Below are positions 1-64,000 of a stretch of 64,000 nt of DNA, in pieces; within the stretch, counting starts at the first letter, position 1; every line of letters starts with the position of its first letter. The translations under genes and the position numbers were made by a program. Under the pieces are notes generated by a model, which saw only the letters and a list, made by a program, of their open reading frames with translations, did no database searches and was not told the DNA's origin. The DNA comes from Gemmatimonadota bacterium (GTDB lineage: Bacteria > Gemmatimonadota > Gemmatimonadetes > Longimicrobiales > Gaopeijiaceae): positions 62,001 through 126,000 of the forward strand of contig JAJDXM010000009.1 in the NCBI GenBank assembly GCA_022823225.1, written 5' to 3'.

Positions 1-2
1 AC

Positions 3-449
3 GCGGTGGTCCTGCGCTCGACGGCGTTCCGCTTCGGATACCGCTCGTCGATTCACGTCTGGCTGACGCCGGAGACGCTGCCCAACGCCGCCATGATGCT
101 GATGCTGGCCTACATCATCGTGGGGCATCCGGAGTGGAGAACCGCCGAGATCCGGGTGTTCGCCTGTATCGGCACCGATGGAAACGAGCAGGACGCCGAC
201 CGTCTGTCGGCTCTCGTCGACCAGGGCCGACTCCCCATCGGGAGACAGAACGTGGAAACGCTGCCCGTCGAATCGCAGGACGGGATCGAGAGGGAAGTGG
301 AGAATCGCTCATCCGAAGCGGATCTTGTGATCGCGGGCGTTTCGGCGGAACAGGTGACGGAAGGAAGCCTGACCGGCGTACTACAGAGCCACCGGGGCGC
401 TAATGACATCATGTTCGTGCACGCAGTCGAGGAGATTGTGATTGACTGA
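3..449 (+). CDS. C-terminal part of a cation-chloride cotransporter / APC-type permease (partial)
   Basis: The frame is open from the first bases, so the gene begins outside the window; only the last 148 or so residues are visible. The segment with LPNAAMMLMLAYIIVGHPEW followed by an alternating beta-alpha region resembles the cytoplasmic C-terminal domain of bacterial SLC12-like Na-K-Cl cotransporters, in which a short LxLAYI/HPEW stretch precedes a soluble Rossmann-like domain. The end of the protein (residues about 90-145 here) has the pattern of a USP-like regulatory fold (SEADLVIAGVS). No transmembrane part is visible. The assignment rests on this C-domain only. Confidence 0.55.
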   Translation, partial: AVVLRSTAFRFGYRSSIHVWLTPETLPNAAMMLMLAYIIVGHPEWRTAEIRVFACIGTDGNEQDADRLSALVDQGRLPIGRQNVETLPVESQDGIEREVENRSSEADLVIAGVSAEQVTEGSLTGVLQSHRGANDIMFVHAVEEIVID

Positions 450-524
450 CGCCACTGAACGGGGGGGCTTCCCGCGAATTGCCAGCTCTGCGACGCATCC
501 CTAGACTGACGTTCGCGCGGTGTT

Positions 525-2051
525 GTGACATGCCCTCCCCCAGCCCCCGAGTACCCCGTGCCCGATTCATCGACCAGCAAAGCCGCCCCCTCCTTCGACG
601 ACCTCAACATCCCCGACATGAGCCCGCGCAGCCTGCTGCGCCAGTTCGGGCCCGGGATGATCCTGATGATGACGGGGATCGGGACCAGTCACCTGGTCAC
701 GGCGCCGACGGCGGGCGGGCGCTTCGAGTTCGCGCTGCTCTGGTGCATCCTGCTGGCCTACGTCTTCAAGTACTACGGTTTCGAACTGGCCTTCCGGTTC
801 ACCAACGCCACGGGAAAGAGCCTGATGGCGGCCTACGCGACGGCGTGGAAGAAGCTGCCGGTGTGGTACGTGCTGGTGACGACGCTCGTGCAGTGCGCGG
901 TGGGGCAGGCGGGGCGGCTGATCGCGGCGGCCGCGGTGCTCTACTACCTGTTCTCGGCGCAGATGGGCATGCCGGTGCCGCTGTGGGGCTGGGGGGCGTT
1001 CCTCGGCACCGCATCGGTGGTCATTCTGCTGTGGGGCCGGTACGCCGCGCTCGAAGCCGGGGCGAAGATCGCGGGCGGGCTGCTGTTCGTGTCGGCCGTA
1101 GTGGTGTATTTCGTGCGGCCCGCGCCGATCGGGGAGCTTGAGCACTTCCTGCTCCTCGACGCGCCGCCGGGGTCGTGGCTGGTGATCGCCGGATTCCTCG
1201 GGCTGCTGCCGACCGGGATCGACGTGTCGCTGCAGGCTTCCGAGTGGGGCAAGGCCAAGCGCACCGGGATGGCGCGGATCCGCGACCGGCTGGAGGCTGC
1301 GGGGCTGGCGCCGTCGTTCGATCCGTTTGCGCCGCGGATGGCCGACCTCACCGTCGATGTCCGGCGCCTGCCCGAGCACGCGGTGGAATACAGCCGACGC
1401 TGCTTCCGGATCAGCCTGTGGGACTTCCGGCTCGGCCACGTGGTGTCGTTCATCATCGCGACGATCTTCCTGCTGCTGGCCGCGGTGTGGCTCTACCCCA
1501 GCCCGATCGAGGGGCGGGCGGTCATGGGCGAGATCGCGGGGATCTTCACCGAGAGCGTCGGTCCGTGGATGATGACGATCTTCATGATCGGGGCCTTCGC
1601 CGCAACCTTCTCGACCGCGTTCAACTACTTCGACGGCTGGCCGCGGATCGTGGGGGCGTGCTGCCGGAACCTCTTCCGGCCGACCGCGGCGCTGGCGGGG
1701 ACGTCGGCGGAGCAGGTTACGGCGGTGCACCGCAGCCGCTGGTATTCGGAGTACAACATCTACCGGATGACGATGCTGTTCTCGCTGGTGACGGCGGTGG
1801 TCTTCATCGCCGTGGTGCCGCGGCCGGTGTTCCTGGTGCTGGTGGCGTCGGCGCTGGCGTACTTCGTGGCGCCGGTCATCTTCTGCCTGAACTTCCATTA
1901 CTGCCTGAAGGTGATCCCGAAAGACGACCCGCACTTTTACCCGTCGGCCTTTGCGCGGGCGTTCACCTGGGTGAGCATCGTGGTGTTCACCGGGATGAGC
2001 CTGATTCTGATCCTGGGCAGGATCTTCGAGGTGGCGCTGTTCGGGGGATAG
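525..2051 (+). CDS. Nramp-family transporter homolog lacking the canonical metal-binding motifs
   Basis: The product is a polytopic membrane protein of about 500 residues with some eleven hydrophobic segments. The opening LLRQFGPGMILMMTGIG and the general layout match Nramp (SLC11) proteins, which couple divalent metal import to protons at the inner membrane. Two hallmarks are absent: the TM1 DPGN motif is replaced by GTSHLVTAP, and the TM6 MPH segment reads GLLPTGIDVSLQ. The substrate may therefore not be Mn or Fe. A soluble insertion of about 60 residues sits between hydrophobic segments near residues 240-300. The start is uncertain: GTG at 525, GTG at 558 and ATG at 618 are all in frame and none has a strong Shine-Dalgarno sequence. 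Confidence 0.7.
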   Translation: MTCPPPAPEYPVPDSSTSKAAPSFDDLNIPDMSPRSLLRQFGPGMILMMTGIGTSHLVTAPTAGGRFEFALLWCILLAYVFKYYGFELAFRFTNATGKSLMAAYATAWKKLPVWYVLVTTLVQCAVGQAGRLIAAAAVLYYLFSAQMGMPVPLWGWGAFLGTASVVILLWGRYAALEAGAKIAGGLLFVSAVVVYFVRPAPIGELEHFLLLDAPPGSWLVIAGFLGLLPTGIDVSLQASEWGKAKRTGMARIRDRLEAAGLAPSFDPFAPRMADLTVDVRRLPEHAVEYSRRCFRISLWDFRLGHVVSFIIATIFLLLAAVWLYPSPIEGRAVMGEIAGIFTESVGPWMMTIFMIGAFAATFSTAFNYFDGWPRIVGACCRNLFRPTAALAGTSAEQVTAVHRSRWYSEYNIYRMTMLFSLVTAVVFIAVVPRPVFLVLVASALAYFVAPVIFCLNFHYCLKVIPKDDPHFYPSAFARAFTWVSIVVFTGMSLILILGRIFEVALFGG

Positions 2052-2061
2052 GGAGGCACGT

Positions 2062-2143
2062 GCAACGAAAAACGGTGCGCAGGGGCCGATACACATACGG
2101 TTTTTTCCATTTTTGACTACCCGCGCAACGAAAACCGGTGCGC
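2062..2143. repeat. 19-bp direct repeat pair in the intergenic region
   Basis: GCAACGAAAAACGGTGCGC at 2062-2080 recurs at 2125-2143 with one mismatch. The two copies bracket a T-rich stretch (2100-2115) between the Nramp homolog and the TOPRIM-like gene, which converge here. This may be the footprint of a deletion or insertion, or a duplicated site. No function can be assigned. Confidence 0.6.
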
Positions 2144-2225
2144 GAGCGTCCTCAGCGCCGAGCGCCCGGCAGGTCCGGTGACCGTGGATTCGGCACACGC
2201 GGTTGCCCACCCGGAGTGGTTCCTC

Positions 2226-2846
2226 TCACCCTTTCCTCGCGGATCGGGGGGTACGGCGGAATCCGTCTCGGAGGTCCTCGACAAACGCCTTGAGAGACGA
2301 ATCGTTCCTGCCCGCCCGGAAGAGGTCCATCGCGTCCGCCAGCTCCCGACCGAACTCGACTCCTCCGAGCGTCGGTGGGTGCCCGCCGCGGGCCACCGCG
2401 GTTGCGAGCATCTGTTTGTAGTGATTCCGGACACATTTTCGCGGGCCTGCGCTGGTCCGGGTTCCCACCACATCCTGGAATGACTGCGGATCGGCCAGAT
2501 ACCAGCGCTCGATGTGCGGGTCGGGGCAAGCCGTGACCAGCATGTGGGCGAACGAATCGTGTGTCGCGCGCTGAATGTTCTTCCGGGTCTCCGCGAACGA
2601 AGAACAGTTCCCATCAATCGCGACGACCAGTAGATCCGCTACTTCCCTGCCAACCACGCCCTTCTCACGGAGAACCTGGTATCGCCGGAACGAGCCCATC
2701 GCTCCGGCGTGACCACCGCGCGCGTTTCGCACCTGGCACCGAAGATCGATTTCCTCTTCTTGGCCCACGCGCTGCGCGAGCGGAACGAGCAGTTGCCGAT
2801 GGGCGTTGTCCTCGACGAAGAACTCGACGAGCAGAGGCTCACTCAT
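2226..2846 (-). CDS. TOPRIM-like (DUF4276/RloB-like) protein, partner of the adjacent AAA ATPase
   Basis: This 206-residue protein starts with MSEPLLVEFFVEDN, where an acidic residue follows the first strand. It continues with DLLVVAIDGN (the DxD-like strand of the TOPRIM fold, with Asn at the third position) and a later PDPHIERWYLAD segment. The order E, DxD/N and P..iExWlla is the layout seen in the DUF4276/RloB group of TOPRIM-like proteins found next to AAA ATPases. The start is fixed by context: its ATG lies inside the end of the ATPase gene, with an 8-nt overlap, indicating translational coupling. By analogy with OLD-type and PARIS-like pairs it could be the nuclease or effector of a two-gene defence module, but that is inference. 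Confidence 0.6.
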   Translation of the reverse strand: MSEPLLVEFFVEDNAHRQLLVPLAQRVGQEEEIDLRCQVRNARGGHAGAMGSFRRYQVLREKGVVGREVADLLVVAIDGNCSSFAETRKNIQRATHDSFAHMLVTACPDPHIERWYLADPQSFQDVVGTRTSAGPRKCVRNHYKQMLATAVARGGHPPTLGGVEFGRELADAMDLFRAGRNDSSLKAFVEDLRDGFRRTPRSARKG

Positions 2847-4095
2847 CGATGAACCCGCCAAGAACAAGGCTCTCAAACAGATGATCCTCAGTCGGCATTC
2901 TGAGTGCTTCGGCGATCTCGGGATCGTCGAACAAGGGGCCATGGGTGTCGAAGGGCTCGACTGTAGTCCCGTCGCCATCGCGGCGGACGTTGAAGAGGCC
3001 GACCTCGTCTGTCGACCTGGCGCGGGCCTCCCTGAGGACGGCGTCGCAGAAGAGTGGTGAATGGCTGGTGACCACGACCTGGCGACCCTGATCAAGCGCG
3101 AGCGACGTCAGCATCTTGGCGACAAGCTCGACTCGGCGCGGGTGGACACCGTTCTCGGGCTCTTCGAAAGCCAGCAGAGAGCCGTGCCACGGGTTGACGG
3201 TGAGGGCGCACAGGGCGAGGACGCGAAGAGTCCCCTCCGACACGATCCGGGATGAGCACGTGATCCCATCCTGCCGGATGAAGAAGTCAAGCGTGCCGCG
3301 GCTGTCGAGATCCACGTCGAACGCCGATATGGCCGGGATTATGCTCCTGACGGTCCGCCGAACGGCTGCGTAGTGTTTCGGACGTTCTCCCTTGAGCTTG
3401 TAGAGGAAGGGTACGACGTACTGCCCGAACACGCCGATGTCGGTAACGTCCATGGGCGGCATTTCCGCGCGCATGGCGACGCGAGGATCCAGATAGTAGG
3501 CTCGCCAGTTCCGCAGCTCCGTACGCGTCCGCTCAATGTACTTGTAGGCCGGAGATGCGAACCGGGCATCCGACAGGATTGCGTAGTTCAGCCCCAGTTG
3601 CTCGAGACGCGGGCGTCCACCACCACTTTGGCGCCGCACCGAGATCTGACCGTCGGTGGCTTCGATCGCCGGTTTGCCTTTCGGCTTTCCGGCCTTTGAA
3701 AGCGCGCAAAGGTATTCGCCACGGTTGGCCAGGGCGCCCGACCGATACCCAATCTCGACAACCGCACCGTAGCGGTAGCTCGTTTCCCGACCGTTCTGTC
3801 CCTCGGCGATGCTCAGGTCCGCTTCGATCGAGAATCGGGCGTCGGACCTGGACGTGAGACCCGAGATTCCCCCTTCGGGCAATGCGAACAGTTCGAATGC
3901 GTAGCCCCGAATCATCCGGTCATCGAGCGCTTCGACGAGAGTCCTTTGGGTTCCGATCCGGGAAAGCGCTTGAACGGCATCAAGCAGGTTGCTTTTCCCC
4001 GCCGAGTTGGGGCCGAAGAAAACCGACATGCGTGGAAACTCCACAGTCACGTCCACCAGCGACTTGAAGTCCCTTACCCGGAGTCTCCGAAGCAT
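2839..4095 (-). CDS. OLD/RecF-like AAA ATPase (ABC-type head)
   Basis: The product is 418 residues. It begins MLRRLRVRDFKSL and has a Walker A GPNSAGKS near residue 29, an ABC-like signature region (SEGTLRVLALCAL), a Walker B FEEPENGVHP near residue 310 and a switch segment VVVTSHSPLF. This is the AAA_15/AAA_21 arrangement of OLD-family and related ATPases. Because the TOPRIM part typical of OLD nucleases is encoded by the next, overlapping gene, the pair looks like a split OLD-type or PARIS-like system. A good ribosome binding site (GAGGAGAAAG) lies just upstream of the ATG. The biological role is not shown by the sequence itself. Confidence 0.85.
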   Translation of the reverse strand: MLRRLRVRDFKSLVDVTVEFPRMSVFFGPNSAGKSNLLDAVQALSRIGTQRTLVEALDDRMIRGYAFELFALPEGGISGLTSRSDARFSIEADLSIAEGQNGRETSYRYGAVVEIGYRSGALANRGEYLCALSKAGKPKGKPAIEATDGQISVRRQSGGGRPRLEQLGLNYAILSDARFASPAYKYIERTRTELRNWRAYYLDPRVAMRAEMPPMDVTDIGVFGQYVVPFLYKLKGERPKHYAAVRRTVRSIIPAISAFDVDLDSRGTLDFFIRQDGITCSSRIVSEGTLRVLALCALTVNPWHGSLLAFEEPENGVHPRRVELVAKMLTSLALDQGRQVVVTSHSPLFCDAVLREARARSTDEVGLFNVRRDGDGTTVEPFDTHGPLFDDPEIAEALRMPTEDHLFESLVLGGFIDE

Positions 4096-4222
4096 CTTTC
4101 TCCTCAGATCGCAGCCAGCGTGGCGTCGAGCACTGTGTCTCCTTCCCTCCGCAAAGGATAAAGCGGGGAGGGGGCGTTGGCGAGCCCGACGAACTGCGGT
4201 TCGCGCTCCTGTTCGGCCCGGA

Positions 4223-5248
4223 TCAGAGACCCGAGGCTCCTGCCGGGACTCGGGCCACCCATAGTCCGCCTATACCCCCATACAGCCCCGCCACCCCCGC
4301 CCGCTGCCGCACCAGCGCCAGCACCACGTCGATGGTCGGCGTGGCCACCCCGACCAGCCGCCCCAGCTCCTGCACCGAGGTGACCAGCGCATCGATCTCC
4401 ATGGTGCGGCCCCGCTCCAGATCCTGCAGCATCGAGGTGCGGTGGGCGCCCACGGCCGCGGCCCCGTCGATGCGCCGTTCCAGGTCGATGCGAACCGGGA
4501 CCCCCAGCGCCTCGGCGATCGCGCGCGTCTCCTCCATCATCGCCCGGGCGACGGCCCGCGTGCCGGGTTCGGTGGCGACCTTGTCGAGGGTGGCGAGCGT
4601 GAGGGCGCTGATGGGGTTGAACGAGACGTTGCCCAGCAGCTTCACCCAGATCTCCCGGCGGATCGAACGCACGGGCGCCCGTACCCCGGCCGAGATCAGC
4701 GCCTTGCCGAGCGCGCGGATACGGTCGGTCTTCTCGCCCGACGGCTCGCCCAGCGTGCACCGGTTTCCGTACGAGTGGCGGATCACGCCGGGCTCCGCGA
4801 TCTCGGTCGCCACATAGACGACGCAGCCGATCGCCCGCTCGGGCCCGATCCCGTCCCACTGGCGGCCGCCCGGGTCGACGCTCTGAAGCCGCGTGCCCTC
4901 CCGCTCCCCTCCCACCCCGTGGAAGTACCACCACGGCACCCCGTTCTGCGCCGTCACCACCGCCGTTTCGGGGCCCAGCAGCGGCTGCATCGCGTCGACC
5001 ACGCCCGGGGTCGAATGCGCCTTGAGCGCGATGATCACGAAGTCCTGCGGTCCCGCCTCGGCCGGGTCTCCGGTGCAGAAGGGCCGCGCGACGAGTTCGC
5101 CGCCGTCGATGAGCAGCCGGGCGCCGTCACGCCGCATCGCCTCGAGGTGCGGCCCCCGCGCGATCAGGGTCGTGTCCACCCCGGCCAGCGCCAGCTTCAC
5201 GCCGAGGTAGCCGCCCGTCGCGCCCGCGCCGTAGATCGCGACCTTCAC
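4223..5248 (-). CDS. panE: 2-dehydropantoate 2-reductase family protein
   Basis: The 341-residue product opens VKVAIYGAGATGGYLG, the GxGxxG dinucleotide-binding turn of the ApbA/PanE family. It also has the conserved LKAHSTP, AQNGVPWW and EIWVKLLGNVSFNPISAL segments, the last carrying the catalytic Lys and the NxxxN substrate-binding pattern. Family members reduce ketopantoate to pantoate with NADPH in coenzyme A synthesis; many paralogs have other 2-keto acid substrates. The GTG at 5248 is chosen because it gives the standard N-terminus directly at the first beta strand. It lies downstream of an acyl-CoA synthetase in the same direction, separated by about 145 bp, so the true substrate may differ from ketopantoate. 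Confidence 0.8.
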   Translation of the reverse strand: MKVAIYGAGATGGYLGVKLALAGVDTTLIARGPHLEAMRRDGARLLIDGGELVARPFCTGDPAEAGPQDFVIIALKAHSTPGVVDAMQPLLGPETAVVTAQNGVPWWYFHGVGGEREGTRLQSVDPGGRQWDGIGPERAIGCVVYVATEIAEPGVIRHSYGNRCTLGEPSGEKTDRIRALGKALISAGVRAPVRSIRREIWVKLLGNVSFNPISALTLATLDKVATEPGTRAVARAMMEETRAIAEALGVPVRIDLERRIDGAAAVGAHRTSMLQDLERGRTMEIDALVTSVQELGRLVGVATPTIDVVLALVRQRAGVAGLYGGIGGLWVARVPAGASGL

Positions 5249-5362
5249 CGCAGGCGCCCCTGCATGGTCGCGCGACCGGTCCTGGCGGCCAGCGCCGCCG
5301 CGCCACAGACCGCCGCCCTCATCCCTCCAAACCCGTCCCCGCCGCCCGCACCACCCGGCCCT

Positions 5363-5393
5363 GCGCCTCGCCGCTCTCGGTGCTCGCGCGGGT

Positions 5394-5405
<12 letters not shown>
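5363..5405 (-). repeat. Dispersed intergenic repeat, copy that supplies the stop codon of the upstream gene
   Basis: These 43 bases match 15643-15685 at 39 of 43 positions. On the minus strand the unit includes the core GTCCGTGGATGAACCCGCG. The last codons and the TGA stop of the acyl-CoA synthetase (stop at 5394-5396) lie inside the unit, so the repeat appears to have landed on the 3' end of that gene. Related units are at 7001-7054, 7968-8016, 15443-15491 and 51059-51108. Confidence 0.75.
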
Positions 5406-6920
<1,515 letters not shown>

Positions 6921-7000
6921 TTCGGGAGAATACCGCAAGAAGGCCGATCCAGCCATGTCTGCGCCCACGCCGGGGTGCCATCGTTCGACTTCGGGTGCCA

Positions 7001-7054
7001 GCAGTCCGTGGATAAAGCCGCTCGAATGCCGGGAGGGTTTTGTCCACGGGCTGC
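7001..7054. repeat. Dispersed repeat, hairpin form
   Basis: A 19-bp inverted repeat (7001-7019 and 7036-7054, three mismatches that would be G-U pairs or close to it in RNA) encloses a 16-bp loop containing CTCGAATGCCGGG. The arms carry the core GCAGTCCGTGGATAAAGCC, the same sequence as the ends of the block at 15443-15685. It sits in the 258-bp divergent region between the acyl-CoA synthetase and the heptad-repeat protein, where I see no other clear signal. Confidence 0.7.
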
Positions 7055-7178
7055 CAGCGGCGCCGGATCACGGGGGTCCCGGGAAACATCGACTCCGGAT
7101 GGCTTCGCGCGAGCGGCTGCCGTATATTTGGAACGGGCCTTGGCCCATCGCGGACCGGCCGCGGGAGTGGAGGACGAG

Positions 7179-7856
7179 ATGAACGAAGTGTGGCTGGCGA
7201 CTTCGGCGGTCGCCGGACTGGTAGTGGCTCTGGCGACGGTCTGGCGGATCGTCGCTCGGGCGACCCAGATGCTGCGCAGCGAAATCGGCGACCTGCGCGG
7301 CCAAATCGGCGACCTGCGCAGCGAAATCGGCGACCTGCGCGGCCAAATCGGCGACCTGCGCGGCCAGATCGGCGACCTGCGCGGCCAAATCGGCACGCTT
7401 CAAGTGAAGACCGACGAGATCGGCCCCCTGCGCGACCAAATCGGCATGCTTCACGGAAGGACCGATGCGCTTCACGGTGAGTTCGGCACTCTGCGTGAAG
7501 AATTCGGCACCCTGCGCGGCGAGTTCGGCACCCTGCGCGGCGAGATCAACGGGGATACCAAGCGTGAAATCGACATGCTTCGCGAGAACGACCTCCGTCA
7601 CCTGGCGGAAGGGATCAAGGGCCTCGATACGCGGATCGACCGGGTCGAGGTTCGGGTGACCGAGTCAATCGGTGGACTTGAGCGGCGGATGGCTGCTTCG
7701 GTCGCCGATGTCGACAGGCGCCTGACGGACTCGATGCTCCAGCTTGAAGCGCGCATGACCGATTGCCTGAGCGGTGTCGAGCATCGGACGACCGCCGCGA
7801 TCACGGATCTGGAAAAGCGGATCACCGGCCCTTTGGCGCCGTCGAGGAGTGCTTGA
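7179..7856 (+). CDS. Membrane-anchored coiled-coil protein built from exact heptad repeats
   Basis: The product is 225 residues. An N-terminal transmembrane segment (residues about 3-22, WLATSAVAGLVVALATVW) is followed by a long predicted coiled coil. Residues about 32-73 are six exact heptads of the form LRGQIGD/LRSEIGD, and residues about 107-126 are a second heptad block (EFGTLRG). Weaker coiled-coil sequence with alternating charges continues to the C-terminus. The start is set by GGAGG upstream of the ATG; longer in-frame openings lack this and cover the intergenic repeat. I do not recognise the family. Such proteins often act as scaffolds or spacers at the membrane. The uniform repeats suggest copy-number change between strains. 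Confidence 0.75.
   Translation: MNEVWLATSAVAGLVVALATVWRIVARATQMLRSEIGDLRGQIGDLRSEIGDLRGQIGDLRGQIGDLRGQIGTLQVKTDEIGPLRDQIGMLHGRTDALHGEFGTLREEFGTLRGEFGTLRGEINGDTKREIDMLRENDLRHLAEGIKGLDTRIDRVEVRVTESIGGLERRMAASVADVDRRLTDSMLQLEARMTDCLSGVEHRTTAAITDLEKRITGPLAPSRSA
7272..7397 (+). repeat. 21-bp in-frame tandem repeat, six copies
   Basis: Six consecutive 21-bp units beginning CTGCGC and ending ATCGGCGAC encode one heptad each. They alternate between two variants (CAGCGAAATC and CGGCCAAATC or CGGCCAGATC in the middle). A second array of about three 21-bp units with the core GAGTTCGGCACCCTGCGC lies at about 7480-7543. The DNA-level identity shows recent unequal duplication. Confidence 0.85.
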
Positions 7857-7967
7857 TGGATTCCAGGCTCCGGCTCGGGACCGGCGAATCCGCCCGCGAC
7901 GCCATAAGCACCTGAGGGACGCTTTGACGGGAGTTGTCGAAGGCGATCCGCCGAAGCTCGTCAGGTA

Positions 7968-8016
7968 GCAGCCTGCAGAATAGGTCCCCGCTGCATTCGG
8001 CTGGCGATGCACCCGG
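7968..8016 (+). repeat. Dispersed intergenic repeat, divergent copy
   Basis: This stretch begins TAGCAGCCTG and runs to GATGCACCCGGG. It aligns over its length with 15443-15491 and 51059-51108 (shared landmarks GCAGCC, CCGC, GCATTCG and GCGATGCA). It is in the 170-bp gap between the heptad-repeat gene and the PQQ dehydrogenase, which converge; nothing else is recognisable in the gap. Confidence 0.55.
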
Positions 8017-8026
8017 GCAGGGCTCT

Positions 8027-9997
8027 TCAACCCTCCGGCAGCGCCAGCGCCACCAGCTCGCCGGCGTGCCCCCGCGCCCCAACCGCCACAACGATGAACT
8101 GCCTGCCCTCGTGCATGTACGTCATGGGGAGCCCGGTCTGGTTGGCGGGCAGCTCGAACTCCGCAACGATCTCGCCGGTGGCCTTGTCGTGGGCGCGCAG
8201 CTTGTTGCCCCCGGACCCGAAGGCGGCGTACATCCCGCCTCCCTCGCCGGCGAAGAGCAGGGTGCCGGTCACGAGTAGCCCGCCCCGGTCCGGCCTCCCG
8301 GTCCTGCCCACGTCGATCCCCTCCAGCGCCGGGTGGTTCTTCACATAGTCGGGCGCGTCGCCGTTCGGGACCTGCCACGCGATGTCGCCCGCGTTGAGGT
8401 CGATCGCGGTGATCCGGCCCCACGGCGGCTTGAAGAGCGGGAGCCCCTGGGGACCGCCGCCGCCTCTGAGACGGAGCCGCCCCCGGCTCTGGATGTAGTC
8501 CATCTCGGAGACTTCGGGCACCGGGGCGAGGCCGATGATGTTCGCAGTGGTAGCCGACTGCACGTACAGGTAGCCCGTTTCGGGATCGAGCGCCCCGCCC
8601 GGCCAGTTCACGCCGCCGAGCGTGCCCGGGACCATGAGGGTGCCCTGCGTGCCCCCTTCGACGGGCAGGGAGGGCGGCGTGTACAGGGGTCCGTGACGCA
8701 GCTGCGACAGGATTTCCATCGCCTCGGCGCGCAGCTCGGGGGTGAAGTCGATGATCTCATCGAGGTCCACGCCGTGCCGGTCGAAGGGCGGTGGCCGGGT
8801 GGGGAAGGGCTGCGTGGGCGCGGTGCGCTCCCCGGGCACATCGGTCTGCGGCACGGGCCGCTCCTCGATCGGCCACACCGGATCTCCGGTTCGCCGGTCG
8901 AAGACGAAGGTGAAGGTCTGCTTGGTCAGGAGGGCGACCGCGGGGATCTCGCGTCCGTCCACGACCAGGTCCGCCAGGATCGGTGCCGTCGGCGGATCGT
9001 AGTCCCAGATGCCGTGGTGGACCGTCTGAAAATGCCACACCCGTTCGCCGGTGGCGGCTTCGAGGGCCACGATGCTCTGCGAAAACAGGTTGTCGCCGAG
9101 CCTGTGGCCGCCGTAGAAGTCGCCGGTCCCGAGTTCGACCGGAAGGTAGACATATCCCAGTTCGGGGTCCGCGCTGAACGGGGGCCATACCGCCGCGTTG
9201 CCGGTATACTCCCAGGATCCGTCCTCCCATGTGTCGTTCCCGTATTCGCCGGCCTGCGGGATGGTGTGGAAGGTCCAGACCAGTTCGCCCGTGACGGCGT
9301 CGTAGCCGCGAACGTGTCCCGGCGGCATCTCGGGCGAGCGGGGAGCGCCCCCGGAGGGCAGCGCGGACCCCACCACCACGACGTTGCCAACCACCACCGC
9401 CGGGGAGCTGGAGCCGATCGGCGCCCTCACCAGGTCCAGCTCCCGGCCCAGTTCGAGCCGCAGGTCTACCACCCCGTCGTCGCCGAAGCCGCTGACCGGC
9501 ACCCCCGACGCCGCGTCGAGCGCCACCAGGTGGAACCCGGGACTGATCATGAAGATGCGCGGCGGCATCCCGTCCGCCTCCCACCAGGCCACCCCCCTCC
9601 CGGAGTTGCGCCTCGGCGCGGAACGGTCCCCCTCGTCGAGGCGGTAGGTCCACAGCGTCTCCCCGGTGCCGGCGTCGATCGCCACCACGGCGCGCCGGTA
9701 ACCGGCCGTCGCGTAGAGGACGCCGTCGACCATCAGCGGGGTCGTGCGGTAGTTGTACTCCGGCCTGGGTCCGTAGTTGTCCGACTTCCACCGCCACACC
9801 ACCTCGAGGTCGCCCACGTTGTCAGCGTTGATCTGTGCGAGCGGGGAATAGCGGGTACTGCCCGCGTCGCCACCGTAATGGCGCCATTGTCCGTCGGCCG
9901 CGCCTTCCTGCGCAGCGGTCTGCGCGGGCCACAGGCAAAGGCTCAGCAACGCGGCCAGGCGGGCCGCCGAGGTCGAGTTCGGGATGGGCGGGCGCAC
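8027..9997 (-). CDS. PQQ-dependent dehydrogenase (glucose/quinate dehydrogenase-like), exported
   Basis: The 656-residue product has a signal-peptide-like N-terminus (residues about 12-30) and then WRHYGGDAGSTRYSPLAQI, the standard opening of the quinoprotein glucose/quinate dehydrogenase family. Later W-motif blades include GYLYVQSATT and LLVTGTLLFAGEGGG. These enzymes oxidise sugars or alcohols in the periplasm, with PQQ passing electrons to quinone or cytochrome. The membrane domain of Gcd is absent, so it is the soluble form. The start is taken as GTG 9997, with GGAG nine bases upstream; a longer reading would run through the divergent NfeD-like gene. No PQQ biosynthesis genes lie nearby. 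Confidence 0.85.
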   Translation of the reverse strand: MRPPIPNSTSAARLAALLSLCLWPAQTAAQEGAADGQWRHYGGDAGSTRYSPLAQINADNVGDLEVVWRWKSDNYGPRPEYNYRTTPLMVDGVLYATAGYRRAVVAIDAGTGETLWTYRLDEGDRSAPRRNSGRGVAWWEADGMPPRIFMISPGFHLVALDAASGVPVSGFGDDGVVDLRLELGRELDLVRAPIGSSSPAVVVGNVVVVGSALPSGGAPRSPEMPPGHVRGYDAVTGELVWTFHTIPQAGEYGNDTWEDGSWEYTGNAAVWPPFSADPELGYVYLPVELGTGDFYGGHRLGDNLFSQSIVALEAATGERVWHFQTVHHGIWDYDPPTAPILADLVVDGREIPAVALLTKQTFTFVFDRRTGDPVWPIEERPVPQTDVPGERTAPTQPFPTRPPPFDRHGVDLDEIIDFTPELRAEAMEILSQLRHGPLYTPPSLPVEGGTQGTLMVPGTLGGVNWPGGALDPETGYLYVQSATTANIIGLAPVPEVSEMDYIQSRGRLRLRGGGGPQGLPLFKPPWGRITAIDLNAGDIAWQVPNGDAPDYVKNHPALEGIDVGRTGRPDRGGLLVTGTLLFAGEGGGMYAAFGSGGNKLRAHDKATGEIVAEFELPANQTGLPMTYMHEGRQFIVVAVGARGHAGELVALALPEG

Positions 9998-10187
9998 GGA
10001 ATGACTCCAGGTCCGGATGTTGACTCTCGAGGGCGGCAACGCAGGGTGCCTTGCCCCCGAATCGTCGGGTGAAGATGATGCATGGCCCGCTCGTAGGAAA
10101 GTACGGATCCGGCAACCCGCCGACAGACCCCCCGCCGAGCGGGGATCGGGGTCGCCCGCAGGGCTGCCGAGAACGGAGCGTTTCGCA

Positions 10188-10769
10188 ATGCTCACAGCCT
10201 ACATCTTCTGCCTGGTCGTCGGCGGCTGCCTCCTCGGGCTGTCGTTCTTCGGGGACTTTCTGGATGGCGACGTGGACGCCGACGGGGCACTCGAACTGGA
10301 GGGCGACATCGATGTCGACGCCGATGGCTTTGATTTCGCGAAGCTGTTCTCGCTGCGCGCCATCGTCTATGCCCTCTTTGGCTTCGGGGCCGCGGGCTCG
10401 CTGCTCTACGCGGTGTGGGGCGGGGGGCGGCCCGGTGTCACCGCGGCGATCGCTGGCGGGATGGGCCTTGCTTCGGGCGCCCTGATCAGCACCGTATTCG
10501 GATACCTGAAGCGCACCGAGTCGGGCACCATCAAAGGGGAGGCCGCGCTCATCGGCCTTCGCGGCGAGGTTCGGATGTCCGTCGGGGCCGGGGAGACCGG
10601 GGCGGTACGGATCCAGAGCGGCGACCGCCAGTTCCGCATGCGGGCCCGCCTGGACGATCTTGAGGCAACGGGCATGGCGTTGGAACCCGGCCGCCCGGTG
10701 GTGGTCGTCGACGTGAAGCAGGGCGTGGCGATCGTCGCGCCGATAGACATGAAGCTTTTGGAGGATTGA
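10188..10769 (+). CDS. NfeD-like/YqiJ-type membrane protein with OB fold
   Basis: The product is 193 residues. An N-terminal membrane helix is followed by an acidic stretch rich in Asp (residues about 25-45), then two further helices and a C-terminal beta-rich domain (residues about 120-190) that ends VVVVDVKQGVAIVAPID, typical of the NfeD OB fold. The next gene encodes a flotillin, the standard partner of NfeD-like proteins in membrane microdomains. The two genes are 110 bp apart and run the same way. An ATG with GGAG upstream at about 10175 fixes the start. Confidence 0.7.
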   Translation: MLTAYIFCLVVGGCLLGLSFFGDFLDGDVDADGALELEGDIDVDADGFDFAKLFSLRAIVYALFGFGAAGSLLYAVWGGGRPGVTAAIAGGMGLASGALISTVFGYLKRTESGTIKGEAALIGLRGEVRMSVGAGETGAVRIQSGDRQFRMRARLDDLEATGMALEPGRPVVVVDVKQGVAIVAPIDMKLLED

Positions 10770-10879
10770 AGTGCGGCGGGCGCGCTGCGCCAGGAGTGCG
10801 CGCCGGCCCGCCGTTTGCAGGGGCTCCGGCCCCGTGACAACCCGGGCCCAGGCCCGCTGAAAACAGGAGGTAGGACGAA

Positions 10880-12160
10880 GTGTTCGAAGGTCCGCTGGCG
10901 GCCCTTGGATTGGGCCTCGTTGCAGTCATCGTCATCGTGATGCTGATCGTCACGATCAAGAAGCTCATTGTGATCGCGCCTCCGAACGAGGCCGCGGTCC
11001 TGACCGGCAGGAACCGGCTCCTCACCGATGGCAAGAAGGTGGGATACCGCTCCATCTCGGGTGGCCGCACCTTCCGCGTGCCGATCATCGAGAGGGTGCA
11101 GCAGCTGAACCTGGAGACCATCCCGATCGAGGTGATGGTTAGCAACGCCTTCTCGAAGGGGAACATCCCGCTGAACGTCGAGGCGATCGCGAATGTGAAG
11201 ATCGCGTCGCAGCCGGAGTGGGTGTTCAACAACGCGGTGGAGAGGTTGCTGGGCAAGACGGATAACGAGATCCGCGCCCTCGCCCAGGACACGCTCACCG
11301 GCAACCTGCGCGGCGTCCTGGCCACGCTCACCCCCGAAGCGGTCAACGAGGACCGGCTCGGCTTCGCGAAGGCACTGTCCGAGGATGCGGGCGAGGATCT
11401 GGCGTCGCTCGGCTTCCACCTCGATGTCCTCAAGATCCAGAACGTGAGCGACGAGCGGGGCTACCTCGAGGCAATCGGGCGCGAGAAGTCCGCCGAGGCG
11501 ATCCGCCAGGCCGAGATCGCCGAGGCGCAGGCCGAGGCGGACACCCGGGAGGCACGCGCCGAAGCCCGCCGCCGCGCGGAGGTGCGCGAGGCGGCCGCTT
11601 CGATCAAGGTTTCCGAGGCGCGCAACGAGCTGCGTGTTCGGCAGGCCGAACTGGACCGCGAAGGGGAGACCGCCGAGAAGATCGCGCGGGTCAAGGCGCA
11701 GGAAGCCGAGGTCGAGGCCGAAACGATCCTCGAGCAGAAACGGGTGGAGCGTGAAGCGCAGCGGCTCCACGCCGATGTGGTCGAGCCGGCGAAGGCCGAG
11801 AAGATGGCGGCCTTCGCGCGCGCCGAGGCCGACGCCGCGCCCATCCTGGAGCGAGGCAAGGCCCAGGTGGAGGTGCTGAGGCGGCTGTACGCGGAGGTGC
11901 AGGCCGGGGGCGACGCTGCCTTCGCAGTTTTCCTGGCCGAGAAGCTGCCCGAGCTGCTGGAGACTGCTGTGGGCGCGGTCGAGGGCGTGGATATCGACCG
12001 CGTGGTGGTCATGGACAGTGGGGACGGGGGCGGGGTGTCCAATGCCGTGAACCAGCGCGTCAAGGGCGCGTACGGGACCATGGAGGGACTCGCCTCGGTG
12101 CTGGGCCTCGATATCCAGAAGGTGCTTAGGAAGGCGGTCGGCGACGAAGACGCGGAATAG
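10880..12160 (+). CDS. Flotillin / YqiK-like SPFH-domain protein
   Basis: The product is 426 residues. An N-terminal membrane segment (residues about 5-27) is followed by an SPFH/Band-7 domain (about 30-200) and a long Glu-Ala-Arg-rich coiled coil (about 200-330), where EAQAEADTREARAEARRRAE and related blocks are the hallmark of flotillins. A C-terminal oligomerisation part follows. Flotillins form membrane scaffolds with NfeD-like proteins, and the gene directly upstream encodes such a partner. GTG is used as start, with a strong AGGAGG eleven bases upstream. Confidence 0.88.
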   Translation: MFEGPLAALGLGLVAVIVIVMLIVTIKKLIVIAPPNEAAVLTGRNRLLTDGKKVGYRSISGGRTFRVPIIERVQQLNLETIPIEVMVSNAFSKGNIPLNVEAIANVKIASQPEWVFNNAVERLLGKTDNEIRALAQDTLTGNLRGVLATLTPEAVNEDRLGFAKALSEDAGEDLASLGFHLDVLKIQNVSDERGYLEAIGREKSAEAIRQAEIAEAQAEADTREARAEARRRAEVREAAASIKVSEARNELRVRQAELDREGETAEKIARVKAQEAEVEAETILEQKRVEREAQRLHADVVEPAKAEKMAAFARAEADAAPILERGKAQVEVLRRLYAEVQAGGDAAFAVFLAEKLPELLETAVGAVEGVDIDRVVVMDSGDGGGVSNAVNQRVKGAYGTMEGLASVLGLDIQKVLRKAVGDEDAE

Positions 12161-12183
12161 CTGGAGGCCACGGCTTTCCGGGC

Positions 12184-12201
12184 CTGTGACGAATCCGTTA
12201 C
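12184..12201 (+). promoter_or_regulatory. Pho-box-like site upstream of the porin
   Basis: CTGTGAC at 12184-12190 and CCGTTAC at 12195-12201 are two heptamers at an 11-bp step, the spacing of PhoB half-sites (E. coli consensus CTGTCAT). The site lies about 110 bp before the start of the porin gene, which opens the phosphate-uptake locus. A third, weaker heptamer may follow at 12206. Confidence 0.45.
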
Positions 12202-12311
12202 ACAAACGTCTGATTTTCCGTGCGGGGCATTCCGGCGAAACCGATGCACGGGGCCGGAATGCGCCACGTCGCACAACACCTTCATCATCGAGATGCGAGG
12301 AGGTCACGTTC

Positions 12312-13379
12312 GTGTCCAGGCTCCGTGTGCTTCCGGCGGCGATGCTGCTTGCCGTCTGCTGGTCGCAGCCCCTTTCGGGGCAGGAGGGGATCACCGCGCG
12401 CGCTGCCGACGTCAGGTTCGGCGGCCGCCTCCATACCCAGTTGGCCACCAGTTCCGCCACCGACGGCAAGTCCACCGACTTCTTCACGCGGAGGGCCCGC
12501 CTCACCCTGGACGTCAGCGTCTCATCGCTCCTCGACGCCCGGGTGCAGCCCGACTTCGGCGGGGGCGAACTCGAGCTGAAGGACGCGTACTTCCGCCTCA
12601 GCTTCGATCCGGGGTTCCGGCTCTGGGCCGGCCAGTTCAAGCGGGCCTTTGACATCTTCGAGCTGAACAGCTCCACCGACATCGTGGTGGTGGAGCGAAC
12701 GGGCCGGATCGATGGGGTGGGCGGGTGCGCGGGACCCGGCGGAACGTGTGCGCTCAGCCGGTTCACCGAGAAGCTCGGATACTCGGACCGGGACATCGGC
12801 ATCAAGGCGGACGGGTCGATCGGCGACCGGTTCACCTACATGGCCACGCTGACGAACGGAACCGGCACAACGGGATCCGACGAGAACTCGGCAAAATCGC
12901 TGGCGGGGCGTGTCACGCTTCGCCTCATCGATGAGCTCTGGATCTCGGGGAACGCTTCACGGCACGATTTCGTCAGCGAACACGGAATCACCGATGCCGC
13001 GACGGCCTTCGGCGCCGACCTGGAGTTCGGGGGCTTTCGCAACGGAATCCACCTCCAGGTGGGGATGGTCGGCGGCGGCAACTGGCGGCTGGAGCGGACA
13101 TCGGTGGCCGAGGTGCCCCGGTTTCTCACCTGGCAGGCCATACTCAGCAGGTACCTTCCGGTGGACGGGCGGGGATTCGAGGCGATCGAGCCCATGGCGC
13201 GCGCGAGCTGGGGCGATCCGGACCGGGACACCGAAGACGATGCCGGGCTGCTGCTGACGCCGGGGGTGTTCCTCTACGTGAAGGGCAAGAACAGGATCGG
13301 TGCCAACCTGGACGTCTACCGCTCCGGATCCGGCGACACCGAGTTCTCCTTCAAGCTGCAGACCTACCTCTACTACTGA
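12312..13379 (+). CDS. Outer-membrane phosphate/polyphosphate-selective porin (OprO/OprP-like)
   Basis: The 355-residue product has a signal peptide ending near PLSGQ (about residues 20-24), then VRFGGRLHTQLATS, a typical first strand. The rest is rich in alternating aromatic strands, including LWAGQFKRAFD, and it ends FKLQTYLYY with a terminal aromatic as in beta-barrel proteins. The fold pattern fits Pfam family Porin_O_P. Its position directly before pstS, with a Pho-box-like site upstream, supports phosphate selectivity. The GTG at 12312 has GAGGAGG upstream; earlier in-frame starts would add a non-signal leader. Confidence 0.75.
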   Translation: MSRLRVLPAAMLLAVCWSQPLSGQEGITARAADVRFGGRLHTQLATSSATDGKSTDFFTRRARLTLDVSVSSLLDARVQPDFGGGELELKDAYFRLSFDPGFRLWAGQFKRAFDIFELNSSTDIVVVERTGRIDGVGGCAGPGGTCALSRFTEKLGYSDRDIGIKADGSIGDRFTYMATLTNGTGTTGSDENSAKSLAGRVTLRLIDELWISGNASRHDFVSEHGITDAATAFGADLEFGGFRNGIHLQVGMVGGGNWRLERTSVAEVPRFLTWQAILSRYLPVDGRGFEAIEPMARASWGDPDRDTEDDAGLLLTPGVFLYVKGKNRIGANLDVYRSGSGDTEFSFKLQTYLYY

Positions 13380-13408
13380 TGACCGATTGGCGCACCCTCA
13401 ACCCCTTC

Positions 13409-13448
13409 GGTACAGTGTCGTCACAGTCAGGTGACCACGCCGTGACAA
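13409..13448 (-). promoter_or_regulatory. Pho-box-like array of four heptamers upstream of pstS
   Basis: Four heptamers lie at exact 11-bp steps: GGTACAG (13409), GTCACAG (13420), GTGACCA (13431) and GTGACAA (13442). Read on the minus strand they are CTGTACC, CTGTGAC, TGGTCAC and TTGTCAC, close to the PhoB half-site CTGTCAT. The array ends 55 bp before the pstS start. The period and gene context suggest binding by a PhoB-like response regulator, but the minus-strand orientation is unusual. Confidence 0.55.
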
Positions 13449-13503
13449 TGTGTTGGTACAGTTTCACCATGACAGGAATCCAAGGAAACGGAGAACACAC
13501 GGA

Positions 13504-14376
13504 ATGAAACGATTCTTCCCACTCGTCGCCCTGGCGGTTGCCGCCTGCGGCGGCTCCGATGGACGCAACCAGCGCGCCGTTATCCAGAACAAGGGGTCGG
13601 ACACGCTGCTCAACGTGGCCCAGGCGTGGGCCGAGGCTTACGCCACCGTGAATGCCGACGTGGCGGTAGCCGTGACAGGTGGTGGCTCGGGCACGGGGAT
13701 CTCGGCGATGATCAACGGAACCGTCGACGTCGCCAACTCTTCCCGCAAGATGCGTGATTCGGAGATCGAGGCCGCGCGTGCCAACGGTGTGGAGCCGATC
13801 GAGTTCATCGTCGGTTACGATGCGCTGGCGGTGTACCTGCACGAGGACAATCCGATCGAGGCGCTCACGGTGGACCAGGTCAGGGCCATCTACGGCGAGG
13901 GCGGCCCCGTGACGAAGTGGTCCGACCTGGGCGTTGCGGTTCCCGGCTGTGGCTCGGACGAGATCGTCCTCGTGAGCCGCCAGAACAACTCGGGAACGTA
14001 TGTCTATTTCAAGGAGGCGGTTCTCGGAGACGACGGAGAATACAAGCTCGGATCGCGCGACATGCACGGCTCCAAGGATGTGGTCGACCTGGTCGAGAAC
14101 ACCCCGTGTGCGATCGGCTACAGCGGACTCGCGTACGCGACCGAGCACGTCTCGATGCCCTGCATCTCTTCGGAGGAGGACAGCGACTGCGTGTCGCCGA
14201 CGATTGCGACGGCCGTCGACGGGAGCTATCCGATCGCCCGCCCGCTCTTCATGTACACCGCGGGCGAGCCACAGGGCGCGGTCAAGGACTACATGGACTG
14301 GATCCTGTCACCTGCGGGCCAATGCGTGATCCTTGAGCGCGGTTACGCTCCCTATACGGAAACGGAGTGCACTTGA
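13504..14376 (+). CDS. pstS: Phosphate ABC transporter substrate-binding lipoprotein
   Basis: The 290-residue product has a short signal ending in a lipobox (VAVAAC, Cys at about residue 15). The mature protein shows QNKGSDTLL, TGGGSGTGISAMINGTVDVANSSR and RQNNSGTYVYFKE, the segments that bind phosphate in PstS, and the C-terminal ILSPAGQCVI helix. It captures periplasmic phosphate for the PstCAB importer. It is the second gene of the porin-pst cluster; a Pho-box-like array lies just upstream. ATG at 13504 is chosen because it gives the signal peptide directly and has GGAG nearby. Confidence 0.92.
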   Translation: MKRFFPLVALAVAACGGSDGRNQRAVIQNKGSDTLLNVAQAWAEAYATVNADVAVAVTGGGSGTGISAMINGTVDVANSSRKMRDSEIEAARANGVEPIEFIVGYDALAVYLHEDNPIEALTVDQVRAIYGEGGPVTKWSDLGVAVPGCGSDEIVLVSRQNNSGTYVYFKEAVLGDDGEYKLGSRDMHGSKDVVDLVENTPCAIGYSGLAYATEHVSMPCISSEEDSDCVSPTIATAVDGSYPIARPLFMYTAGEPQGAVKDYMDWILSPAGQCVILERGYAPYTETECT

Positions 14377-15443
14377 GCCTCTACGAGGAACGGCTCAACT
14401 CCGACCTCCAGACAATCCGATCGCGCCTTGAGGCGGTGGCGCTGCAGGTCGAGGACAACCTGAGACACGCGGTGCAGTCCGTTCTGGATCTCGATCCCAG
14501 GCTCGCCAACGAAACCCTGATCAAGGACCGGAACATCAACCAGGGCACCCGTGACCTGGACCATCGGTGCCACCTGTTCGTGGCGCGACACCTGCCCAGC
14601 GGGAGCCATCTGCGCTTCATCTCGGCGGTGCTGCGCCTCGCGGTGGCCCTGGAGAGGGTTGGTGACTACTCGGTCGCGATCTGCCGGGTGGCCCGCCAGA
14701 TCGAGTCCCCTCTGCCCGACACCGTCCGGCACAATATCGAGATGATGGGAAGACACGCCGGCAAGGCACTCGGGACCGCCCTGGCGGGCTTCGTCGCGGC
14801 CAATCCCGACAGTGCCCGCGTGTCACGGGGGATGGCCACGCAGGCCGCCGACATCTATCCCTATGCCCTCGAGGGGCTCATCTCCGCCGCGGACTCCGAC
14901 CGCACGCCAGCCCGGGATCTGTTCGGGGCCCTGCTGGTGCTCCGGCTTCTCCAGCGGACCGCTGAACAGGCCGAGAACGTCTGTGTACAGACCCTGTTTG
15001 CGGTCAAGGGCCAACGGAAAAAGGAAAAGCGATACCGCATCCTGTTCGTGGACCGCGATCACGGGCTGTTGGCCAGGCTGGCGGAGGTGGCGCTGTCGGA
15101 GAGCCATCCTCATGCGGGACGAGTCGGGTCCGCCGGGCTGGAGGCCGCGCCGGCCTTCGACCCGAGGCTTCTCGACTTTTGCCGGCGCCGGGGCATCGCT
15201 CTTCCGGATGGGGACGCGCCCCGGTCTTTCGCCGAGGCGCTGGACGTGGGTCCCCACTACCACGTGGTCGTGGGCCTGGGAGTCGATCCGTCACGGCACT
15301 TCGACGTTCCCTACAGGACCGCGGTCCTGCAGTGGGACCTGGCGGAGGACGGAATCACGACCGAATCAGCGGTGGAGGACGTGTACCGAACGCTCATGGA
15401 CCGGGTGCGCGGGCTGATGGCGACCCTTGGAGTGCGGGACTAG
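14367..15443 (+). CDS. phoU: PhoU protein fused to a catalytically dead LMW-phosphatase-like domain
   Basis: Residues 1-215 form a PhoU double helical bundle; the metal-binding signature LERVGD is intact in the first half (about residues 95-100), while the second half has the degenerate LQRTAEQAENV. Residues about 222-358 start YRILFVDRDHGLLARLAEVAL and then GSAGLEA and FDPRLLDFCRRRGI. This is the fold pattern of low-molecular-weight tyrosine phosphatase/arsenate reductase, but the CX5R loop has no Cys and no Arg. PhoU links the Pst transporter to the PhoR kinase. The gene overlaps the end of pstS; GTG 14367 and TTG 14373 are both possible starts, the TTG having the better-spaced GGAG. Confidence 0.85.
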   Translation: MHLSLYEERLNSDLQTIRSRLEAVALQVEDNLRHAVQSVLDLDPRLANETLIKDRNINQGTRDLDHRCHLFVARHLPSGSHLRFISAVLRLAVALERVGDYSVAICRVARQIESPLPDTVRHNIEMMGRHAGKALGTALAGFVAANPDSARVSRGMATQAADIYPYALEGLISAADSDRTPARDLFGALLVLRLLQRTAEQAENVCVQTLFAVKGQRKKEKRYRILFVDRDHGLLARLAEVALSESHPHAGRVGSAGLEAAPAFDPRLLDFCRRRGIALPDGDAPRSFAEALDVGPHYHVVVGLGVDPSRHFDVPYRTAVLQWDLAEDGITTESAVEDVYRTLMDRVRGLMATLGVRD

Positions 15444-15685
15444 CAGCCCGTGGACAACCCCCCGCGGCATTCGAGCGGCGATGCATCCGCGTTGGACCGC
15501 TTCGCCGACCCGGTCGCACTGTAATGTCTGCTTTACAAGATGTAATGTTCTCTTTACATATCACATCCTCAAGGCTCCGCTCGTCGTTGCCTTTCGGACG
15601 AATATCGCCGCTATTCGCCTCTCAAGGCGCCTTGCCAACGCGGCGCCTCGCCGCTCTCGGTGTTCACGCGGGTTTGTCCACGGAC
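15443..15685. mobile_element. MITE-like block bounded by inverted copies of the dispersed repeat
   Basis: The left end GCAGCCCGTGGACAACCCCC (15443 onward) and the right end, read in reverse (GCAGTCCGTGGACAAACCCG), match at 18 of 20 positions. They bound a 243-bp segment with no coding capacity. The left unit starts exactly at the phoU stop codon. The interior holds two tandem TGTAA-N8-TTACA palindromes (15520-15558) and a perfect hairpin CGAATA...TATTCG near 15599-15617. No target duplication is evident. It fills nearly all the gap between phoU and pstC. Confidence 0.5.
15520..15558. promoter_or_regulatory. Tandem TGTAA-N8-TTACA palindromes (PadR-operator-like)
   Basis: TGTAATGTCTGCTTTACA (15520-15537) and TGTAATGTTCTCTTTACA (15541-15558) are two 18-bp imperfect palindromes at a 21-bp step, two helical turns. 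Their TGTAA/TTACA arms match the kind of operator bound by PadR-family repressors. They lie between phoU and pstC inside the MITE-like block. A related site is at 58261-58301. No PadR gene is in the window. Confidence 0.5.
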
Positions 15686-15738
15686 TGCCACGAGTGACGC
15701 CGACAGCTCAAACCGGCGCGGTGGGCGGCCCCGGCGCG

Positions 15739-16626
15739 ATGGACCGAAGGGACCTGGCGTGGTACGTCGACAAAACTGCCCAATGGGTCATCTTCGCGGG
15801 CGGCATCTCGGCGATCGTCTTCATTGTCGGAATCTTCATCTTCATCACCAAGGAAGGCCTGGACTTCGTCCTTGGACCGCTGAATCTGGGCGAGTTCTTT
15901 ACCTCGATTGCGTGGCGGCCCACCTCCAACAACCCGACGTACGGGGCGCTGGCGCTCATCGTGGGGACCGCGAGCGTGACGGGGTTCGCGATGCTGCTGT
16001 CGGTGCCGCTGTCCCTCGGGGCGGCGCTCTTCATTGCGGAGTTCGCCACCGGCAAGACGCGCGAGGTGCTCAAGGTCCTGGTGGAGATGCTGGCGGCGAT
16101 CCCGTCGGTGGTGTGGGGGTTCGTCGGGATGTCGATCATGCACCCGCTGATCATGCGGATCTTCGACGTGCCGCTGGGGCTCGGCGTGCTGAATGCGGGG
16201 CTGATCCTCGGTCTGATGGCCGCGCCCATCATGACGACGATTGCGGAGGACGCGCTCAAGGCCGTGCCGGACGCCTACCGGGAGGCTGCGGAGGCCCTGG
16301 GGGCCACGCGCTGGGAGGTGATCTTCAAGGTGGTCATTCCGGCGTCCAGGAATGGACTGCTGGCGGCCGTGCTGCTGGGAGTGGGGCGGGGATTCGGAGA
16401 GACCATGGCCGTGCTGATGGCTTCGGGACACGCCATCAACATTCCCACGAGTCCGTTCGATTCGGTGCGGGCCCTGACCGCGACGATCGCCTCCGAACTC
16501 GGGGACACCGTAAGAGGGGGCGACCACTGGGGCTCCCTGTTCACCCTGGGAATCCTTCTCTTCGTCGTCACCTTCGTGATCAACCTCACCGCGGACATCG
16601 TGGTCCGCGGCATACGGAAGAAGTAG
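15739..16626 (+). CDS. pstC: Phosphate ABC transporter permease PstC
   Basis: The 295-residue product has six hydrophobic segments and the ABC-permease EAA loop DAYREAAEALGATRWEVIFKVVIPA near residues 175-200, which docks with the ATPase. The LGAALFIAEFA and MEMLAAIPSVVWGFVG-type segments (here VEMLAAIPSVVWGF) are specific to PstC/PstA. It forms the inner-membrane channel for phosphate with PstA. The ATG at 15739 is chosen; GTG at 15694 is in frame and would add 15 non-membrane residues. It is separated from phoU by the MITE-like block, so a separate promoter or read-through is needed. Confidence 0.9.
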   Translation: MDRRDLAWYVDKTAQWVIFAGGISAIVFIVGIFIFITKEGLDFVLGPLNLGEFFTSIAWRPTSNNPTYGALALIVGTASVTGFAMLLSVPLSLGAALFIAEFATGKTREVLKVLVEMLAAIPSVVWGFVGMSIMHPLIMRIFDVPLGLGVLNAGLILGLMAAPIMTTIAEDALKAVPDAYREAAEALGATRWEVIFKVVIPASRNGLLAAVLLGVGRGFGETMAVLMASGHAINIPTSPFDSVRALTATIASELGDTVRGGDHWGSLFTLGILLFVVTFVINLTADIVVRGIRKK

Positions 16627-16633
16627 GTAGCCC

Positions 16634-17515
16634 ATGGAAGCGCCCATGTTCAGCGCCACGCCTCTGAATCGACGTAGCTACCGCAGCCAGAGCGTCGCGA
16701 AGGCCGTGTTCTGCCTCATGACGGTGGCTCTCGTGATTCCGGTGCTGCTGATCCTGGGCACGCTGGTGGTCAAGGGCGCGCCGGCCATCTCGTGGGAATT
16801 CCTGTTCACGGCGCCCACGAACAACCTGACGGCGGGCGGGATATTCCCCGCGCTGGTCGGCACCATCTGGCTGGTGGTGGTCGCGCTCCTGGCGTCGGTT
16901 CCGGTCGGCGTCGCCGCGGCCCTCTATCTGAGCGAGTACGCGCCGGACAACCTGCTCACGCGGGCGATCAACCTCGCCATCGTCAACCTGGCGGGCGTGC
17001 CGTCGATCGTGCATGCACTCTTCGGGTTCGGCGCCTTCGTGCTCTTCTTCAGGTTCAATGCATCGATACTGGCCGCCAGTCTGACGCTGGCCGTCATGAC
17101 GCTGCCCGTCGTCATTGTGGCCACCCGCGAGTCGCTCCAGGCGGTGCCGCACGCATTCCGGGAGGCATGCTGGAACATGGGTGCGACGCGCTGGCAGACG
17201 ATCCGCAAGGTGGTGCTTCCCAATTCGATAAGCGGGATTCTCACCGGTGTGATCCTCGAGGTTTCGCGGACGTCCGGAGAGACCGCGCCGATCATGTTCA
17301 CGGGGGCCACCGCCTACCTGGCCTTCCTGCCTGAGAGCGTCTTCGACCAGACGATGGCGATGTCATACCACCTGTTCTACATCGCGACCCAGGCGACCGA
17401 CGTGCCCGAAGAGCTTACCTACGGCGTGGCCCTGGTCCTGATCGCGATCGTGCTGATGATGAATGCTGTATCGATTGCCTTCCGGATCTACCTCCGGGGA
17501 CTCAAGAAGTGGTAG
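16634..17515 (+). CDS. pstA: Phosphate ABC transporter permease PstA
   Basis: The 293-residue product has six hydrophobic segments, the EAA loop HAFREACWNMGATRWQTIRK near residues 172-192, and the PstA-type segments LSEYAPDNLLTRAI and NLAGVPSIVHALFGFG. The gene starts 7 bp after the pstC stop, in one operon with it, and its last codons overlap the start of the first ATPase gene (GTG at 17509). It pairs with PstC as the membrane channel for phosphate. Confidence 0.92.
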   Translation: MEAPMFSATPLNRRSYRSQSVAKAVFCLMTVALVIPVLLILGTLVVKGAPAISWEFLFTAPTNNLTAGGIFPALVGTIWLVVVALLASVPVGVAAALYLSEYAPDNLLTRAINLAIVNLAGVPSIVHALFGFGAFVLFFRFNASILAASLTLAVMTLPVVIVATRESLQAVPHAFREACWNMGATRWQTIRKVVLPNSISGILTGVILEVSRTSGETAPIMFTGATAYLAFLPESVFDQTMAMSYHLFYIATQATDVPEELTYGVALVLIAIVLMMNAVSIAFRIYLRGLKKW

Positions 17516-18324
17516 ACGGGGTGGGCCAGGAGCAGCCGCGGTCTGCCAACTTCGGTCCGCTCTACGAAGGGCCGCCGATCATCGAGGTCCGGGATCTGGG
17601 CATCAGCTACGGCGGCAAGCCCGCGCTGCGGGACGCCTCCTTCGACATCTACCGGCACGAGATCTTCGGCATCATCGGGCCGGCCAACAGTGGCAAGACC
17701 TCGTTCCTGCGCGCGCTCAACCGCATGGACGACTTCACCACGGGGATGGAGGTGCGGGGGAGCATCCACATCAACGGCAAGGACGTCAACGACTGGCGCA
17801 ACCTGTATGCGTTGCGCAGCCGGATTGGCGTGGTTTTCCCGCTCCCGGTGGGGCTGCCACTGAGCGTCTACGACAACGTGGCCTTCTCGCCGCGCCTTCG
17901 CGGGATCCGCGGGAAGGCCGAGCTCGACGAAGTGGTCGAGCGGTGCCTCACCCGCGCAGCCCTCTGGGACGAGGTCAAGGACCGGCTGGATTCCCTCGGC
18001 AGCCTGCTCTCCGGCGGACAGCAGCAGCGCCTCACGATTGCGCGCGCCCTGTCGCAGGAACCCGAACTGCTGCTCCTGGACGAGTTCTCGATTGCCGTGG
18101 ACCCCGTCACCACCATGCGGATCGAGGACGTGCTCAAGGATCTGCGCTCGGAGCTGACGATCGTGCTGGTTACAAACCTGGTGCAGCAGGCGCGCCGTCT
18201 GGCGGACCGGACCGCGTTCTTTCTGACGGGCGAGGTGGTCGAGATCGGTGCCACCGAGGATCTCTTCAAGAGGAAGGTGCAGGACGAACGCACCACCGGA
18301 TATCTGGAGGGCCGTTTTGGCTGA
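17509..18324 (+). CDS. pstB: PstB-type ATPase, copy 1: intact LSGGQ, degenerate Q- and H-loops
   Basis: The 271-residue product has Walker A GPANSGKT (57-64), signature LSGGQQQR (167-174) and Walker B LLLLDEF (D191, E192). The Q-loop reads VVFPLP with Pro at 111 where other PstB proteins have Gln (VFQKP), and the switch region reads LVTNLVQQ with Asn at 223 where the conserved His is expected. It can therefore bind ATP and offer a signature motif to a partner, but its own composite site should be poor at hydrolysis. GTG start, overlapping pstA by 7 nt. See the second ATPase for the complementary pattern. Confidence 0.9.
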   Translation: MVDGVGQEQPRSANFGPLYEGPPIIEVRDLGISYGGKPALRDASFDIYRHEIFGIIGPANSGKTSFLRALNRMDDFTTGMEVRGSIHINGKDVNDWRNLYALRSRIGVVFPLPVGLPLSVYDNVAFSPRLRGIRGKAELDEVVERCLTRAALWDEVKDRLDSLGSLLSGGQQQRLTIARALSQEPELLLLDEFSIAVDPVTTMRIEDVLKDLRSELTIVLVTNLVQQARRLADRTAFFLTGEVVEIGATEDLFKRKVQDERTTGYLEGRFG

Positions 18325-19123
18325 CGGCGAGCGCGGTGTGGGGGACCTGTCCTCGGGAGACTTCGCCGTCGAGACCCGGGGGCTGAACCTCTGGTACGGC
18401 GACTTCCAGGCCCTCTTCGATGTCGACCTCGGGGTGAAGAAGGGGATCATCACTTCGATGATCGGCCCCTCGGGGTGTGGCAAGACAACGGTTCTGCGCA
18501 CCTGCAACCGCATCATCGAACGGCTGGGCTACGTGCGCACCACCGGCAGCGTCTACGTGCTCGGGCACGACATCTTCGGCGACGATGTCGAGATCGTGCA
18601 GGTGCGCAAGCAGGTCGGCATGGTCTTCCAGCGCCCCAACCCGCTCCCGATCTCGATCCGGGACAACGTGCTCTTCGGCTTCCGCCTGCACGAGGCGCGG
18701 CTGCGGAGGGTGGCCCGCGCCGAGGAGGACGAGGTGCTGGAGTCCGCGCTGCGCCAGGTGCTCCTCTGGGACGCGGTGAAGGACCGCCTGGACAAGCCTG
18801 CCACAGGCCTTTCGCTGGAGGAGCAGCAGAAGCTATGCATCGCGCGGCTCTTGCCGGTCAAGCCCGAAGTGCTGCTGATGGACGAGCCCTGCTCGGCGCT
18901 GGATCCGGCCGGCACGGAGGCGGTGGAGGAGATGATCTGGCACCTGCGCGGCGGCTACACGATCCTCATCGTTACGCACAACATGGCCCAGGCCCGCCGG
19001 GCGTCCGACGAATGCGTCTTCATGCTGCTGGGCCGGATCGTCGAGCACGGGCGGACCGAGGAGCTGTTCCTGGCGCCGGAGCACACGGAGACCGCGGACT
19101 ACATCGAGGGGCGGTACGGCTGA
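18317..19123 (+). CDS. pstB: PstB-type ATPase, copy 2: intact Walker/Q/H motifs, degenerate signature
   Basis: The 268-residue product has Walker A GPSGCGKTT (50-58), Q-loop VFQRPNP (Q105), Walker B LLMDEPCSALDP (D179, E180) and the switch His in VTHNMAQA (H211), all standard for PstB. The ABC signature, however, reads LSLEEQQK (155-162) instead of LSGGQQQR. Together with copy 1 this predicts a heterodimer in which only the site made by copy 2 Walker motifs and copy 1 LSGGQ is complete. The TTG start at 18317 has GGAGG six bases upstream and overlaps copy 1 by 8 nt. It ends the operon. Confidence 0.9.
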   Translation: MADGERGVGDLSSGDFAVETRGLNLWYGDFQALFDVDLGVKKGIITSMIGPSGCGKTTVLRTCNRIIERLGYVRTTGSVYVLGHDIFGDDVEIVQVRKQVGMVFQRPNPLPISIRDNVLFGFRLHEARLRRVARAEEDEVLESALRQVLLWDAVKDRLDKPATGLSLEEQQKLCIARLLPVKPEVLLMDEPCSALDPAGTEAVEEMIWHLRGGYTILIVTHNMAQARRASDECVFMLLGRIVEHGRTEELFLAPEHTETADYIEGRYG

Positions 19124-19204
19124 CGGGGACGGACGGGCGCGGGCGGGTGGTGGGGCGGGCCGCCGCGCTGGAAGGCCGGGGCCGACCGGATCGAAAGCCT
19201 TGCA

Positions 19205-20254
19205 TTAGTGTCGCCGCCTGCCGGCTTCCCACACTCTGAAGGATTCGCGGTCGGCAATCGTATTCATTAAGGGGAATGTCCGTTCCAGAATGCGCGGGAC
19301 CGGCAGGCGGCGCTGCGCGACCACCATGAGCCGCCCGCCCGGGGCCAGGACGCCGGGGGCTTCCCGGACGAGTTCCTCGACGGTGTGCAGGTTCTGCGCG
19401 CTGCCCGCGTGGATCGGCGGGTTGGAGACGATGAGGTCGAAGGGGCCGGGCAGGGCCGCGACGCGGCGGCCCAGGACCAGGTTCGCGCCGGGAAGGTTGC
19501 GGGAGGCCGCGACCAGCGAGATCGCGTCGCGTTCGAGGAGCACGGCCTGCGTGCCATGCCCCGCACGCTCCAGCGCCGCGGCCGCGACGACCCCCGTTCC
19601 CGCGCCGAAATCCAGAAGGCGCGTGCCGGTCGGGAGGGCCGGAATGCAGTCGATGAGCAGGGCGGTCGCCGGATCGAGCCGGCCGCAGGCGAAGACGCCC
19701 GGGTAGAAGATCCAGTCGCGGGGACCGGCACCCCAGTCGACGGGTGCGCGGATCTCCCAACTGTCCAGGGCGTCGGGGCGGGGCGGGGGGGCGCGCCTCG
19801 TGGTGGCGAGGACGCGGCAGCGGCGCTTGATGAGGAGGGTGACAGGCGGCTCGGTGCCTTCCGGGAAGTGCCGCGCGGCCGAGCGGATCCCCTCGTTGCG
19901 GGCGCCGTAGAGGTGGATGCGCGCGCCGCCGCCGACCCGTGCAGCGGCGGCGTGCAACAGCATGACCGCTTCCTGTGAGGAGCGCGGCATCCGCACCCAG
20001 ACCTCGCCGAAGGGGCCGGGCGGGGGCCACGGCGAGCAAAGCTGGCCCCGCGTCAGGTGGCGGAGCCACCGGGTGACCGCGTACCCGGTTCGCGCGAGGG
20101 CGCGGGGGAGGTGGGGAGCGGGATCGCCCAGCACGAGGGCGGTGGGGGCGGGGGGTGGGGCGGGGGGCGTGGGGGCCTCGTCGCCGGGCGGAGGCCGTCG
20201 CCGGGCCCACTCGGCCGCCACCTGGGAGGGGATCTCGCCGTGTGGGGGGGTCAC
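19205..20254 (-). CDS. RsmC-like class I SAM-dependent methyltransferase
   Basis: The 349-residue product has a low-complexity Pro-rich stretch after the start, a degenerate N-terminal methyltransferase-like half, and a C-terminal catalytic half. The catalytic half shows LLDFGAGTGVVAAAALERAG (SAM-binding motif I, about residue 215), the acidic LLERD (motif II) and LIVSNPPIHAG (NPP motif of N-methylating enzymes). The two-domain layout and NPPI fit RsmC/RlmG, which methylate guanine N2 in rRNA. The GTG at 20254 overlaps the stop of the cardiolipin synthase gene as GTGA, so the two are translationally coupled. Confidence 0.8.
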   Translation of the reverse strand: MTPPHGEIPSQVAAEWARRRPPPGDEAPTPPAPPPAPTALVLGDPAPHLPRALARTGYAVTRWLRHLTRGQLCSPWPPPGPFGEVWVRMPRSSQEAVMLLHAAAARVGGGARIHLYGARNEGIRSAARHFPEGTEPPVTLLIKRRCRVLATTRRAPPPRPDALDSWEIRAPVDWGAGPRDWIFYPGVFACGRLDPATALLIDCIPALPTGTRLLDFGAGTGVVAAAALERAGHGTQAVLLERDAISLVAASRNLPGANLVLGRRVAALPGPFDLIVSNPPIHAGSAQNLHTVEELVREAPGVLAPGGRLMVVAQRRLPVPRILERTFPLMNTIADRESFRVWEAGRRRH

Positions 20255-21714
20255 AGCAGGGCGCTGACGAGGCCGGCCACGTTTTCCGCGAGTCTGCGTG
20301 GCCAGACCCGGGCCGCCCAGCGAGCCGCGTCCACCTGGCGGCAGTCCTCCAGGTACCGCATCTGCAGGAGCCGCAGCTGGGAGGCGAAGTCGCTGTCGTA
20401 GATCAGGGTGCTGATCTCGAAGTTGATCTCGAAGCTGCGGCGGTCGAGGTTGGCCGTGCTGACCAGGGCAAAGTCGCGGTCCACCGTGATCGTCTTGGCG
20501 TGGAGGAGCCCCTTGGTGTACTCGTGGACCTCGGCCCCCGCCTCCAGGAGCGTTTGGTAGAAGCTGCGGCTGGCCAGCGCCACGAGCGGCGAATCGTTGC
20601 GGGCGGGCACCACGATGATCGTGCGCACGCCGCGGATCGCCGCGGTGGTCAGCGCGGCCAGGGTCCCCTCGTCCGGCACGAAATAGGGCGTCGTGATGAG
20701 CAATTCCTCGCGGGCCATGTGAATCGCGGACTGGATCACGCGCACCAGCGCCTCGTTCTGCGAATTCACCCCGGTCCCCACGATCTGCACGATCCTCCCG
20801 TCGGGGTGTTCCTTCGGGGTGTAGGCGATCAGGTGGTCCAGATTCTCCGTGGTGTCCATGTACCAGTCTTCGATGAAGAGCGCCTGAAGGTCGCGCACCG
20901 CCGGCCCCTCGATCCGCAGGGTGGCATCCACCCACGGCGCAAAACGCGGTTTGGGGTGGAAGTCCTCCGATGCGACGTTGTGACTCCCCGTGTACCCCAC
21001 CTTGCCGTCCACGACCGCGATCTTGCGATGGTTGCGCATGTCGAACCGTATGGAGACGATCTGGGTGATGCGTGTGGGGAGCGCCGCGACCACCTGGACA
21101 CCGGCGTCGCGAAGCTCCCGGCACAGCAGGGACCTGAGGAAGTCGCTGGAACCCACGTTGTCCACGAGCAGGCGGCACGAAACCTGGCGTTCCCGGGCCC
21201 GCACCAGCGCCGCCGCTACGGCCTGTCCGACCTCGTCTTCGAGAAAGATGTAGAAGAGAAGGTGGACATGCCGCTCGGCACCGTCGATGTCGTCGACCAG
21301 CGCTCGTACGAAGCGATCCGCAGAGGCCAGGAGTGCCAGCCGGTTCCCCTGCCGGGGCTGCGTCTCGTCCCCGAGGCGGGCCAGCCGGGCGATGGACTCG
21401 GTGCCCCACGGAACCACGGCCGTGCTGGAGGTGGCGCTCCACGCCTTCTGCACCACGCCGCGGATGTTCTTCTGGATCGTACGGTGCCGCCGCTTTCGCC
21501 GGCTTCCGGTGCGGACCTCCCCCACGGCCAGATAGAGGAGGATGCCCACGACCGGGAGAGCGACAATGACCAGTATCCACGCCAGCGAGGAAGGCTGGCG
21601 CACGCGTGGCCTCAGCAACACGAAGACCACGAACACGGCGTTGACGATGACCAGGCCAGCGGCCGACGCAAAGGCGACCAGGGCCGCGAACGCGTCCAGC
21701 ATGCCGGTCTGCAT
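20251..21714 (-). CDS. cls: Cardiolipin synthase (PLD superfamily)
   Basis: The 487-residue product has two N-terminal membrane helices (about residues 10-35 and 43-65). Its two HKD motifs are HRKIAVVDGKVGYTGSHN (about residue 230) and HAKTITVDRDFALVSTANLD (about residue 410), each with HxKx4D. This is the bacterial Cls layout, which condenses two phosphatidylglycerols into cardiolipin at the inner membrane. The start is ATG 21714, or the GTG-free alternative Met at residue 5. It is the upstream member of a coupled pair with the RsmC-like gene. Confidence 0.9.
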   Translation of the reverse strand: MQTGMLDAFAALVAFASAAGLVIVNAVFVVFVLLRPRVRQPSSLAWILVIVALPVVGILLYLAVGEVRTGSRRKRRHRTIQKNIRGVVQKAWSATSSTAVVPWGTESIARLARLGDETQPRQGNRLALLASADRFVRALVDDIDGAERHVHLLFYIFLEDEVGQAVAAALVRARERQVSCRLLVDNVGSSDFLRSLLCRELRDAGVQVVAALPTRITQIVSIRFDMRNHRKIAVVDGKVGYTGSHNVASEDFHPKPRFAPWVDATLRIEGPAVRDLQALFIEDWYMDTTENLDHLIAYTPKEHPDGRIVQIVGTGVNSQNEALVRVIQSAIHMAREELLITTPYFVPDEGTLAALTTAAIRGVRTIIVVPARNDSPLVALASRSFYQTLLEAGAEVHEYTKGLLHAKTITVDRDFALVSTANLDRRSFEINFEISTLIYDSDFASQLRLLQMRYLEDCRQVDAARWAARVWPRRLAENVAGLVSALL

Positions 21715-21723
21715 CGCCCCCGC

Positions 21724-22365
21724 TTATCCGGACCGGGGCGGCATGATCATGATGTGGGCGCCGGGGGTGCCTTCCATCATCAGCCAGGGGCCGCTTTCCT
21801 GCGGTTGGAGAGAGAGGCCGGTGCTCTCGGGTGTCGCATCCGGAACGTAGATGACCCACCGCACCTGGCCGTCCGCCGTACGGGTATCGGGGTCCCAGTT
21901 CCCGTCGAAGATGTACTGGGTAGCCGACATCACCGGCATCGGCAGGGTCCCGGCCTGCATTTCCTCGAACCGGATCCGGTAGCGGTCTTCCCGGGACGCA
22001 CCCTCCGCGTCCAGTTCGCGGCCACGCGCGAAGTAGGGCTCGAGCGAAGCATGGTAGCAGGAGCTGGAGAAGCTCTCACGGGCGGGATTGGAGGCCAGGC
22101 ATACGAGGTCGTTCGTCCCCGGCCTCAGTTCGACTACGCTGCCGTCGGTCGCGTATCCCAGAATACGGGCTTCGGCCGCCTTGTCGGAGGGCGCGGCCAG
22201 CAGAGCCTGGGCGATCTGTTCGTCCGGGTTGGCCACCTGTGGATATGCGCAGCTCCAGGCGCCGGATGTGGCCAGCGCGGCCAGCGCGAGCAGCCAGCGC
22301 GGATGCACTGCGGTGGGAATGCCCCGGCGGCCTTCTCGACCGGCTGCGAGTCGTTGACGTTTCAT
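21724..22365 (-). CDS. Predicted lipoprotein of unknown function
   Basis: The 213-residue product starts MKRQRLAAG with a long basic leader, a hydrophobic stretch and GAWSC near residue 34, a possible lipobox. The mature part is rich in beta-prone sequence (GYATDGSVVELRPG, VRWVIYVPDATPESTG) and ends MIMPPRSG. A pair of Cys at DLVCLAS and SSSCYH could form a disulfide. I do not recognise the family. A good AGGAGAG lies seven bases before the ATG. It lies just upstream of cls in the same direction (9 bp between them), so co-transcription is likely. Confidence 0.7.
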   Translation of the reverse strand: MKRQRLAAGREGRRGIPTAVHPRWLLALAALATSGAWSCAYPQVANPDEQIAQALLAAPSDKAAEARILGYATDGSVVELRPGTNDLVCLASNPARESFSSSCYHASLEPYFARGRELDAEGASREDRYRIRFEEMQAGTLPMPVMSATQYIFDGNWDPDTRTADGQVRWVIYVPDATPESTGLSLQPQESGPWLMMEGTPGAHIMIMPPRSG

Positions 22366-22549
22366 TTCAGTCTCTCCTGATCCAGGCGTTGTGTTGTCAC
22401 TGTGGCGGGTTCCGGTCCGCCCCGACCGCGGCGTCCAACATTCCCCCGCGATGCACGGTTGCGCCAGTGAAGCTCGCGGTGGCGTCAAGCAGACGCCTGG
22501 TTGAAGATTGCTGCACGGGACAACACGTCGTACTGCATCGGAGCTCTCA

Positions 22550-23641
22550 TTGTTGCGTATTCTCCGTACACTGATGGCGGCGCTTTTCCTCGCCGCATGC
22601 AATTCCGATACGGTGGAGCCTGAGCCCTCCGGTCCGCCGAACATTGATCTGGCGCTGCCGTGGACCACCGCGTCGGTCGCCGAGGTCGGCGGCTCGACCG
22701 CCATGGTGGCGACAGGCGTGGAGCGGGCGCGCCTCAATGACCGGCTTCGCAGCCTTCTGGTCGTCAAGGATGGGCGGCTGGTCGTGGAGGAGTACTTCAA
22801 CGGCAGTCAGGGAGACCTGCACGATGTGCGCTCGGTGACCAAGAGCGTGGTCTCCGCCCTCACCGGCCTGATCGTCGAACGGGGCGACCTCGGCGTCGAC
22901 GACCAGATCGGCGACTACCTCGATTCGCTTGTGAGCGATCTGGAACCCGCCAAGGCCGCGATCACCATCGATCACCTGCTGACCATGGCCAGCGGCCTGG
23001 AGTGGGACGAGTCGGGGGGGTTCGGAGACTACGTGCAGTGGATCAGGTCCGACGACCACCTCGGGTACATCCTGGGCAAGCCCCTCGTCTCCGATCCGGG
23101 GTCGCGATACAACTACAACTCGGGTGCCGTACACCTGCTGGGCGTCGCCCTGGAGCAGGCAACCGGCACGCGATTGCCGGAGCTGGCGGATGAACTGCTC
23201 TTCAGCCGCATCGGCATTTCCAGGAGCCGCTGGGAGCCCCTGCGCGACGGGTTCCACAACGGGGGTGCCGGACTCGATCTGCGTCCGCGGGATCTGGCCC
23301 GTTTCGGTCAGCTGTACCTCCAGATGGGTGAAAGCGCAGGAAGCCCGGTGCTGCCGAAGGAGTGGGTCGCGCGCTCATCGGCTGCGCGCTACAACTGGCG
23401 CTTCGACTCGGGAGGCCTCCGCGGCATATCCTACGGCGCTCTGTGGTGGGTGGTTCCCGAGGCGTCGGAACCGCTCTACTTCGCGTGGGGGTTCGGCGGC
23501 CAGTACGTCGTGATCGTGCCCGGGATGAATCTGGTGATCGTCACGACCACCAGCTGGCCCGGAATGGGGGCTGAAGCAGGCGCATACGAGCGGCGAACGA
23601 TGGATCTGCTGGTGGACCACATCATTCCGGCGTTCCGCTGA
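22550..23641 (+). CDS. Serine hydrolase of the class C beta-lactamase/DD-peptidase family, lipoprotein
   Basis: The 363-residue product starts LLRILRTLMAALFLAAC, a short lipoprotein signal. The catalytic motifs are SVTK (SxxK, about residue 100), YNYNSG (YxN, about residue 190) and a C-terminal GGQYVVIVPG stretch in place of KTG. It resembles the beta-lactamase (Pfam PF00144) hydrolases, a family that includes esterases, DD-peptidases and beta-lactamases; substrate unknown. The TTG at 22550 is preferred for its GGAG six bases upstream; ATG 22574 would leave a very short signal. It overlaps the convergent YbaK-like gene by 20 bp at the 3' end. Confidence 0.85.
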   Translation: MLRILRTLMAALFLAACNSDTVEPEPSGPPNIDLALPWTTASVAEVGGSTAMVATGVERARLNDRLRSLLVVKDGRLVVEEYFNGSQGDLHDVRSVTKSVVSALTGLIVERGDLGVDDQIGDYLDSLVSDLEPAKAAITIDHLLTMASGLEWDESGGFGDYVQWIRSDDHLGYILGKPLVSDPGSRYNYNSGAVHLLGVALEQATGTRLPELADELLFSRIGISRSRWEPLRDGFHNGGAGLDLRPRDLARFGQLYLQMGESAGSPVLPKEWVARSSAARYNWRFDSGGLRGISYGALWWVVPEASEPLYFAWGFGGQYVVIVPGMNLVIVTTTSWPGMGAEAGAYERRTMDLLVDHIIPAFR

Positions 23642-24173
23642 CACGCGACGGAAAGCGCAGGATCTTCGGCGGGTGTCGCTCCGCCTCGAGGAAGCGCAGC
23701 AGACCCGCCCGGGAGATCGATGTCGTCCGTGCGTTGTCCAGCGGATGGAAGTTGAGCGGCTCGTCGGCGAGGAGTTCGGCGTCGAGCGCCACCCTGACCA
23801 GGCCCCGCGTGTCGTTGATGACGGCGAACGGGGAGACGGCACCGGCACGTATGCCCAGGAATCCGGCGAGGCGGCGCGGACTGCAGAACGTCAGCCGCTT
23901 CGTGCCCAGCTCGGTGGCCAGCCACTTGAGGTCCACCGTCCTCTCGCTCAGGCACGAGACCAGCCAGTGCCGTTCCTTCTTGTCCCGGATGAACAGGTTC
24001 TTCGAGTGTGCGCCTTCGATCCTGCCCCGGAGCCGGCGCGCCTCCTCGACGGTGAAAACGGGCACGTGCTCGATCGTGCGGTGCTCCACTCCCAGTTCGG
24101 TGAGCCGCTCGAAGAGGTCCGCGGAACCCCGGGGCGCGCGTCCGTCCATCAGCTGAATCCGTGTGCGGTTCAT
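23622..24173 (-). CDS. Prolyl-tRNA editing protein (YbaK/ProX family)
   Basis: The 183-residue product shows HVPVFTVEEARRLRGRIEGAHSKNLFIRDKK, the signature of the PrdX/ProXp group, with the catalytic Lys in HSKNLF, followed by GAVSPFAVIND in place of the usual GSVTPF. Family members remove Ala or other amino acids wrongly attached to tRNA-Pro. The short length and lack of other domains mark it as a free-standing editing protein. Confidence 0.88.
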   Translation of the reverse strand: MNRTRIQLMDGRAPRGSADLFERLTELGVEHRTIEHVPVFTVEEARRLRGRIEGAHSKNLFIRDKKERHWLVSCLSERTVDLKWLATELGTKRLTFCSPRRLAGFLGIRAGAVSPFAVINDTRGLVRVALDAELLADEPLNFHPLDNARTTSISRAGLLRFLEAERHPPKILRFPSRVSGTPE

Positions 24174-24298
24174 GCGGCGCTCGCTTGGTCTGGTCAGATC
24201 TTGAGGGTCATCTTACGTTGTCACCGTGCCCGCCGGTTCCCAAGGGGAATGTCCCGGGCCGGGGTTGCAAGGGGCCGTCGGCGCGGGGGTTCAGTCGT

Positions 24299-24775
24299 AT
24301 GGAGAAGATGACAATGTGCCGTGGTTCGATGCTGTTTCTTGCGTTCATCGCCGGCGCACTGGCCGGCTGTGGCGGAGACGACCCCATGCCCCCGCCCGGG
24401 GATCTGGCTCCGAACCTGGACGGCACCTACGACCTGAGGGCCTTTACGTCGGTGCTGGTTACGGGCGGCCAGACGCTTGAGCCGCCGCTGGTTTCCGGAA
24501 TGTTCACCCTGCGGCAGCCCGCGCCCACCGGTTCCGAGGAGAAGGGGACCTTCGACCTGTCCATCACGGTGCCGGACGGCATGGGCGGCAACCAGAGCAT
24601 CGAGGGTCAGGGAGACTTCACCGTTCGGAGTGACGGAACCTGGGAGCAGGTCGGGGTGGTTGCGGGGGCAGATTACCAGGGCAGGGGTACCTACACATTT
24701 CAGAACGGCACCTTTACCGTGGCGGTTACGGAGCCGCCCCTTTCGGTTTCGACTACGGTCTGGCAGCGCCGGTAG
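24299..24775 (+). CDS. Small predicted lipoprotein, unknown function
   Basis: The 158-residue product has a signal ending in GALAGCGGDD, a clear lipobox with Asp at +4 (GGDD). The mature part looks like a small beta-sandwich or lipocalin-like domain: LDGTYDLRAF, GTFDLSITVPDG, GRGTYTFQNGTFTV. ATG 24299, 24308 and 24314 are all possible starts; the GGAG at 24301 suits 24314 best. Proteins of this type are common orphan lipoproteins in Gemmatimonadota-like genomes; no role can be given. The TonB receptor gene begins 2 bp after its stop, so the two may be co-transcribed. Confidence 0.7.
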   Translation: MEKMTMCRGSMLFLAFIAGALAGCGGDDPMPPPGDLAPNLDGTYDLRAFTSVLVTGGQTLEPPLVSGMFTLRQPAPTGSEEKGTFDLSITVPDGMGGNQSIEGQGDFTVRSDGTWEQVGVVAGADYQGRGTYTFQNGTFTVAVTEPPLSVSTTVWQRR

Positions 24776-24777
24776 CC

Positions 24778-26931
24778 GTGTCGTTCGCGTCGCTGACCCG
24801 GTCGTCCTGGCTGGCGCTATTCGTTTCCTCGGCGCCGCCGGTCGCCGCGCAGGAGGTGACGGTTCGCGGCGTGGTGGTTGACGCCGAAACGGGGGCGGGC
24901 ATCGCGGGGGCGGAAGTGCTGGTGCGCGCCACCCAATTGCGCGCCCGGACCGCAGCCGAGGGGCGCTTCGAGCTTGCCTTTCCGGATCTGGGTGGGCAGC
25001 TGCACCTGATCGTCGCGGCGACGGGGTACCGCACGGCGGAGAGGTCCATCGATCCGGGTGCCGTAGCAACGGACACGCTCACGATCGCGCTCGAACCGAC
25101 CTACTTCGAACTGCCGGGCCTGACCGTTACGGCCAGCCGGGGCAACGCGCGTCCCGGGGAGGCTCCGGTGAGCGTCGCGGTCATGGGCCGCGATGAATTG
25201 GCGCGCCGCGACGTGACCAGTCTCAACGAGGCGCTTCCCTTCGCCCAGGGGGTCACCTTCAACGCCGGCCAGATGGACATCCGCGGCTCGAGCGGCATCG
25301 CGCGGGGCGTGGGGAGCCGCGTGCTCATGCTGCTGGACGGCCATCGCGTCCTGACGGGCGTGGGCTCGGCGATCGACTTCGGCCTGTTGCCGCTCCTCGA
25401 CATCGAGCGAATCGAGATCGTCAAGGGGCCGCACTCGACGCTCTTCGGGACGAATGCGATGGGCGGGGTGGTCAACGTGATCACGCGGCCGCCGGTCGAC
25501 GGAGCGCGGACGATCGTGCGCGGCTACTACGGGATCTTCGACACTCCCAGCGAGAGGGACTTCACCGACGACCGGCTCAGCATGCAGGGAATCCAGATCC
25601 AGCATTCGCGGCAGATCGGCGAAGCCGGCGCAACCATCTTCGTCGGACGCGAGGGTTCGGACGGATTCAGGCAGAACGGCGACCTGCAGCGGTGGCGGCT
25701 GAGGGCGAAGACCGTATTCGGGGCGCAGTCCCAAACGCCCTGGGAGCTGTTCGTCAACTGGAAGCGGGAGGACGCCCAGGAGTTCTTCACATGGCTGTCG
25801 CCCGAGCGCCCCCTTGAGGTGGATCCGTCGCAGCTGGGCGACTGGAAGCGGAACATCGACCTGGTCGTCGGGATGACCGCGACCCCGGTCGTGACCCCCG
25901 CCATGAAGCTGCAGCTCCGGCCGCAGGCGCAGCACGTTCGGTCCAAGAATCACTTCCACGACAACGAGGACTTTCACACCTCGACCCGCTACGGCGCCGA
26001 CGTGCAGGTTTCCCGCTTCACGGACGGCCGGCATTCCTTCACGACGGGTGCCGAGGCGACCTACACGCAGATTTCCTCCAACTTCCTGTCCCCCACTCCC
26101 ACGGTGACCGATCTGGCCTTCTTCCTTCAGGACGAGATCGAGTTCTCCGAGCGGGTGCGCGGAACGACCGGCGTCCGGCTGGACATGCACAGCGCGTCCT
26201 CCGCCGAGCGTGACGTTTCCGTCAACCCCAAGGTTGGCCTGGTCTACGAGCCCAGCGACCGGTTGAGTCTGCGGACCTCGCTCAGCCGGGGCTACCGGGC
26301 CCCGAGCGTAGCTGAACAGTACAGCTCCACGGTGGTTTTCGGCTTCCGGGTCATCCCCAACCTGGAGCTTCGCGGAGAGTCGGCCTGGGCGGGCGAGGTG
26401 GGCGTCACGACCACGCCTTACGACTGGCTCTGGGTGGACGCCGGGCTCTTCTGGAGCGAGTACGAGGGGCTGATCGAGGTGGCCGGGGCCCCGGACCAGT
26501 TTCTGACCTTCCAATTCCGCAATGTCGCCGAGGCGCGGGTGCGGGGTCTCGACGCCGGCGCGCAGGTCGGCCTCATCCCCGGGAAGCTCACCCTTGGCGC
26601 GACGTATCTGCTCCTGGACACCGAGGACAAGCGCACGCGCCGCGCCCTCTCGTACCGGTCCACGCACAACCTCACCACGACGGTGTCGGCGTGGGCGGAC
26701 CGGCTGGCGCTCGACGTGCGCTACCGGAGCCGGGCGGATCAGGTGATCGCCTACCCCCTGGACGAGCGCGGAGACATCACGCTTCTGGACCTGCGCATGG
26801 GCGCCACCGTTCTTGACATGGACGTTCAGGCCAAGATCGAGAACCTGTTGCAAGCGGAATACGTGGATGTCCAGGAGCGCAACCCGGGGGCCACCCGCAG
26901 CTTCCGCGTTACCCTCACCTCCCGTTTCTGA
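24778..26931 (+). CDS. TonB-dependent outer-membrane receptor
   Basis: The 717-residue product has a signal peptide ending at AAQ (about residue 25), a CarboxypepD_reg-like domain (about 25-110, VRGVVVDAETGAGIAGAEVLV), a TonB-box-like segment before the plug, a plug domain (about 120-235, ending in GPHSTLFGTNAMGGVVNVIT) and a beta barrel ending in Phe (FRVTLTSRF). Ligands of such receptors are siderophores, cobalamin or glycans; the plug is of the FepA/BtuB type. GTG start. The next gene, an exported rhodanese, follows after 22 bp in the same direction. Confidence 0.9.
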   Translation: MSFASLTRSSWLALFVSSAPPVAAQEVTVRGVVVDAETGAGIAGAEVLVRATQLRARTAAEGRFELAFPDLGGQLHLIVAATGYRTAERSIDPGAVATDTLTIALEPTYFELPGLTVTASRGNARPGEAPVSVAVMGRDELARRDVTSLNEALPFAQGVTFNAGQMDIRGSSGIARGVGSRVLMLLDGHRVLTGVGSAIDFGLLPLLDIERIEIVKGPHSTLFGTNAMGGVVNVITRPPVDGARTIVRGYYGIFDTPSERDFTDDRLSMQGIQIQHSRQIGEAGATIFVGREGSDGFRQNGDLQRWRLRAKTVFGAQSQTPWELFVNWKREDAQEFFTWLSPERPLEVDPSQLGDWKRNIDLVVGMTATPVVTPAMKLQLRPQAQHVRSKNHFHDNEDFHTSTRYGADVQVSRFTDGRHSFTTGAEATYTQISSNFLSPTPTVTDLAFFLQDEIEFSERVRGTTGVRLDMHSASSAERDVSVNPKVGLVYEPSDRLSLRTSLSRGYRAPSVAEQYSSTVVFGFRVIPNLELRGESAWAGEVGVTTTPYDWLWVDAGLFWSEYEGLIEVAGAPDQFLTFQFRNVAEARVRGLDAGAQVGLIPGKLTLGATYLLLDTEDKRTRRALSYRSTHNLTTTVSAWADRLALDVRYRSRADQVIAYPLDERGDITLLDLRMGATVLDMDVQAKIENLLQAEYVDVQERNPGATRSFRVTLTSRF

Positions 26932-26953
26932 CCCCGTCGCGAGGCGATTTTCG

Positions 26954-27985
26954 ATGAAGAAGACAGCCGCTTCCGCACTGCTGGTGCGCGCCGTTGCCAT
27001 CGCTGCGGTGCTCGGTCGGTTCCTCGCGGGTGCCGCCGGTGCCGCCGCCCAGGAAACGCCGCCCCGCGGCGGGGATCCGCCCCCCGGGTTTCACGCGGTG
27101 GGGCTGCAGACCCGGCCGGTTGACCCGCTCGTCGAGGTGGATTGGCTGATGCGCCACCTCGGCGACGACGATCTGGTGGTGGTGGAGCTGGAGCGCCGGC
27201 CCGGGGAGTACGCGGCCGAGCATATCGCGGGGGCGCGGCGGTTGGGCTTCGCCGACATCACGTGGGACGGCGAGGCAGGATGGCGGTCGGAGTTCCGGTC
27301 GGTGGACGAGACCGTGGCGGCGCTGCGGGCGGCGGGCATCCGGCAGGACTCCCGTGTCGTCATCTACGGGAACAGCATGACGGCGACCGCCCGTGCGTGG
27401 GTCACCTTCGACCTGCTGGGGCTCGGGGACCGGGCGTTCCTGCTGAACGGGGGGATCCGCGCGTGGAAGGCGGTCGGAGGCGCGGTGGAGAGCGGCGACG
27501 GCCCCGCGGTCGAGCCCGGCGACGTGGTGCCGCTGAACCCGGTAGACTTCCGGGTATCGGCCGACTGGATCCACGAGCGCCTGGACGACGCCTCGCTGGT
27601 CCTTCTCGACGCGCGTCCCGACGACGAATACACGGGTGACGACGGTGGGCTCGGGGGCATGGCGAACCCGGGGCACATCCCCGGTGCGGCTCAGCTCTAC
27701 TGGGAGGAGCTGATGGATCCCGCGAACAACACGCTGTTCAGGCCCCGCGAGGAGATCGCGCGGATCCTGGAGCGTCACGGGGCCGGCGAGGGCAGGACCC
27801 ATGTCACCTACTGCATGATCGGGATGCGGGCCAGCGTCGACTACATCGCGGCCCGCATGCTGGGCCTGGACATCCACTTCTACGACGGAAGCTGGTACGA
27901 CTGGGGGACTCGGGACGACCTGCCCACCGAAACGGGGCCGGACCCGCGGGACGGGCGGGGCGGCGAGTTGCTCAGGTCGATGTAG
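26954..27985 (+). CDS. Exported tandem-rhodanese sulfurtransferase
   Basis: The 343-residue product has a signal peptide (about residues 1-33) and two rhodanese domains. The first (about 55-180) has GNSMTATA at the loop and no catalytic Cys. The second (about 200-320) has the catalytic Cys287 in the loop CMIGMRA. The layout is that of thiosulfate:cyanide or mercaptopyruvate sulfurtransferases (SseA/TST), here sent to the periplasm. Its end overlaps the convergent RND permease gene by 14 bp. Confidence 0.88.
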   Translation: MKKTAASALLVRAVAIAAVLGRFLAGAAGAAAQETPPRGGDPPPGFHAVGLQTRPVDPLVEVDWLMRHLGDDDLVVVELERRPGEYAAEHIAGARRLGFADITWDGEAGWRSEFRSVDETVAALRAAGIRQDSRVVIYGNSMTATARAWVTFDLLGLGDRAFLLNGGIRAWKAVGGAVESGDGPAVEPGDVVPLNPVDFRVSADWIHERLDDASLVLLDARPDDEYTGDDGGLGGMANPGHIPGAAQLYWEELMDPANNTLFRPREEIARILERHGAGEGRTHVTYCMIGMRASVDYIAARMLGLDIHFYDGSWYDWGTRDDLPTETGPDPRDGRGGELLRSM

Positions 27986-30900
27986 CCACCTGGTAGGGGC
28001 TGGTCCCGCGCGGTGCCCTCCGAGCCGCCCATCCTTCCACCACCCGGTGATGCACCATCGCCAGCGCCGGCACGATCATCATCAGCACGCCGGTGGCGAA
28101 CAGGATCCCGAACCCCAGCGATGCCGCCATCGGGATCAGGAACTGGGCCTGGATGCTGGTCTCGAACACCAGGGGCGCGACGCCCAGGAAGGTCGTCACC
28201 GAGGTGAGGAAGATCGGGCGGAAGCGCGCCTTCGCCCCCTCGATGATCGCTTCCCGTCCGGACATGCCCCCGCGCCTGCGCTCGTCGATGAAGTCGATCA
28301 TGACCAGGGAGTCGTTCACGACGACACCGCTCAGTCCGATGACCCCGAACAGCGACATGATGGCCATCTGGAGACCGAGGATGACGTGGCCGAGCACGGC
28401 GCCGATGATCCCGAAGGGGATGGCCGCCATGATGATCAGGGGCTTGGAGTAGGAGCCGAACGGGATGGCCAGAAGGGCGTAGATCGCCAGCATCGCGAGG
28501 AGAAAGCCGCCGATCAGGGCACCGAAGGACTCGACCTGTTCCTGCTGCTCGCCCCCGAACGCATAGCTGAGACCCGGACTCCCGGCCGCGAGCGCCGGCA
28601 GGACCGAAGCCTCGAGCTGGTTCGTCACCTCGTCGCCTGTGACGATCGCGGCGTTCACGTCGGCGGTGACGGTGAGGACCCGCTGCCCGTCCTTGCGCCG
28701 TATGGTGGTGGGCGATTTGCCGAAGCGCACCGACGCCACCCGGCCGAGCGGGACCTCGCCGCCGGCGGGTGTCCGCACCTGGTAGTTCTCCACGTCGGCG
28801 ATCGCGTTGCGCTCCTCCTCGGGCAGCCGCACATAGACGCGCATCTCCTCGCGGCCGCGCTGAACGCGCAGGGCCTCGTTCCCGAAGAATGCCGAACGGA
28901 CCTGCCGGGCCAGGTTGTCGAGTGTCAGCCCCAGCGTACGGGCTTCGGGAAGCAGATCGAGCTGGATCTCGCGGAGCCCCTGGTCCTGGTCGGCCTGGAT
29001 GTCGAAGACGCCGGCGTATTCCTGGAGCCGCGCCATGACCGTGTCGCCGATCAGGGCCAGACGGCCGGGGTCCGGATGCGAGAGTTCGACATGAACCGGA
29101 GCTCCGAAGCTGATGAGTTCGGCCGTGATGCCGAGCGACTTGGCCTCGGGCAGCACGCCCACTTCTTCACGCCATGCCTGCTGGAAGTCGATCGCGGAAA
29201 CGTCCCGCTGCTCGGGGCTGACGAGCTTGAATTCGACGGCCGCGATGTTGGCCTGTGGACTGGCCGCATCGGCCGCCGCGCCGCCGGGCCCGGACTGCCG
29301 CGCCGGCTGGCCGATGGTGACGTTGACGCCGGTGAGGAGAGCATCGACCTCCTCGCCCGTGCCGGAGGCGAGCCCTTCCAGCGCCCGGTAGCCGGTTGTC
29401 TCCAGGGTTCGGGCCACGTCGGTGGTGCGCTGAACGGGCGTTCCTTCCGGCATCTCCAGGCTGGCGGTGACGAGGTCCCCCTCCACCGACGGCATGAAGT
29501 CGACCTTGATGATCCCGGCCGGAATCATCGCGACGCAGACGATGATCATCGCGATACCCGAGGCAATCACGACTCCCGGCCGGCCGGTGGCGAAACGGAG
29601 GCTCCGGTCGAGCGGACCCGCAATGAAGCGCCGGAGTCCCGATTCCACGCGCGATTGAATGCGGCCGATCAGGTGCGGCCTGTGCCGCGTGGGGCTGCCG
29701 CTGCGATCCCGGAGGTGCGAGAGATGGTTCGGGAGAACCAGCAGGGACTCGAGCAGGCTGAAGAGCAGGACCGACATCACGATGATGGGGATCTCGCCGA
29801 TGATCCTGCCGATCGAACTCGGGATGAAGAAGAGGGGACAGAAGGCCACCACCGTGGTCAGGACCGCGAAGATCACGGGCCGGGTGATCCGGCGCGTGCC
29901 GCGGATCGAGGCCACCACCCCCCTGGTCCCCCTTTCCCGCTCGGCGTAGATGTTCTCGCCCACCACGATTGCGTCGTCGACCACGATCCCGATCGCGAGG
30001 ATGAAGGCGAAGAGCGACATCAGGTTGATGGACACGCCCAGAACGGACATCACCGCGAAGGTGCCCACGAAGGAAACCGCGATTCCCACCGCAACCCAGA
30101 AGGCCAGCCGGATCTCCAGGAAGAGCGCCAGCGCCAGGAGAACCAGGGCCAGCCCCAGGAAACCGTTCTTCACCAGGAGACCCAGCCGCGACTGAAGGAT
30201 GTCCGCGTCGTTGTTCCAGATCTCGAGGCCCACCCCTGCGGGCAGCGAAGGGACCACCTCCTCCTCAAGGTGCGTTTCGACCGCGTCAACGATCTCCAGG
30301 ACCTTCTCGTCGGCTGTGCGGAAGACCTCGACGTAGGCAGCGGGCTGGCCCCGGTAGCGGCCGATCAGGTCCACGTCGCGGAACCCGTCCCGAACCTCGG
30401 CGATGTCCCCGAGCCTTACCACGGTCCCGTCCGCGCGACTAAGAACGATGATCTCTTCGAAGTCCTGCTGGGTGTAGTTCTGCCCTGCCGTGCGAATCCG
30501 CACCTCCTCGTCGCGGGTGGCGATGCTCCCGGCCGACAGATCCAGCGAGCCACCCCGCACGGCGTTCGCGATGTCCCCCAGGGTCAGGCCGAGAGCCCGC
30601 AGCCGGCGCAGCGGAACTTCGATCGAGATCTCGTAGTCGCGGACGCCCGTCGTCTCCACGTAGGAGACTTCGGGGAGCGCGGCGAGCGCGTCCTCGGTGC
30701 GGTAGGCGAGTTCCTTGAGGGCGCGCTCCGGGACATCGCCGTAGAGGACGAGCCGGATTACGCTCTGTTGGTTGGTGACCTCGGAGACCTCGGGGCGCTC
30801 GGAGCCGCCGGGGAAGGTCTGGATCCGGTCGACCTGCGCCTTGATGTCGTCCAGGGCCCGGTTCAGGTCCTCCCCCATGTTGAGTTCCGCCACCACGGAA

Positions 30901-31229
30901 CCGCGCCCCTCCGACACCGTGGACCGGAGGTGCTTAAGGCCCTCGACGCCCTCGATCTGCTCCTCGATCTTGAGGATGATCGATTCCTCGATCTCGTCGG
31001 GCGTGGCGCCGGGGTAGGACACCGACACGAGCACCCGGTCCAGCGAGATTTCCGGGAATACCTCCTGCACCAGGCCGCGCAGCGCGAAGAGGCCCGCGAT
31101 CAGGATGAACAGCATCAGGAGGTTGGCCGCGACGCCGTTGCGGGCCATGTAGGCGATCGGACCGCCGCCCACCCTGTCCTCCGGGCCTCGGGGACCAGTC
31201 CCGCCAGCTTCGCGCATGGTGTCGCTCAC
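27972..31229 (-). CDS. RND efflux permease (HAE1/AcrB-type)
   Basis: The 1085-residue product has the twelve-helix RND layout with two large periplasmic loops. Recognisable parts are EEQIEGVEGLKHLRSTVSEG (porter domain), the helix 4 segment with the proton-relay Asp pair (GIVVDDAIVVGENIYAE), and the repeat in the second half (GVVVNDSLVMIDFI). It pumps substrates from the periplasm or inner leaflet outward. The GTG start follows the adaptor gene by 33 bp in the same operon, which runs tolC, adaptor, permease. Confidence 0.92.
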   Translation of the reverse strand: MSDTMREAGGTGPRGPEDRVGGGPIAYMARNGVAANLLMLFILIAGLFALRGLVQEVFPEISLDRVLVSVSYPGATPDEIEESIILKIEEQIEGVEGLKHLRSTVSEGRGSVVAELNMGEDLNRALDDIKAQVDRIQTFPGGSERPEVSEVTNQQSVIRLVLYGDVPERALKELAYRTEDALAALPEVSYVETTGVRDYEISIEVPLRRLRALGLTLGDIANAVRGGSLDLSAGSIATRDEEVRIRTAGQNYTQQDFEEIIVLSRADGTVVRLGDIAEVRDGFRDVDLIGRYRGQPAAYVEVFRTADEKVLEIVDAVETHLEEEVVPSLPAGVGLEIWNNDADILQSRLGLLVKNGFLGLALVLLALALFLEIRLAFWVAVGIAVSFVGTFAVMSVLGVSINLMSLFAFILAIGIVVDDAIVVGENIYAERERGTRGVVASIRGTRRITRPVIFAVLTTVVAFCPLFFIPSSIGRIIGEIPIIVMSVLLFSLLESLLVLPNHLSHLRDRSGSPTRHRPHLIGRIQSRVESGLRRFIAGPLDRSLRFATGRPGVVIASGIAMIIVCVAMIPAGIIKVDFMPSVEGDLVTASLEMPEGTPVQRTTDVARTLETTGYRALEGLASGTGEEVDALLTGVNVTIGQPARQSGPGGAAADAASPQANIAAVEFKLVSPEQRDVSAIDFQQAWREEVGVLPEAKSLGITAELISFGAPVHVELSHPDPGRLALIGDTVMARLQEYAGVFDIQADQDQGLREIQLDLLPEARTLGLTLDNLARQVRSAFFGNEALRVQRGREEMRVYVRLPEEERNAIADVENYQVRTPAGGEVPLGRVASVRFGKSPTTIRRKDGQRVLTVTADVNAAIVTGDEVTNQLEASVLPALAAGSPGLSYAFGGEQQEQVESFGALIGGFLLAMLAIYALLAIPFGSYSKPLIIMAAIPFGIIGAVLGHVILGLQMAIMSLFGVIGLSGVVVNDSLVMIDFIDERRRGGMSGREAIIEGAKARFRPIFLTSVTTFLGVAPLVFETSIQAQFLIPMAASLGFGILFATGVLMMIVPALAMVHHRVVEGWAARRAPRGTSPYQVATST

Positions 31230-31262
31230 ACCCTCACCGCCCCGCCCCGTCCCCGCCGTACG

Positions 31263-32468
31263 TCACCCCGTTCCCCCGCCCCCGGTGCGTACCTGCATGC
31301 CCTCGGTGGCGATCTGGATCCCGCCGACCACCACCATCTGCCCGTCTTCCAGCGCACCGGTCACGTACACCATGTCGTCGATGCGCTGCAACACCTGCAC
31401 CGGGACGATCGTGACGGCATTCGCGCGGACCGCCCAGATCTCGTTGTCGGTGCGGAGTGCGGCGCGCGGAACCGCGAAGTAGCGCTCCGGCGCCACCCCG
31501 TCGATGCGCACGTCGACGAACTGCCCGACGAGCAGTGGCGGCCCCGCGGAACCGCCTCCCGCGCCGTCCACGGGAGTGCCGCCACGGAAGGGACTGGGGA
31601 CCCGCACGACGACATCGATCGTACGCGTCTGTTCATCGAGCGCGGCTTCCGCCCGGTCGACGTAACCGCTCCATGTGTAGCGCCCGTCGCCGTAGCTGGC
31701 CTGAACCGTCGCGCGCACACGGCGGTTCCCGTCGCCGGCCACCAGCCGCCACAGATCCGGGATCAGCGCCGCATCCGCATCCGAGAGCGGGACGACCACC
31801 TCGACCGCGTCGGCCGCGTAGAGGCGGCCCACACTCTGCCCGGGCGCGACAAACTGTCCCTGGTCGACGGTCTCGTAACGGACCGCGCCGTTGAAGGGGG
31901 CCGTGACCTCGGTGCGTGACAGCGCCAGTTCGGCGTCGGCCAGCGCGGCACTGTCCCGGGCGAGCGCGGCCCGCGCCGCGTCGAGCTGGGGTTCCCTGAG
32001 CGTGAGCGGGTTGGCGGCTCCGCCGGCGCCGCCGGTGCGGCGTTGCAGCCTCTCGTACTCGTCCCGGGCGACCCGTGCCTCCTCCTCCGCCTGGAGAAGG
32101 GCGACCTGCTGCGCGGCAACGTTCGCCCGCGCCTGCTGCACGCGGTTCCGGTAGTCGGCGTCCTCGATCCGGAACAGGATGTCGCCGGCACTTACCCGTC
32201 CACCTCCCTGGAAGGCCGGCGCCACCCAGGTGACCTGCCCCCCGACCTGGGCGGCGACATCGATTTCCGCGCGAGGCCGGACTGTCCCGGCCCCGTGGAC
32301 CGGGATCGCGCCCTCGGCGGCCTCGGCAACGCCCGTGTTTACGAACGGCACATTGGACGGGGGCGGGCGCACCGGCGGATCGGGCCGCAGGCTGATCATC
32401 AGGAACGCAATGGCGATCGCTCCCCCGAGGATCGCCAGGGCGAGCAGGGCGCTTCGGCGGCGGGTCAT
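31263..32468 (-). CDS. RND efflux periplasmic adaptor (membrane fusion protein)
   Basis: The 401-residue product has an N-terminal membrane anchor (about residues 7-27), a barrel-sandwich/lipoyl-like part (VRPRAEIDVAAQVGGQVTWV), an alpha hairpin (about 110-200) and a second lipoyl half (SRTEVTAPFNGAVRYE), then a beta barrel and a MP domain. It bridges the permease and the TolC-like channel. Its ATG directly follows the stop of the upstream channel gene with no gap. Confidence 0.9.
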   Translation of the reverse strand: MTRRRSALLALAILGGAIAIAFLMISLRPDPPVRPPPSNVPFVNTGVAEAAEGAIPVHGAGTVRPRAEIDVAAQVGGQVTWVAPAFQGGGRVSAGDILFRIEDADYRNRVQQARANVAAQQVALLQAEEEARVARDEYERLQRRTGGAGGAANPLTLREPQLDAARAALARDSAALADAELALSRTEVTAPFNGAVRYETVDQGQFVAPGQSVGRLYAADAVEVVVPLSDADAALIPDLWRLVAGDGNRRVRATVQASYGDGRYTWSGYVDRAEAALDEQTRTIDVVVRVPSPFRGGTPVDGAGGGSAGPPLLVGQFVDVRIDGVAPERYFAVPRAALRTDNEIWAVRANAVTIVPVQVLQRIDDMVYVTGALEDGQMVVVGGIQIATEGMQVRTGGGGTG

Positions 32469-34031
32469 CTATCTGTTCCTTCCGTTTTCGGGGTTCCCAT
32501 TCTCTCCGGGTCCTTCGGCAGGCACCATGCGCAGCGCCTCGAGAGTTTCCGGCGGGGCCGTCCAGTCGCCCCCCAGCGCCCGGTGCACCGCCAGGCGGGC
32601 GAGGGCGAGATCGCGTCGCGATCCCGCGAGTGTGGACTCCACATTAAGCCGCGACCGCAACGCGTCCAGATAGTCGGTGTAGCCTCCCACGCCGGACGAA
32701 TAGCGATCGAGCTGAACGGCGACCGAGGCGTTTGCCTCGTCGAGTTGCGCAGCAAGGTAGGCGTAACGCCGGCCCTCGTTCTGCAGTGCGGCCAGCGCTG
32801 CCTCCACCTCGTGCACCGCGGTGACCACGGTCCGTCCGTACGCCGCGGCCGCCTGCTGGAAGCCGGCCTCGGCGGCCGCCACGTTGTTCCTCAGGCGGCC
32901 ACCCTGAAAGATCGGGGCGGTGAGGTTGCCGAGAAGGTTGCGGAACCACTGGTCCACGCTGAAGAGGCCGTCCGCGTCGGCGGCCTGGACCCCGATCGTC
33001 CCAGAAAGCGAAAGGGACGGGAGAAGTTCGGCTCGCCGAGCTCCGATGGCGTAGCGCGCGGCCTCGAGCCGCAGCCAGGCCGAACGCACGTCGGGGCGCT
33101 GCACCAGGAGGTCGGCGGGGACGCCGGCGGCGACCGGATCGGCCGAGGGCACCGGCGCCAGGGACTCGGGGAGCAGGGCTTCGACCTTGTCGCGAAAACC
33201 GCCCATCAGCACGGCCAGCCGCCCTTCGGCGTTGACGAGCTGGCTCTCGAGCTGGGGCAGCACCGCGCTCGTGTTGAGGCGCTCCTGATTGATCAGGTAG
33301 AGCTCCTGGGAAGTCACCAAACCCAGGTCGTATCGGGTCTCGGCGAGTTCTACACGCTCGAGCAGAACGTTCTCGGCCTCGCGGGTCAGGGCGATGCGGC
33401 GGCGCAGGTCGACGATCTCGAAGTAGGTCGTGATCGCCGTGGCCAGGATTCCGATCCGCGCCGCGTGGTAGTCCGTTTCGGAGGCCAGGTATTCATGTCC
33501 GGCCGCCCGGGCGTCGTTGCGGGCTCGGCCCCAGAAATCGAGTTCGTAGGCGAAGTCGGCTCCCAGCGACCAAGTGGTGACGCCAAGCCGGTCCGGGAAC
33601 TCGAATCCGCCGGGAAGCCCGCCGTCGCCCGTGCCGGTCAGTTCGCGGAACTGCTGGCCGAACCCGGCGTTGGCCGGCGTGTCGGTATCGGTTGCCGAGG
33701 CCGTCGCCTGGATGGCGGGGAAGAGGCCGGCCCGCGCGATCCCTGCCTGTGCTCTGGCCAGTTGCACCCGCGCGACCGCCTCGGCAAGGTCGAAGTTCGA
33801 AGCGAGGACCGAATCCACGACGGCGTTGAGCACCGGATCCTCGAAGGACCTCCACCACTCGCGCGCGCTGGCCGTGCCCGGGGCGGAGGGTTCGGCGAAG
33901 GCGCCAGGAAGTTCTGCCGCCGGCACCGGCACCGACGGGGCCGGGGCCAGGGAGCAACCCGTGAAGAGGAGGAAAGACGCAAACAGCGTGGTGGCCGCGA
34001 GACCGTTGGAGGACTGTGACACCATGCTCAT
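32469..34031 (-). CDS. TolC/NodT-family outer-membrane efflux lipoprotein
   Basis: The 520-residue product has a signal ending in LLFTGCS, a lipobox (Cys at about residue 26), and two structural repeats typical of outer-membrane efflux proteins: long helices with ALAALQNEGRRYAYLAAQL and strand segments such as LSLSGTIGVQA. It forms the outer-membrane channel for the RND system encoded immediately downstream. Met1 and Met3 are equal candidates for the start. Confidence 0.9.
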   Translation of the reverse strand: MSMVSQSSNGLAATTLFASFLLFTGCSLAPAPSVPVPAAELPGAFAEPSAPGTASAREWWRSFEDPVLNAVVDSVLASNFDLAEAVARVQLARAQAGIARAGLFPAIQATASATDTDTPANAGFGQQFRELTGTGDGGLPGGFEFPDRLGVTTWSLGADFAYELDFWGRARNDARAAGHEYLASETDYHAARIGILATAITTYFEIVDLRRRIALTREAENVLLERVELAETRYDLGLVTSQELYLINQERLNTSAVLPQLESQLVNAEGRLAVLMGGFRDKVEALLPESLAPVPSADPVAAGVPADLLVQRPDVRSAWLRLEAARYAIGARRAELLPSLSLSGTIGVQAADADGLFSVDQWFRNLLGNLTAPIFQGGRLRNNVAAAEAGFQQAAAAYGRTVVTAVHEVEAALAALQNEGRRYAYLAAQLDEANASVAVQLDRYSSGVGGYTDYLDALRSRLNVESTLAGSRRDLALARLAVHRALGGDWTAPPETLEALRMVPAEGPGENGNPENGRNR

Positions 34032-34127
34032 TCCGTGCGGCTTTCCATTGAGGTGACGCGGCTGGTTCCCCGCGAGAGCAAAGTTGGCGTGAGGAGCGGG
34101 AGTCGCGCAAGCAATTCGCAGAGCATG

Positions 34128-35258
34128 TCATACCTGTTCCAGCGCAGCGGCCAGCGTTTCGACCGTTCGGTCCACGTTGCCAAGCTTGTCGAGTCCGAAA
34201 AGGCCCAGCCGGAAGGTCCGGAAGCCGCGGGGCTCGCCGCACTTCAGGGGGACCCCGGCCGCGATCTGCAGGCCCGCCGCGGCGAAGCGGCTTCCGTTCT
34301 GCACCGCCGGATCGCCGGTGTAGCTGACCACCACCCCGGGTGCCTCGAACCCCGGCGCCGCGACGCTCTTGAACCCCCGCTCCGCCAGCAGCGCCCGGAC
34401 CCTGCTCCCCAACACGCTCTGGCGGGCGCGCGCACGATCGAAACCGAAACTCCCGGTCTCGCTCATCGACTCGTGGAACATCCTGAGCGCGTCTGTCGGC
34501 ATGGTCGTGTGATAGGTGTGGCCGCCGCCCTCGTAGCTCTCCATGACCCGCAGCCAGCGGAGCAGATCGCAGCTGAAGCTCGTGTTGCTGGCGGGTTCCA
34601 TCCTGGCGGCCGCCTCGGAGCGCATCATGACCAGCCCCGCGCAGGGCGACCCGCTCCACCCTTTCTGCGGCGCGCTGAGGAGCACGTCGACCCCCGACCG
34701 CCGCATATCGACCCACATCGCGCCGGAAGCGATGCTGTCGACCACAAAGAGGCCGCCCACGGCGTGGACCGCGTCCGCCACCGCGCGCATGTACTCATCC
34801 GGCAGGATGATCCCCGATGCGGTCTCCACATGCGGCGCGAGGACCACGTCCGGGCGCTCGCGGGCGATTGTCGCCACGACCTCGTCGATCGGCGCCGGAG
34901 CGAACGCCGGCGTGGCGCTGTCGTCGCCGGGGCGGGCCCTGAGCACCGTCTCCGAGGCGGGGATGCCGCCCGCTTCGAAGATCTGGGTCCAGCGGAAGCT
35001 GAACCATCCGTTGCGCAGGACCAGGCATCGCCTGCCGGTTCCGAACTGGCGCGCCACGGCTTCCATGGCATAGGTGCCGCCGCCGGGAACAACCGCGACT
35101 GCGTCGGCCCGGTAGACGTCCTTCAGCGTGGCCGATATGCCCTTCATCACCTCGCGGAAGCGAGCCGACATGTGATTCAATGACCGATCGGTGAAGACCA
35201 CCGAGTATTCCAGAAGCCCTTCAGGGTCGATATTGGGGAGCAGCCCGGGCACATTCAC
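34128..35258 (-). CDS. Class V aminotransferase (alanine-glyoxylate/serine-pyruvate type)
   Basis: The 376-residue product has the class V fold. Landmarks are VVPGGGTYAMEAVARQ (cofactor phosphate region), FVVDSIASG (Asp174, pyridine nitrogen) and LLSAPQKGWSG with the PLP Lys at 199. The family transaminates small amino and keto acids such as alanine, serine and glyoxylate. It is the first of five PLP-dependent enzymes in the second half of the window. Substrate not determinable. Confidence 0.85.
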   Translation of the reverse strand: MNVPGLLPNIDPEGLLEYSVVFTDRSLNHMSARFREVMKGISATLKDVYRADAVAVVPGGGTYAMEAVARQFGTGRRCLVLRNGWFSFRWTQIFEAGGIPASETVLRARPGDDSATPAFAPAPIDEVVATIARERPDVVLAPHVETASGIILPDEYMRAVADAVHAVGGLFVVDSIASGAMWVDMRRSGVDVLLSAPQKGWSGSPCAGLVMMRSEAAARMEPASNTSFSCDLLRWLRVMESYEGGGHTYHTTMPTDALRMFHESMSETGSFGFDRARARQSVLGSRVRALLAERGFKSVAAPGFEAPGVVVSYTGDPAVQNGSRFAAAGLQIAAGVPLKCGEPRGFRTFRLGLFGLDKLGNVDRTVETLAAALEQV

Positions 35259-35386
35259 CTCCTTGCGGGGATTCGAAGTGATTACGTTAGCCGGTCGGCT
35301 CCGCGGCGAGAAGCCGTGGTATGGTCGCTCCGCCGGGCGGCGGAGTTTCCACGGTTAGCCACTGCGGGAAAGGACAGTGAGGACAG

Positions 35387-36190
35387 ATGGCGCATACGGA
35401 GAAAAGCATGACGATCACGACACGGCTCAGCGGCGGCCTGGCGGCGGCCTGTTCCCTGGTTCTGCTGGTGGGCGGCTGCGACCGCGGCGTGATGGCCGAA
35501 CTCGGCCTGGAACTGCATCGAACCTTGCCGCACGACCCAGGGGCCTACACCCAGGGGCTGCTGATCCACGAAGGCACCTTTCTCGAGAGCACCGGGCAAT
35601 ACGGCAGGTCCGAGCTGCGCCAGGTCGACATCGGGACGGGAGAAGTGCTGCGGAGCCACGCGCTCTCCGAGGACCACTTCGGCGAGGGTATCGCGGTGGT
35701 TGGCGATCGCGTCATACAGCTGACATGGAAGGCCGGGCTGGCCTTCGTCTACGACATCGGGACCTTCGCCCCGGTCGACACGCTCGAGTACGAGGGCGAG
35801 GGCTGGGGGCTGTGCAATGACGGGACGTCGCTGTACATGAGCGACGGATCCGGCACGCTCCAGCTCCGGGACCCCGCGACTTTCGAAGTCCGCGGCGAAC
35901 TGCGGGTGACCCGCGAGGGCTTCTCGGTGCGCGACCTCAACGAGCTGGAGTGCGTGGGCGACCACATCTACGCGAACGTCTACCAGACCAACCAGATCGT
36001 GCGGATCGACAAGAGGACCGGCGAGATCACCGGGGAGCTGGATGCGCTGTCATTGTCGCTGGCAAGCAATCGCAGCGCCGATCCGGGGGCGGTCTTCAAC
36101 GGGATCGCCTGGCACGAGGCCGCGGGCACCTTCTACGTGACGGGGAAGCTGTGGCCGGAGATGTTCGAGATCGCGATCACCGGCGGGTAG
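35387..36190 (+). CDS. Glutaminyl-peptide cyclotransferase (beta-propeller type), lipoprotein
   Basis: The 267-residue product has a lipoprotein signal (LLVGGCDRG, Cys at about 31). The mature part carries the glutamine cyclotransferase family segments AYTQGLLIHEGTFLESTGQYG, GWGLCNDGTSLYMSDGS and FNGIAWHEAAGTFYVTGKLWP. The enzyme converts N-terminal Gln to pyroglutamate in exported peptides. GAGG upstream supports ATG 35387; ATG 35408 is also possible. A 128-bp divergent region separates it from the aminotransferase gene. Confidence 0.88.
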   Translation: MAHTEKSMTITTRLSGGLAAACSLVLLVGGCDRGVMAELGLELHRTLPHDPGAYTQGLLIHEGTFLESTGQYGRSELRQVDIGTGEVLRSHALSEDHFGEGIAVVGDRVIQLTWKAGLAFVYDIGTFAPVDTLEYEGEGWGLCNDGTSLYMSDGSGTLQLRDPATFEVRGELRVTREGFSVRDLNELECVGDHIYANVYQTNQIVRIDKRTGEITGELDALSLSLASNRSADPGAVFNGIAWHEAAGTFYVTGKLWPEMFEIAITGG

Positions 36191-36278
36191 GCGTCCGCAC
36201 GATCCCAGCGTCGCCCGGCGGGCTGCGAGGCGCCGGACCGACGAGGTCCGCCCAGCACCCTGGCAGCCGGGGTGGCCG

Positions 36279-37082
36279 CTACGCGAAGAGCAGCGAGTCC
36301 AGGCCGCGGACCAGCCCCGTGACCTCCCCGACACGCCGCGCGGCGAGAAGGGTGCCAGCGACATACGGCTGTGCGCTGGTGCCGGCGTCATGCCGGATGG
36401 TGAGCCGCTCGCCGGGCAGACCGAAGAGGGCCTCGACCGAGACGACGTAGCTCGGGAGCCGCACCGAATGGACCTGCGTGCCCCCGATCTCCGCGCCGCG
36501 GGTACCGGGGTCTCCCAGCGTCTCCTCGACCGGGAAGTGGAGCTGGTTCGGTGAGACGGTGGCAAGGTATTCGGCGAGTTCCCGCGCGGTTCCGGTGGGC
36601 GCGTCGGGCTTGTCGGCGCGTGCGAAATCGACGATCTCGCGGTGGGGCAGGTGCTTTGCGGCGATCCCGGCAAGGTGTTTGAGGATCGCTGCCGTGACGG
36701 AGAAGTTCCCCGCGGCGATCGCACCGGAGCGCGCGGCGAGGGCCGCCGTTTCGATGTCCTCGAAATCGCGCGCGGAGAGTCCCGAGGTGCCGATGACGAC
36801 GCGCGTACCCGCCGCGAGGGCCGTAAGCGCATGCGACTTGACGGCCGCCGGGTGGGTGTAGTCGATCCACACGTCGGGAGCGCCGGCGAGGGCTTCGCCG
36901 GGGTCCGGGGCAATGGTGACGCCGGCGGGTTTCTCCCTGCCGATCGCCCGCCCCGCATCGCGTCCCGCGGCGCTGCGGGCCAGCGCGGCAACCAGCCGGA
37001 AATCGGGCGACGCCATTACGGCTTCCGCCACCGCCCTGCCCGTCCACCCGGTCACGCCCGCCACGCACACCCGGATGCTCAT
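36279..37082 (-). CDS. DapB-like dihydrodipicolinate reductase with altered catalytic motif
   Basis: The 267-residue product has the dinucleotide-binding VAGVTGWTGRAV, DYTHPAAVKSHALTALAAG, GNFSVTAAI and KPDAPTGTA segments of DapB, which reduces hydroxytetrahydrodipicolinate in lysine and peptidoglycan synthesis. The family motif ExxHHxxKxDAPSGTA reads IVDFARADKPDAPTGTA: the Lys (K158) is kept but both His are replaced by Ala-Arg (A154, R155). It may be a divergent subgroup or act on another substrate. The ATG overlaps the stop of the aminotransferase gene as ATGA, so the two are coupled. Confidence 0.8.
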   Translation of the reverse strand: MSIRVCVAGVTGWTGRAVAEAVMASPDFRLVAALARSAAGRDAGRAIGREKPAGVTIAPDPGEALAGAPDVWIDYTHPAAVKSHALTALAAGTRVVIGTSGLSARDFEDIETAALAARSGAIAAGNFSVTAAILKHLAGIAAKHLPHREIVDFARADKPDAPTGTARELAEYLATVSPNQLHFPVEETLGDPGTRGAEIGGTQVHSVRLPSYVVSVEALFGLPGERLTIRHDAGTSAQPYVAGTLLAARRVGEVTGLVRGLDSLLFA

Positions 37083-38395
37083 GGGAAGAGCCCTTCGTCG
37101 CCCTTCGCGGCCTCTTCGCGGCAGAATTCCGCGAACCCCGGTGCGTCCGTCGCCGCTTCGGCGATCCTGGCCACCCCGCGGCGGATGTCGTCCATGCTGT
37201 TCGCGATCGAAAGGCGCAGGAAGTCCTGCCCCTCGGCGCCGATTCGCCCGAAGGAAGCCCGGTCCATCGTGGCCACCCCGTACCGGTAGAGCAGGAACAT
37301 CTGGAGCATGCCGGCCGGGGTGGCGCGCTGGCGGGCGGCTTCCGGAAGGGCCGCGTGCGCCTCGTACACACCCAGCCCCGCACACATCGCCGACACGTCC
37401 GGAAAGACGTAGAACGCGCCCTTCGGGGTGCGGCAGGTCATGCCGGGGACCGCGTTGAGCGCCGGCACGATCCAGTTGCGCCGCTCCTCGAACTCGCCGA
37501 CCATGCGGCGGACTTCCGGCGCGCTGGCCGGGTCCTCGTACGCCGCTGCGCCGGCCTCCTGCAGGAAGGGCGGCACGCAAGACATGATGTTGATGTTGAT
37601 CCGCTTGAAGATCGCGGCCTCCTCCACGGTGGGGAGGACCGCCCAGCCGAGCCGCCATCCGGTCATGGCGAAGCCCTTGGAGTGGCCGCTCGCGATGACG
37701 GTTCGCTCCTCCATCCCCGGGTGCGAAGCAATGCTCTCGTGCGTGAGGCCGTCGAAGAGGATCTGCTCATAGATCTCGTCGGAGTAGATGCGCACATCGG
37801 GGCGGCAGCGTTCCCGGATGAGCTCGGCAATGCCCGCCAGTTCGCCACGCGTGAGGACGCCGCCGGTGGGGTTCGATGGGGAGCACAGGATGATCAGCCT
37901 GGTGCGCTCTGTGACGAGTGCCGCCAGATCGTCGGCGTTGAAGGCGAAGTCGCGCTCGTCGGAAAGATGCAGCGGCACGGGCACCGCGCCGACGAAGCGG
38001 ACCCACGATTCGTAGATCGGGAAGCCGGGTGAGGGGTAGACGACCTCGTCCCCCTCGTTCACATAGGTCTGGAGCGTGTAGCCGATCGGGGGCTTCGCGC
38101 CGGGGGTGACGACGACCCGCTCCGGGCCGGGGTCGATGCCGCGCGTGCGGCGCACATGATCGGCGATGGCCTGGCGGAAGGGGAGGATGCCGGCCGGGTC
38201 GCAGTACCCGGAACGGCCGGCGTCGAGCGCGTCGCTTGCCACGCGGTTGAGGTGCGGCGCGCTGCGAAAATCCGGGGCGCCGAGGTTGAAGCGGATGACG
38301 TCCATGCCGCGGTCGAGGCAGCGCTGGATGTCATCGCCCAGCCTGAATGCGTTTTCGGTGCCCAGGTGGCGCATGCGGCGGGCGATCAGTGCCAC
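37079..38395 (-). CDS. Class I/II aminotransferase (aspartate aminotransferase-like)
   Basis: The 438-residue product shows NLGAPDF, CSPSNPTGGVL, YSDEIYEQILFDG (Asp for the PLP nitrogen) and SGHSKGFAMTGWRLGW with the PLP Lys, so all catalytic residues are present. The GTG start at 38395 has a strong GGAGGAGG upstream; a longer reading would cross the direct repeats at 38451-38552. It is coupled with the DapB-like gene (ATGA overlap), pointing to aspartate-derived or DAP metabolism. Confidence 0.88.
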   Translation of the reverse strand: MALIARRMRHLGTENAFRLGDDIQRCLDRGMDVIRFNLGAPDFRSAPHLNRVASDALDAGRSGYCDPAGILPFRQAIADHVRRTRGIDPGPERVVVTPGAKPPIGYTLQTYVNEGDEVVYPSPGFPIYESWVRFVGAVPVPLHLSDERDFAFNADDLAALVTERTRLIILCSPSNPTGGVLTRGELAGIAELIRERCRPDVRIYSDEIYEQILFDGLTHESIASHPGMEERTVIASGHSKGFAMTGWRLGWAVLPTVEEAAIFKRININIMSCVPPFLQEAGAAAYEDPASAPEVRRMVGEFEERRNWIVPALNAVPGMTCRTPKGAFYVFPDVSAMCAGLGVYEAHAALPEAARQRATPAGMLQMFLLYRYGVATMDRASFGRIGAEGQDFLRLSIANSMDDIRRGVARIAEAATDAPGFAEFCREEAAKGDEGLFP

Positions 38396-38450
38396 GGGAC
38401 CTCCTCCTTGGCGGTTGGTGCTCTCCGGCGAAGGAAGCTGGAGGGTGGGC

Positions 38451-38552
38451 GCGGGCGATGCAATGGCTGTTCGGGCCGCTGAGGCAGCAATGCCAGGCGG
38501 GCGGAGGCAGGGGCGCGTCGTTCCGGCGGGCGATGCAATGGCTGAACGGGCC
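38451..38552 (+). repeat. 27-bp direct repeat pair, 75 bp apart
   Basis: The sequence starting GCGGGCGATGCAATGGCTG occurs at 38451-38477 and again at 38526-38552, with two mismatches near the end (TT versus AA before CGGGCC). The pair lies in the 233-bp region between two divergent aminotransferase genes, so a shared regulatory site is possible. No known consensus matches. Confidence 0.7.
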
Positions 38553-38628
38553 AGGGTGCCCCTATCATGGAGTGGTATCGGGCCCGCCCGGCGGGTCCCT
38601 GGGCTGCGAAGCCAAAAGGAGCAACGCC

Positions 38629-39978
38629 ATGAAGCGCCAAACCGACCGACGCTCGTTCCTAACCGGGATGGCGGCTGGAGTCGCCGCGATGCCGCGGACG
38701 CTATCCGGGCTCGCGGATGACCCGTTGGGCCGGAGAGACCTCCAGCCGGGACGGACCCGTGCCCTCCTGGGCCGGACGGGGGACGCACCGGTCCCGGCCG
38801 ATTCCCTCCCCGGCCCGGCCGGCTCTGCCGACGAGTCCTACTGGAAGCTCGTGCGCGCCCAGTTTTCCTTCCTGGAGGAACGCGTGCCGATGAACGCGGC
38901 CAACCTCTGCCCCTCTCCCCGCGCGGTTGCCGCCCGGGTGGACGAGCTCACACGCGACATCGACCGAGACTGCTCCTTCAACAACCGGGCCAAGTTCCGC
39001 GGCCTCACCGAGGAGTCGCGCGAGGCGGTGGCGGCGCAACTCGGCGTGAGCGCCGACGAGATCGCGCTCGTGCGCAACACCAGCGAGTCGAACAACACGG
39101 TCAACAACGGATTGCCGCTCCGCGCGGGGGACGAGGTGGTGATCTGGGACCAGAACCACCCCACCAACAACGTCGCGTGGGACGTGCGCGCCGCCCGTTT
39201 CGGCATCACGGTGAAGCGCGTGTCAGTCCCACGCCGCCACGCATCGATCGAGGCGCTCATCGACCCCTTCGCCGACGCCCTGACCGATCGCACCCGCGTC
39301 CTCGCGCTCACGCACGTGTCGAACGTCAGCGGAATCCGCCTCCCGGTGCGGGAACTCACCGAGATCGCCCACCGGCGCGGCATCTACGTACACGTCGACG
39401 GGGCGCAGAGCTGGGGCGCGCTGGATGTCGACCTTCGCGAGCTCGGCTGCGATTCCTACTCGGCGTCCGCGCACAAGTGGTTCACGGGGCCCAAGGAGGC
39501 GGGCGTCCTCTACGTGAAGGAGGACCGAATCGGCGGGATCTGGCCCAACATCGTGGCCCCGGGATGGGGAAACGACGCCGATCCCGACGTCCGGGGGGCG
39601 CGCAAGTTCGAGTCGCTCGGGCAGCGGGACGACGCCTGCCTGGCAGCGGTCGCGACCGGCGCCGCCTTCCACGCCGCGATCGGCGCGGACGCGGTCGAGT
39701 CACGCGTACTCGAACTCGCGACCACGCTCAAGGAGGGGCTCGCCGAGCTCGGGATGACGCTGGTGACTCCGCTGGACGCCGATCTCTCCGGCGGCGTGTG
39801 CATCATCGAAGTGCCGGGCGACCGGAGCACGGCGTTGCGCCGCATGTACGAGGAGCACGGAATCGCGGGGGCGGGGACGGGGGGACTGAGGCTGTGTCCC
39901 CACGTCTACAACACCATGGAGCACGTGGAGCGCGCCATCGAGGGCGTCGCGGCGCTCCGCGACGTGATCCTCGGGTAA
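38629..39978 (+). CDS. Tat-exported class V aminotransferase / cysteine-desulfurase-fold enzyme
   Basis: The 449-residue product begins MKRQTDRRSFLTGMAAGVAA, a Tat signal (DRRSFL). The mature part is a class V PLP enzyme of the isopenicillin-N-epimerase/desulfurase kind: RNTSESNNTVNNGLPL, VHVDGAQSWGALDVDL (Asp for PLP) and SASAHKWFTGPKEAGVLYV (PLP Lys). Export through Tat fits a protein folded with its cofactor. The role in the periplasm is unknown. A ribosome binding site (AGGAG) lies upstream. A RidA-family lipoprotein gene converges on it with only 4 bp between stops. Confidence 0.85.
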   Translation: MKRQTDRRSFLTGMAAGVAAMPRTLSGLADDPLGRRDLQPGRTRALLGRTGDAPVPADSLPGPAGSADESYWKLVRAQFSFLEERVPMNAANLCPSPRAVAARVDELTRDIDRDCSFNNRAKFRGLTEESREAVAAQLGVSADEIALVRNTSESNNTVNNGLPLRAGDEVVIWDQNHPTNNVAWDVRAARFGITVKRVSVPRRHASIEALIDPFADALTDRTRVLALTHVSNVSGIRLPVRELTEIAHRRGIYVHVDGAQSWGALDVDLRELGCDSYSASAHKWFTGPKEAGVLYVKEDRIGGIWPNIVAPGWGNDADPDVRGARKFESLGQRDDACLAAVATGAAFHAAIGADAVESRVLELATTLKEGLAELGMTLVTPLDADLSGGVCIIEVPGDRSTALRRMYEEHGIAGAGTGGLRLCPHVYNTMEHVERAIEGVAALRDVILG

Positions 39979-39982
39979 TCTG

Positions 39983-40465
39983 TCAGCCTGCCGACCGCAC
40001 CGCGATCCCCACCACCTCGAATCGGGCCCCGAACAGCAGCGTCCCCGACCCCAGGAATGCCCTCGCCGGGTACTCCCTGGTGAAGTAGGTACGGTATACG
40101 CTGTTGAAGGCGTTGTAGTCCCCCACATCGGAAGCGTACACCTGCACGCTGACGAGATCGTCCATCGTCAGCCCCGCGCTTTCGAGGGTGGCCTTGACGC
40201 CATCGAGAACGTTGGTCGCCTCCTGCTCGGCGGTTTCCGGAACCTGGCCGCCCTCCAGCCCGAGCATTCCGGAGATATAGAGGGTGTTTCCGGCCCATAC
40301 GGCACCGCTGAAGGGCAGCACGTTGTCGCCATCGGCCGGCGAACGCGCGCCGACGTGCTCGACGGTCGTCTGCGCTTCCTCCATGTTGTCTGTGGCGGCG
40401 TCCTCGGCCTCGCATGCAACGAGCAGGGCGAAGAGCGGGAGGATGAGCAGTGCGGATCGTTTCAT
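39983..40465 (-). CDS. RidA (YjgF/YER057c) family lipoprotein
   Basis: The 160-residue product has a lipoprotein signal (LFALLVACEAE, Cys at about 18) and a full RidA domain (about 45-158): LPFSGAVWAGNTLYISGMLG, EQEATNVLDGVKATLESAGL and FGARFEVVGIAVR, although the usual catalytic Arg segment near the end is altered. RidA proteins hydrolyse reactive enamines and imines released by PLP enzymes, normally in the cytosol. Here it is sent to the envelope, beside the gene for a Tat-exported PLP enzyme. GGAG seven bases before ATG 40465 fixes the start. Confidence 0.85.
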   Translation of the reverse strand: MKRSALLILPLFALLVACEAEDAATDNMEEAQTTVEHVGARSPADGDNVLPFSGAVWAGNTLYISGMLGLEGGQVPETAEQEATNVLDGVKATLESAGLTMDDLVSVQVYASDVGDYNAFNSVYRTYFTREYPARAFLGSGTLLFGARFEVVGIAVRSAG

Positions 40466-40665
40466 CGGACAACTCCGGGCTACTGGTGATGGCATTTGAC
40501 TCCAATGTACTTAGCCCTGTCCGCAGACTCGGGGCAACCCGGCCGCTGCCGTGCCTCGCCTGTGGCTGGCGGAACTCCTGTTGGGGCTGCCATGTATCTG
40601 TACACACGGTCAATGGGACGTGGGGAGTGGAAGGGTCACGTACAACCTGCACCAGGGAACGACCA

Positions 40666-41874
40666 ATGAGACTCATCCCCCTTCCGGGCGTCCTGCTCGC
40701 GCTTCTTGCTTCGGCCGCCTGCGGTGATCCCGATGCCGCGAGCGCCCCGGTTGGCGAGGTGACCGACTCGGCGGGAATCCCGATCGTTACCAGCGCCGCC
40801 GCCGACCGGATCCACGCACGGGTTGCGGACGCTCCATCCCTCTCGATCGGCGAGTTGGAGGGACCCGACGCGCTGTTGTTCAACCGAATCGAGACGGTTG
40901 CGCGCGATCGCGAAGACAACGTGATCGTGGCGGACGGCGGCTCGGACGAGATACGGGTCTTCGACTCGGGCGGGAACCACATCCTGACCCTGGGAGGCAG
41001 TGGCGATGGTCCTGGTGAATTCCGGGCGCTCCGCGGCGCGTGGCCGCTGGAAGATGGTACCACCGCCGCCTTCGACTCCCGTCTCGACCGCATCTCCCGC
41101 TTCGGAGCCATTGGCGAGGTCGCAGGAGCGACGGCCCTGCGCAAGGAGGGTTTCGGGCTCGTCACTTCGCTGGGGCCCGTAGGCTCGGCGTCCCTGCTCC
41201 TGGAGGTCGAGGAGGTGCCCTTCACGATGTCCGAGGAACCGGTACGCGCCTCGGTCAGCCTTCTTCGACATGCTGTCGACGGATCCGGGGTCGACACGGT
41301 CGCCCAGCTGGAGGGGGGCGCATACACCAACGTCACCAGAACCATGGGCGAGAACGTCATGGTCGAGCTGATCGCGATTCCCTTCTCGTCCGGCGCCGCC
41401 GCTGCCGCATCCCGCGACCGGATCGCAATCACCCCGGGCGACGCGTACGAGGTGCGCTTTTTGGACCCCGCAGGCGCGCTCAGCCACGTCGCGCGCCTCG
41501 CCGAGAGCCCGCGCGAGTGGACCGACGAGGATCTCGCCGCATACGCCCAGGGATCGACGCGCGCCGAACTGGATGAAGCGGGACTTCGCGACCTCGTCGA
41601 ATCCTACGAGGGGCTGCCCATCCCGCCCGCCCTGCCCGGATACGTGGAGCTCAAGTTCGCCGACACGGGAGAACTCTGGGCACGTCGTTATGGCTTGCCG
41701 GGCGCGCCAATGGCTCGCTGGGACGTCTTCGACCGCGACGGCCACCACCTTGGCCACGTGGAGGTTCCGGCCCGGTTCACCGTCAAGGAGCTCAGCCGTG
41801 GCCAGATCCTGGGCGTGGCGCGGGACGATCTTGACATTGAGCGCGTACACGCGAGGGATCTGATTGGGCCCTGA
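40666..41874 (+). CDS. Six-bladed beta-propeller lipoprotein, copy 1
   Basis: The 402-residue product has a lipoprotein signal (LASAACGDPD, Cys at about residue 19). It then has propeller repeats such as DGGSDEIRVFDSGGNHILTLGGSGDGPGEF, quoted here only by its GDGPGEF core at about residue 118, the mark of the 6-bladed NHL-like family common in Gemmatimonadota and Bacteroidota. The function of the family is unknown. An almost equally long paralog follows 28 bp downstream. The ATG at 40666 has AGGGA upstream. Confidence 0.82.
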   Translation: MRLIPLPGVLLALLASAACGDPDAASAPVGEVTDSAGIPIVTSAAADRIHARVADAPSLSIGELEGPDALLFNRIETVARDREDNVIVADGGSDEIRVFDSGGNHILTLGGSGDGPGEFRALRGAWPLEDGTTAAFDSRLDRISRFGAIGEVAGATALRKEGFGLVTSLGPVGSASLLLEVEEVPFTMSEEPVRASVSLLRHAVDGSGVDTVAQLEGGAYTNVTRTMGENVMVELIAIPFSSGAAAAASRDRIAITPGDAYEVRFLDPAGALSHVARLAESPREWTDEDLAAYAQGSTRAELDEAGLRDLVESYEGLPIPPALPGYVELKFADTGELWARRYGLPGAPMARWDVFDRDGHHLGHVEVPARFTVKELSRGQILGVARDDLDIERVHARDLIGP

Positions 41875-41902
41875 AACAACTGCACCGGCGGAGAATGGAG
41901 TC

Positions 41903-43177
41903 ATGAAACGGATCGCAATCCCGCAGGGACGATTTCTGTTCGCAGCGATGACGCTGCCGCTTGCAGCCTGCCGCGAATCGGGTACGATCCCTCAGCCGAC
42001 CGCGAGTGTCACGGACTCGGCCGGCGTGAGGGTCGTCACCAGCGACCCCGGCGATGTGGTCTACGCCGAACTGGCCGAAGCGCCGGCCCTTTCGGTCGGT
42101 CTGCTCGACGGCCCGCCGGAATTCCTCTTCGGAAGGATCGCAACGGCGGCGCGGGACGAGGACGGCAACCTTGTCGTTGCCGATGGACAGGCCAACGAGA
42201 TCCGCATCTTCGATCCCCGGGGGGAGCACCTGCAGACACTCGGAGGCGAGGGGGAGGGTCCGGGGGAGTTCGAGCGGCTGAGCGGCGCGTGGCCGGTGGC
42301 CGGAGGGGGCATCGTCGCGATTGACAGCAACCTTGAGCGCATCACGCGCTTCGATCCGGACGGCGCGACGGAGGGAACGGCGACGTTCGCGGGCCAGCTG
42401 ATGGATGAGGCCAGCTTCACCGACATCGATGTGGTCGGGCTGGGTGGCCCCACCACCGTGCTGAGCAAGGCAACGCTGACGCACGCGCCGTCGCTTGCGT
42501 CCGGGAGCGGAACGATCGAGACGGTGATGGAGGAGATGTTCAGTGGAGAAGCTCCGATCTCGTATGTGCGTCACCGGTTCGACGGCACACTGGTCGACAG
42601 CCTGGCACCGGGCAGGGACGCGGCCACCTCGCTCTCGATGTCGGGCAGCGGCAGAGGCTGGGAAATGAGCCTCAGGGCGGTCCCCTTTTCGCCGGAGTCG
42701 GCGGCGACGGGTTCGGCGCACGGCGTCGTTGTGACTGGAGGGGTCCAATACGAGATCGGCGTGTTCGACCCGGAGGGCGCCCTGCGCATGCGCGCGCGTC
42801 TCACCGAGGCGCCGCCGGCAGTCACCGGTGACCACCTGCGCGCCTACGCGACAAGTTCAGGGACCAGCGAGCGCGACGAGTCGGAGATCCGGGCATCCAT
42901 GGAGCAATACCGCGAGATGCCCTTGCCCGAATCGCTGCCGGGGTACACGGATGTGGTGATCGCTGACACGGGCGAAATATGGGTCCAGCGCTACGCCATG
43001 TGGGGCGCGGCGATGGTCCATTGGGACGTGTTCGCGGCCGACGGGGGCTATCTCGGTCGGGTGGAGGTCCTCGGGTCGTTCCGGATCGAGGAGGTCGGCC
43101 GCGGTCAGGTCCTGGGCATCGCAACGGACGATCTCGGCGTCGAGCGCGCACAGCTTCGCGAACTTACCTTCAGGTAG
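41903..43177 (+). CDS. Six-bladed beta-propeller lipoprotein, copy 2
   Basis: The 424-residue product is a paralog of the preceding gene: lipobox LPLAACRES (Cys at about 23), DSAGVRVVTS, the propeller core GEGPGEFERL and a matching C-terminus (LGRVEV..., GRGQVLGIATDDLGVERA). The two genes run in the same direction and both end in a DDLxxER motif, a tandem duplication that has since diverged. GGAG lies three bases before the ATG. A third related fragment is at the right edge of the window. Confidence 0.82.
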   Translation: MKRIAIPQGRFLFAAMTLPLAACRESGTIPQPTASVTDSAGVRVVTSDPGDVVYAELAEAPALSVGLLDGPPEFLFGRIATAARDEDGNLVVADGQANEIRIFDPRGEHLQTLGGEGEGPGEFERLSGAWPVAGGGIVAIDSNLERITRFDPDGATEGTATFAGQLMDEASFTDIDVVGLGGPTTVLSKATLTHAPSLASGSGTIETVMEEMFSGEAPISYVRHRFDGTLVDSLAPGRDAATSLSMSGSGRGWEMSLRAVPFSPESAATGSAHGVVVTGGVQYEIGVFDPEGALRMRARLTEAPPAVTGDHLRAYATSSGTSERDESEIRASMEQYREMPLPESLPGYTDVVIADTGEIWVQRYAMWGAAMVHWDVFAADGGYLGRVEVLGSFRIEEVGRGQVLGIATDDLGVERAQLRELTFR

Positions 43178-43241
43178 CGCAAATGGTGCGCCGCACCCAC
43201 CGCGCGCCGAGCCGCCATCCATCCCCAAAGGATCTGCCCCA

Positions 43242-43607
43242 ATGACCCCGAGCCTCGACTGGCGCTACCACCGCCCCGGCTGAACAGGTTGCAAACGCAC
43301 GCAGGAGTTTCTTGCGCAGAACGGAATCGAGCCCGCGGAGACCCGCAGCGCGGCCAAACAGCCGGTCGACGCCGCCGAGGCAGTCACACTGCTCGAGGGA
43401 ATGACCGAGCTTCGGGTCGCTAAGGGGAAGAAGGTCGTGGAGGTGGACCTCTCGACCGCGGATCGCCCCCCGAATGAGGATCTCGTCAAGCTCATGGTCA
43501 GCCGCTGGGGCAAGCTCCGCGCACCCACGATGAAGGTCGGCACCACCCTCGTGGTCGGCTTCAACCGGGACATGCTCGCGGCGGTCTTCGGCACGGACGC
43601 CAGATGA
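43242..43607 (+). CDS. ArsC/Spx-like thioredoxin-fold protein with in-frame UGA: candidate selenoprotein
   Basis: The frame opens MTPSLDWRYHRPG, meets TGA at 43281-43283, and continues TGCKRTQEFLAQNGIEP to a TGA at 43605, 121 residues if the first UGA is read as selenocysteine (position 14). The context YHRPG-U-TG-C-KRTQEFL matches the CxxC of ArsC/Spx-type proteins (YxxPxCxxC+), with U at the first Cys. The rest has the cis-Pro LRAPTMKVGTTLVVGF of the thioredoxin fold. AAGGA nine bases before the ATG marks a real start. A hairpin with a GUU loop lies 23 nt after the UGA. A Cys-to-stop mutation is the alternative; selA/B/C are not in the window. Confidence 0.6.
43300..43316 (+). promoter_or_regulatory. 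Candidate bacterial SECIS hairpin
   Basis: CGCAGGA (43300-43306) pairs with TCTTGCG (43310-43316) over 7 bp (one G-U pair), leaving the apical loop GTT. The loop is 23 nt after the UGA at 43281-43283. The bacterial SECIS rule asks for a small apical loop with G in its first two positions at about 16-37 nt after UGA; this meets it. The pairing is seen by eye only. Confidence 0.55.
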
Positions 43608-43768
43608 GTGCTCGCCCGGGCCGCCCGTCGCCGGGGCGCGCGCCGCCCGGGCCGCCTGCCGCGACACACGTGCAACTCCCCTCCCCACTGGCGCCAGGCC
43701 GCCTTCCACCGCAATCTGTCTCCTGAACCAATGGTGGACCGCTGTACCCCAACCCGGAGATTCCCAAG

Positions 43769-46720
43769 ATGACGCTCCCCCGCATCCGCCCCCTCGTCCG
43801 CGCGCTCGCACTCGGAGCCGCCCTGGCATTCGGCGTCACGGCCGCCCCCGCAACCGCGCAGCTGCCTGCCCTCGACCACGATGACGTGCTGCAGTGGAGG
43901 AACATCGGCAGCCCCTCCCTGTCAGCGGACGGCACCTGGCTGGTCTACGTGCTGACCGCGATGGAGGGCGACCCCGTCCTCAACATCCGCGAGGCCCGGG
44001 AAGGAGGCCGCGAGTTTTCCTTCCGCGGCAACCGGCCGACCATCACCCCCGATTCGCGCTTCGTGATCTTCCAGATCCCGCCGCCGGAGGCGCTGGTGGA
44101 CTCGCTCCGGCTCGCGGGCGAGCGGGGCGATGCGCTGCCGTCGGACACCCTGGCGATCGCCGAGCTGGCATCCCTGGGCAATGACGGATACATGCCCCGC
44201 CGCATCGGCGTGGTGAACAACTTCAGGGTCGCGCAGGAGGGAAGCTGGATCGCCTACAAGCCGGACGAGGAAGAGGAGGAAGAGGAAGAAGGCGAGGGGG
44301 AGGAGGCCGCCGGGGAGCCCGAACCCGAGCCCCAGCCACGGGCGCGTCCCGGAAGGGGCGGGCGGCCGGGTGGCCGTCCGGGAGGACCGGGTGGAGGAGG
44401 AGAGGACGACGACGAGCGCGAGAAGAGCGATGGAGACCCGATGGTCCTCCTGAATCTCGCCACCGGCGACGAGATGCGGTACGAGAAGGTAACCAGCTAC
44501 CTCTTCGCCGCCGAGGCGGAGGTCATGACCTACGCCACCTCCGCCGAGGACGGCGAGGGCGACGGCGTCTTCGTGGTGAGCCTGGGCGACATGTCCCGGC
44601 ACGCCGTCCTGGAGGGCCTGGGCAATTACGAACGCCTGGTCATCGCCGAGGACGGGGACCAGGTCGCCTTCCTGACCGACCGGGACGACTACGAGGCCGA
44701 CCAGCCCGAGTTCACCGTCTATCACGGCGCCGGCCCCGGCTGGCAGGGCACGGCGATCGCGAACTCGCAGACCGAGGGCATCCCGGAGGGCTGGTGGGTC
44801 AGCGACAACGCCGGCGTCAGCATCTCCGACGGCGGCGGGCGCCTCACGTTCGGGACCGCGCCGAGGCCGGAGCCGGAGCCCGAAGAGGAAGAGGAGATGC
44901 TGGACTCCGATCGGGTCACCCTCGACATCTGGAACTGGCAGGACCCCTACCTGCAGCCGATGCAGCTGGTCCGGGCCAACCAGGAGCGCAACCGCACCTA
45001 CACCGCGGTGGCGCATCTCGACATGGGCACGGTGGTCCAGCTCGCCAGCGAGGACCTGCCCAGCGTGCGCTTCGCTCCCGAGGGCGACCAGCCGTACGCC
45101 GTGGGCACCACGCCGCTCCCCTATCGCCAGCTGGTGTCCTGGGACGGGACCTACAACGACTTCTACGTCGTGGACATCGCCACCGGCGAGCGCCGCATGG
45201 TCGCGGAGATGACCAGGGGCTCGCCGGCCGTCTCCCCGCAGGGCACCTACATGTCCTGGTGGGACGGCGCCGCGCGGCACTGGATGATCGCCCCGATGGC
45301 GGGCGGCGATCCGGTGGCCGCGAGCGGGGACGTCCCCCACCCGGTCTGGAACGAGCTGGACGACCGTCCCGACCTGCCGGGTTCCTACGGGATTGCCGGC
45401 TGGACCGAGAACGACGAGGCCTTCCTCTTCTACGACCGCTACGACGTGTGGCGCTTTGAGCCCGCCACCGGCGAGACCATCAACCTGACCGGTGGGGCGG
45501 GCCGCGACTCGGGCATGCGCCTGCGCTACGCGCGCACCGGCTTCGGCTTCGGACCGGGCGGCAGCGCCGGCATCGAGGAAGGCGAGGCCCTCTGGCAGGC
45601 CTTCCACTACAAGACCAAGCAGTCGGGCTTCTACCGCGGCCGCACCGACCGGATGACCATGCCGGAACAGGTCATCATGGCCGACAAGAGCTTCCAGATG
45701 CGCGGCAAGGCCGAGGACGCCGAGCGCTGGCTGATCGCCCGGCAGGACTTCCGCGAGTACCCGGACCTGTGGGTCACCGACGGGGAGTTCAACGACATGG
45801 TGAAGCTCACCAACGCGAATCCCCAGCAGGCCGACTACCGCTGGGGCACCGCGGAGATCGCCGAGTGGACATCCAGCGACCGCACCCCGCTGCAGGGCAT
45901 CCTCATCAAGCCCGACGGATTCGATCCCACGCAGAAGTACCCGATGATGGTGTACTTCTACGAGCGCAGCTCGGACGGACTGCACTCCTACCGCTCGCCC
46001 GTGCCCGGCGGCTCATCGGTCTCGCTGTCGTTCTACGCCAGCCGCGGGTACGTGGTCTTCGTCCCGGACATTCCGTACGAGATCGGCTACCCCGGCGAGA
46101 GCGCGCTGGACGCCGTCGTGCCCGGCGTGCTCAGCATCGTCGAGCAGGGCTTCATCGACCCGGACAGGATCGGCGTGCAGGGGCACTCGTGGGGCGGCTA
46201 CCAGATCGCCTACATGATCACGAAGACGAACCTCTTCGCCGCAGCCGAGGCCGGCGCCCCGGTCAGCAACATGACGAGCGCCTATGGAGGCATCCGCTGG
46301 CAGTCCGGCATGAGCCGCATGTTCCAGTACGAGCGCACCCAGAGCCGCATCGGCGGGACGCTGTGGGAGTCGACGGCCGAGTACCTGCACAACTCCCCGG
46401 TCTTCTTCGCCGACAAGATCGAGACGCCCCTCCTGATGCTGCACAACGACGAGGACGGCGCCGTGCCGTGGTACCAGGGCATCGAGATGTTCGTCGCCAT
46501 GCGGCGGCTGGGCAAGCCGGTGTGGATGCTGAACTACAACGGCCAGGGCCACGGACTCAGCCGCGAGGCCGACCGCAAGGACTGGGGGATCCGCATGCAG
46601 CAGTTCTTCGACCACTACCTCATGGACGCCCCCGCGCCCGTGTGGATGGAGGAAGGAGTGCCGGCGGTGCTGAAAGGGAAGACGCTGGGCCTGGAGGTGA
46701 GGGCGAAGAAGATCTCGTAA
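43769..46720 (+). CDS. S9 family peptidase (prolyl oligopeptidase-like), exported
   Basis: The 983-residue product has a signal peptide (about 1-30, ending ATAQ), a long beta-propeller region and a C-terminal alpha/beta hydrolase domain. The catalytic triad is visible: Ser807 in GHSWGGY, Asp896 in HNDEDGAVPW and His928 in GQGHGLS. The family cleaves peptides, often after Pro or acidic residues, in the periplasm. Residues 164-223 are a low-complexity insertion of Glu runs and Gly-Pro-Arg repeats, not expected in the fold and probably a surface loop. It starts 161 bp after the candidate selenoprotein. Confidence 0.9.
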   Translation: MTLPRIRPLVRALALGAALAFGVTAAPATAQLPALDHDDVLQWRNIGSPSLSADGTWLVYVLTAMEGDPVLNIREAREGGREFSFRGNRPTITPDSRFVIFQIPPPEALVDSLRLAGERGDALPSDTLAIAELASLGNDGYMPRRIGVVNNFRVAQEGSWIAYKPDEEEEEEEEGEGEEAAGEPEPEPQPRARPGRGGRPGGRPGGPGGGGEDDDEREKSDGDPMVLLNLATGDEMRYEKVTSYLFAAEAEVMTYATSAEDGEGDGVFVVSLGDMSRHAVLEGLGNYERLVIAEDGDQVAFLTDRDDYEADQPEFTVYHGAGPGWQGTAIANSQTEGIPEGWWVSDNAGVSISDGGGRLTFGTAPRPEPEPEEEEEMLDSDRVTLDIWNWQDPYLQPMQLVRANQERNRTYTAVAHLDMGTVVQLASEDLPSVRFAPEGDQPYAVGTTPLPYRQLVSWDGTYNDFYVVDIATGERRMVAEMTRGSPAVSPQGTYMSWWDGAARHWMIAPMAGGDPVAASGDVPHPVWNELDDRPDLPGSYGIAGWTENDEAFLFYDRYDVWRFEPATGETINLTGGAGRDSGMRLRYARTGFGFGPGGSAGIEEGEALWQAFHYKTKQSGFYRGRTDRMTMPEQVIMADKSFQMRGKAEDAERWLIARQDFREYPDLWVTDGEFNDMVKLTNANPQQADYRWGTAEIAEWTSSDRTPLQGILIKPDGFDPTQKYPMMVYFYERSSDGLHSYRSPVPGGSSVSLSFYASRGYVVFVPDIPYEIGYPGESALDAVVPGVLSIVEQGFIDPDRIGVQGHSWGGYQIAYMITKTNLFAAAEAGAPVSNMTSAYGGIRWQSGMSRMFQYERTQSRIGGTLWESTAEYLHNSPVFFADKIETPLLMLHNDEDGAVPWYQGIEMFVAMRRLGKPVWMLNYNGQGHGLSREADRKDWGIRMQQFFDHYLMDAPAPVWMEEGVPAVLKGKTLGLEVRAKKIS

Positions 46721-46740
46721 AGCGGCCGCTGGAGAGGCCG

Positions 46741-47964
46741 CTAACTGATTCCGCGAAAGAACGGATTCTGATACCTGCGGTCGTCGATCACCCGGAAATC
46801 CGTCAGGGTCATGAGAAACCTCACCAGCGCGACCTTTTCCTCGTCGGTGAAGCTGAATTGGAAAGGCTCGCCGTGCTCGTCCCGGAGCAGGTGGTGGAGG
46901 TTCGGGTGGTCCTGAATGCCGCTGCTGTAGTGTTCCACGACCTCCAGAAGCGTCCCGAAGCGCCCGTCGTGCATGTACGGGGGCCAGATGGCGATGTTTC
47001 GCAGCGACGGAGCCTTGAACTTCCCTTCGTCCTCCGGGTTGCCCGTCACCTCGCCGATTCCGGCATCCGGGCGTAGTCCGGGACCGAGGCCGTTGTTCGC
47101 GGGGGCGCGAGTAACGAACGCCTCGGATATGTGGCAATTCGCGCAAGCTACGGGACGGGAGCCCGGATCCATGAACAGCGATTTCCCGAGATTCTCCTCG
47201 TCGGTGAAGTTGGGAAACGGATCCAGGGGACTGTCGACCTGCACGCGTCCGCGGTCGTAGTTGGCGCCCGCGGTGACGATACTGCGCTGGAACTGGGCGA
47301 GGGCGCGTGCGATCCGGTCCGGCGTGACCGTGGCGTCGCCGAAGGCATCTTCGAACAGCTCTGGGTAGTAGTGCTTCGATTCGACGATGGACACCAGCCG
47401 TTCGAGCGTCAGCCCCATCTCCAACGGGTCCTGGATCGGCATGAGCGCCTGCTCCTCCAGCGAAGGCGCGCGCTCGTCCCGGAAGAACCTGTCCGACCGG
47501 TAGAAACGGATGTTCAGGAGACTCATGGCGGTGCGGCGGGTCGCTCCCCCGACCCCGACGCTGAAGCGCAGTCCGTCCGTAAAGCTCAGGTCGACATCGT
47601 GACACGTTGCACAGGCGACGTCCCCGTTCGAGCTCAGCGACGTATCGTAGAAGAGAACCCGGCCCAGCCTTGCTCCGTAGTTGGTTACCGGATTGTCTGC
47701 GGGCATGTTGTCGAGGTCGATCGCGGCCCTCTGGTGACTGAACTCCGGGGGAAAGCCGTTGGTCCGATAGTGCCTGGGGATCGCGACCCCCGCGTAATCG
47801 TAGGGCTCTTCGGGCAGAACGAGTGACACCGGGATTTCGGGGAACTCCGGCTCCACCGGATCGGAGCCTCCCTGACAGGCGCCCGCCGCGGTGGCCAGCG
47901 CCGCGATGACAATGAAGTGGCGGGGGTCGGGCCCGGCCAGCGCGGGCCTCTTGTGAGTGTTCAT
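46741..47964 (-). CDS. Di-haem cytochrome c peroxidase / MauG family lipoprotein
   Basis: The product (407 residues from ATG 47964, or 413 from ATG 47982) has a signal with a lipobox-like TAAGACQGG. Two haem-attachment motifs, CATCH and CANCH, sit in the order of the MauG/CcpA family: GARLGRVLFYDTSLSSNGDVACATCH and, later, FMDPGSRPVACANCH. The later FKAPSLRNIAIWPPYMHDGRF segment is also typical. These proteins reduce peroxide or oxidise protein substrates in the periplasm. The FmdB gene starts divergently, 3-21 bp away, so the promoters must overlap the coding ends. Confidence 0.9.
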   Translation of the reverse strand: MNTHKRPALAGPDPRHFIVIAALATAAGACQGGSDPVEPEFPEIPVSLVLPEEPYDYAGVAIPRHYRTNGFPPEFSHQRAAIDLDNMPADNPVTNYGARLGRVLFYDTSLSSNGDVACATCHDVDLSFTDGLRFSVGVGGATRRTAMSLLNIRFYRSDRFFRDERAPSLEEQALMPIQDPLEMGLTLERLVSIVESKHYYPELFEDAFGDATVTPDRIARALAQFQRSIVTAGANYDRGRVQVDSPLDPFPNFTDEENLGKSLFMDPGSRPVACANCHISEAFVTRAPANNGLGPGLRPDAGIGEVTGNPEDEGKFKAPSLRNIAIWPPYMHDGRFGTLLEVVEHYSSGIQDHPNLHHLLRDEHGEPFQFSFTDEEKVALVRFLMTLTDFRVIDDRRYQNPFFRGIS

Positions 47965-47985
47965 CGTCTCGCCTACCTTCATCCG

Positions 47986-48237
47986 ATGCCCATATACGAG
48001 TATACGTGCCTCGACTGCGGATGTGACTTCGAGCGGCTCGTCCTAGGACGAAGGAAGCCCACCTGCCCGGCCTGCGAGAGCGAGAATCTGGAGCGCCGGA
48101 TGTCGCTGCCGCGAGTCAAGTCGTCCGCCACACGGGGAAAGGCGATGCGGGCCGCGAAGCGCCGGGACGCCGCCCAGGCTCGCGACCGGATGCACGAGCG
48201 CATCCGGTACGAAGAGAGCCACGACCGGCACGGCTGA
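47986..48237 (+). CDS. FmdB-family zinc-ribbon protein
   Basis: The 83-residue product begins MPIYEYTCLDCGCDFE, with a second pair in PTCPACES. The two CxxC pairs form the zinc ribbon of the FmdB family, whose function is mostly unknown (first seen by a formamidase gene). The C-terminal half is highly basic and helical. The start is the standard MPIYEY. Confidence 0.88.
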   Translation: MPIYEYTCLDCGCDFERLVLGRRKPTCPACESENLERRMSLPRVKSSATRGKAMRAAKRRDAAQARDRMHERIRYEESHDRHG

Positions 48238-48281
48238 AGGGCGGATCGCTCCTTCCGCATGAGTGAACCCGGCGGGCGCTT

Positions 48282-49763
48282 GTGAGTTCCAACCCCGGCC
48301 TGAGCCGGCAACTCGGTCTCCTCGGCCTCACGGCGACCGGCATCTGCGCGATGCTCGGGGCAGCGATCAACGTCATCCCGATCATGCTGCAGCGGAACGT
48401 CCCGGGGATCGGGCCCCACGTGATGTCCGCATACGTCTTCGCGGCGCTCCCCGCGCTCCTGGCCGCGCTCGCCTACGCCAGCCTGGCCTCCGCCATGCCG
48501 CGCGCCGGCGGCAGCTACGTCTACGTCAGCCGGTCGCTCAGCCCCTACTGGGGATTCGTGGCCAGCTTCTCGCAGTGGTTCGGACTCTCGATCGCGATCG
48601 GGGTCGTCTCCTATGTCCTCATCCCCTTCATCCGGGACATCGCGGACGCCGTCGGCTGGACCGGCACGGCCGAGGCCCTGGACACCGGACCGGTGCGCGT
48701 CGGCCTCGCCCTGGGCTTCCTGTGGGCCTTCGTGCTGGTCAACCTGCGTGGTCTCGGCGCCTACCAGATCACCCTTGTGCCGATGATGTTCCTGATGTTC
48801 GCGCTGGGGAGCGTCGTGATCGTGGCGGGATTCCTGTTCGATCACGCGGACTTCGCGGCGGCGCTGGCCAGCACGGAAGGCCGCGCGGTTCCCCCCGAGC
48901 CCGACGTCCCCTTCCGCCTCGGCCCCTTCCTCGCGGCCTCGGCGCTGCTCTTCTCGTCGTTCATCGGCTTCGACTCGATCGCGCAGGCGGGGGGCGAGGC
49001 GCGGCGGCCGGGCCGCAACCTCCCACTCGCGACGGGCCTCGCGGTGGTCACGGTGGGCACCTTCTACCTCCTCTTCACGGCGGCCATCTACCACGCGATC
49101 CCGTGGCCCTTCGTGGCCGAGGAGGCACAGCTGCGAGACCTCACCGCGCCGGGCCTCCTCGGATACCTCCTCCCTGCCGGCTGGACGGTGGCGATCGTCG
49201 CGGGCGCGGCAATCGCGCTGATCAACGACCTCCCCGCGATGCTGCTGGCGGTCTCGCGCCTCATCTTCGCGTGGGGCAATGACGGGATCTTCCCGCGCCG
49301 GATGGCGGCGGTGAACGCGCGCTGGCGCACCCCCCACGCGGCGCTGGTCGCGAGCGGCCTGATGGCGTCGGTGGGCATCGTGGGAAGCCACTTCGCGGGC
49401 GACTTCTTCCTCGGGATCGACATCCTCGTCACGTCGATGCTCGTCAATTTCCTGCTCATGTCGCTGTCGCTGGTCACCCTTGCCTGGCGGAACCCGGAAC
49501 GCGCGGCCGGCATGAAGGTGCTGCGTGGCCGCGCGGGCCAGCGGATCGCGGGCGGGGCGGGCATCGCGCTGCTCGGTGTCTTTCTCGTCGTCCACATCCA
49601 CAAGGACCTGACCGCCGACGTGGGCGCGTGGTACTTTCACTCCACCTGGGTCTGGCTCGGCGTGATGGCGATCGCGTCGGCGATCTTCTTCCGTGGCGTT
49701 GCACGCCTGCGACGAGCCGGAACCGACATCCGCACCCTCTTCCGCGAGCTGCCGCGGGGCTGA
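48282..49763 (+). CDS. APC-family amino acid permease
   Basis: The 493-residue product has about twelve hydrophobic segments. The first is LGLLGLTATGICAMLGAAINVIP with the unwound TM1 Gly pattern of APC transporters, and GFDSIAQAGGEARRPGRNLP is the typical TM6-TM7 loop. Substrate unknown. GTG start; the FmdB gene ends 44 bp before. Confidence 0.85.
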   Translation: MSSNPGLSRQLGLLGLTATGICAMLGAAINVIPIMLQRNVPGIGPHVMSAYVFAALPALLAALAYASLASAMPRAGGSYVYVSRSLSPYWGFVASFSQWFGLSIAIGVVSYVLIPFIRDIADAVGWTGTAEALDTGPVRVGLALGFLWAFVLVNLRGLGAYQITLVPMMFLMFALGSVVIVAGFLFDHADFAAALASTEGRAVPPEPDVPFRLGPFLAASALLFSSFIGFDSIAQAGGEARRPGRNLPLATGLAVVTVGTFYLLFTAAIYHAIPWPFVAEEAQLRDLTAPGLLGYLLPAGWTVAIVAGAAIALINDLPAMLLAVSRLIFAWGNDGIFPRRMAAVNARWRTPHAALVASGLMASVGIVGSHFAGDFFLGIDILVTSMLVNFLLMSLSLVTLAWRNPERAAGMKVLRGRAGQRIAGGAGIALLGVFLVVHIHKDLTADVGAWYFHSTWVWLGVMAIASAIFFRGVARLRRAGTDIRTLFRELPRG

Positions 49764-49901
49764 GGCCCGGGCGGGCGGGGAGCCCCGCGAAACTCCCGCC
49801 ACGGCCTCGCCGTACTTATCATCAGGTCGACGCCGGATGCCGGGACCCCGAAACGGACGACAACGGATGCTCCCCGCCGGACAATCAACATGGAGGAAAC
49901 G

Positions 49902-51059
49902 ATGTCGGATCCCTACCGGGAAGCCACGCGCCACGAACGCACTGGCATGTCCACGCTCGCCAAGGTCTTTCTCGTCGGAGGGGGGCTGGTTGCGACCATC
50001 GTTGTCGCTTTGTCCATTTGGGCGATCATCGCCTGGCGGGCCGCCATGGACGAGTGGAGCGAGTACTGGGAGGAGGAGCGGATCGAGCTCGTCCGCGAAG
50101 CGGAGGCCTTGCGCGAAATGGATCTCGCGCGTGAAGTGGAGGCCGTGCGCGAAATGGACCTCACGCGTGAAATGGAGGGGCTCGCGCGTGAACTGGAGGA
50201 GGCCTTGCGTGAACTGGAAGTCTCCCGCGAATTGGAGGCCTTTCGCGAAGCGGAAGCCGGTCGTGAGGCGGCGACCAGGCGCGAAACGGAGTTCGCGCGT
50301 GCCGAGGTAGCCGAGGCTTCGGCAAGGCTGGCCGACCTGAGAGCGGAGATCTTGCGCCGGGAGATGGAGGTCGCGGAGGCCGCCGCCAACGCCTCGGCCA
50401 CCACACCGGCTGCGAATGTGTCGGCGTCCCGGCGGTCGAGCGCGGACGACCAGGAACCGGTGGCGGAAGAACTCAAGCGCGCGGTTGTGTCGGTGTTGCA
50501 GAACGCATTCGACGACCAGGCCTTCGAACTGAGTCCCGCCGAGTCCGGATTCGGCATCGAGGTCACGCCCCGGGAGGGGTCCGTGAAGCGACTGGGTCTG
50601 GACTTCGTTTCCGTGGGCGAACTCCTGGACAGGGCGGCGCGGGGCGAATCGGTCCTTGCGGGCGTGGATCGAAGCGATGAGGCGCGGCGGGACCGGGAAG
50701 ACGATGGCTGGGTCCCCGATTGGGTTCCGGTCTTCCCCAACTCCTACTCCAGTGACAGCTTCGCGGCCACTGTGGACGGCCTGTCCATTGGCGGTGCGGT
50801 TTTTGTGGCGGACGCCCGCGGTCACGGGATCCTCGATTGGTATAGCCGCACCGCGCAGCGGATGTCCCGCGAGGGAACGGACTTCAAGATCAGGTACACC
50901 CGCAACCGGGAGGACCGGGACCAGGACCTGCGAAACGATCTGGGGCGCTACGCCATGCTGTGGGACGGGCGCGTCATTTCGGTGTTCGTGATCGAGGACC
51001 ACCACGGCGACAGCCTCTTCGTCCTGCTGTACAAGGAGACGGCAGAGGCCGAAGGGTAG
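49902..51059 (+). CDS. Membrane-anchored protein with coiled coil and WVPxxP domain (paralog A)
   Basis: The 385-residue product begins MSDPYREATRHERTG, then has a membrane helix (about residues 23-46). A long charged coiled coil with repeats of REM/REL (about 50-150, coded by near-tandem DNA) follows, then a linker and a C-terminal domain (about 270-385). That domain contains WVPDWVPVFP and GHGILDWY and ends in VFVIEDHHGDSLFVLLYKE. The family is not recognised. The neighbour at 51258 shares the N-terminal MSDxYxEATRH and the same C-terminal layout. ATG 49902 is chosen because the GGAGG lies before it and because the paralog starts the same way. Confidence 0.75.
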   Translation: MSDPYREATRHERTGMSTLAKVFLVGGGLVATIVVALSIWAIIAWRAAMDEWSEYWEEERIELVREAEALREMDLAREVEAVREMDLTREMEGLARELEEALRELEVSRELEAFREAEAGREAATRRETEFARAEVAEASARLADLRAEILRREMEVAEAAANASATTPAANVSASRRSSADDQEPVAEELKRAVVSVLQNAFDDQAFELSPAESGFGIEVTPREGSVKRLGLDFVSVGELLDRAARGESVLAGVDRSDEARRDREDDGWVPDWVPVFPNSYSSDSFAATVDGLSIGGAVFVADARGHGILDWYSRTAQRMSREGTDFKIRYTRNREDRDQDLRNDLGRYAMLWDGRVISVFVIEDHHGDSLFVLLYKETAEAEG

Positions 51060-51108
51060 CAGCCGGGGGAATGTGCCGCTGCCGCATTCGGGTAGCGAAG
51101 CATCCGGT
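51059..51108 (+). repeat. Dispersed intergenic repeat copy
   Basis: Starts at the stop codon of paralog A (TAGCAGCCG) and runs through GCATTCGGGTAGCGAAGCATCCGG. It aligns with 15443-15491 and 7968-8016. Like the copy after phoU, its first base coincides with the TAG stop. Confidence 0.55.
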
Positions 51109-51257
51109 CCGGATCGCGGTGCTCGCGGTCCGCGCGCACCTGCGGATCGACGACGGGCGACGGACCAGGCCGGCCCTCGCGGGGTGTCGCCCACATCGTG
51201 TAGGTTGAGTGGCGGCCTGACCGATCGGCGACACCAACCGTTGCGCGGGAGAGCATG

Positions 51258-52094
51258 ATGTCGGATCTGTACAGCGAAGCCACGCGGCACGACTACATCA
51301 AGGTGCCGAGGTACCTGATCTTTCTCGGGGGTGGACTCGTGGCGGTCCTCTTTGTGGCCATGGGCCTGTGGATGACCGTGACCACCGAGGAGGCGGTGGT
51401 GGAGCCGCTCGAGACGGTCGAGGAGGCGGAATTCAGGCGCATTGCTGCGCGGGTCGCCGCGGTTAGAGCGGTTGCCCCGGATCCTGCGTTGTCGGAACGG
51501 CGACCGATCCGGGCCAGGCTGACCCGGGAGATTGCCAGTGGCCGGGAACTCGCCGAGGCTATCGCCGCGGTGTGGGCCGAGGTCGGATTGGAGGAAGGGG
51601 CCAGCGTCCTCGCTGTTGAGGAGACCGCTGAATTCGCGCTTGAGATAAAGCCTCCCAACTGGGACCGGTCCACGACGACGAGGCTCTCCAGCGTCGAGCG
51701 CTACCTGGAGCAGGCCACCCGTGGAGAGACGCGTTTTGGAGGAATGGGCCCAGGGCTTCCCGGGTGGGTACCGGCCTATCCCGGTGCGCGCGGTGTCCTC
51801 CATAGCAGTCAGGGGTCGGCTTCTATTCCGGGCTACTCGGCTTTTGTGGTGGACGCGGGCGCCGAGGAGGTCGTCGACTGGTATCAGCAAGTGGCAGATT
51901 TCATGAACCAGCAAGACGCGGATGGGTCCGCGCAGGCCGCGGGGATGGTGGAGACGGTTCGCATGCAACCGGACGCCGGGGTTCGGGAGCGCTTTGCGAT
52001 GAAATGGCGGGACCGATTCCTGCTCCTTGTCGCCACCGAAGACGAACTCGGCAGCAGCCTTTTCATCCTCTTCTTCAGCCGCGGGGACGCATAG
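51258..52094 (+). CDS. Membrane-anchored protein with WVPxYPGA domain (paralog B)
   Basis: The 278-residue product begins MSDLYSEATRHDYIK, has a membrane helix (about residues 18-40) and a C-terminal domain with GWVPAYPGARG, VVDWYQQVADFM and SLFILFFSRGD. It is paralogous to the gene upstream but lacks most of the coiled coil. The conserved WVPxYPxA and DWY points define a shared domain of unknown function. A second ATG one codon upstream (51255) is possible. Confidence 0.75.
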   Translation: MSDLYSEATRHDYIKVPRYLIFLGGGLVAVLFVAMGLWMTVTTEEAVVEPLETVEEAEFRRIAARVAAVRAVAPDPALSERRPIRARLTREIASGRELAEAIAAVWAEVGLEEGASVLAVEETAEFALEIKPPNWDRSTTTRLSSVERYLEQATRGETRFGGMGPGLPGWVPAYPGARGVLHSSQGSASIPGYSAFVVDAGAEEVVDWYQQVADFMNQQDADGSAQAAGMVETVRMQPDAGVRERFAMKWRDRFLLLVATEDELGSSLFILFFSRGDA

Positions 52095-52116
52095 GGAGAT
52101 CGACCCGACGCTTCGG

Positions 52117-53643
52117 ATGTCGACCGGCCACATGGACGACGAATCCCGCTCCGTGGAAGACCCCCGCACCCCCCTCGCGCCCGGCCTCGATATCTCCCGG
52201 ATCGTCACCGGGCTCTGGCAGGTGGCCGACCAGGAGCGGGCCGGGGTGCCGCTGGATCCCGGGGCGGCCGCCGACGCCATGGCCGACTACGCCGACGCCG
52301 GCCTCACGACCTTCGACATGGCCGACCACTACGGCTCGGCCGAGGTGATCGCGGGGACCTTCGCCGCCGGTCGCAACGACGCGCAGCTTCTCACCAAGTG
52401 GGTGCCGGAGCCGGGGCCTGCAAGTGAGGAGGCCGTGGACGAGGCCGTGGCGCGCGCCCTTGAACGGCTGGGCACCGACCGCATCGACCTCCTGCAGTTC
52501 CACGCCTGGAACTATGCCGATCCCAGCTGGCTGGACTGCCTTTTCATGCTGGCCGAACACCAGGCGGCGGGCCGCATCCGGCATCTGGGGCTGACCAACT
52601 GCGACGCGGTACACCTCGACATGGCCGTGCGTAGCGGCGTGCCCATTGCCTCGAATCAGGTGTGCTTTTCGCTGCTGGACCGGCGGGCCGCCGGGGCGAT
52701 GACCGAGGTCTGCCGAACCCACGGCGTCCGGCTTCTCGCGTATGGGACCCTGGCCGGCGGCTTCCTGAGCGAGCGCTGGCTGGGGCGTGCCGAGCCTCCG
52801 ATCGACGAATCGCTGACCTGGTCGCAGATGAAGTACCGCCGCTTCATCGACCAGGCAGGGGGGTGGGAGCGCCTTCAGGGGTTGCTGCGCGTGATGGACG
52901 GCGTGGCGCGGCGCACCCGGATGACCGGCGACCCTAACGTTACGTCAGGGTTGGATGGCGCGCCGACGGGCGTGTCGATCGCCAACGTGGCCTGCCGCTA
53001 CGTCCTGGAGCACCCGGCGGTGGCCGGGATCATCGTCGGAGCACGCCTTGGCGAATCCAGCCACATTGGCGACAACCTCAATGTCTTTCGCTTTTCGCTG
53101 GACGACGACGCCCGGCGCGAACTGGACGCCGCCTGCGCCGAGCTCGACCCGATCGGCGGCGACTGCGGCGACGAGTACCGGCGACCCCCCTACCTCACCG
53201 CCTCCGGCGACCTCAGCGACCACCTCACCACGCTCCCACCACCCTACCCGGTGCACCGCTGCGGCGCTGGCGAGCATGTCTCCACCGGCACGCCCTGGGA
53301 AGCGCTGGCGGGGTTCAGCCGCGCGGTGCGAAGGGGCGGCCGCATTTACGTCGCGGGCACCACGGCTTCGCATGGCGACCGCCTGATCGGGGGACGCGAC
53401 CCTGCCGCGCAGACGCACTTCATCATCGACAAGATCGAGGGAGCGCTGCAGTCCCTCTGCGCGACCCTGCAGGACGTGGTGCGCACGCGCGTGTACATCC
53501 GCAACGGGGTCGACTGGGAGAGTGTCGCGCGTGCCCACGGGGCGCGCTTCGCCGGGATCCGGCCCGCCAACACCACGGTGCATGCGGATACCGTGGGTGA
53601 GGACCTGCTGGTCGAGATCGAGGCCGACGCGGAGGTGTCGTGA
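52117..53643 (+). CDS. Aldo/keto reductase fused to a RidA domain
   Basis: The 508-residue product has two parts. Residues about 20-350 are an aldo/keto reductase: the catalytic tetrad is visible as Asp and Tyr in FDMADHYGSAE, Lys in LLTKWVP and His in LLQFHAWNY, and the NADPH-binding GARLGESSHIGDN lies near residue 308. Residues about 385-505 are a RidA-like domain (GFSRAVRRGGRIYVAGTTA, ALQSLCATLQDVVRTRVYI, NTTVHADTV). A fusion suggests that the enamine or imine made or consumed by one domain is handled by the other. The start is weakly supported; ATG 52132 is also possible. GTG of the next gene overlaps its stop. Confidence 0.82.
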   Translation: MSTGHMDDESRSVEDPRTPLAPGLDISRIVTGLWQVADQERAGVPLDPGAAADAMADYADAGLTTFDMADHYGSAEVIAGTFAAGRNDAQLLTKWVPEPGPASEEAVDEAVARALERLGTDRIDLLQFHAWNYADPSWLDCLFMLAEHQAAGRIRHLGLTNCDAVHLDMAVRSGVPIASNQVCFSLLDRRAAGAMTEVCRTHGVRLLAYGTLAGGFLSERWLGRAEPPIDESLTWSQMKYRRFIDQAGGWERLQGLLRVMDGVARRTRMTGDPNVTSGLDGAPTGVSIANVACRYVLEHPAVAGIIVGARLGESSHIGDNLNVFRFSLDDDARRELDAACAELDPIGGDCGDEYRRPPYLTASGDLSDHLTTLPPPYPVHRCGAGEHVSTGTPWEALAGFSRAVRRGGRIYVAGTTASHGDRLIGGRDPAAQTHFIIDKIEGALQSLCATLQDVVRTRVYIRNGVDWESVARAHGARFAGIRPANTTVHADTVGEDLLVEIEADAEVS

Positions 53644-54266
53644 GGGGCGCTCGGTCCACCGTCGTCCTGTTCGACCTGCTGTCCGCCCTCCTCGATTCCT
53701 GGACCCTCTGGAATGACCTCGCGGGGAGCGAGGAGCGAGGCCGCGTCTGGCGCCTCGAGTATCTGCGGCGCACCTACCGGACGGGCGCCTACGTGCCCTA
53801 CCTGGACCTTGTGGCGGACTCGGCCGCAGCGGTGGGGCTGCCCCGCAGGCTCGCCGGGACGATGGAGGAGCGTTGGTACGAACTGGCCCCCTGGCCGGGC
53901 GCGGGACGTGTGCTCGGCGAAATGGCTCGCAGGAGGCCGCTGGGGGTCGTGACGAACTGCTCCGAGGAGCTGGGCCGCCGCGCCGCGGAACTGGTCGGCG
54001 CGCCGTTCGACACCGTGGTCACGGCCGAGTCCGCGGGCTGCTACAAGCCCGATCCGCGCATCTATCTGGCCGGAGTGAAGGCGCTCGGCGTTCGCGTCGA
54101 GGAAGTGCTGTTCGTGGCCGGGTCTCCCCTCGACGTGGAGGGCGCGACGGCCGTGGGAATGCCCGTGGTGTGGCACAATCCGGCGGAGCTGACGGGGGAG
54201 GGGGCCCGCCGGGCTGCCGCGGCGGTCATCGGGGATTTGACGGAACTGCCGCCGCTGCTTGTGTGA
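53640..54266 (+). CDS. HAD-superfamily hydrolase (2-haloacid dehalogenase-like)
   Basis: The 208-residue product has motif I VVLFDLLSALLDSW (nucleophile Asp at about 12; the usual second acid is Leu), motif II VVTNCSE, motif III Lys in AGCYKPDPRIY and motif IV FVAGSPLDVEGA, which resembles haloacid dehalogenases. It may be a dehalogenase or a phosphatase. GTG overlaps the AKR-RidA stop as GTGA, so the pair is coupled. Confidence 0.8.
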   Translation: MRGARSTVVLFDLLSALLDSWTLWNDLAGSEERGRVWRLEYLRRTYRTGAYVPYLDLVADSAAAVGLPRRLAGTMEERWYELAPWPGAGRVLGEMARRRPLGVVTNCSEELGRRAAELVGAPFDTVVTAESAGCYKPDPRIYLAGVKALGVRVEEVLFVAGSPLDVEGATAVGMPVVWHNPAELTGEGARRAAAAVIGDLTELPPLLV

Positions 54267-54395
54267 CGCCCCCCCGGGGAGCCCCGTGCGTCGCAAGCGC
54301 GGTGGATTGTCGAACGGCCCGTCCACGGGGTTACATTGATTCGCCTGCGATCCGCCATTCGCGCGATCGCCGTTTCCAGCCCGAGGAAGGCCGAA

Positions 54396-55130
54396 ATGTC
54401 CCCTTGCCGTCGCTTCTTTACTCCGCCGCCACGCCCGGCCCGCAGCCTGTTGTCGGTTGTGGCCCTGACCGCGCCGCTCCTGGCGCTGCTCTCCGCCTGC
54501 GACCCTGGACCGTCTCCGGGAGCTGAAGTCGCCCTCGAGACGGATGTCCAGAAGGCCAGCTACTCGATCGGCCGGAACATGGCCGGTTCCCTCGAAGGGA
54601 TCGTCGACCAGGTGGACCTGCCGGCGATCTTGAGGGGTGTATCGGACGGGCTCGCCGGCATCGAGCCGGCCCTGGCGCAGGAGGAGCTGGACGCCGCCGT
54701 GATCGCGTTTCAGCAGATGCTGATGGATGCGCAGGCCGCGGAGGCGGCGGCCACGCTTGCCCAGGGAGAGGCCTTCCTGGCGGAAAACGGAAACAGGGAG
54801 GGGGTCATGACAACCGCGTCGGGCCTCCAGTACGAGGTCCTGCAGGAAGGTGACGGCGCCAGCCCGGAAGCCGGCCAGCAGGTTCAGGTCCACTACCGCG
54901 GAACGCTTACCGACGGAACCGAGTTCGACTCCTCATTCGGAGGCGACCCCGCGTCCTTCGGCCTGAACGGTGTGATCGCCGGCTTTGGCGAAGCGATCAT
55001 GCTGATGAGGGTTGGCGGCCGGGTGCGCGCCTACATCCCCAGCGCACTCGGGTACGGCGCCTCGGCGAGTTCCCGGATCCCCGCGAACTCGGTGCTCGTC
55101 TTCGAGATCGAGTTGCTGGGGGTCGGGTAG
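54396..55130 (+). CDS. FKBP-type peptidyl-prolyl isomerase lipoprotein (Mip/FkpA-like)
   Basis: The 244-residue product has a long signal with a lipobox (LLSACDPG, Cys at about 35), an N-terminal helical dimerisation part (about 48-135, KASYSIGRNMAGSLEG) and an FKBP domain (about 140-244). The FKBP domain has VQVHYRGTLTDGTEFDSSF and YIPSALGYGASASSRIPANS, holding the active-site Tyr, Asp and Phe. It is a periplasmic folding catalyst. A GAGGAAGG ribosome site precedes ATG 54396. Confidence 0.9.
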   Translation: MSPCRRFFTPPPRPARSLLSVVALTAPLLALLSACDPGPSPGAEVALETDVQKASYSIGRNMAGSLEGIVDQVDLPAILRGVSDGLAGIEPALAQEELDAAVIAFQQMLMDAQAAEAAATLAQGEAFLAENGNREGVMTTASGLQYEVLQEGDGASPEAGQQVQVHYRGTLTDGTEFDSSFGGDPASFGLNGVIAGFGEAIMLMRVGGRVRAYIPSALGYGASASSRIPANSVLVFEIELLGVG

Positions 55131-55161
55131 CAGACCGCCGGACTTCCGAGCCGCCCGCCGT

Positions 55162-56460
55162 TCAGGCCTGCCCGGACCGCTTCGCGAGACCGTACAGCGC
55201 TAGACCGGCCACGATCATCGCCAGCGCCGCAAGTGCCTCGGCGGGGCGGTCCAGCGCGATGTACACGAGCGTCCAGGAAGTCAGCCCGAGGTAGATCAAC
55301 GGCGTGACGGGGAATCCCCACGCCCGGAACGGACGCTCCAGCGCCGGCTCGCGGATGCGCAGGACGAACACCCCGGCCACGGTGAAGAGACTGTTCAGCC
55401 CCAGGATGAACCCGGCGAAGACCAGGATCGTCTCGAACGAGGCCGTGACGATGAACCCGAGGGTGAGCGCGGCCTGTGTCAGCACGGCGGCCGCCGGGAT
55501 GCCGTTGGCCTTCGTGCGGGCAAGGCGGCGGAGCGGGGGGTGGTCTTCGCCCATCACCTGAAGGACGCGCGGACCCGCCAACACCATCGCGCTGACGGTG
55601 GACACGAGCAGGACAGCGAGTGTGACCCCCATGATCGCGGCCCCCGCCGGGCCGAAGAGGTGGGTGGCGGCCACGTAGCCGACTTCGATTCTGCCCTCCA
55701 GTTCGGCCATGGGCGCGGCGCGCAGGAACGCATGGTTGAGCGCCACGTAGAGCACGGTGACGAGCAGCGTGCCGCCGGCCAGGATGCGCGGAAGGGTGCG
55801 CTGCGGGTCGTCGACCTCGCCGGTCAGGTAGGTGGCGGCGTTCCAGCCGGTGTAGGCGTAGGAGACGTAGATGAGCGAGACCGCGAAGGCGCCGCCGAAG
55901 ACGAGCCGGCCGTCGCCGGGGGCGGGGAGGAGCGCGACGGGCTCGGCCGGGTCGGCGAGGAGGGCGGCGGCGAGGCAGAAGGCGACGATCAGCACCACCT
56001 TGAGGGTCGTGAAGCCGCTCTGGAAGAGCCCGGAACTCCGGTGGCTGGTGATGTGCACGCCCGCCATCACGGCCACCAGGCCCGCGCCGAGCCAGGTGGG
56101 TGACAGTTCCGGGAAGACCGACGCGAGGTAGGTGCCGAAGGTGATGGCGGCCAGCGCGGTGGGGGCGGAGAACCCGACGGTTGCCGACACGCACCCCGAG
56201 ACGAAGCCGGCGGCCGGGTGATAGATGCGCCCCAGGAAGGTGTACTCGCCGCCGGAACGGGGGATCGCCGCGCCGAGTTCGGCGTAGCAGACGGCGCCGC
56301 AGAACGCACCCGCGCCGCCCACCACCCACAGCAGCAGCAGAGGGAAGGTCGACTGGATGTCGAGGAGCTGAAAACCCAGGCTGGTGAAGACGCCGGTGCC
56401 GATCATGTTGGCCACGACGACCGACGTGGCGGCGTAGGGTCCGTAGCGGCTTCGATGCAT
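55162..56460 (-). CDS. APC-family amino acid permease (LAT-like)
   Basis: The 432-residue product has about twelve membrane segments, starting ATSVVVANMIGTGVFTSLG, the IGTGVF motif of LAT/APC transporters, and YTGWNAATYLTGEVDDPQRT in the TM6-7 loop. Substrate unknown. It is divergent from the LOG-family pseudogene, whose start lies only 27 bp away. Confidence 0.88.
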   Translation of the reverse strand: MHRSRYGPYAATSVVVANMIGTGVFTSLGFQLLDIQSTFPLLLLWVVGGAGAFCGAVCYAELGAAIPRSGGEYTFLGRIYHPAAGFVSGCVSATVGFSAPTALAAITFGTYLASVFPELSPTWLGAGLVAVMAGVHITSHRSSGLFQSGFTTLKVVLIVAFCLAAALLADPAEPVALLPAPGDGRLVFGGAFAVSLIYVSYAYTGWNAATYLTGEVDDPQRTLPRILAGGTLLVTVLYVALNHAFLRAAPMAELEGRIEVGYVAATHLFGPAGAAIMGVTLAVLLVSTVSAMVLAGPRVLQVMGEDHPPLRRLARTKANGIPAAAVLTQAALTLGFIVTASFETILVFAGFILGLNSLFTVAGVFVLRIREPALERPFRAWGFPVTPLIYLGLTSWTLVYIALDRPAEALAALAMIVAGLALYGLAKRSGQA

Positions 56461-56487
56461 TGGCGTGGATCCGGCGGAGTCGCGAAG

Positions 56488-57093
56488 ATGAAGGATGACT
56501 GCTTCCCCGACGAATTCTATCCTGCTTTGACCCGGCTTCCCATTGTAGGCGTGATGGGGTCGGGCGTCCGGTCCCACGAGGAGTTGGCCGAACCGCTGGG
56601 CCGGCGGCTGGCGCGACTGGGCGTGCACCTGCTGACCGGGGGCGGGCGCGGGGTGATGGAGTCCGTGTCCCGGGCGTTTGCGTCGGTGGAGGATCGGGCG
56701 GGGCTGGTGATCGGCGTTCTGCCGCTGCACGGCGCCGATGCGGGAGAAGAGGCCGACCCCGGGTACCCGAACCGGTGGGTCGAGATCGTGGTGAGCACCC
56801 ACCTGGGAAGGGAGGGAGCGAGCCCGGACTCCCGGAATCACGTCAACGTGCTCACTTCGGATGTCGTCGTGGCACTTCCGGGCAGCGCCGGCACGGCGTA
56901 GGAGGTGGCGCTGTCGGTGCGCTACCGGCGCCCCGTCGTCCTCTTCGGCGATCTGGAGCGCGCCCGAGACCTGCCCCCCGAGGTCGCGACGGCGAAAACG
57001 GTGGACGAAGCCGTCGCGTTCGTGCAGCGGCACCTGGCGCGGAGTGCGGCGGCCGCCGAGCGCGGCGGGGGCTTCGGCCCCGCGCCAGAATGA
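56488..57093 (+). pseudogene. LOG-family (lysine-decarboxylase-like) gene interrupted by an amber codon
   Basis: The reading runs IVGVMGSGVRSHEELAEPLG and LTGGGRGVMESVSRAFA, typical of the LOG family (TIGR00725 type), up to LPGSAGTA. A TAG at 56899-56901 falls inside the PGGxGTxxE motif where one expects Ser or another residue before EVALS. The frame then continues as EVALSVRYRRPVVLFG to a TGA at 57093. One base change (for example TCG to TAG) would explain it. Without read-through the protein is 137 residues and lacks its C-terminal part. GGAG before ATG 56488 suggests that it was once translated. It overlaps the next gene by ATGA. Confidence 0.8.
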
Positions 57094-58265
57094 CCCGCGG
57101 CGCGGGCGACCCCCGCCCCCACCCCCGCCTGCACGGCGTCGCCGGCTTCTCGATCGACCGCGTGGCGAGCGCGGCCGGGGCCGACCCCCGGATCCTGCGC
57201 CTCGAAAACCTCGACACGGACATCGCGCCCCCCGCGGCGGCCATCGCGGCGACGCGGGCCGCGCTTGGCGACGACGATGCCAACAGCTACCTGCCCTTCC
57301 TGGGGCGCGACGACCTGCGCGCCGCGGCCGCGGCCCACGTCACGCGGCTGAGCGGCGTCCCGTACGACCCGGCCACGCAGACGGTCATCACCGCCGGGGG
57401 CACCGAGGGGCTCTTCAACGCGCTGCTCGCGCTCATCGAGCCGGGCGACGAGGTGATCGTCACCGATCCGACCTACGCGGGCATGCTCCAGCGGGTGCGT
57501 CTGGCGGGCGGGGTGGCACGCTTCGTCCCGTTCGTCGTGCACGGCGGCCGCTGGACGCTGGACCTGCAGCGCTTCCGCGACGCGGTGACCGAGCGCACAC
57601 GCGTCGTCTTCCTCATGAACCCGTCGATTCCGTCGGGGGCGGTGCTGTCGCGGGGGGACTGGGGAGAGGTTGCGCAGGTGTGCCAGCATCACGGCATCTG
57701 GCTGCTTTACAACGCGGCGATGGAGCGCATCCTGTACGGTGGCCGCCGCTACGTTCACCCGGCGGGCGTTGCGGGACTGGAGGACCTCACCGTGACGGTC
57801 GGCTCGGTGTCCAAGGAGTACCGCATGATCGGGTGGCGGGTGGGGTGGGTGGTGGGTCCGCAGCGCGCGATCGACAGGATCGGCCTGGTCAGCATCTACA
57901 ACGTCGTGACTCCGGTGGGGATCACGCAGCCGGGCGCGGTCGCCGCGCTGACGGATCCGGATGGCGGGGGCGTGGCCGAGGCGGTCGCCAGGTGGGAGCG
58001 CAGGCGCGACACGGTGCAGGCCGAGCTGGCCGGGCTGCCCTTCGTGCCGTGCGACGGAGGGTGGTCGCTCCTGGTAGATACCGGGCGAATGGGCCACGAC
58101 GCGGCCGCCGCTTCCGCAAGGTTGCTGGAGCGTGGGATGGTCGCCGCGACGCCGATGACGCACTGGGGGCGCGAGAACGCGGGGCAGTTCGTGCGGATCG
58201 TGTTCAGCAACGAGCCGGTGGAGAGGTTGCGGGGGCTGGGGGAGCGGGTCCGGCAGGCGATGTAA
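57090..58265 (+). CDS. Class I/II aminotransferase-fold protein with altered PLP-binding residues
   Basis: The 391-residue product has the fold of aspartate aminotransferases: NSYLPFLGRDDLRAAAAAH, ITAGGTEGLFNALLALI and GSVSKEYRMIGWRVGW with the PLP Lys. The usual Asp that binds the PLP nitrogen (D in DExYE) is replaced: WLLYNAAMERIL. The NPxNPTG motif reads NPSIPSGAVL. It may work with altered chemistry or be losing function. The ATG overlaps the LOG pseudogene stop. Confidence 0.8.
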   Translation: MTRGAGDPRPHPRLHGVAGFSIDRVASAAGADPRILRLENLDTDIAPPAAAIAATRAALGDDDANSYLPFLGRDDLRAAAAAHVTRLSGVPYDPATQTVITAGGTEGLFNALLALIEPGDEVIVTDPTYAGMLQRVRLAGGVARFVPFVVHGGRWTLDLQRFRDAVTERTRVVFLMNPSIPSGAVLSRGDWGEVAQVCQHHGIWLLYNAAMERILYGGRRYVHPAGVAGLEDLTVTVGSVSKEYRMIGWRVGWVVGPQRAIDRIGLVSIYNVVTPVGITQPGAVAALTDPDGGGVAEAVARWERRRDTVQAELAGLPFVPCDGGWSLLVDTGRMGHDAAAASARLLERGMVAATPMTHWGRENAGQFVRIVFSNEPVERLRGLGERVRQAM

Positions 58266-58301
58266 AGATAACCTTACATAATGTCATGTAATCTTTACAT
58301 G
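58261..58301. promoter_or_regulatory. PadR-operator-like palindromes spanning two convergent stop codons
   Basis: TGTAAAGATAACCTTACA (58261-58278) has the TGTAA-N8-TTACA layout of the sites at 15520-15558. CATGTAATCTTTACATG (58285-58301) is a perfect 7+3+7 palindrome. Together 58261-58299 form a 39-bp near-palindrome with three mismatches per arm. The stop codons of both convergent genes lie inside it, so it could also act as a two-way terminator hairpin. CATGTAA...TTACATG matches the shape of PadR-family operators. Confidence 0.5.
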
Positions 58302-59371
58302 AATGGCTCTCTCCGCAGGACGCACGATGGTTCCGGTCCGTCCTCCCCCCCCAACTCCCGCAGCCACGCCTCGACTGCGCGCTGGTAGTAGCTCGGGTTG
58401 AAGAGCGTCCAGTCGCCCAGCTCCTCGGGGATTTCGTAGGCTTCGGCCGCGTCCTGCGCGGTGACGCCGAGCCTTGACGCCTCCCGCGCCGCCGCCTCCA
58501 CCGAGTCGATCAGCGCGGTGTAGGCCGCCATGGCGCCCCTGTCCGCCAGCGGACCGTGTCCCGGGACGAAGGTCGTCGCCGGAAGGCCTCCGAGGGCCCT
58601 CACCGAGCGCGACAAACGCGAGGGCACCGCGTCGCGGTAGTTCGGGAACATCGCGTTCCACACCAGGTCGCCGCACCAGACCGGCCCCTCCCCCCCGTCC
58701 ACCTCCACCGTCAGGTCGCTGGCGGTGTGGCCGGTGCGGGGCTGGACCGTGACCACGCGGTCCCCCAGGTCGAACTGCGCGGGCGCGTCCTCGGGCACGA
58801 ACACGGCGTCGACCCAGGGCTGCATGGCCCCCTCGTTGGTGACCGAGGTCAGGACGAGGTTGCGTGTGGTCTCGGTGGCGTGGATCGGCGGGGTGATGGC
58901 ACCGCCGGACGCGAAGCCCGCCGACCCCGCGGAATGGTCGCCGTGGTAGTGACTGACCACTGCGACCCCGGGCCAGCGCCCGGTCAACTCCCTGGCCTTT
59001 TCCGCCACCCACGCGGCCCCCTGCTCCGACGCGAAGGCTTCCACGACCAGCGTCTCGGCCGATCCGCCGATGATCCCGCCGTTGCAGACGGTCGTGTAGT
59101 CTCCTTCCAGCGGGGTCGAGATCACCGCGAACATGCCGGGGCCGACTTCCTCGATGCGGGCCCAGGGTTCCTGTGCGACGACCCGGCCCGGGGCCGCACC
59201 GATCCCCGCCCGCGCGCGGCTTCCGGCGCCCGTGCCGGCCCAGCGCTCGCGCAATCGCGCCGGCAGAAGGGGGGCCGCCGAGGCCAGGTAGGTGGCGCAC
59301 CCCCCGGCGGCGGCCAGACAGGAGGCGCCCCGCGCGGTGGCGGCGACGAAGCGGCGGCGGCTGATGCTCAT
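58295..59371 (-). CDS. Tat-exported metallo-beta-lactamase-fold hydrolase
   Basis: The 358-residue product begins MSISRRRFVAATARGAS, a Tat signal (SRRRFVA). The metal-binding SHYHGDHSAG (HxHxDH) lies at about residue 135, with later His in GHTASDL and PGHGPL. The family covers many hydrolases; substrate unknown. The ATG overlaps the stop of the upstream transporter gene (ATGA). Confidence 0.85.
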   Translation of the reverse strand: MSISRRRFVAATARGASCLAAAGGCATYLASAAPLLPARLRERWAGTGAGSRARAGIGAAPGRVVAQEPWARIEEVGPGMFAVISTPLEGDYTTVCNGGIIGGSAETLVVEAFASEQGAAWVAEKARELTGRWPGVAVVSHYHGDHSAGSAGFASGGAITPPIHATETTRNLVLTSVTNEGAMQPWVDAVFVPEDAPAQFDLGDRVVTVQPRTGHTASDLTVEVDGGEGPVWCGDLVWNAMFPNYRDAVPSRLSRSVRALGGLPATTFVPGHGPLADRGAMAAYTALIDSVEAAAREASRLGVTAQDAAEAYEIPEELGDWTLFNPSYYQRAVEAWLRELGGEDGPEPSCVLRREPFM

Positions 59372-60672
59372 CGTGAATCGGCCCGGTGCAGGTAGAGGTT
59401 CGACAGGAAGCGCCCTCCCAGGAAGGCGGCGAAGGCGGCGGTGGCGCCGACCCAGCCCAGGCCCCAGGCCAGGACGGCGAAGATCGCCACGATGCCGGCG
59501 ACCCCGAGCGACGTGGCCATGGTGATGGCCTTGGTCCGGCGCTGCATCACCATAACCGCGCTCTGGCAGGCCAGCCAGACCGACAGCGCCGGCAGCGGGA
59601 TGAGCAGCGCGGCGGGGGTCCTCGCGTACTCCTGCAACTCGGGGGTCAGCGCCGACACCGTTCCGAACCAGACGTCGAAGAGCGGCGTCACGGCGAAGAG
59701 CGCGTAGCCCACCGAACTGGCGATCGCGAGGCCGGCCGCGAAACGGGTGACGGCGCGCCGGTGCTCGAAGTCCTTTCCCATGAGGGCGATTGCGGCCTCC
59801 TGGTAGCTGAGCCCCACGGCGCGAAAGAGGAAAGAGAGCGAGTGGACGACTGGCAGCACCGCGAGTGATTCCAGCGGTGCGCGGGCCCGTCCCACCAGGA
59901 AGGTGAGCACCGGGTGCGTGGCCAGCGCCACCAGCGAGGTCAGGGCGAGCGGGTAGTAGAACGCGCCGATCGCCGAGTAGCTCAGCGGTGCCACGCCGCT
60001 TTCGGCCGGGGTCCTCGCGAGGATCCGGCGGATCGCGCCGGCCCCCATCAGCCGTGCAGCGAGCGCCTCGGAGCAGACCCCCACGGTAAGGGCGGTCGCC
60101 CCGACCCAAGCCCCGTGCAACTCCGAGAAGGCGGCGAGCGCCACGGCCGTGCCCGCCATCGCCGCGAGCCGGCAGGCCGTGCCCGCCGCGACCTGGCGCG
60201 TCTTGCCCGAGATGATCATCACGCCGTGAATGAAGCGCCGGTACCCGATCGCCGCGGGCCACGGGAGGAAGATCCACAGCGCTCCGTAGACGATGTCCGC
60301 CACGTCGCGAGGCAGCCCCAGGAGTCCCAGCATCAGCGGCTCGAAGACGGCGGGGATCAGGAGCGCGCAGAGGAGCAGCGTGGCGAGGAGGTTGAGGCCG
60401 TGGGTGAAGAGGCGAAGGCGGCGATAGCTGTGGCCGTCGCGGACCAGGGCCGTCGCCGCGGTCATCAGCATGATCACCGGCGCCTCGACCAGGATCGCGA
60501 TCGCGAACCCCACCCCGTGCGCGGCCAGGTTCAGCTTGGGCTCGGCCAGCCGGGCGATGGTCGCGGCCAGCAGCGGACCCTCGAAGGCCATCATGACCCA
60601 GGTCGCGGCCAGCGGGGACCAGAAGCGGGCGATGTGGCCGGGCGTGAGCGTCCGGCCGGGGGCGGGGTTCAT
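59368..60672 (-). CDS. MATE-like / Ank-related multi-pass membrane transporter
   Basis: The 434-residue product has about twelve hydrophobic segments and the internal repeat of MATE/MOP-superfamily proteins. Stretches such as FWSPLAATWVMMAFEGPLL and FIHGVMIISGKTR resemble bacterial homologs of the ANK family. Substrate unknown. It is upstream of, and coupled to, the Tat-exported MBL-fold gene. Confidence 0.7.
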   Translation of the reverse strand: MNPAPGRTLTPGHIARFWSPLAATWVMMAFEGPLLAATIARLAEPKLNLAAHGVGFAIAILVEAPVIMLMTAATALVRDGHSYRRLRLFTHGLNLLATLLLCALLIPAVFEPLMLGLLGLPRDVADIVYGALWIFLPWPAAIGYRRFIHGVMIISGKTRQVAAGTACRLAAMAGTAVALAAFSELHGAWVGATALTVGVCSEALAARLMGAGAIRRILARTPAESGVAPLSYSAIGAFYYPLALTSLVALATHPVLTFLVGRARAPLESLAVLPVVHSLSFLFRAVGLSYQEAAIALMGKDFEHRRAVTRFAAGLAIASSVGYALFAVTPLFDVWFGTVSALTPELQEYARTPAALLIPLPALSVWLACQSAVMVMQRRTKAITMATSLGVAGIVAIFAVLAWGLGWVGATAAFAAFLGGRFLSNLYLHRADSR

Positions 60673-60794
60673 TGGCGGTTTCCGTGGGAAGAAGAGCGAC
60701 AGGTACGATAACTTCAGTGCCAAGGGGGAGCCCGTCCGGCGTCGCTGCACGGTTTTGTTCCCCGTCTGCCATGGTACGCCAAGGCCGAACGCCG

Positions 60795-61721
60795 ATGACC
60801 GATCCCGACAGGTTCAGCGATTCCAGCCCCTGGGGCGCGCTGCGTCCACGCGGCTGGGGCGGACTCTGGCTGAAGGTAGCCCGCAGCTTTCCCGGCGGAT
60901 GGCCGTGGAGCCGTCTCGCACTGCTGGCGCGCCGCGTCTCGCGCCGCGCGCTGTCGGGGCCCGTCGACACGCGCGTCTGGGGCTTGAGGCTTCGCTTCTT
61001 TCCGGACCGCTCGGTATCCGAAGCTCGGATCCTCTTCCTGCCGCGATCATGGGACCGTGCGGAGCGGCGCCTGCTCGGCGAGTGGGCTGCGGCGCCGGGA
61101 TTCACCTTCGTTGACGTCGGCGCGAATGTGGGAGGGTACGCCTTCTGGGTTCTGTCGCGGCTGGGCGATTCCGGGCGCATCGTCGCGGTGGAGCCCAATC
61201 CCCCGCTGGCGCGCCAGTTGCGCTACAACGTTCGCCAGAACGGCGCGGGCGATCGCGTCCGGGTGGTGGATGCGGCGGTGGGGGCGGAGCGAGGGGCTGG
61301 GAGGCTCGCGGTCGGGTCGCGCAACTCGGGGGAGAATCGGCTGCTTGGGGCCGCGGAAGCGTCGGCGGGCGGCGGCGTACCCGTGCGCGTCCTGACGCTG
61401 GCCGACGTCGTCGAACAAGCCGGACTCGACCGGATCGACTGCTTGAAGGTCGACGTCGAGGGGCGCGAAGCCGAGGTCATCCAGCCGTACCTGACCACGG
61501 AGCCGCGCGAGGCGTGGCCGAGGTATCTGATCGTCGAGTTGAAGGAGCCGTCCGCCGGCGGGCCCCTTCGCGGAGCGGCCGAGCCGCCTGCCGCGCGGGC
61601 CGGCGCCGCGAGTCAGCCGGACGCCCGAGTGAGTCCGGCAGCCCTCGAGGAATGGCTCACCGCCCGGGGATACGCGCGCGTGCTGCGCACGAAGCTCAAC
61701 GGACTCTTTCGGCTGGCGTGA
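60795..61721 (+). CDS. FkbM-family methyltransferase
   Basis: The 308-residue product has an N-terminal region with basic helices and, from about residue 105, the FkbM methyltransferase domain: FVDVGANVGGYAFW (SAM motif I), IVAVEPNPPLARQL (motif II) and LKVDVEGREAEVI. FkbM proteins methylate hydroxyls of glycans and secondary metabolites. A Pro-Ala-Gly-rich insertion lies near residues 260-285. The GNAT gene follows 13 bp downstream. Confidence 0.85.
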   Translation: MTDPDRFSDSSPWGALRPRGWGGLWLKVARSFPGGWPWSRLALLARRVSRRALSGPVDTRVWGLRLRFFPDRSVSEARILFLPRSWDRAERRLLGEWAAAPGFTFVDVGANVGGYAFWVLSRLGDSGRIVAVEPNPPLARQLRYNVRQNGAGDRVRVVDAAVGAERGAGRLAVGSRNSGENRLLGAAEASAGGGVPVRVLTLADVVEQAGLDRIDCLKVDVEGREAEVIQPYLTTEPREAWPRYLIVELKEPSAGGPLRGAAEPPAARAGAASQPDARVSPAALEEWLTARGYARVLRTKLNGLFRLA

Positions 61722-61734
61722 GCGAAGGACCGGA

Positions 61735-62595
61735 ATGGAGACCGTGATCGTGCGCCACTCCGGTCCGCGCGCCTTCCTCGAACGGGCCGAACGATGGCTG
61801 CTCCGGCGGGAGGCCGAGAACAATCTGTCTCTGGGAGTGGCCGGGTCCCTTGTTGGAGCCCGTCCTCCGCCGGCTCCCGCTTCCCCCCTCTACTTCGCGA
61901 CAATCGAACGGGGCAGGGACATTGTCGGATGCGCCTTCCGCACGCCGCCCTACAAGCTGGGGCTGACGCGCATGCCTTTGGAGGCGGTCCCGCTCCTGGC
62001 CCGGTATGTGGCCGAAGTGTACGAAGAGCTGCCCGCCGTCCTCGGTCCGAACAGGGTTGCCCGCGCCTTCGGCGACGCCTGGAGCCGACTGAAGGGGGTG
62101 AGGGCCTCGCCCGGAGCCCGTCAACGGATCCATGTCCTTGAGCGGGTGGTGCCGCCGTCGCGGATGGCGCCGGGAGATATGCGGCGTGCCGGACCCGCGG
62201 ACATCCCGCTCGTCGCCCGTTGGCTGGACTCGTTCCTGCGAGAGACCGGTCTGGGAGACCCGGGGGATCCCGGGGAGCGGGCCCGCCGGCTCTGTGGCGT
62301 CGAGGGCGGAAACCGCCTGCTGGCCCTGTGGGTGGATCGAGAGCCGCTGTCGATGGCCGGTTTTCCGGCGCACACGCGCCACGGGGTGCGGATCGGCTAT
62401 GTCTACACCCCAGAGGAGCGTCGCCGCAGAGGATATGCGACCACGCTGGTCGCCGGGCTGAGCAGCCATGCGCTCGATCTGGGCTTCAGCCACTGCGTCC
62501 TCTATACGGATCTGGCGAACCCGACTTCGAACAGGATCTACCGCAGCGTGGGGTATCGCCCGCTGCAGGATGTCATGGATGTCGAGTTCGGCTAA
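61735..62595 (+). CDS. GNAT-family acetyltransferase
   Basis: The 286-residue product has an N-terminal half of unclear fold and a C-terminal GNAT domain (about 145-285) with VYTPEERRRRGYATTLVAGL (the acetyl-CoA-binding Q/RxxGxG/A turn) and LYTDLANPTSNRIYRSVGY. The substrate is unknown. It follows the FkbM gene in the same direction. Confidence 0.85.
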   Translation: METVIVRHSGPRAFLERAERWLLRREAENNLSLGVAGSLVGARPPPAPASPLYFATIERGRDIVGCAFRTPPYKLGLTRMPLEAVPLLARYVAEVYEELPAVLGPNRVARAFGDAWSRLKGVRASPGARQRIHVLERVVPPSRMAPGDMRRAGPADIPLVARWLDSFLRETGLGDPGDPGERARRLCGVEGGNRLLALWVDREPLSMAGFPAHTRHGVRIGYVYTPEERRRRGYATTLVAGLSSHALDLGFSHCVLYTDLANPTSNRIYRSVGYRPLQDVMDVEFG

Positions 62596-62654
62596 TTTGA
62601 CGGCACCGACATGACGCCTTGTCCTCTTTTCTCTCCCACGGATCCTCACCCCAC

Positions 62655-63698
62655 ATGATCGATCTCCGCAGCGATACCGTCACCCGGCCCAGCGCCGGCA
62701 TGCGCAATGCCATGGCCGCGGCCGCCGTCGGCGACGACGTCTACGGCGACGACCCGACCGTCAGACTGCTCGAGGCCCGGACGGCGGAGTTGCTGGGGAA
62801 GGAGGACGCCGTCTACATGCCGACCGGGACCATGACCAACCAGGTTGCGATCCGCGCGCACACCGAGCACGGCGACCGGGTCATCATGGACATCGCTTCG
62901 CACGTCGTGCGTTCGGAGGGCGGGGGACCGGCGGCGCTCGCGGGCGTCACCGTGCATCCGCTGATGGGAGACCGCGGCATCTTCACGGCTTCCCAGCTAC
63001 GCGACGCCCTCGGGGTCACGCATTCGGGATCGCCCACCACCCTGACCCCGCCCGCGACGCTGCTTACGGTGGAGAACACTCACAACGGCGGCGGCGGGAG
63101 CATCTGGCCGCTGGAACTCATCGACGAAGTCGTCGCCATCGGTCGCGCGGCCGGGCTGCGCTGCCACCTCGACGGTGCCCGCGTCTGGAACGCCACGGCC
63201 GCCACGGGCATCGCGCCGGCCCGCTACGCACGCGACTTCGAGAGCGTTTCGGTCTGCTTCTCGAAGGCGCTCGGCGCCCCGGTCGGCTCGGCGCTGGCCG
63301 GTTCGACCGATTTCGTGGCGCGGGCACGGCGCTTCAAGCAGCTCTTCGGCGGCGGCTTCCGGCAGGCAGGGGTCATCGCCGCGGGGGCGCTGTACGCGCT
63401 GGAGAATCACCGGGGCGCCCTCGCGCACGATCACGAGAAGGCCGGACGCCTCGCCGATGTGCTGGTGTCGATCCCCGGCGTCGACCTGGTCCGCGAGCAC
63501 GTGGAGACGAACATCCTGCGCTTCAACGTGCCGGGCAGTGCGGCGGACTTCGTGGACGGGTGCCGCGAGCGGGGCGTCACCATGCTCGTATCGGGCACCC
63601 GCAGCGTCCGCGCGGTGGCCCACCGGGACGTGTCGATGGAGGATGTCAGGCGAGCGGGAAACGTGATTCGGGAGGTGCTGGCGGCGGACGGCCGATAG
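62655..63698 (+). CDS. Low-specificity L-threonine aldolase
   Basis: The 347-residue product starts MIDLRSDTVTRPSAGMRNAM, the standard opening of threonine aldolases, and shows GDDVYGDDPTVRLLEA, PTGTMTNQVAI, HLDGARVWNA and CFSKALGAPVGS with the PLP Lys. It cleaves threonine or allo-threonine to glycine and acetaldehyde. The ATG at 62655 is the standard start; an in-frame TTG at 62619 would add 12 residues. Confidence 0.92.
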   Translation: MIDLRSDTVTRPSAGMRNAMAAAAVGDDVYGDDPTVRLLEARTAELLGKEDAVYMPTGTMTNQVAIRAHTEHGDRVIMDIASHVVRSEGGGPAALAGVTVHPLMGDRGIFTASQLRDALGVTHSGSPTTLTPPATLLTVENTHNGGGGSIWPLELIDEVVAIGRAAGLRCHLDGARVWNATAATGIAPARYARDFESVSVCFSKALGAPVGSALAGSTDFVARARRFKQLFGGGFRQAGVIAAGALYALENHRGALAHDHEKAGRLADVLVSIPGVDLVREHVETNILRFNVPGSAADFVDGCRERGVTMLVSGTRSVRAVAHRDVSMEDVRRAGNVIREVLAADGR

Positions 63699-63871
63699 GG
63701 GGGCCTAACGCGAGGCCTTGTCCTCTTCGAGAGCTGCGGCGTTTCTGGCGTCGCTGGCCGACTCCCCGCATTTGGTTGACACCGCGCCCCTGCCCTCACG
63801 ACGATTACTGCCCGGCCAATCGAATTCATGCAGGATGCGATCACGGAAGGTGCCAATATGGTCCAGTCTCA

Positions 63872-64000
63872 CTTTGGACTGATCGGCCTGGCCAGGGGGA
63901 TGGGCTCATAGCCGTTTTCGGCCCGGACGGAAGATACCTGTCATCGTACGGGAGAATCGGTGGAGGCCCTGGAGAATTCGCGACCGACATTCCGCTGCTT
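63872..64000 (+). CDS. Fragment of a third six-bladed propeller protein (partial, start unresolved)
   Basis: Read from 63872 the frame gives LWTDRPGQGDGLIAVFGPD, then RYLSSYGRIGGGPGEF and on to the end of the window. GGGPGEF is the core of the propeller blades in the two lipoproteins at 40666 and 41903. The frame stays open upstream to the threonine aldolase stop (63698), but no signal peptide or ribosome site is visible in the 170 bp between. Either the true start lies in another frame after a shift, or the 5' end is decayed. Confidence 0.45.

Follow-up and report, generated by a model that had tools for sequence, protein, structure and literature searches.

Small selenoproteins of the ArsC family have a published history. 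ArsC-like selenoproteins were reported in 2006 (PMC1794560), and UxxC ArsC forms, in which U is selenocysteine (Sec), in 2008, in the Global Ocean Sampling (GOS) data (Zhang and Gladyshev, PMC2398784); the "Arsenate reductase 2" of that survey (cd03032) is likewise an Spx-type ArsC selenoprotein with a UxxC motif, found in marine samples. A 2026 review (PMC13188914) describes the NCBIfam family NF041106 as "Arsenate reductase-like protein", a UxxC selenoprotein. The gene that is the subject of this analysis lies in a 64-kb stretch of Gemmatimonadota DNA (the window) and is an additional member of this catalogued family: its product matches NF041106 (ArsC_rel_Se_1, "ArsC family (seleno)protein") at 113.8 bits against a cut-off of 85, over residues 5-111, and resembles it in full-length match, in UxxC motif and in size, with no substantive difference; what sets it apart is its source, the Gemmatimonadota. 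The original prediction had put forward a selenoprotein candidate here and implied that it was novel: each of its suggested checks that could be carried out spoke for the candidate, which is almost certainly a real selenoprotein gene, while the novelty has not survived, since NF041106 and the reports of 2006, 2008 and 2026 make the family a known one.

Coordinates are collected in the table. Read from its ATG, the frame meets TGA at codon 14, then runs through 107 sense codons to a terminal TGA (43605-43607), giving MTPSLDWRYHRPG-U-TGCKRTQEFL...; translation thus bears out the proposal of an in-frame TGA in the UxxC motif of a small thioredoxin-fold protein, with normal coding sequence beyond it and a ribosome site before the ATG. 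Comparison with 18 relatives in the genus gives dN/dS of 0.13-0.35 3' of the TGA, with most changes at third positions; coding selection therefore persists beyond the TGA. The pattern by itself is uncommon but not decisive, since three places in the window (both strands) combine a UxxC/CxxU TGA with an open frame and a suitable hairpin (at least 6 bp, G early in the loop, right distance from the TGA); homologs were sought for the TGA at 43281 alone, and were found.

Features of the locus (positions in the 64-kb window)
Feature	Position	Strand	Basis and remarks
Gene for the ArsC/Spx-like selenoprotein (121 residues; Sec is residue 14)	43242..43607	+	Translation; NF041106, 113.8 bits; TGA in 70/70 homologs
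AAAGGA, Shine-Dalgarno-like site	43227..43232	+	9 nt 5' of ATG; from sequence
TGA codon, almost certainly read as selenocysteine (U14)	43281..43283	+	Translation; codon conservation in homologs
TGC codon, resolving cysteine C17 of UxxC	43290..43292	+	Retained in nearly all homologs
Bacterial SECIS hairpin, 7-bp stem, GUU loop (43307-43309)	43300..43316	+	Covariation, folding, biased codons

What, more precisely, is the encoded protein? AlphaFold returns a confident thioredoxin-type fold (pLDDT 93.7) whose first helix opens with U14 (Cys in the model). Ranked by sequence, profile and fold, the best-matching solved structures are Spx without exception, aligned across the whole domain; ArsC-related proteins and glutaredoxins come next. 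A true arsenate reductase is an unlikely reading, although reviews name the family "arsenate reductase-like", ArsC folds are among the Foldseek matches and there is a sub-threshold match to Pfam ArsC (19.8 bits, cut-off 24). Fold and general layout are indeed shared with glutaredoxin-coupled ArsC, but the arsC equivalog model (TIGR00014) gives 14.3 bits against a cut-off of 106, and Spx is the better match; because of that score the label "arsenate reductase" is unsupported beyond the fold. ArsC uses a single N-terminal catalytic Cys, whereas this protein has UxxC. An Arg of ArsC binds arsenate; at the matching position, before the invariant Pro, the selenoprotein has Ala (LRAP) and Spx has Arg (RRP). 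No ars genes are found among the immediate neighbors in the window, which include genes for 6-bladed beta-propeller proteins and S9 peptidase. (The beta-propeller genes are two in tandem, with weak DUF5128 matches, at 40450-43177 on the + strand, just 5' of the selenoprotein gene.) Other genes flank it elsewhere: across 54 named loci no conserved neighborhood was found, the neighbors differing between genera, so that neighborhood supplies no functional link.

Slightly less likely still is the reading, favored by the structural matches, of an Spx-like protein that senses redox state as a partner of RNA polymerase. Spx of Bacillus subtilis (PDB 1z3e, 6ghb) has the same fold, and its CxxC aligns with UxxC, Sec falling on the first Cys, as had been proposed. 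Spx differs, however, in having Cys for Sec, RRP for LRAP and a longer C-terminus, the tail of which is absent here; the selenoprotein falls well short of the Spx models (25 bits where the cut-off is 123; for the Spx/MgsR regulator model TIGR01617, 31.4 bits against 75), and Sec is typical of catalytic rather than sensory sites. The fuller proposal, an RNA polymerase-binding regulator with Sec as its sensing residue, strictly Sec throughout Gemmatimonadota, is a long shot.

The evidence that the TGA is a codon for selenocysteine begins with its conservation. Of the 121 genomes in the window's GTDB family, 69 have homologs, 70 copies in all, and each copy has TGA at the Sec position; TGC occurs in none of the close relatives. 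Sampling 395 genomes from the phylum gave matches in 83; 82 of these genomes have clear members, and every such match contains one TGA. The match in the remaining genome (G277) is another protein, with Cys, to which NF041106 gives 23.8 bits and the ArsC/Spx models more. No Cys ortholog was found in these 395 Gemmatimonadota genomes, in contrast to the 238 Cys homologs counted for the GOS "Arsenate reductase 2". A scan across phyla with a pattern 3' of the Sec codon, which reached close relatives only, returned TGA forms alone. Among Gemmatimonadota, to judge from these genomes, loss of the gene rather than replacement by Cys seems to be the rule. Conservation of the TGA across relatives means that it is neither an error nor a private mutation.

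Most of the named relatives are MAGs from Gemmatimonadota (Longimicrobiales, BD2-11); a few are labelled Acidobacteria, Planctomycetota or Gammaproteobacteria, and all of these have TGA as well. Four records titled Gammaproteobacteria that carry the gene (L101, L105, L110, L113) match contigs of the window's GTDB family and were probably mislabelled by their submitters. A single homolog (L014, G025:C33:1382-1741) has Tyr in place of the resolving Cys (UTGY), leaving Sec alone; if this is not an error, it suggests that Sec is the essential residue.

The second line of evidence is the hairpin 3' of the TGA, CGCAGGA-GUU-UCUUGCG, whose coordinates had been predicted exactly and whose loop G lies 23 nt from the TGA. 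The published bSECIS rule (PMC13188914) asks for a loop of 3-9 nt, a stem of 4-16 bp, a distance of 16-37 nt from the UGA, G in the first two loop positions and an MFE of at most -7.5. With its 3-nt GUU loop, 7 bp and 23 nt the hairpin falls within this rule, passing the energy limit with its flanks only: the 17-mer folds at -7.1 kcal/mol alone and at -8.2 once three to six bases on its flanks are included. Shuffles of the 17-mer fold as well in 3 of 200 cases, but the overall 50-nt fold energy is no better than that of shuffles; the case for a SECIS rests on covariation, not on energy. An Rfam scan of the selenoprotein region returned nothing relevant; the SECIS pattern, run genome-wide, matches the selenoprotein gene only.

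Across 69 distinct sequences the hairpin cells form standard pairs in 98.6% of cases, and 30 cells are doubly changed (compensatory), a level that none of 500 shuffles reaches on either count, though relatedness of the sequences inflates such shuffle tests; for that reason the variety of the stem changes carries more weight than the shuffle count. Slid controls drop to 32-69% paired cells, none close to the real register. The compensatory changes turn pair 2 from G-C to U-A, and pairs 4 and 7 from A-U to G-C; pair 5 goes from A-U to G-U. Because the SECIS sits within coding sequence, changes of the protein are tied to synonymous changes on the other side of the stem: 1) Thr..Ala (ACG..GCG) against Thr..Glu (ACT..GAG); 2) Gln..Leu (CAA..CTT) against Arg..Leu (CGA..CTC); 3) Glu..Phe (GAG..TTT) against Gly..Phe (GGG..TTC). 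All 72 distinct sequences have GUU as the loop triplet. Codon choice is skewed: Leu is CTT in 55 of 67 cases at the hairpin as against 67 of 899 elsewhere in these genes, and Phe is TTT in 65 of 67 as against 12 of 99. The hairpin forces codons otherwise rare in the gene and is selected as RNA. Another family has the hairpin in a shifted register, CCCAGG-AGUU-CCUGGG. Homologs from a single genus (L176-L181), which belongs to a different family within the class, keep the UGA and lack the GAGUUUC hairpin; they may rely on a SECIS of another form.

Thirdly, the genome encodes what is needed to decode such a codon. It has a tRNA-Sec (79.6 bits against an Rfam cut-off of 47; anticodon TCA by ARAGORN), selA (470 bits), selB (307 bits) and selD (381 bits; L082, G000:C52:13402-14319), the full set expected for SelB/SECIS-dependent bacterial selenoproteins. 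SelD proteins carry Cys or Sec in their UGCK motif, and the selD of this genome has its own in-frame TGA there (HGAGUGCKLGQ); since the TGA falls where SelD carries Cys or Sec, the genome probably has in selD a second gene for a selenoprotein. (Two strong hairpins follow the TGA of selD, the second with a GUG loop.) Within the GTDB family the selenoprotein gene and selB tend to occur together: 65 genomes have both, 4 the gene without selB, 27 selB alone and 25 neither (65/4 against 27/25, Fisher p 6e-8, a figure weakened by genome incompleteness and relatedness, its direction unaffected). The four genomes with the gene and no selB over the cut-off (G040, G047, G071, G101) are all drafts, split into 100 to 830 contigs.

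UGA stops inefficiently in some bacteria, and one could suppose that this UGA is translated by readthrough into some other amino acid (e.g., Trp) or that UGA is generally recoded; this is very improbable, for UGA is also the ordinary stop of the selenoprotein gene and of many homologs, the genome holds the full Sec machinery, and the codon stands at the first Cys of the Spx CxxC. Least probable of all, and refuted by a TGA conserved over many separately assembled genomes, is the reading that the TGA is an ordinary nonsense mutation, or an error of sequencing, in an ArsC/Spx gene that codes for Cys (a pseudogene): broken genes do exist nearby (a LOG-family ORF), but this TGA is common to all relatives in several genera and families, TGC is found in none of them, and 3' of it the protein is under selection and the hairpin covaries. 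The LOG-family ORF (56488-56901, + strand) has TAG at 56899-56901, in its PGGxGTxxE motif region (LPGSAGTA*EV); as had been noted at the outset, the ORF carries a plain nonsense codon, which may also be an error and does not stand for selenocysteine.

We therefore regard a genuine selenoprotein gene, its UGA decoded as Sec and its product likely a selenol-thiol redox enzyme, as very close to certain: machinery, TGA conservation, covariation and NF041106 membership uphold the selenocysteine-containing redox protein that was proposed. On the comparative record the cell almost certainly reads the UGA at 43281 as selenocysteine. Going beyond the observed codon, covarying hairpin, machinery, coding constraint past the UGA and family membership, we infer Sec insertion in the organism, the chemistry of the enzyme and any substrate as follows. 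SelB with Sec-tRNA(Sec) would recognize the hairpin, which starts 16 nt past the UGA, and selenocysteine would be inserted at residue 14 in place of termination. The resulting protein would consist of one thioredoxin-fold domain and belong to the Spx/ArsC branch; its Sec would stand at the N-terminus of the first helix, three residues before the resolving Cys. Attack of the selenolate on an oxidized or disulfide substrate would give an intermediate that Cys17 resolves by forming a Se-S bond, which a cellular thiol would then reduce again. Most likely the product is a cytosolic selenol-thiol oxidoreductase.

A gene caller unaware of Sec would shorten this gene at the UGA or start it downstream. 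The literature searched yielded no description of selenoproteins of Gemmatimonadota. The Gln/Arg, Ala/Glu and Glu/Gly changes linked to synonymous changes across the RNA stem make a textbook case of an RNA element within coding sequence. New here are the detailed record of SECIS covariation and the strict retention of Sec in Gemmatimonadota, a phylum (Longimicrobiales/BD2-11) to which the analysis adds a well-documented selenoprotein.

Follow-up and report, generated by a model that had tools for sequence, protein, structure and literature searches.

Two adjacent genes on the forward strand, here called A and B, lie between an amino acid permease gene and a gene for an aldo/keto reductase fused to a RidA-like domain in the 64,000-nucleotide stretch of Gemmatimonadota DNA that we analysed (the window; Table 1). 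Both open reading frames are present at the coordinates listed. A GGAGG sequence lies shortly before the ATG of A (49902), and the G+C content at codon positions 1, 2 and 3 (0.71, 0.47 and 0.81 in A; 0.69, 0.49 and 0.77 in B) follows a coding-like pattern. Neither protein sequence contains a cysteine.

Table 1. Features of the A/B locus, in window coordinates.
Feature	Positions	Strand	Basis or content
Amino acid permease (PF13520), upstream neighbour, left edge of the insertion site	48282..49763	+	
Gene A, 385 aa	49902..51059	+	Tail, one TM helix, E/R-rich repetitive spacer, alpha/beta module, C-terminal WVPxxP domain
Membrane helix of A, residues 22-45	49965..50036	+	Hydrophobicity; K/R count (higher before the helix than after it, suggesting N-in/C-out)
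E/R-rich repetitive spacer of A (coiled-coil-like by eye), missing in B	50049..50396	+	Repeat analysis
Alpha/beta module of A: helix, three strands, helix in the model	50454..50687	+	Predicted structure
C-terminal domain of A: WVPVFP ... DWY ... beta-rich tail	50715..51056	+	Alignment, tree, predicted structure
Dispersed intergenic repeat copy between A and B	51061..51130 (core 51084-51107)	+	Alignment, genome pattern search
Gene B, 278 aa	51258..52094	+	Tail, one TM helix, shorter spacer, alpha/beta module, C-terminal WVPxYP domain
Membrane helix of B, residues 19-41	51312..51380	+	Hydrophobicity; model; K/R count
Alpha/beta module of B: H95-109, three strands, H144-154	51528..51725	+	Predicted structure
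C-terminal domain of B: WVPAYP ... DWY; beta-beta-alpha-beta-beta-beta-beta in the model	51759..52091	+	Alignment, predicted structure
Aldo/keto reductase fused to RidA-like domain (PF00248 + PF01042), right edge of the site	52117..53643	+	

The original prediction described A and B as paralogues that begin with MSDxYxEATRH, cross the membrane once and share a C-terminal domain with WVPxxP, DWY and a beta-rich tail, and our analyses bear out this description. The N-termini read MSDPYREATRH in A and MSDLYSEATRH in B, and BLASTP aligned residues 1-58 of A with 1-56 of B at 40% identity (E 7e-8) and residues 217-378 of A with 126-274 of B at 27% identity (E 3e-14). The ectodomains align with a score of 148, against a mean of 33 and a maximum of 58 in 1000 shuffles. 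A and B are genuine paralogues. Each has one strongly hydrophobic segment, close to the N-terminus; a second, weak one (1.5) at the C-terminal end of B is a strand in the structural model. The shared C-terminal domain, or head, spans about 110 residues and carries the signature WVPxxP and WY. The coiled coil attributed to A, and absent from B, was recovered as an E/R-rich, repetitive stretch at about residues 50-165, with repeat families D1 and D3, that is coiled-coil-like by eye.

The head had been taken to belong to no recognised family, and at the sequence level we found the same. Pfam and NCBIfam returned only matches far under their cut-offs for A and none at E <= 5 for B, and the comparison of 28 full-length members with Pfam and of 41 domains with NCBIfam gave weak scattered matches only. 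The strongest NCBIfam match, to the aspartic protease model TIGR02281 (2 of 41 domains, best E 2e-4), was taken for noise, because the D[ST]G[AS] motif occurs in 0 of the 41 domains and no such match appeared in 10 full-length members, which may not include the two matching ones. No relevant PDB chain was found by sequence or profile, and DUF4097 (PF13349) had no match in A or B. The DcrB model PF08786 is absent among the matches of A and B at E <= 5 and of the 28 members at E <= 1, and was found in 0 of 101 phylum genomes, with a positive E. coli control; hhalign against a single E. coli DcrB sequence gave a probability of 0.2%. A clear match of the domain to a described family was looked for, and none was obtained by sequence. 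Judging from the missing Pfam and NCBIfam matches and from a non-exhaustive literature search, the family has apparently not been described before.

Profile searches with the C-terminal domain uncovered a larger family, confined in our samples to one bacterial family. Searching the window's own genome with B gave five places: B itself, A as two separate pieces, a gene on contig C11, and a weak match (L005, E 0.29) that was dropped. The profile search revealed a second family gene on C11, where two divergent family genes lie at about 13.3-14.2 and 16.3-16.7 kb (L102, G000:C11:8000-22000), one of them lipobox-like. Among 59 relatives, own genome included, 18 matched B at E <= 0.01, of which two match outside the C-terminal domain and were left out of the family: G026 (L022, E 8e-3) and G044 (L021, E 2e-3, and 6e-11 after iteration), the latter with a LuxR-type-regulator-like end by eye. 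A 28-row domain profile (A1) matched 16 of 298 phylum genomes at E <= 0.001, and a 41-row profile (A6) matched 26 of 395 at E <= 0.01. Two of these 26, G118 and G353 (L135 and L136, E about 0.007-0.008), were discounted as noise, being by eye out-of-frame, arginine-rich ORFs. The 24 accepted genomes all come from the window's own bacterial family, 19 of them among the 23 of the genus (G000-G022) and 5 others, with 1-7 A6 matches per matching genome; these matches arise partly by construction, since the profile rows were drawn from the same genomes. In a control with reversed ORFs, A6 had 0 matches among 4244 at E <= 0.01, against 188 forward, a number in which the same genes are counted repeatedly. 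Three named family loci are in Gemmatimonadetes MAGs. No plasmid was found by tblastn with the domain of B, and the 19 and 26 pattern matches in viral contigs yielded zero confirmed cases. In the phylum genomes, viral contigs and plasmids sampled, the family is therefore apparently specific to one Gemmatimonadota lineage of family rank.

The survey of neighbours gave the family a history. In eight genomes (G000, G005, G007, G008, G012, G019, G021 and G022) family genes follow the permease, precede the reductase-RidA gene, or both, and between these two genes they form an array of 1-4 members. Of 19 regions compared, six have permease-reductase gaps of 917-3815 bases with family genes inside, ten have gaps of 8-105 bases with no room for one, and three were left unscored, because no permease was found (G021), the contig ends (G005) or only a fragment of the permease is present, where the contig begins (G013, gap 127). 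Family genes occupy a junction at which the flanking genes sit close together in relatives. In the reductase tree the seven array-bearing rows fall on one side of a single branch (support 90/91, below the starred level), which makes one filling of the site the simplest reading within the sampled genus; a single gain is supported, though not shown, by this tree. The unscored G013 is placed among the array-bearing rows and has perhaps lost its array genes. The one-frame reductase-RidA fusion has a match at E <= 1e-60 in 18 of the 23 genus genomes and is in two pieces in G018. On the other side, a di-haem cytochrome c peroxidase gene (CCP_MauG, 46741-47982, minus strand) lies upstream of the permease.

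Given this position, the array might encode accessory subunits of the permease next to it, held in the membrane and binding or regulatory in the periplasm. The array follows the permease gene directly and in the same orientation, and 22 bases separate the end of B from the ATG that we chose for the reductase (52117). At 15 loci away from the array site, a gene of an SSF sodium:solute symporter cluster was found nearby in 11 and a metallopeptidase-like gene in 10, counts that depend on a simple gene caller and on cluster names taken from one representative each (Pfam). Yet the permease is kept in ten genomes with no adjacent family gene, G021 has an array while its permease was not found, and at the other loci the metallopeptidase-like gene often lies in between and the strands differ. 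We consider a role as permease accessory improbable.

The tree of the 41 domain rows places B beside the last array position of G008, G012 and G021 and a single gene from each of G007 and G019 (100/100); A joins position 3 of G008 and G005 (97/91). The array genes of G008 overlap or are 10-33 bases apart; the gap between A and B is about 195 bases and contains the dispersed repeat. Residues 220-262 of A agree better with position 3 (21/40 and 23/39, against 15/42 to 16/42 and 15/43), and its membrane helix and spacer match position 1. The idea that A is a chimera of positions 1 and 3 was dropped, because a loss of the spacer in position 3 explains the pattern equally.

The array proteins could also be rapidly evolving surface or receptor-like proteins, such as phage decoys or antigens, maintained as a changing array. 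The variable copy number and the mixture in A of features from two array positions would fit, as would the Nei-Gojobori dN/dS ratios, which are higher in ten array-site pairs (0.27-0.52) than in five single-locus pairs (0.15-0.25). However, all 15 ratios (0.153-0.523) are well below 1 and show constraint on the family, W and Y are invariant in 41 members, where several P, V, G and W columns are nearly so, and an inner-membrane anchor is an unlikely location for a decoy. Of the explanations considered here, this is the one to which we give least credence.

What the head may look like was addressed with AF2 models of whole B and of the ectodomain of A, run separately with 12 related sequences each. 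The two models agree in the order of their elements, an alpha/beta module followed by beta-beta-alpha-beta-beta-beta-beta, at modest confidence (mean pLDDT 61.4 for B and 70.8 for the A ectodomain). Over ten-residue blocks of the C-terminal domain, pLDDT is 72-88 in A, except for 141-150 (61) and 151-160 (47), and 71-87 in B, except for 181-190 (61) and 221-230 (51). For both models the top three VIA-align matches were PA1624 (A, Z 10.1, 3.5 A over 110 residues; B, Z 8.3, 2.9 A over 103), DcrB (A, Z 9.1, 3.6 A over 93; B, Z 7.9, 3.0 A over 90) and SciW (A, Z 8.0, 4.6 A over 91; B, Z 7.5, 3.2 A over 88). VIA-align commonly reports best Z values of 7-8 even for proteins with no kinship, and with START/Bet v 1-like chains next at Z of about 5-7, the three stand only a little above unrelated rows. 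At E <= 0.001 neither model had a Foldseek match, nor was there one in the viral structure library. These models point to a moderate likeness to the Mog1p/PsbP fold: the head probably adopts such a (DcrB-like) fold, a likeness of structure and not of sequence that is as yet unproven.

BamC is a lipoprotein subunit of the BAM complex, and chains C of BAM complexes reached Z 5.7 and 5.0 for the B model and were not among the 50 rows listed for A. Eag chaperones are located in the cytosol. Proteins of the Eag group, to which SciW and EagT6 belong, are described as T6SS chaperones that stabilise effector membrane segments; SciW ranks near the top of both structure lists, but A and B are anchored and apparently outward-facing, and no secretion genes were recognised among the 15 neighbour proteins scanned. 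These comprise five of the window (permease, reductase-RidA, HAD hydrolase, di-haem peroxidase and FKBP) and ten at other loci; among the ten no T6SS part was recognised and two proteins had no match at all, and no T6SS effector or PAAR protein was recognised in either set. DcrB is described as a membrane-anchored periplasmic protein of the Mog1p/PsbP family, and the N-terminal domain of PA1624 has been likened to DcrB (PMC7716261). Like DcrB (DUF1795, PF08786), A and B combine a membrane anchor with a predicted alpha/beta head, but they share no sequence match with it, use a TM helix instead of a lipid anchor and possess an extra alpha/beta module, a spacer and the WVPxxP/WY signature. The N-terminal lipid-modified cysteine of DcrB is absent from A and B, and one of 44 members looks lipobox-like by eye. 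The N-terminal domain of Pseudomonas aeruginosa PA1624 (6td9) is the best structural match of both models, at 8% identity; PA1624 is periplasmic, as the heads of A and B are predicted to be, but it differs in having two domains, the second OmpA-like, and no membrane anchor, according to the same source (PMC7716261).

The anchors of the family are diverse and its heads are apparently held outside the cytosol. By eye, the 44 members inspected comprise 38 with a TM helix, five with a signal-peptide-like start, two of which have AAAQ or AEAQ in the C-region, and the single lipobox-like protein, and 91-233 residues separate the anchor from the domain. Lysines and arginines are more numerous before the helix than after it in 17 of 17 TM-anchored members of the array clade, and, less clearly, among 21 TM-anchored members outside it they are so in 14, equal in six and opposite in one. 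This excess suggests an N-in/C-out topology for proteins of the A and B type, which is supported but not shown by the charge counts. The N-terminal tail is among the best-conserved parts of 12 array-type members, and of the 29 rows that the first 48 residues of A retrieved from 26 genomes, 27 are family members (with the query counted) and two are weak; in secreted paralogues the tail motif is lost or blurred.

A conserved tail inside and a domain outside might indicate envelope-stress sensors, with the head sensing the state of the periplasm and the tail relaying it, as proposed for Toastrack in PSP-like systems. Toastrack is proposed to help assemble stress-sensing and signalling complexes (PMC11237479). 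Besides the near specificity of the tail to the family, this would fit five outlying members from other genera (L050, L051, L132-L134), which by eye have beta-rich repeats of about 21 residues ahead of the head: DUF4097 passes its cut-off in L133 (27.7 bits against 22.9), is weak in L132 and L050 (E 0.0013 and 0.055) and has no match in L051 and L134. A DUF4097 (Toastrack)-like repeat region and a WVP head are combined in one protein in L133 (847-1824), L132 and L050. Toastrack proteins resemble the family in a TM region followed by a beta-rich part, but A and B end in the WVP domain and DUF4097 matches neither. None of the 15 neighbour proteins scanned was recognised as a kinase, sigma factor or regulator, and the blurring of the tail in secreted paralogues also speaks against a relay. 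A sensory role is in our opinion unlikely.

We tentatively favour, with a probability of roughly 0.4, the view that A and B are members of a protein family that is specific to their lineage, is tethered to the inner membrane and faces the periplasm, and whose DcrB-like head serves as adaptor or chaperone. The short conserved tail would be cytosolic, the single helix would anchor the protein in the inner membrane, and a spacer of variable kind and length would carry the alpha/beta module. The C-terminal head, of probable Mog1p/PsbP fold, would then bind an envelope partner and, held at the membrane, serve other envelope proteins as an adaptor or chaperone; none of the 15 neighbours scanned names such a partner. 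A family member would have been copied into the gap between permease and aldo-keto reductase and duplicated there, giving the present pair. Among functions, an adaptor or chaperone-like role in envelope upkeep seems the most likely, although we only infer it.

A wider interpretation, which is possible though less likely than not, would extend this view to an unnamed modular envelope family in which one head is joined to interchangeable anchors (TM helix, signal peptide or lipobox) and spacers (Toastrack-like beta repeats, coiled coil or short linker). Its gene would have moved once into a tight transport-metabolism cluster and grown there into a part-exchanging array of periplasmic adaptors that differ in reach. 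In either case, genes that would otherwise be merely hypothetical, in a poorly studied phylum, gain a head domain, together with a fold that can be tested and an account of their evolution. They represent a real, constrained and apparently lineage-specific family of paralogues, with a probable known fold in a new setting. This settles no long-standing question, and function is inferred, but the site that is empty in close relatives illustrates how a single envelope gene may enter a gene cluster and then multiply.

The intergenic sequence between A and B had also been said to hold a dispersed repeat, and the genome-wide pattern search confirmed it. Its core, GCATTCGNNCGGCGANGCATCCGG, occurs 44 times in the genome when up to 2 mismatches are allowed (19 forward, 25 reverse), against one forward and none reverse for the control, the core pattern read backwards. 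Three copies of the core lie in the window (7993-8016, 15467-15490 and 51084-51107), and another copy of the repeat is found upstream of the array in L035.
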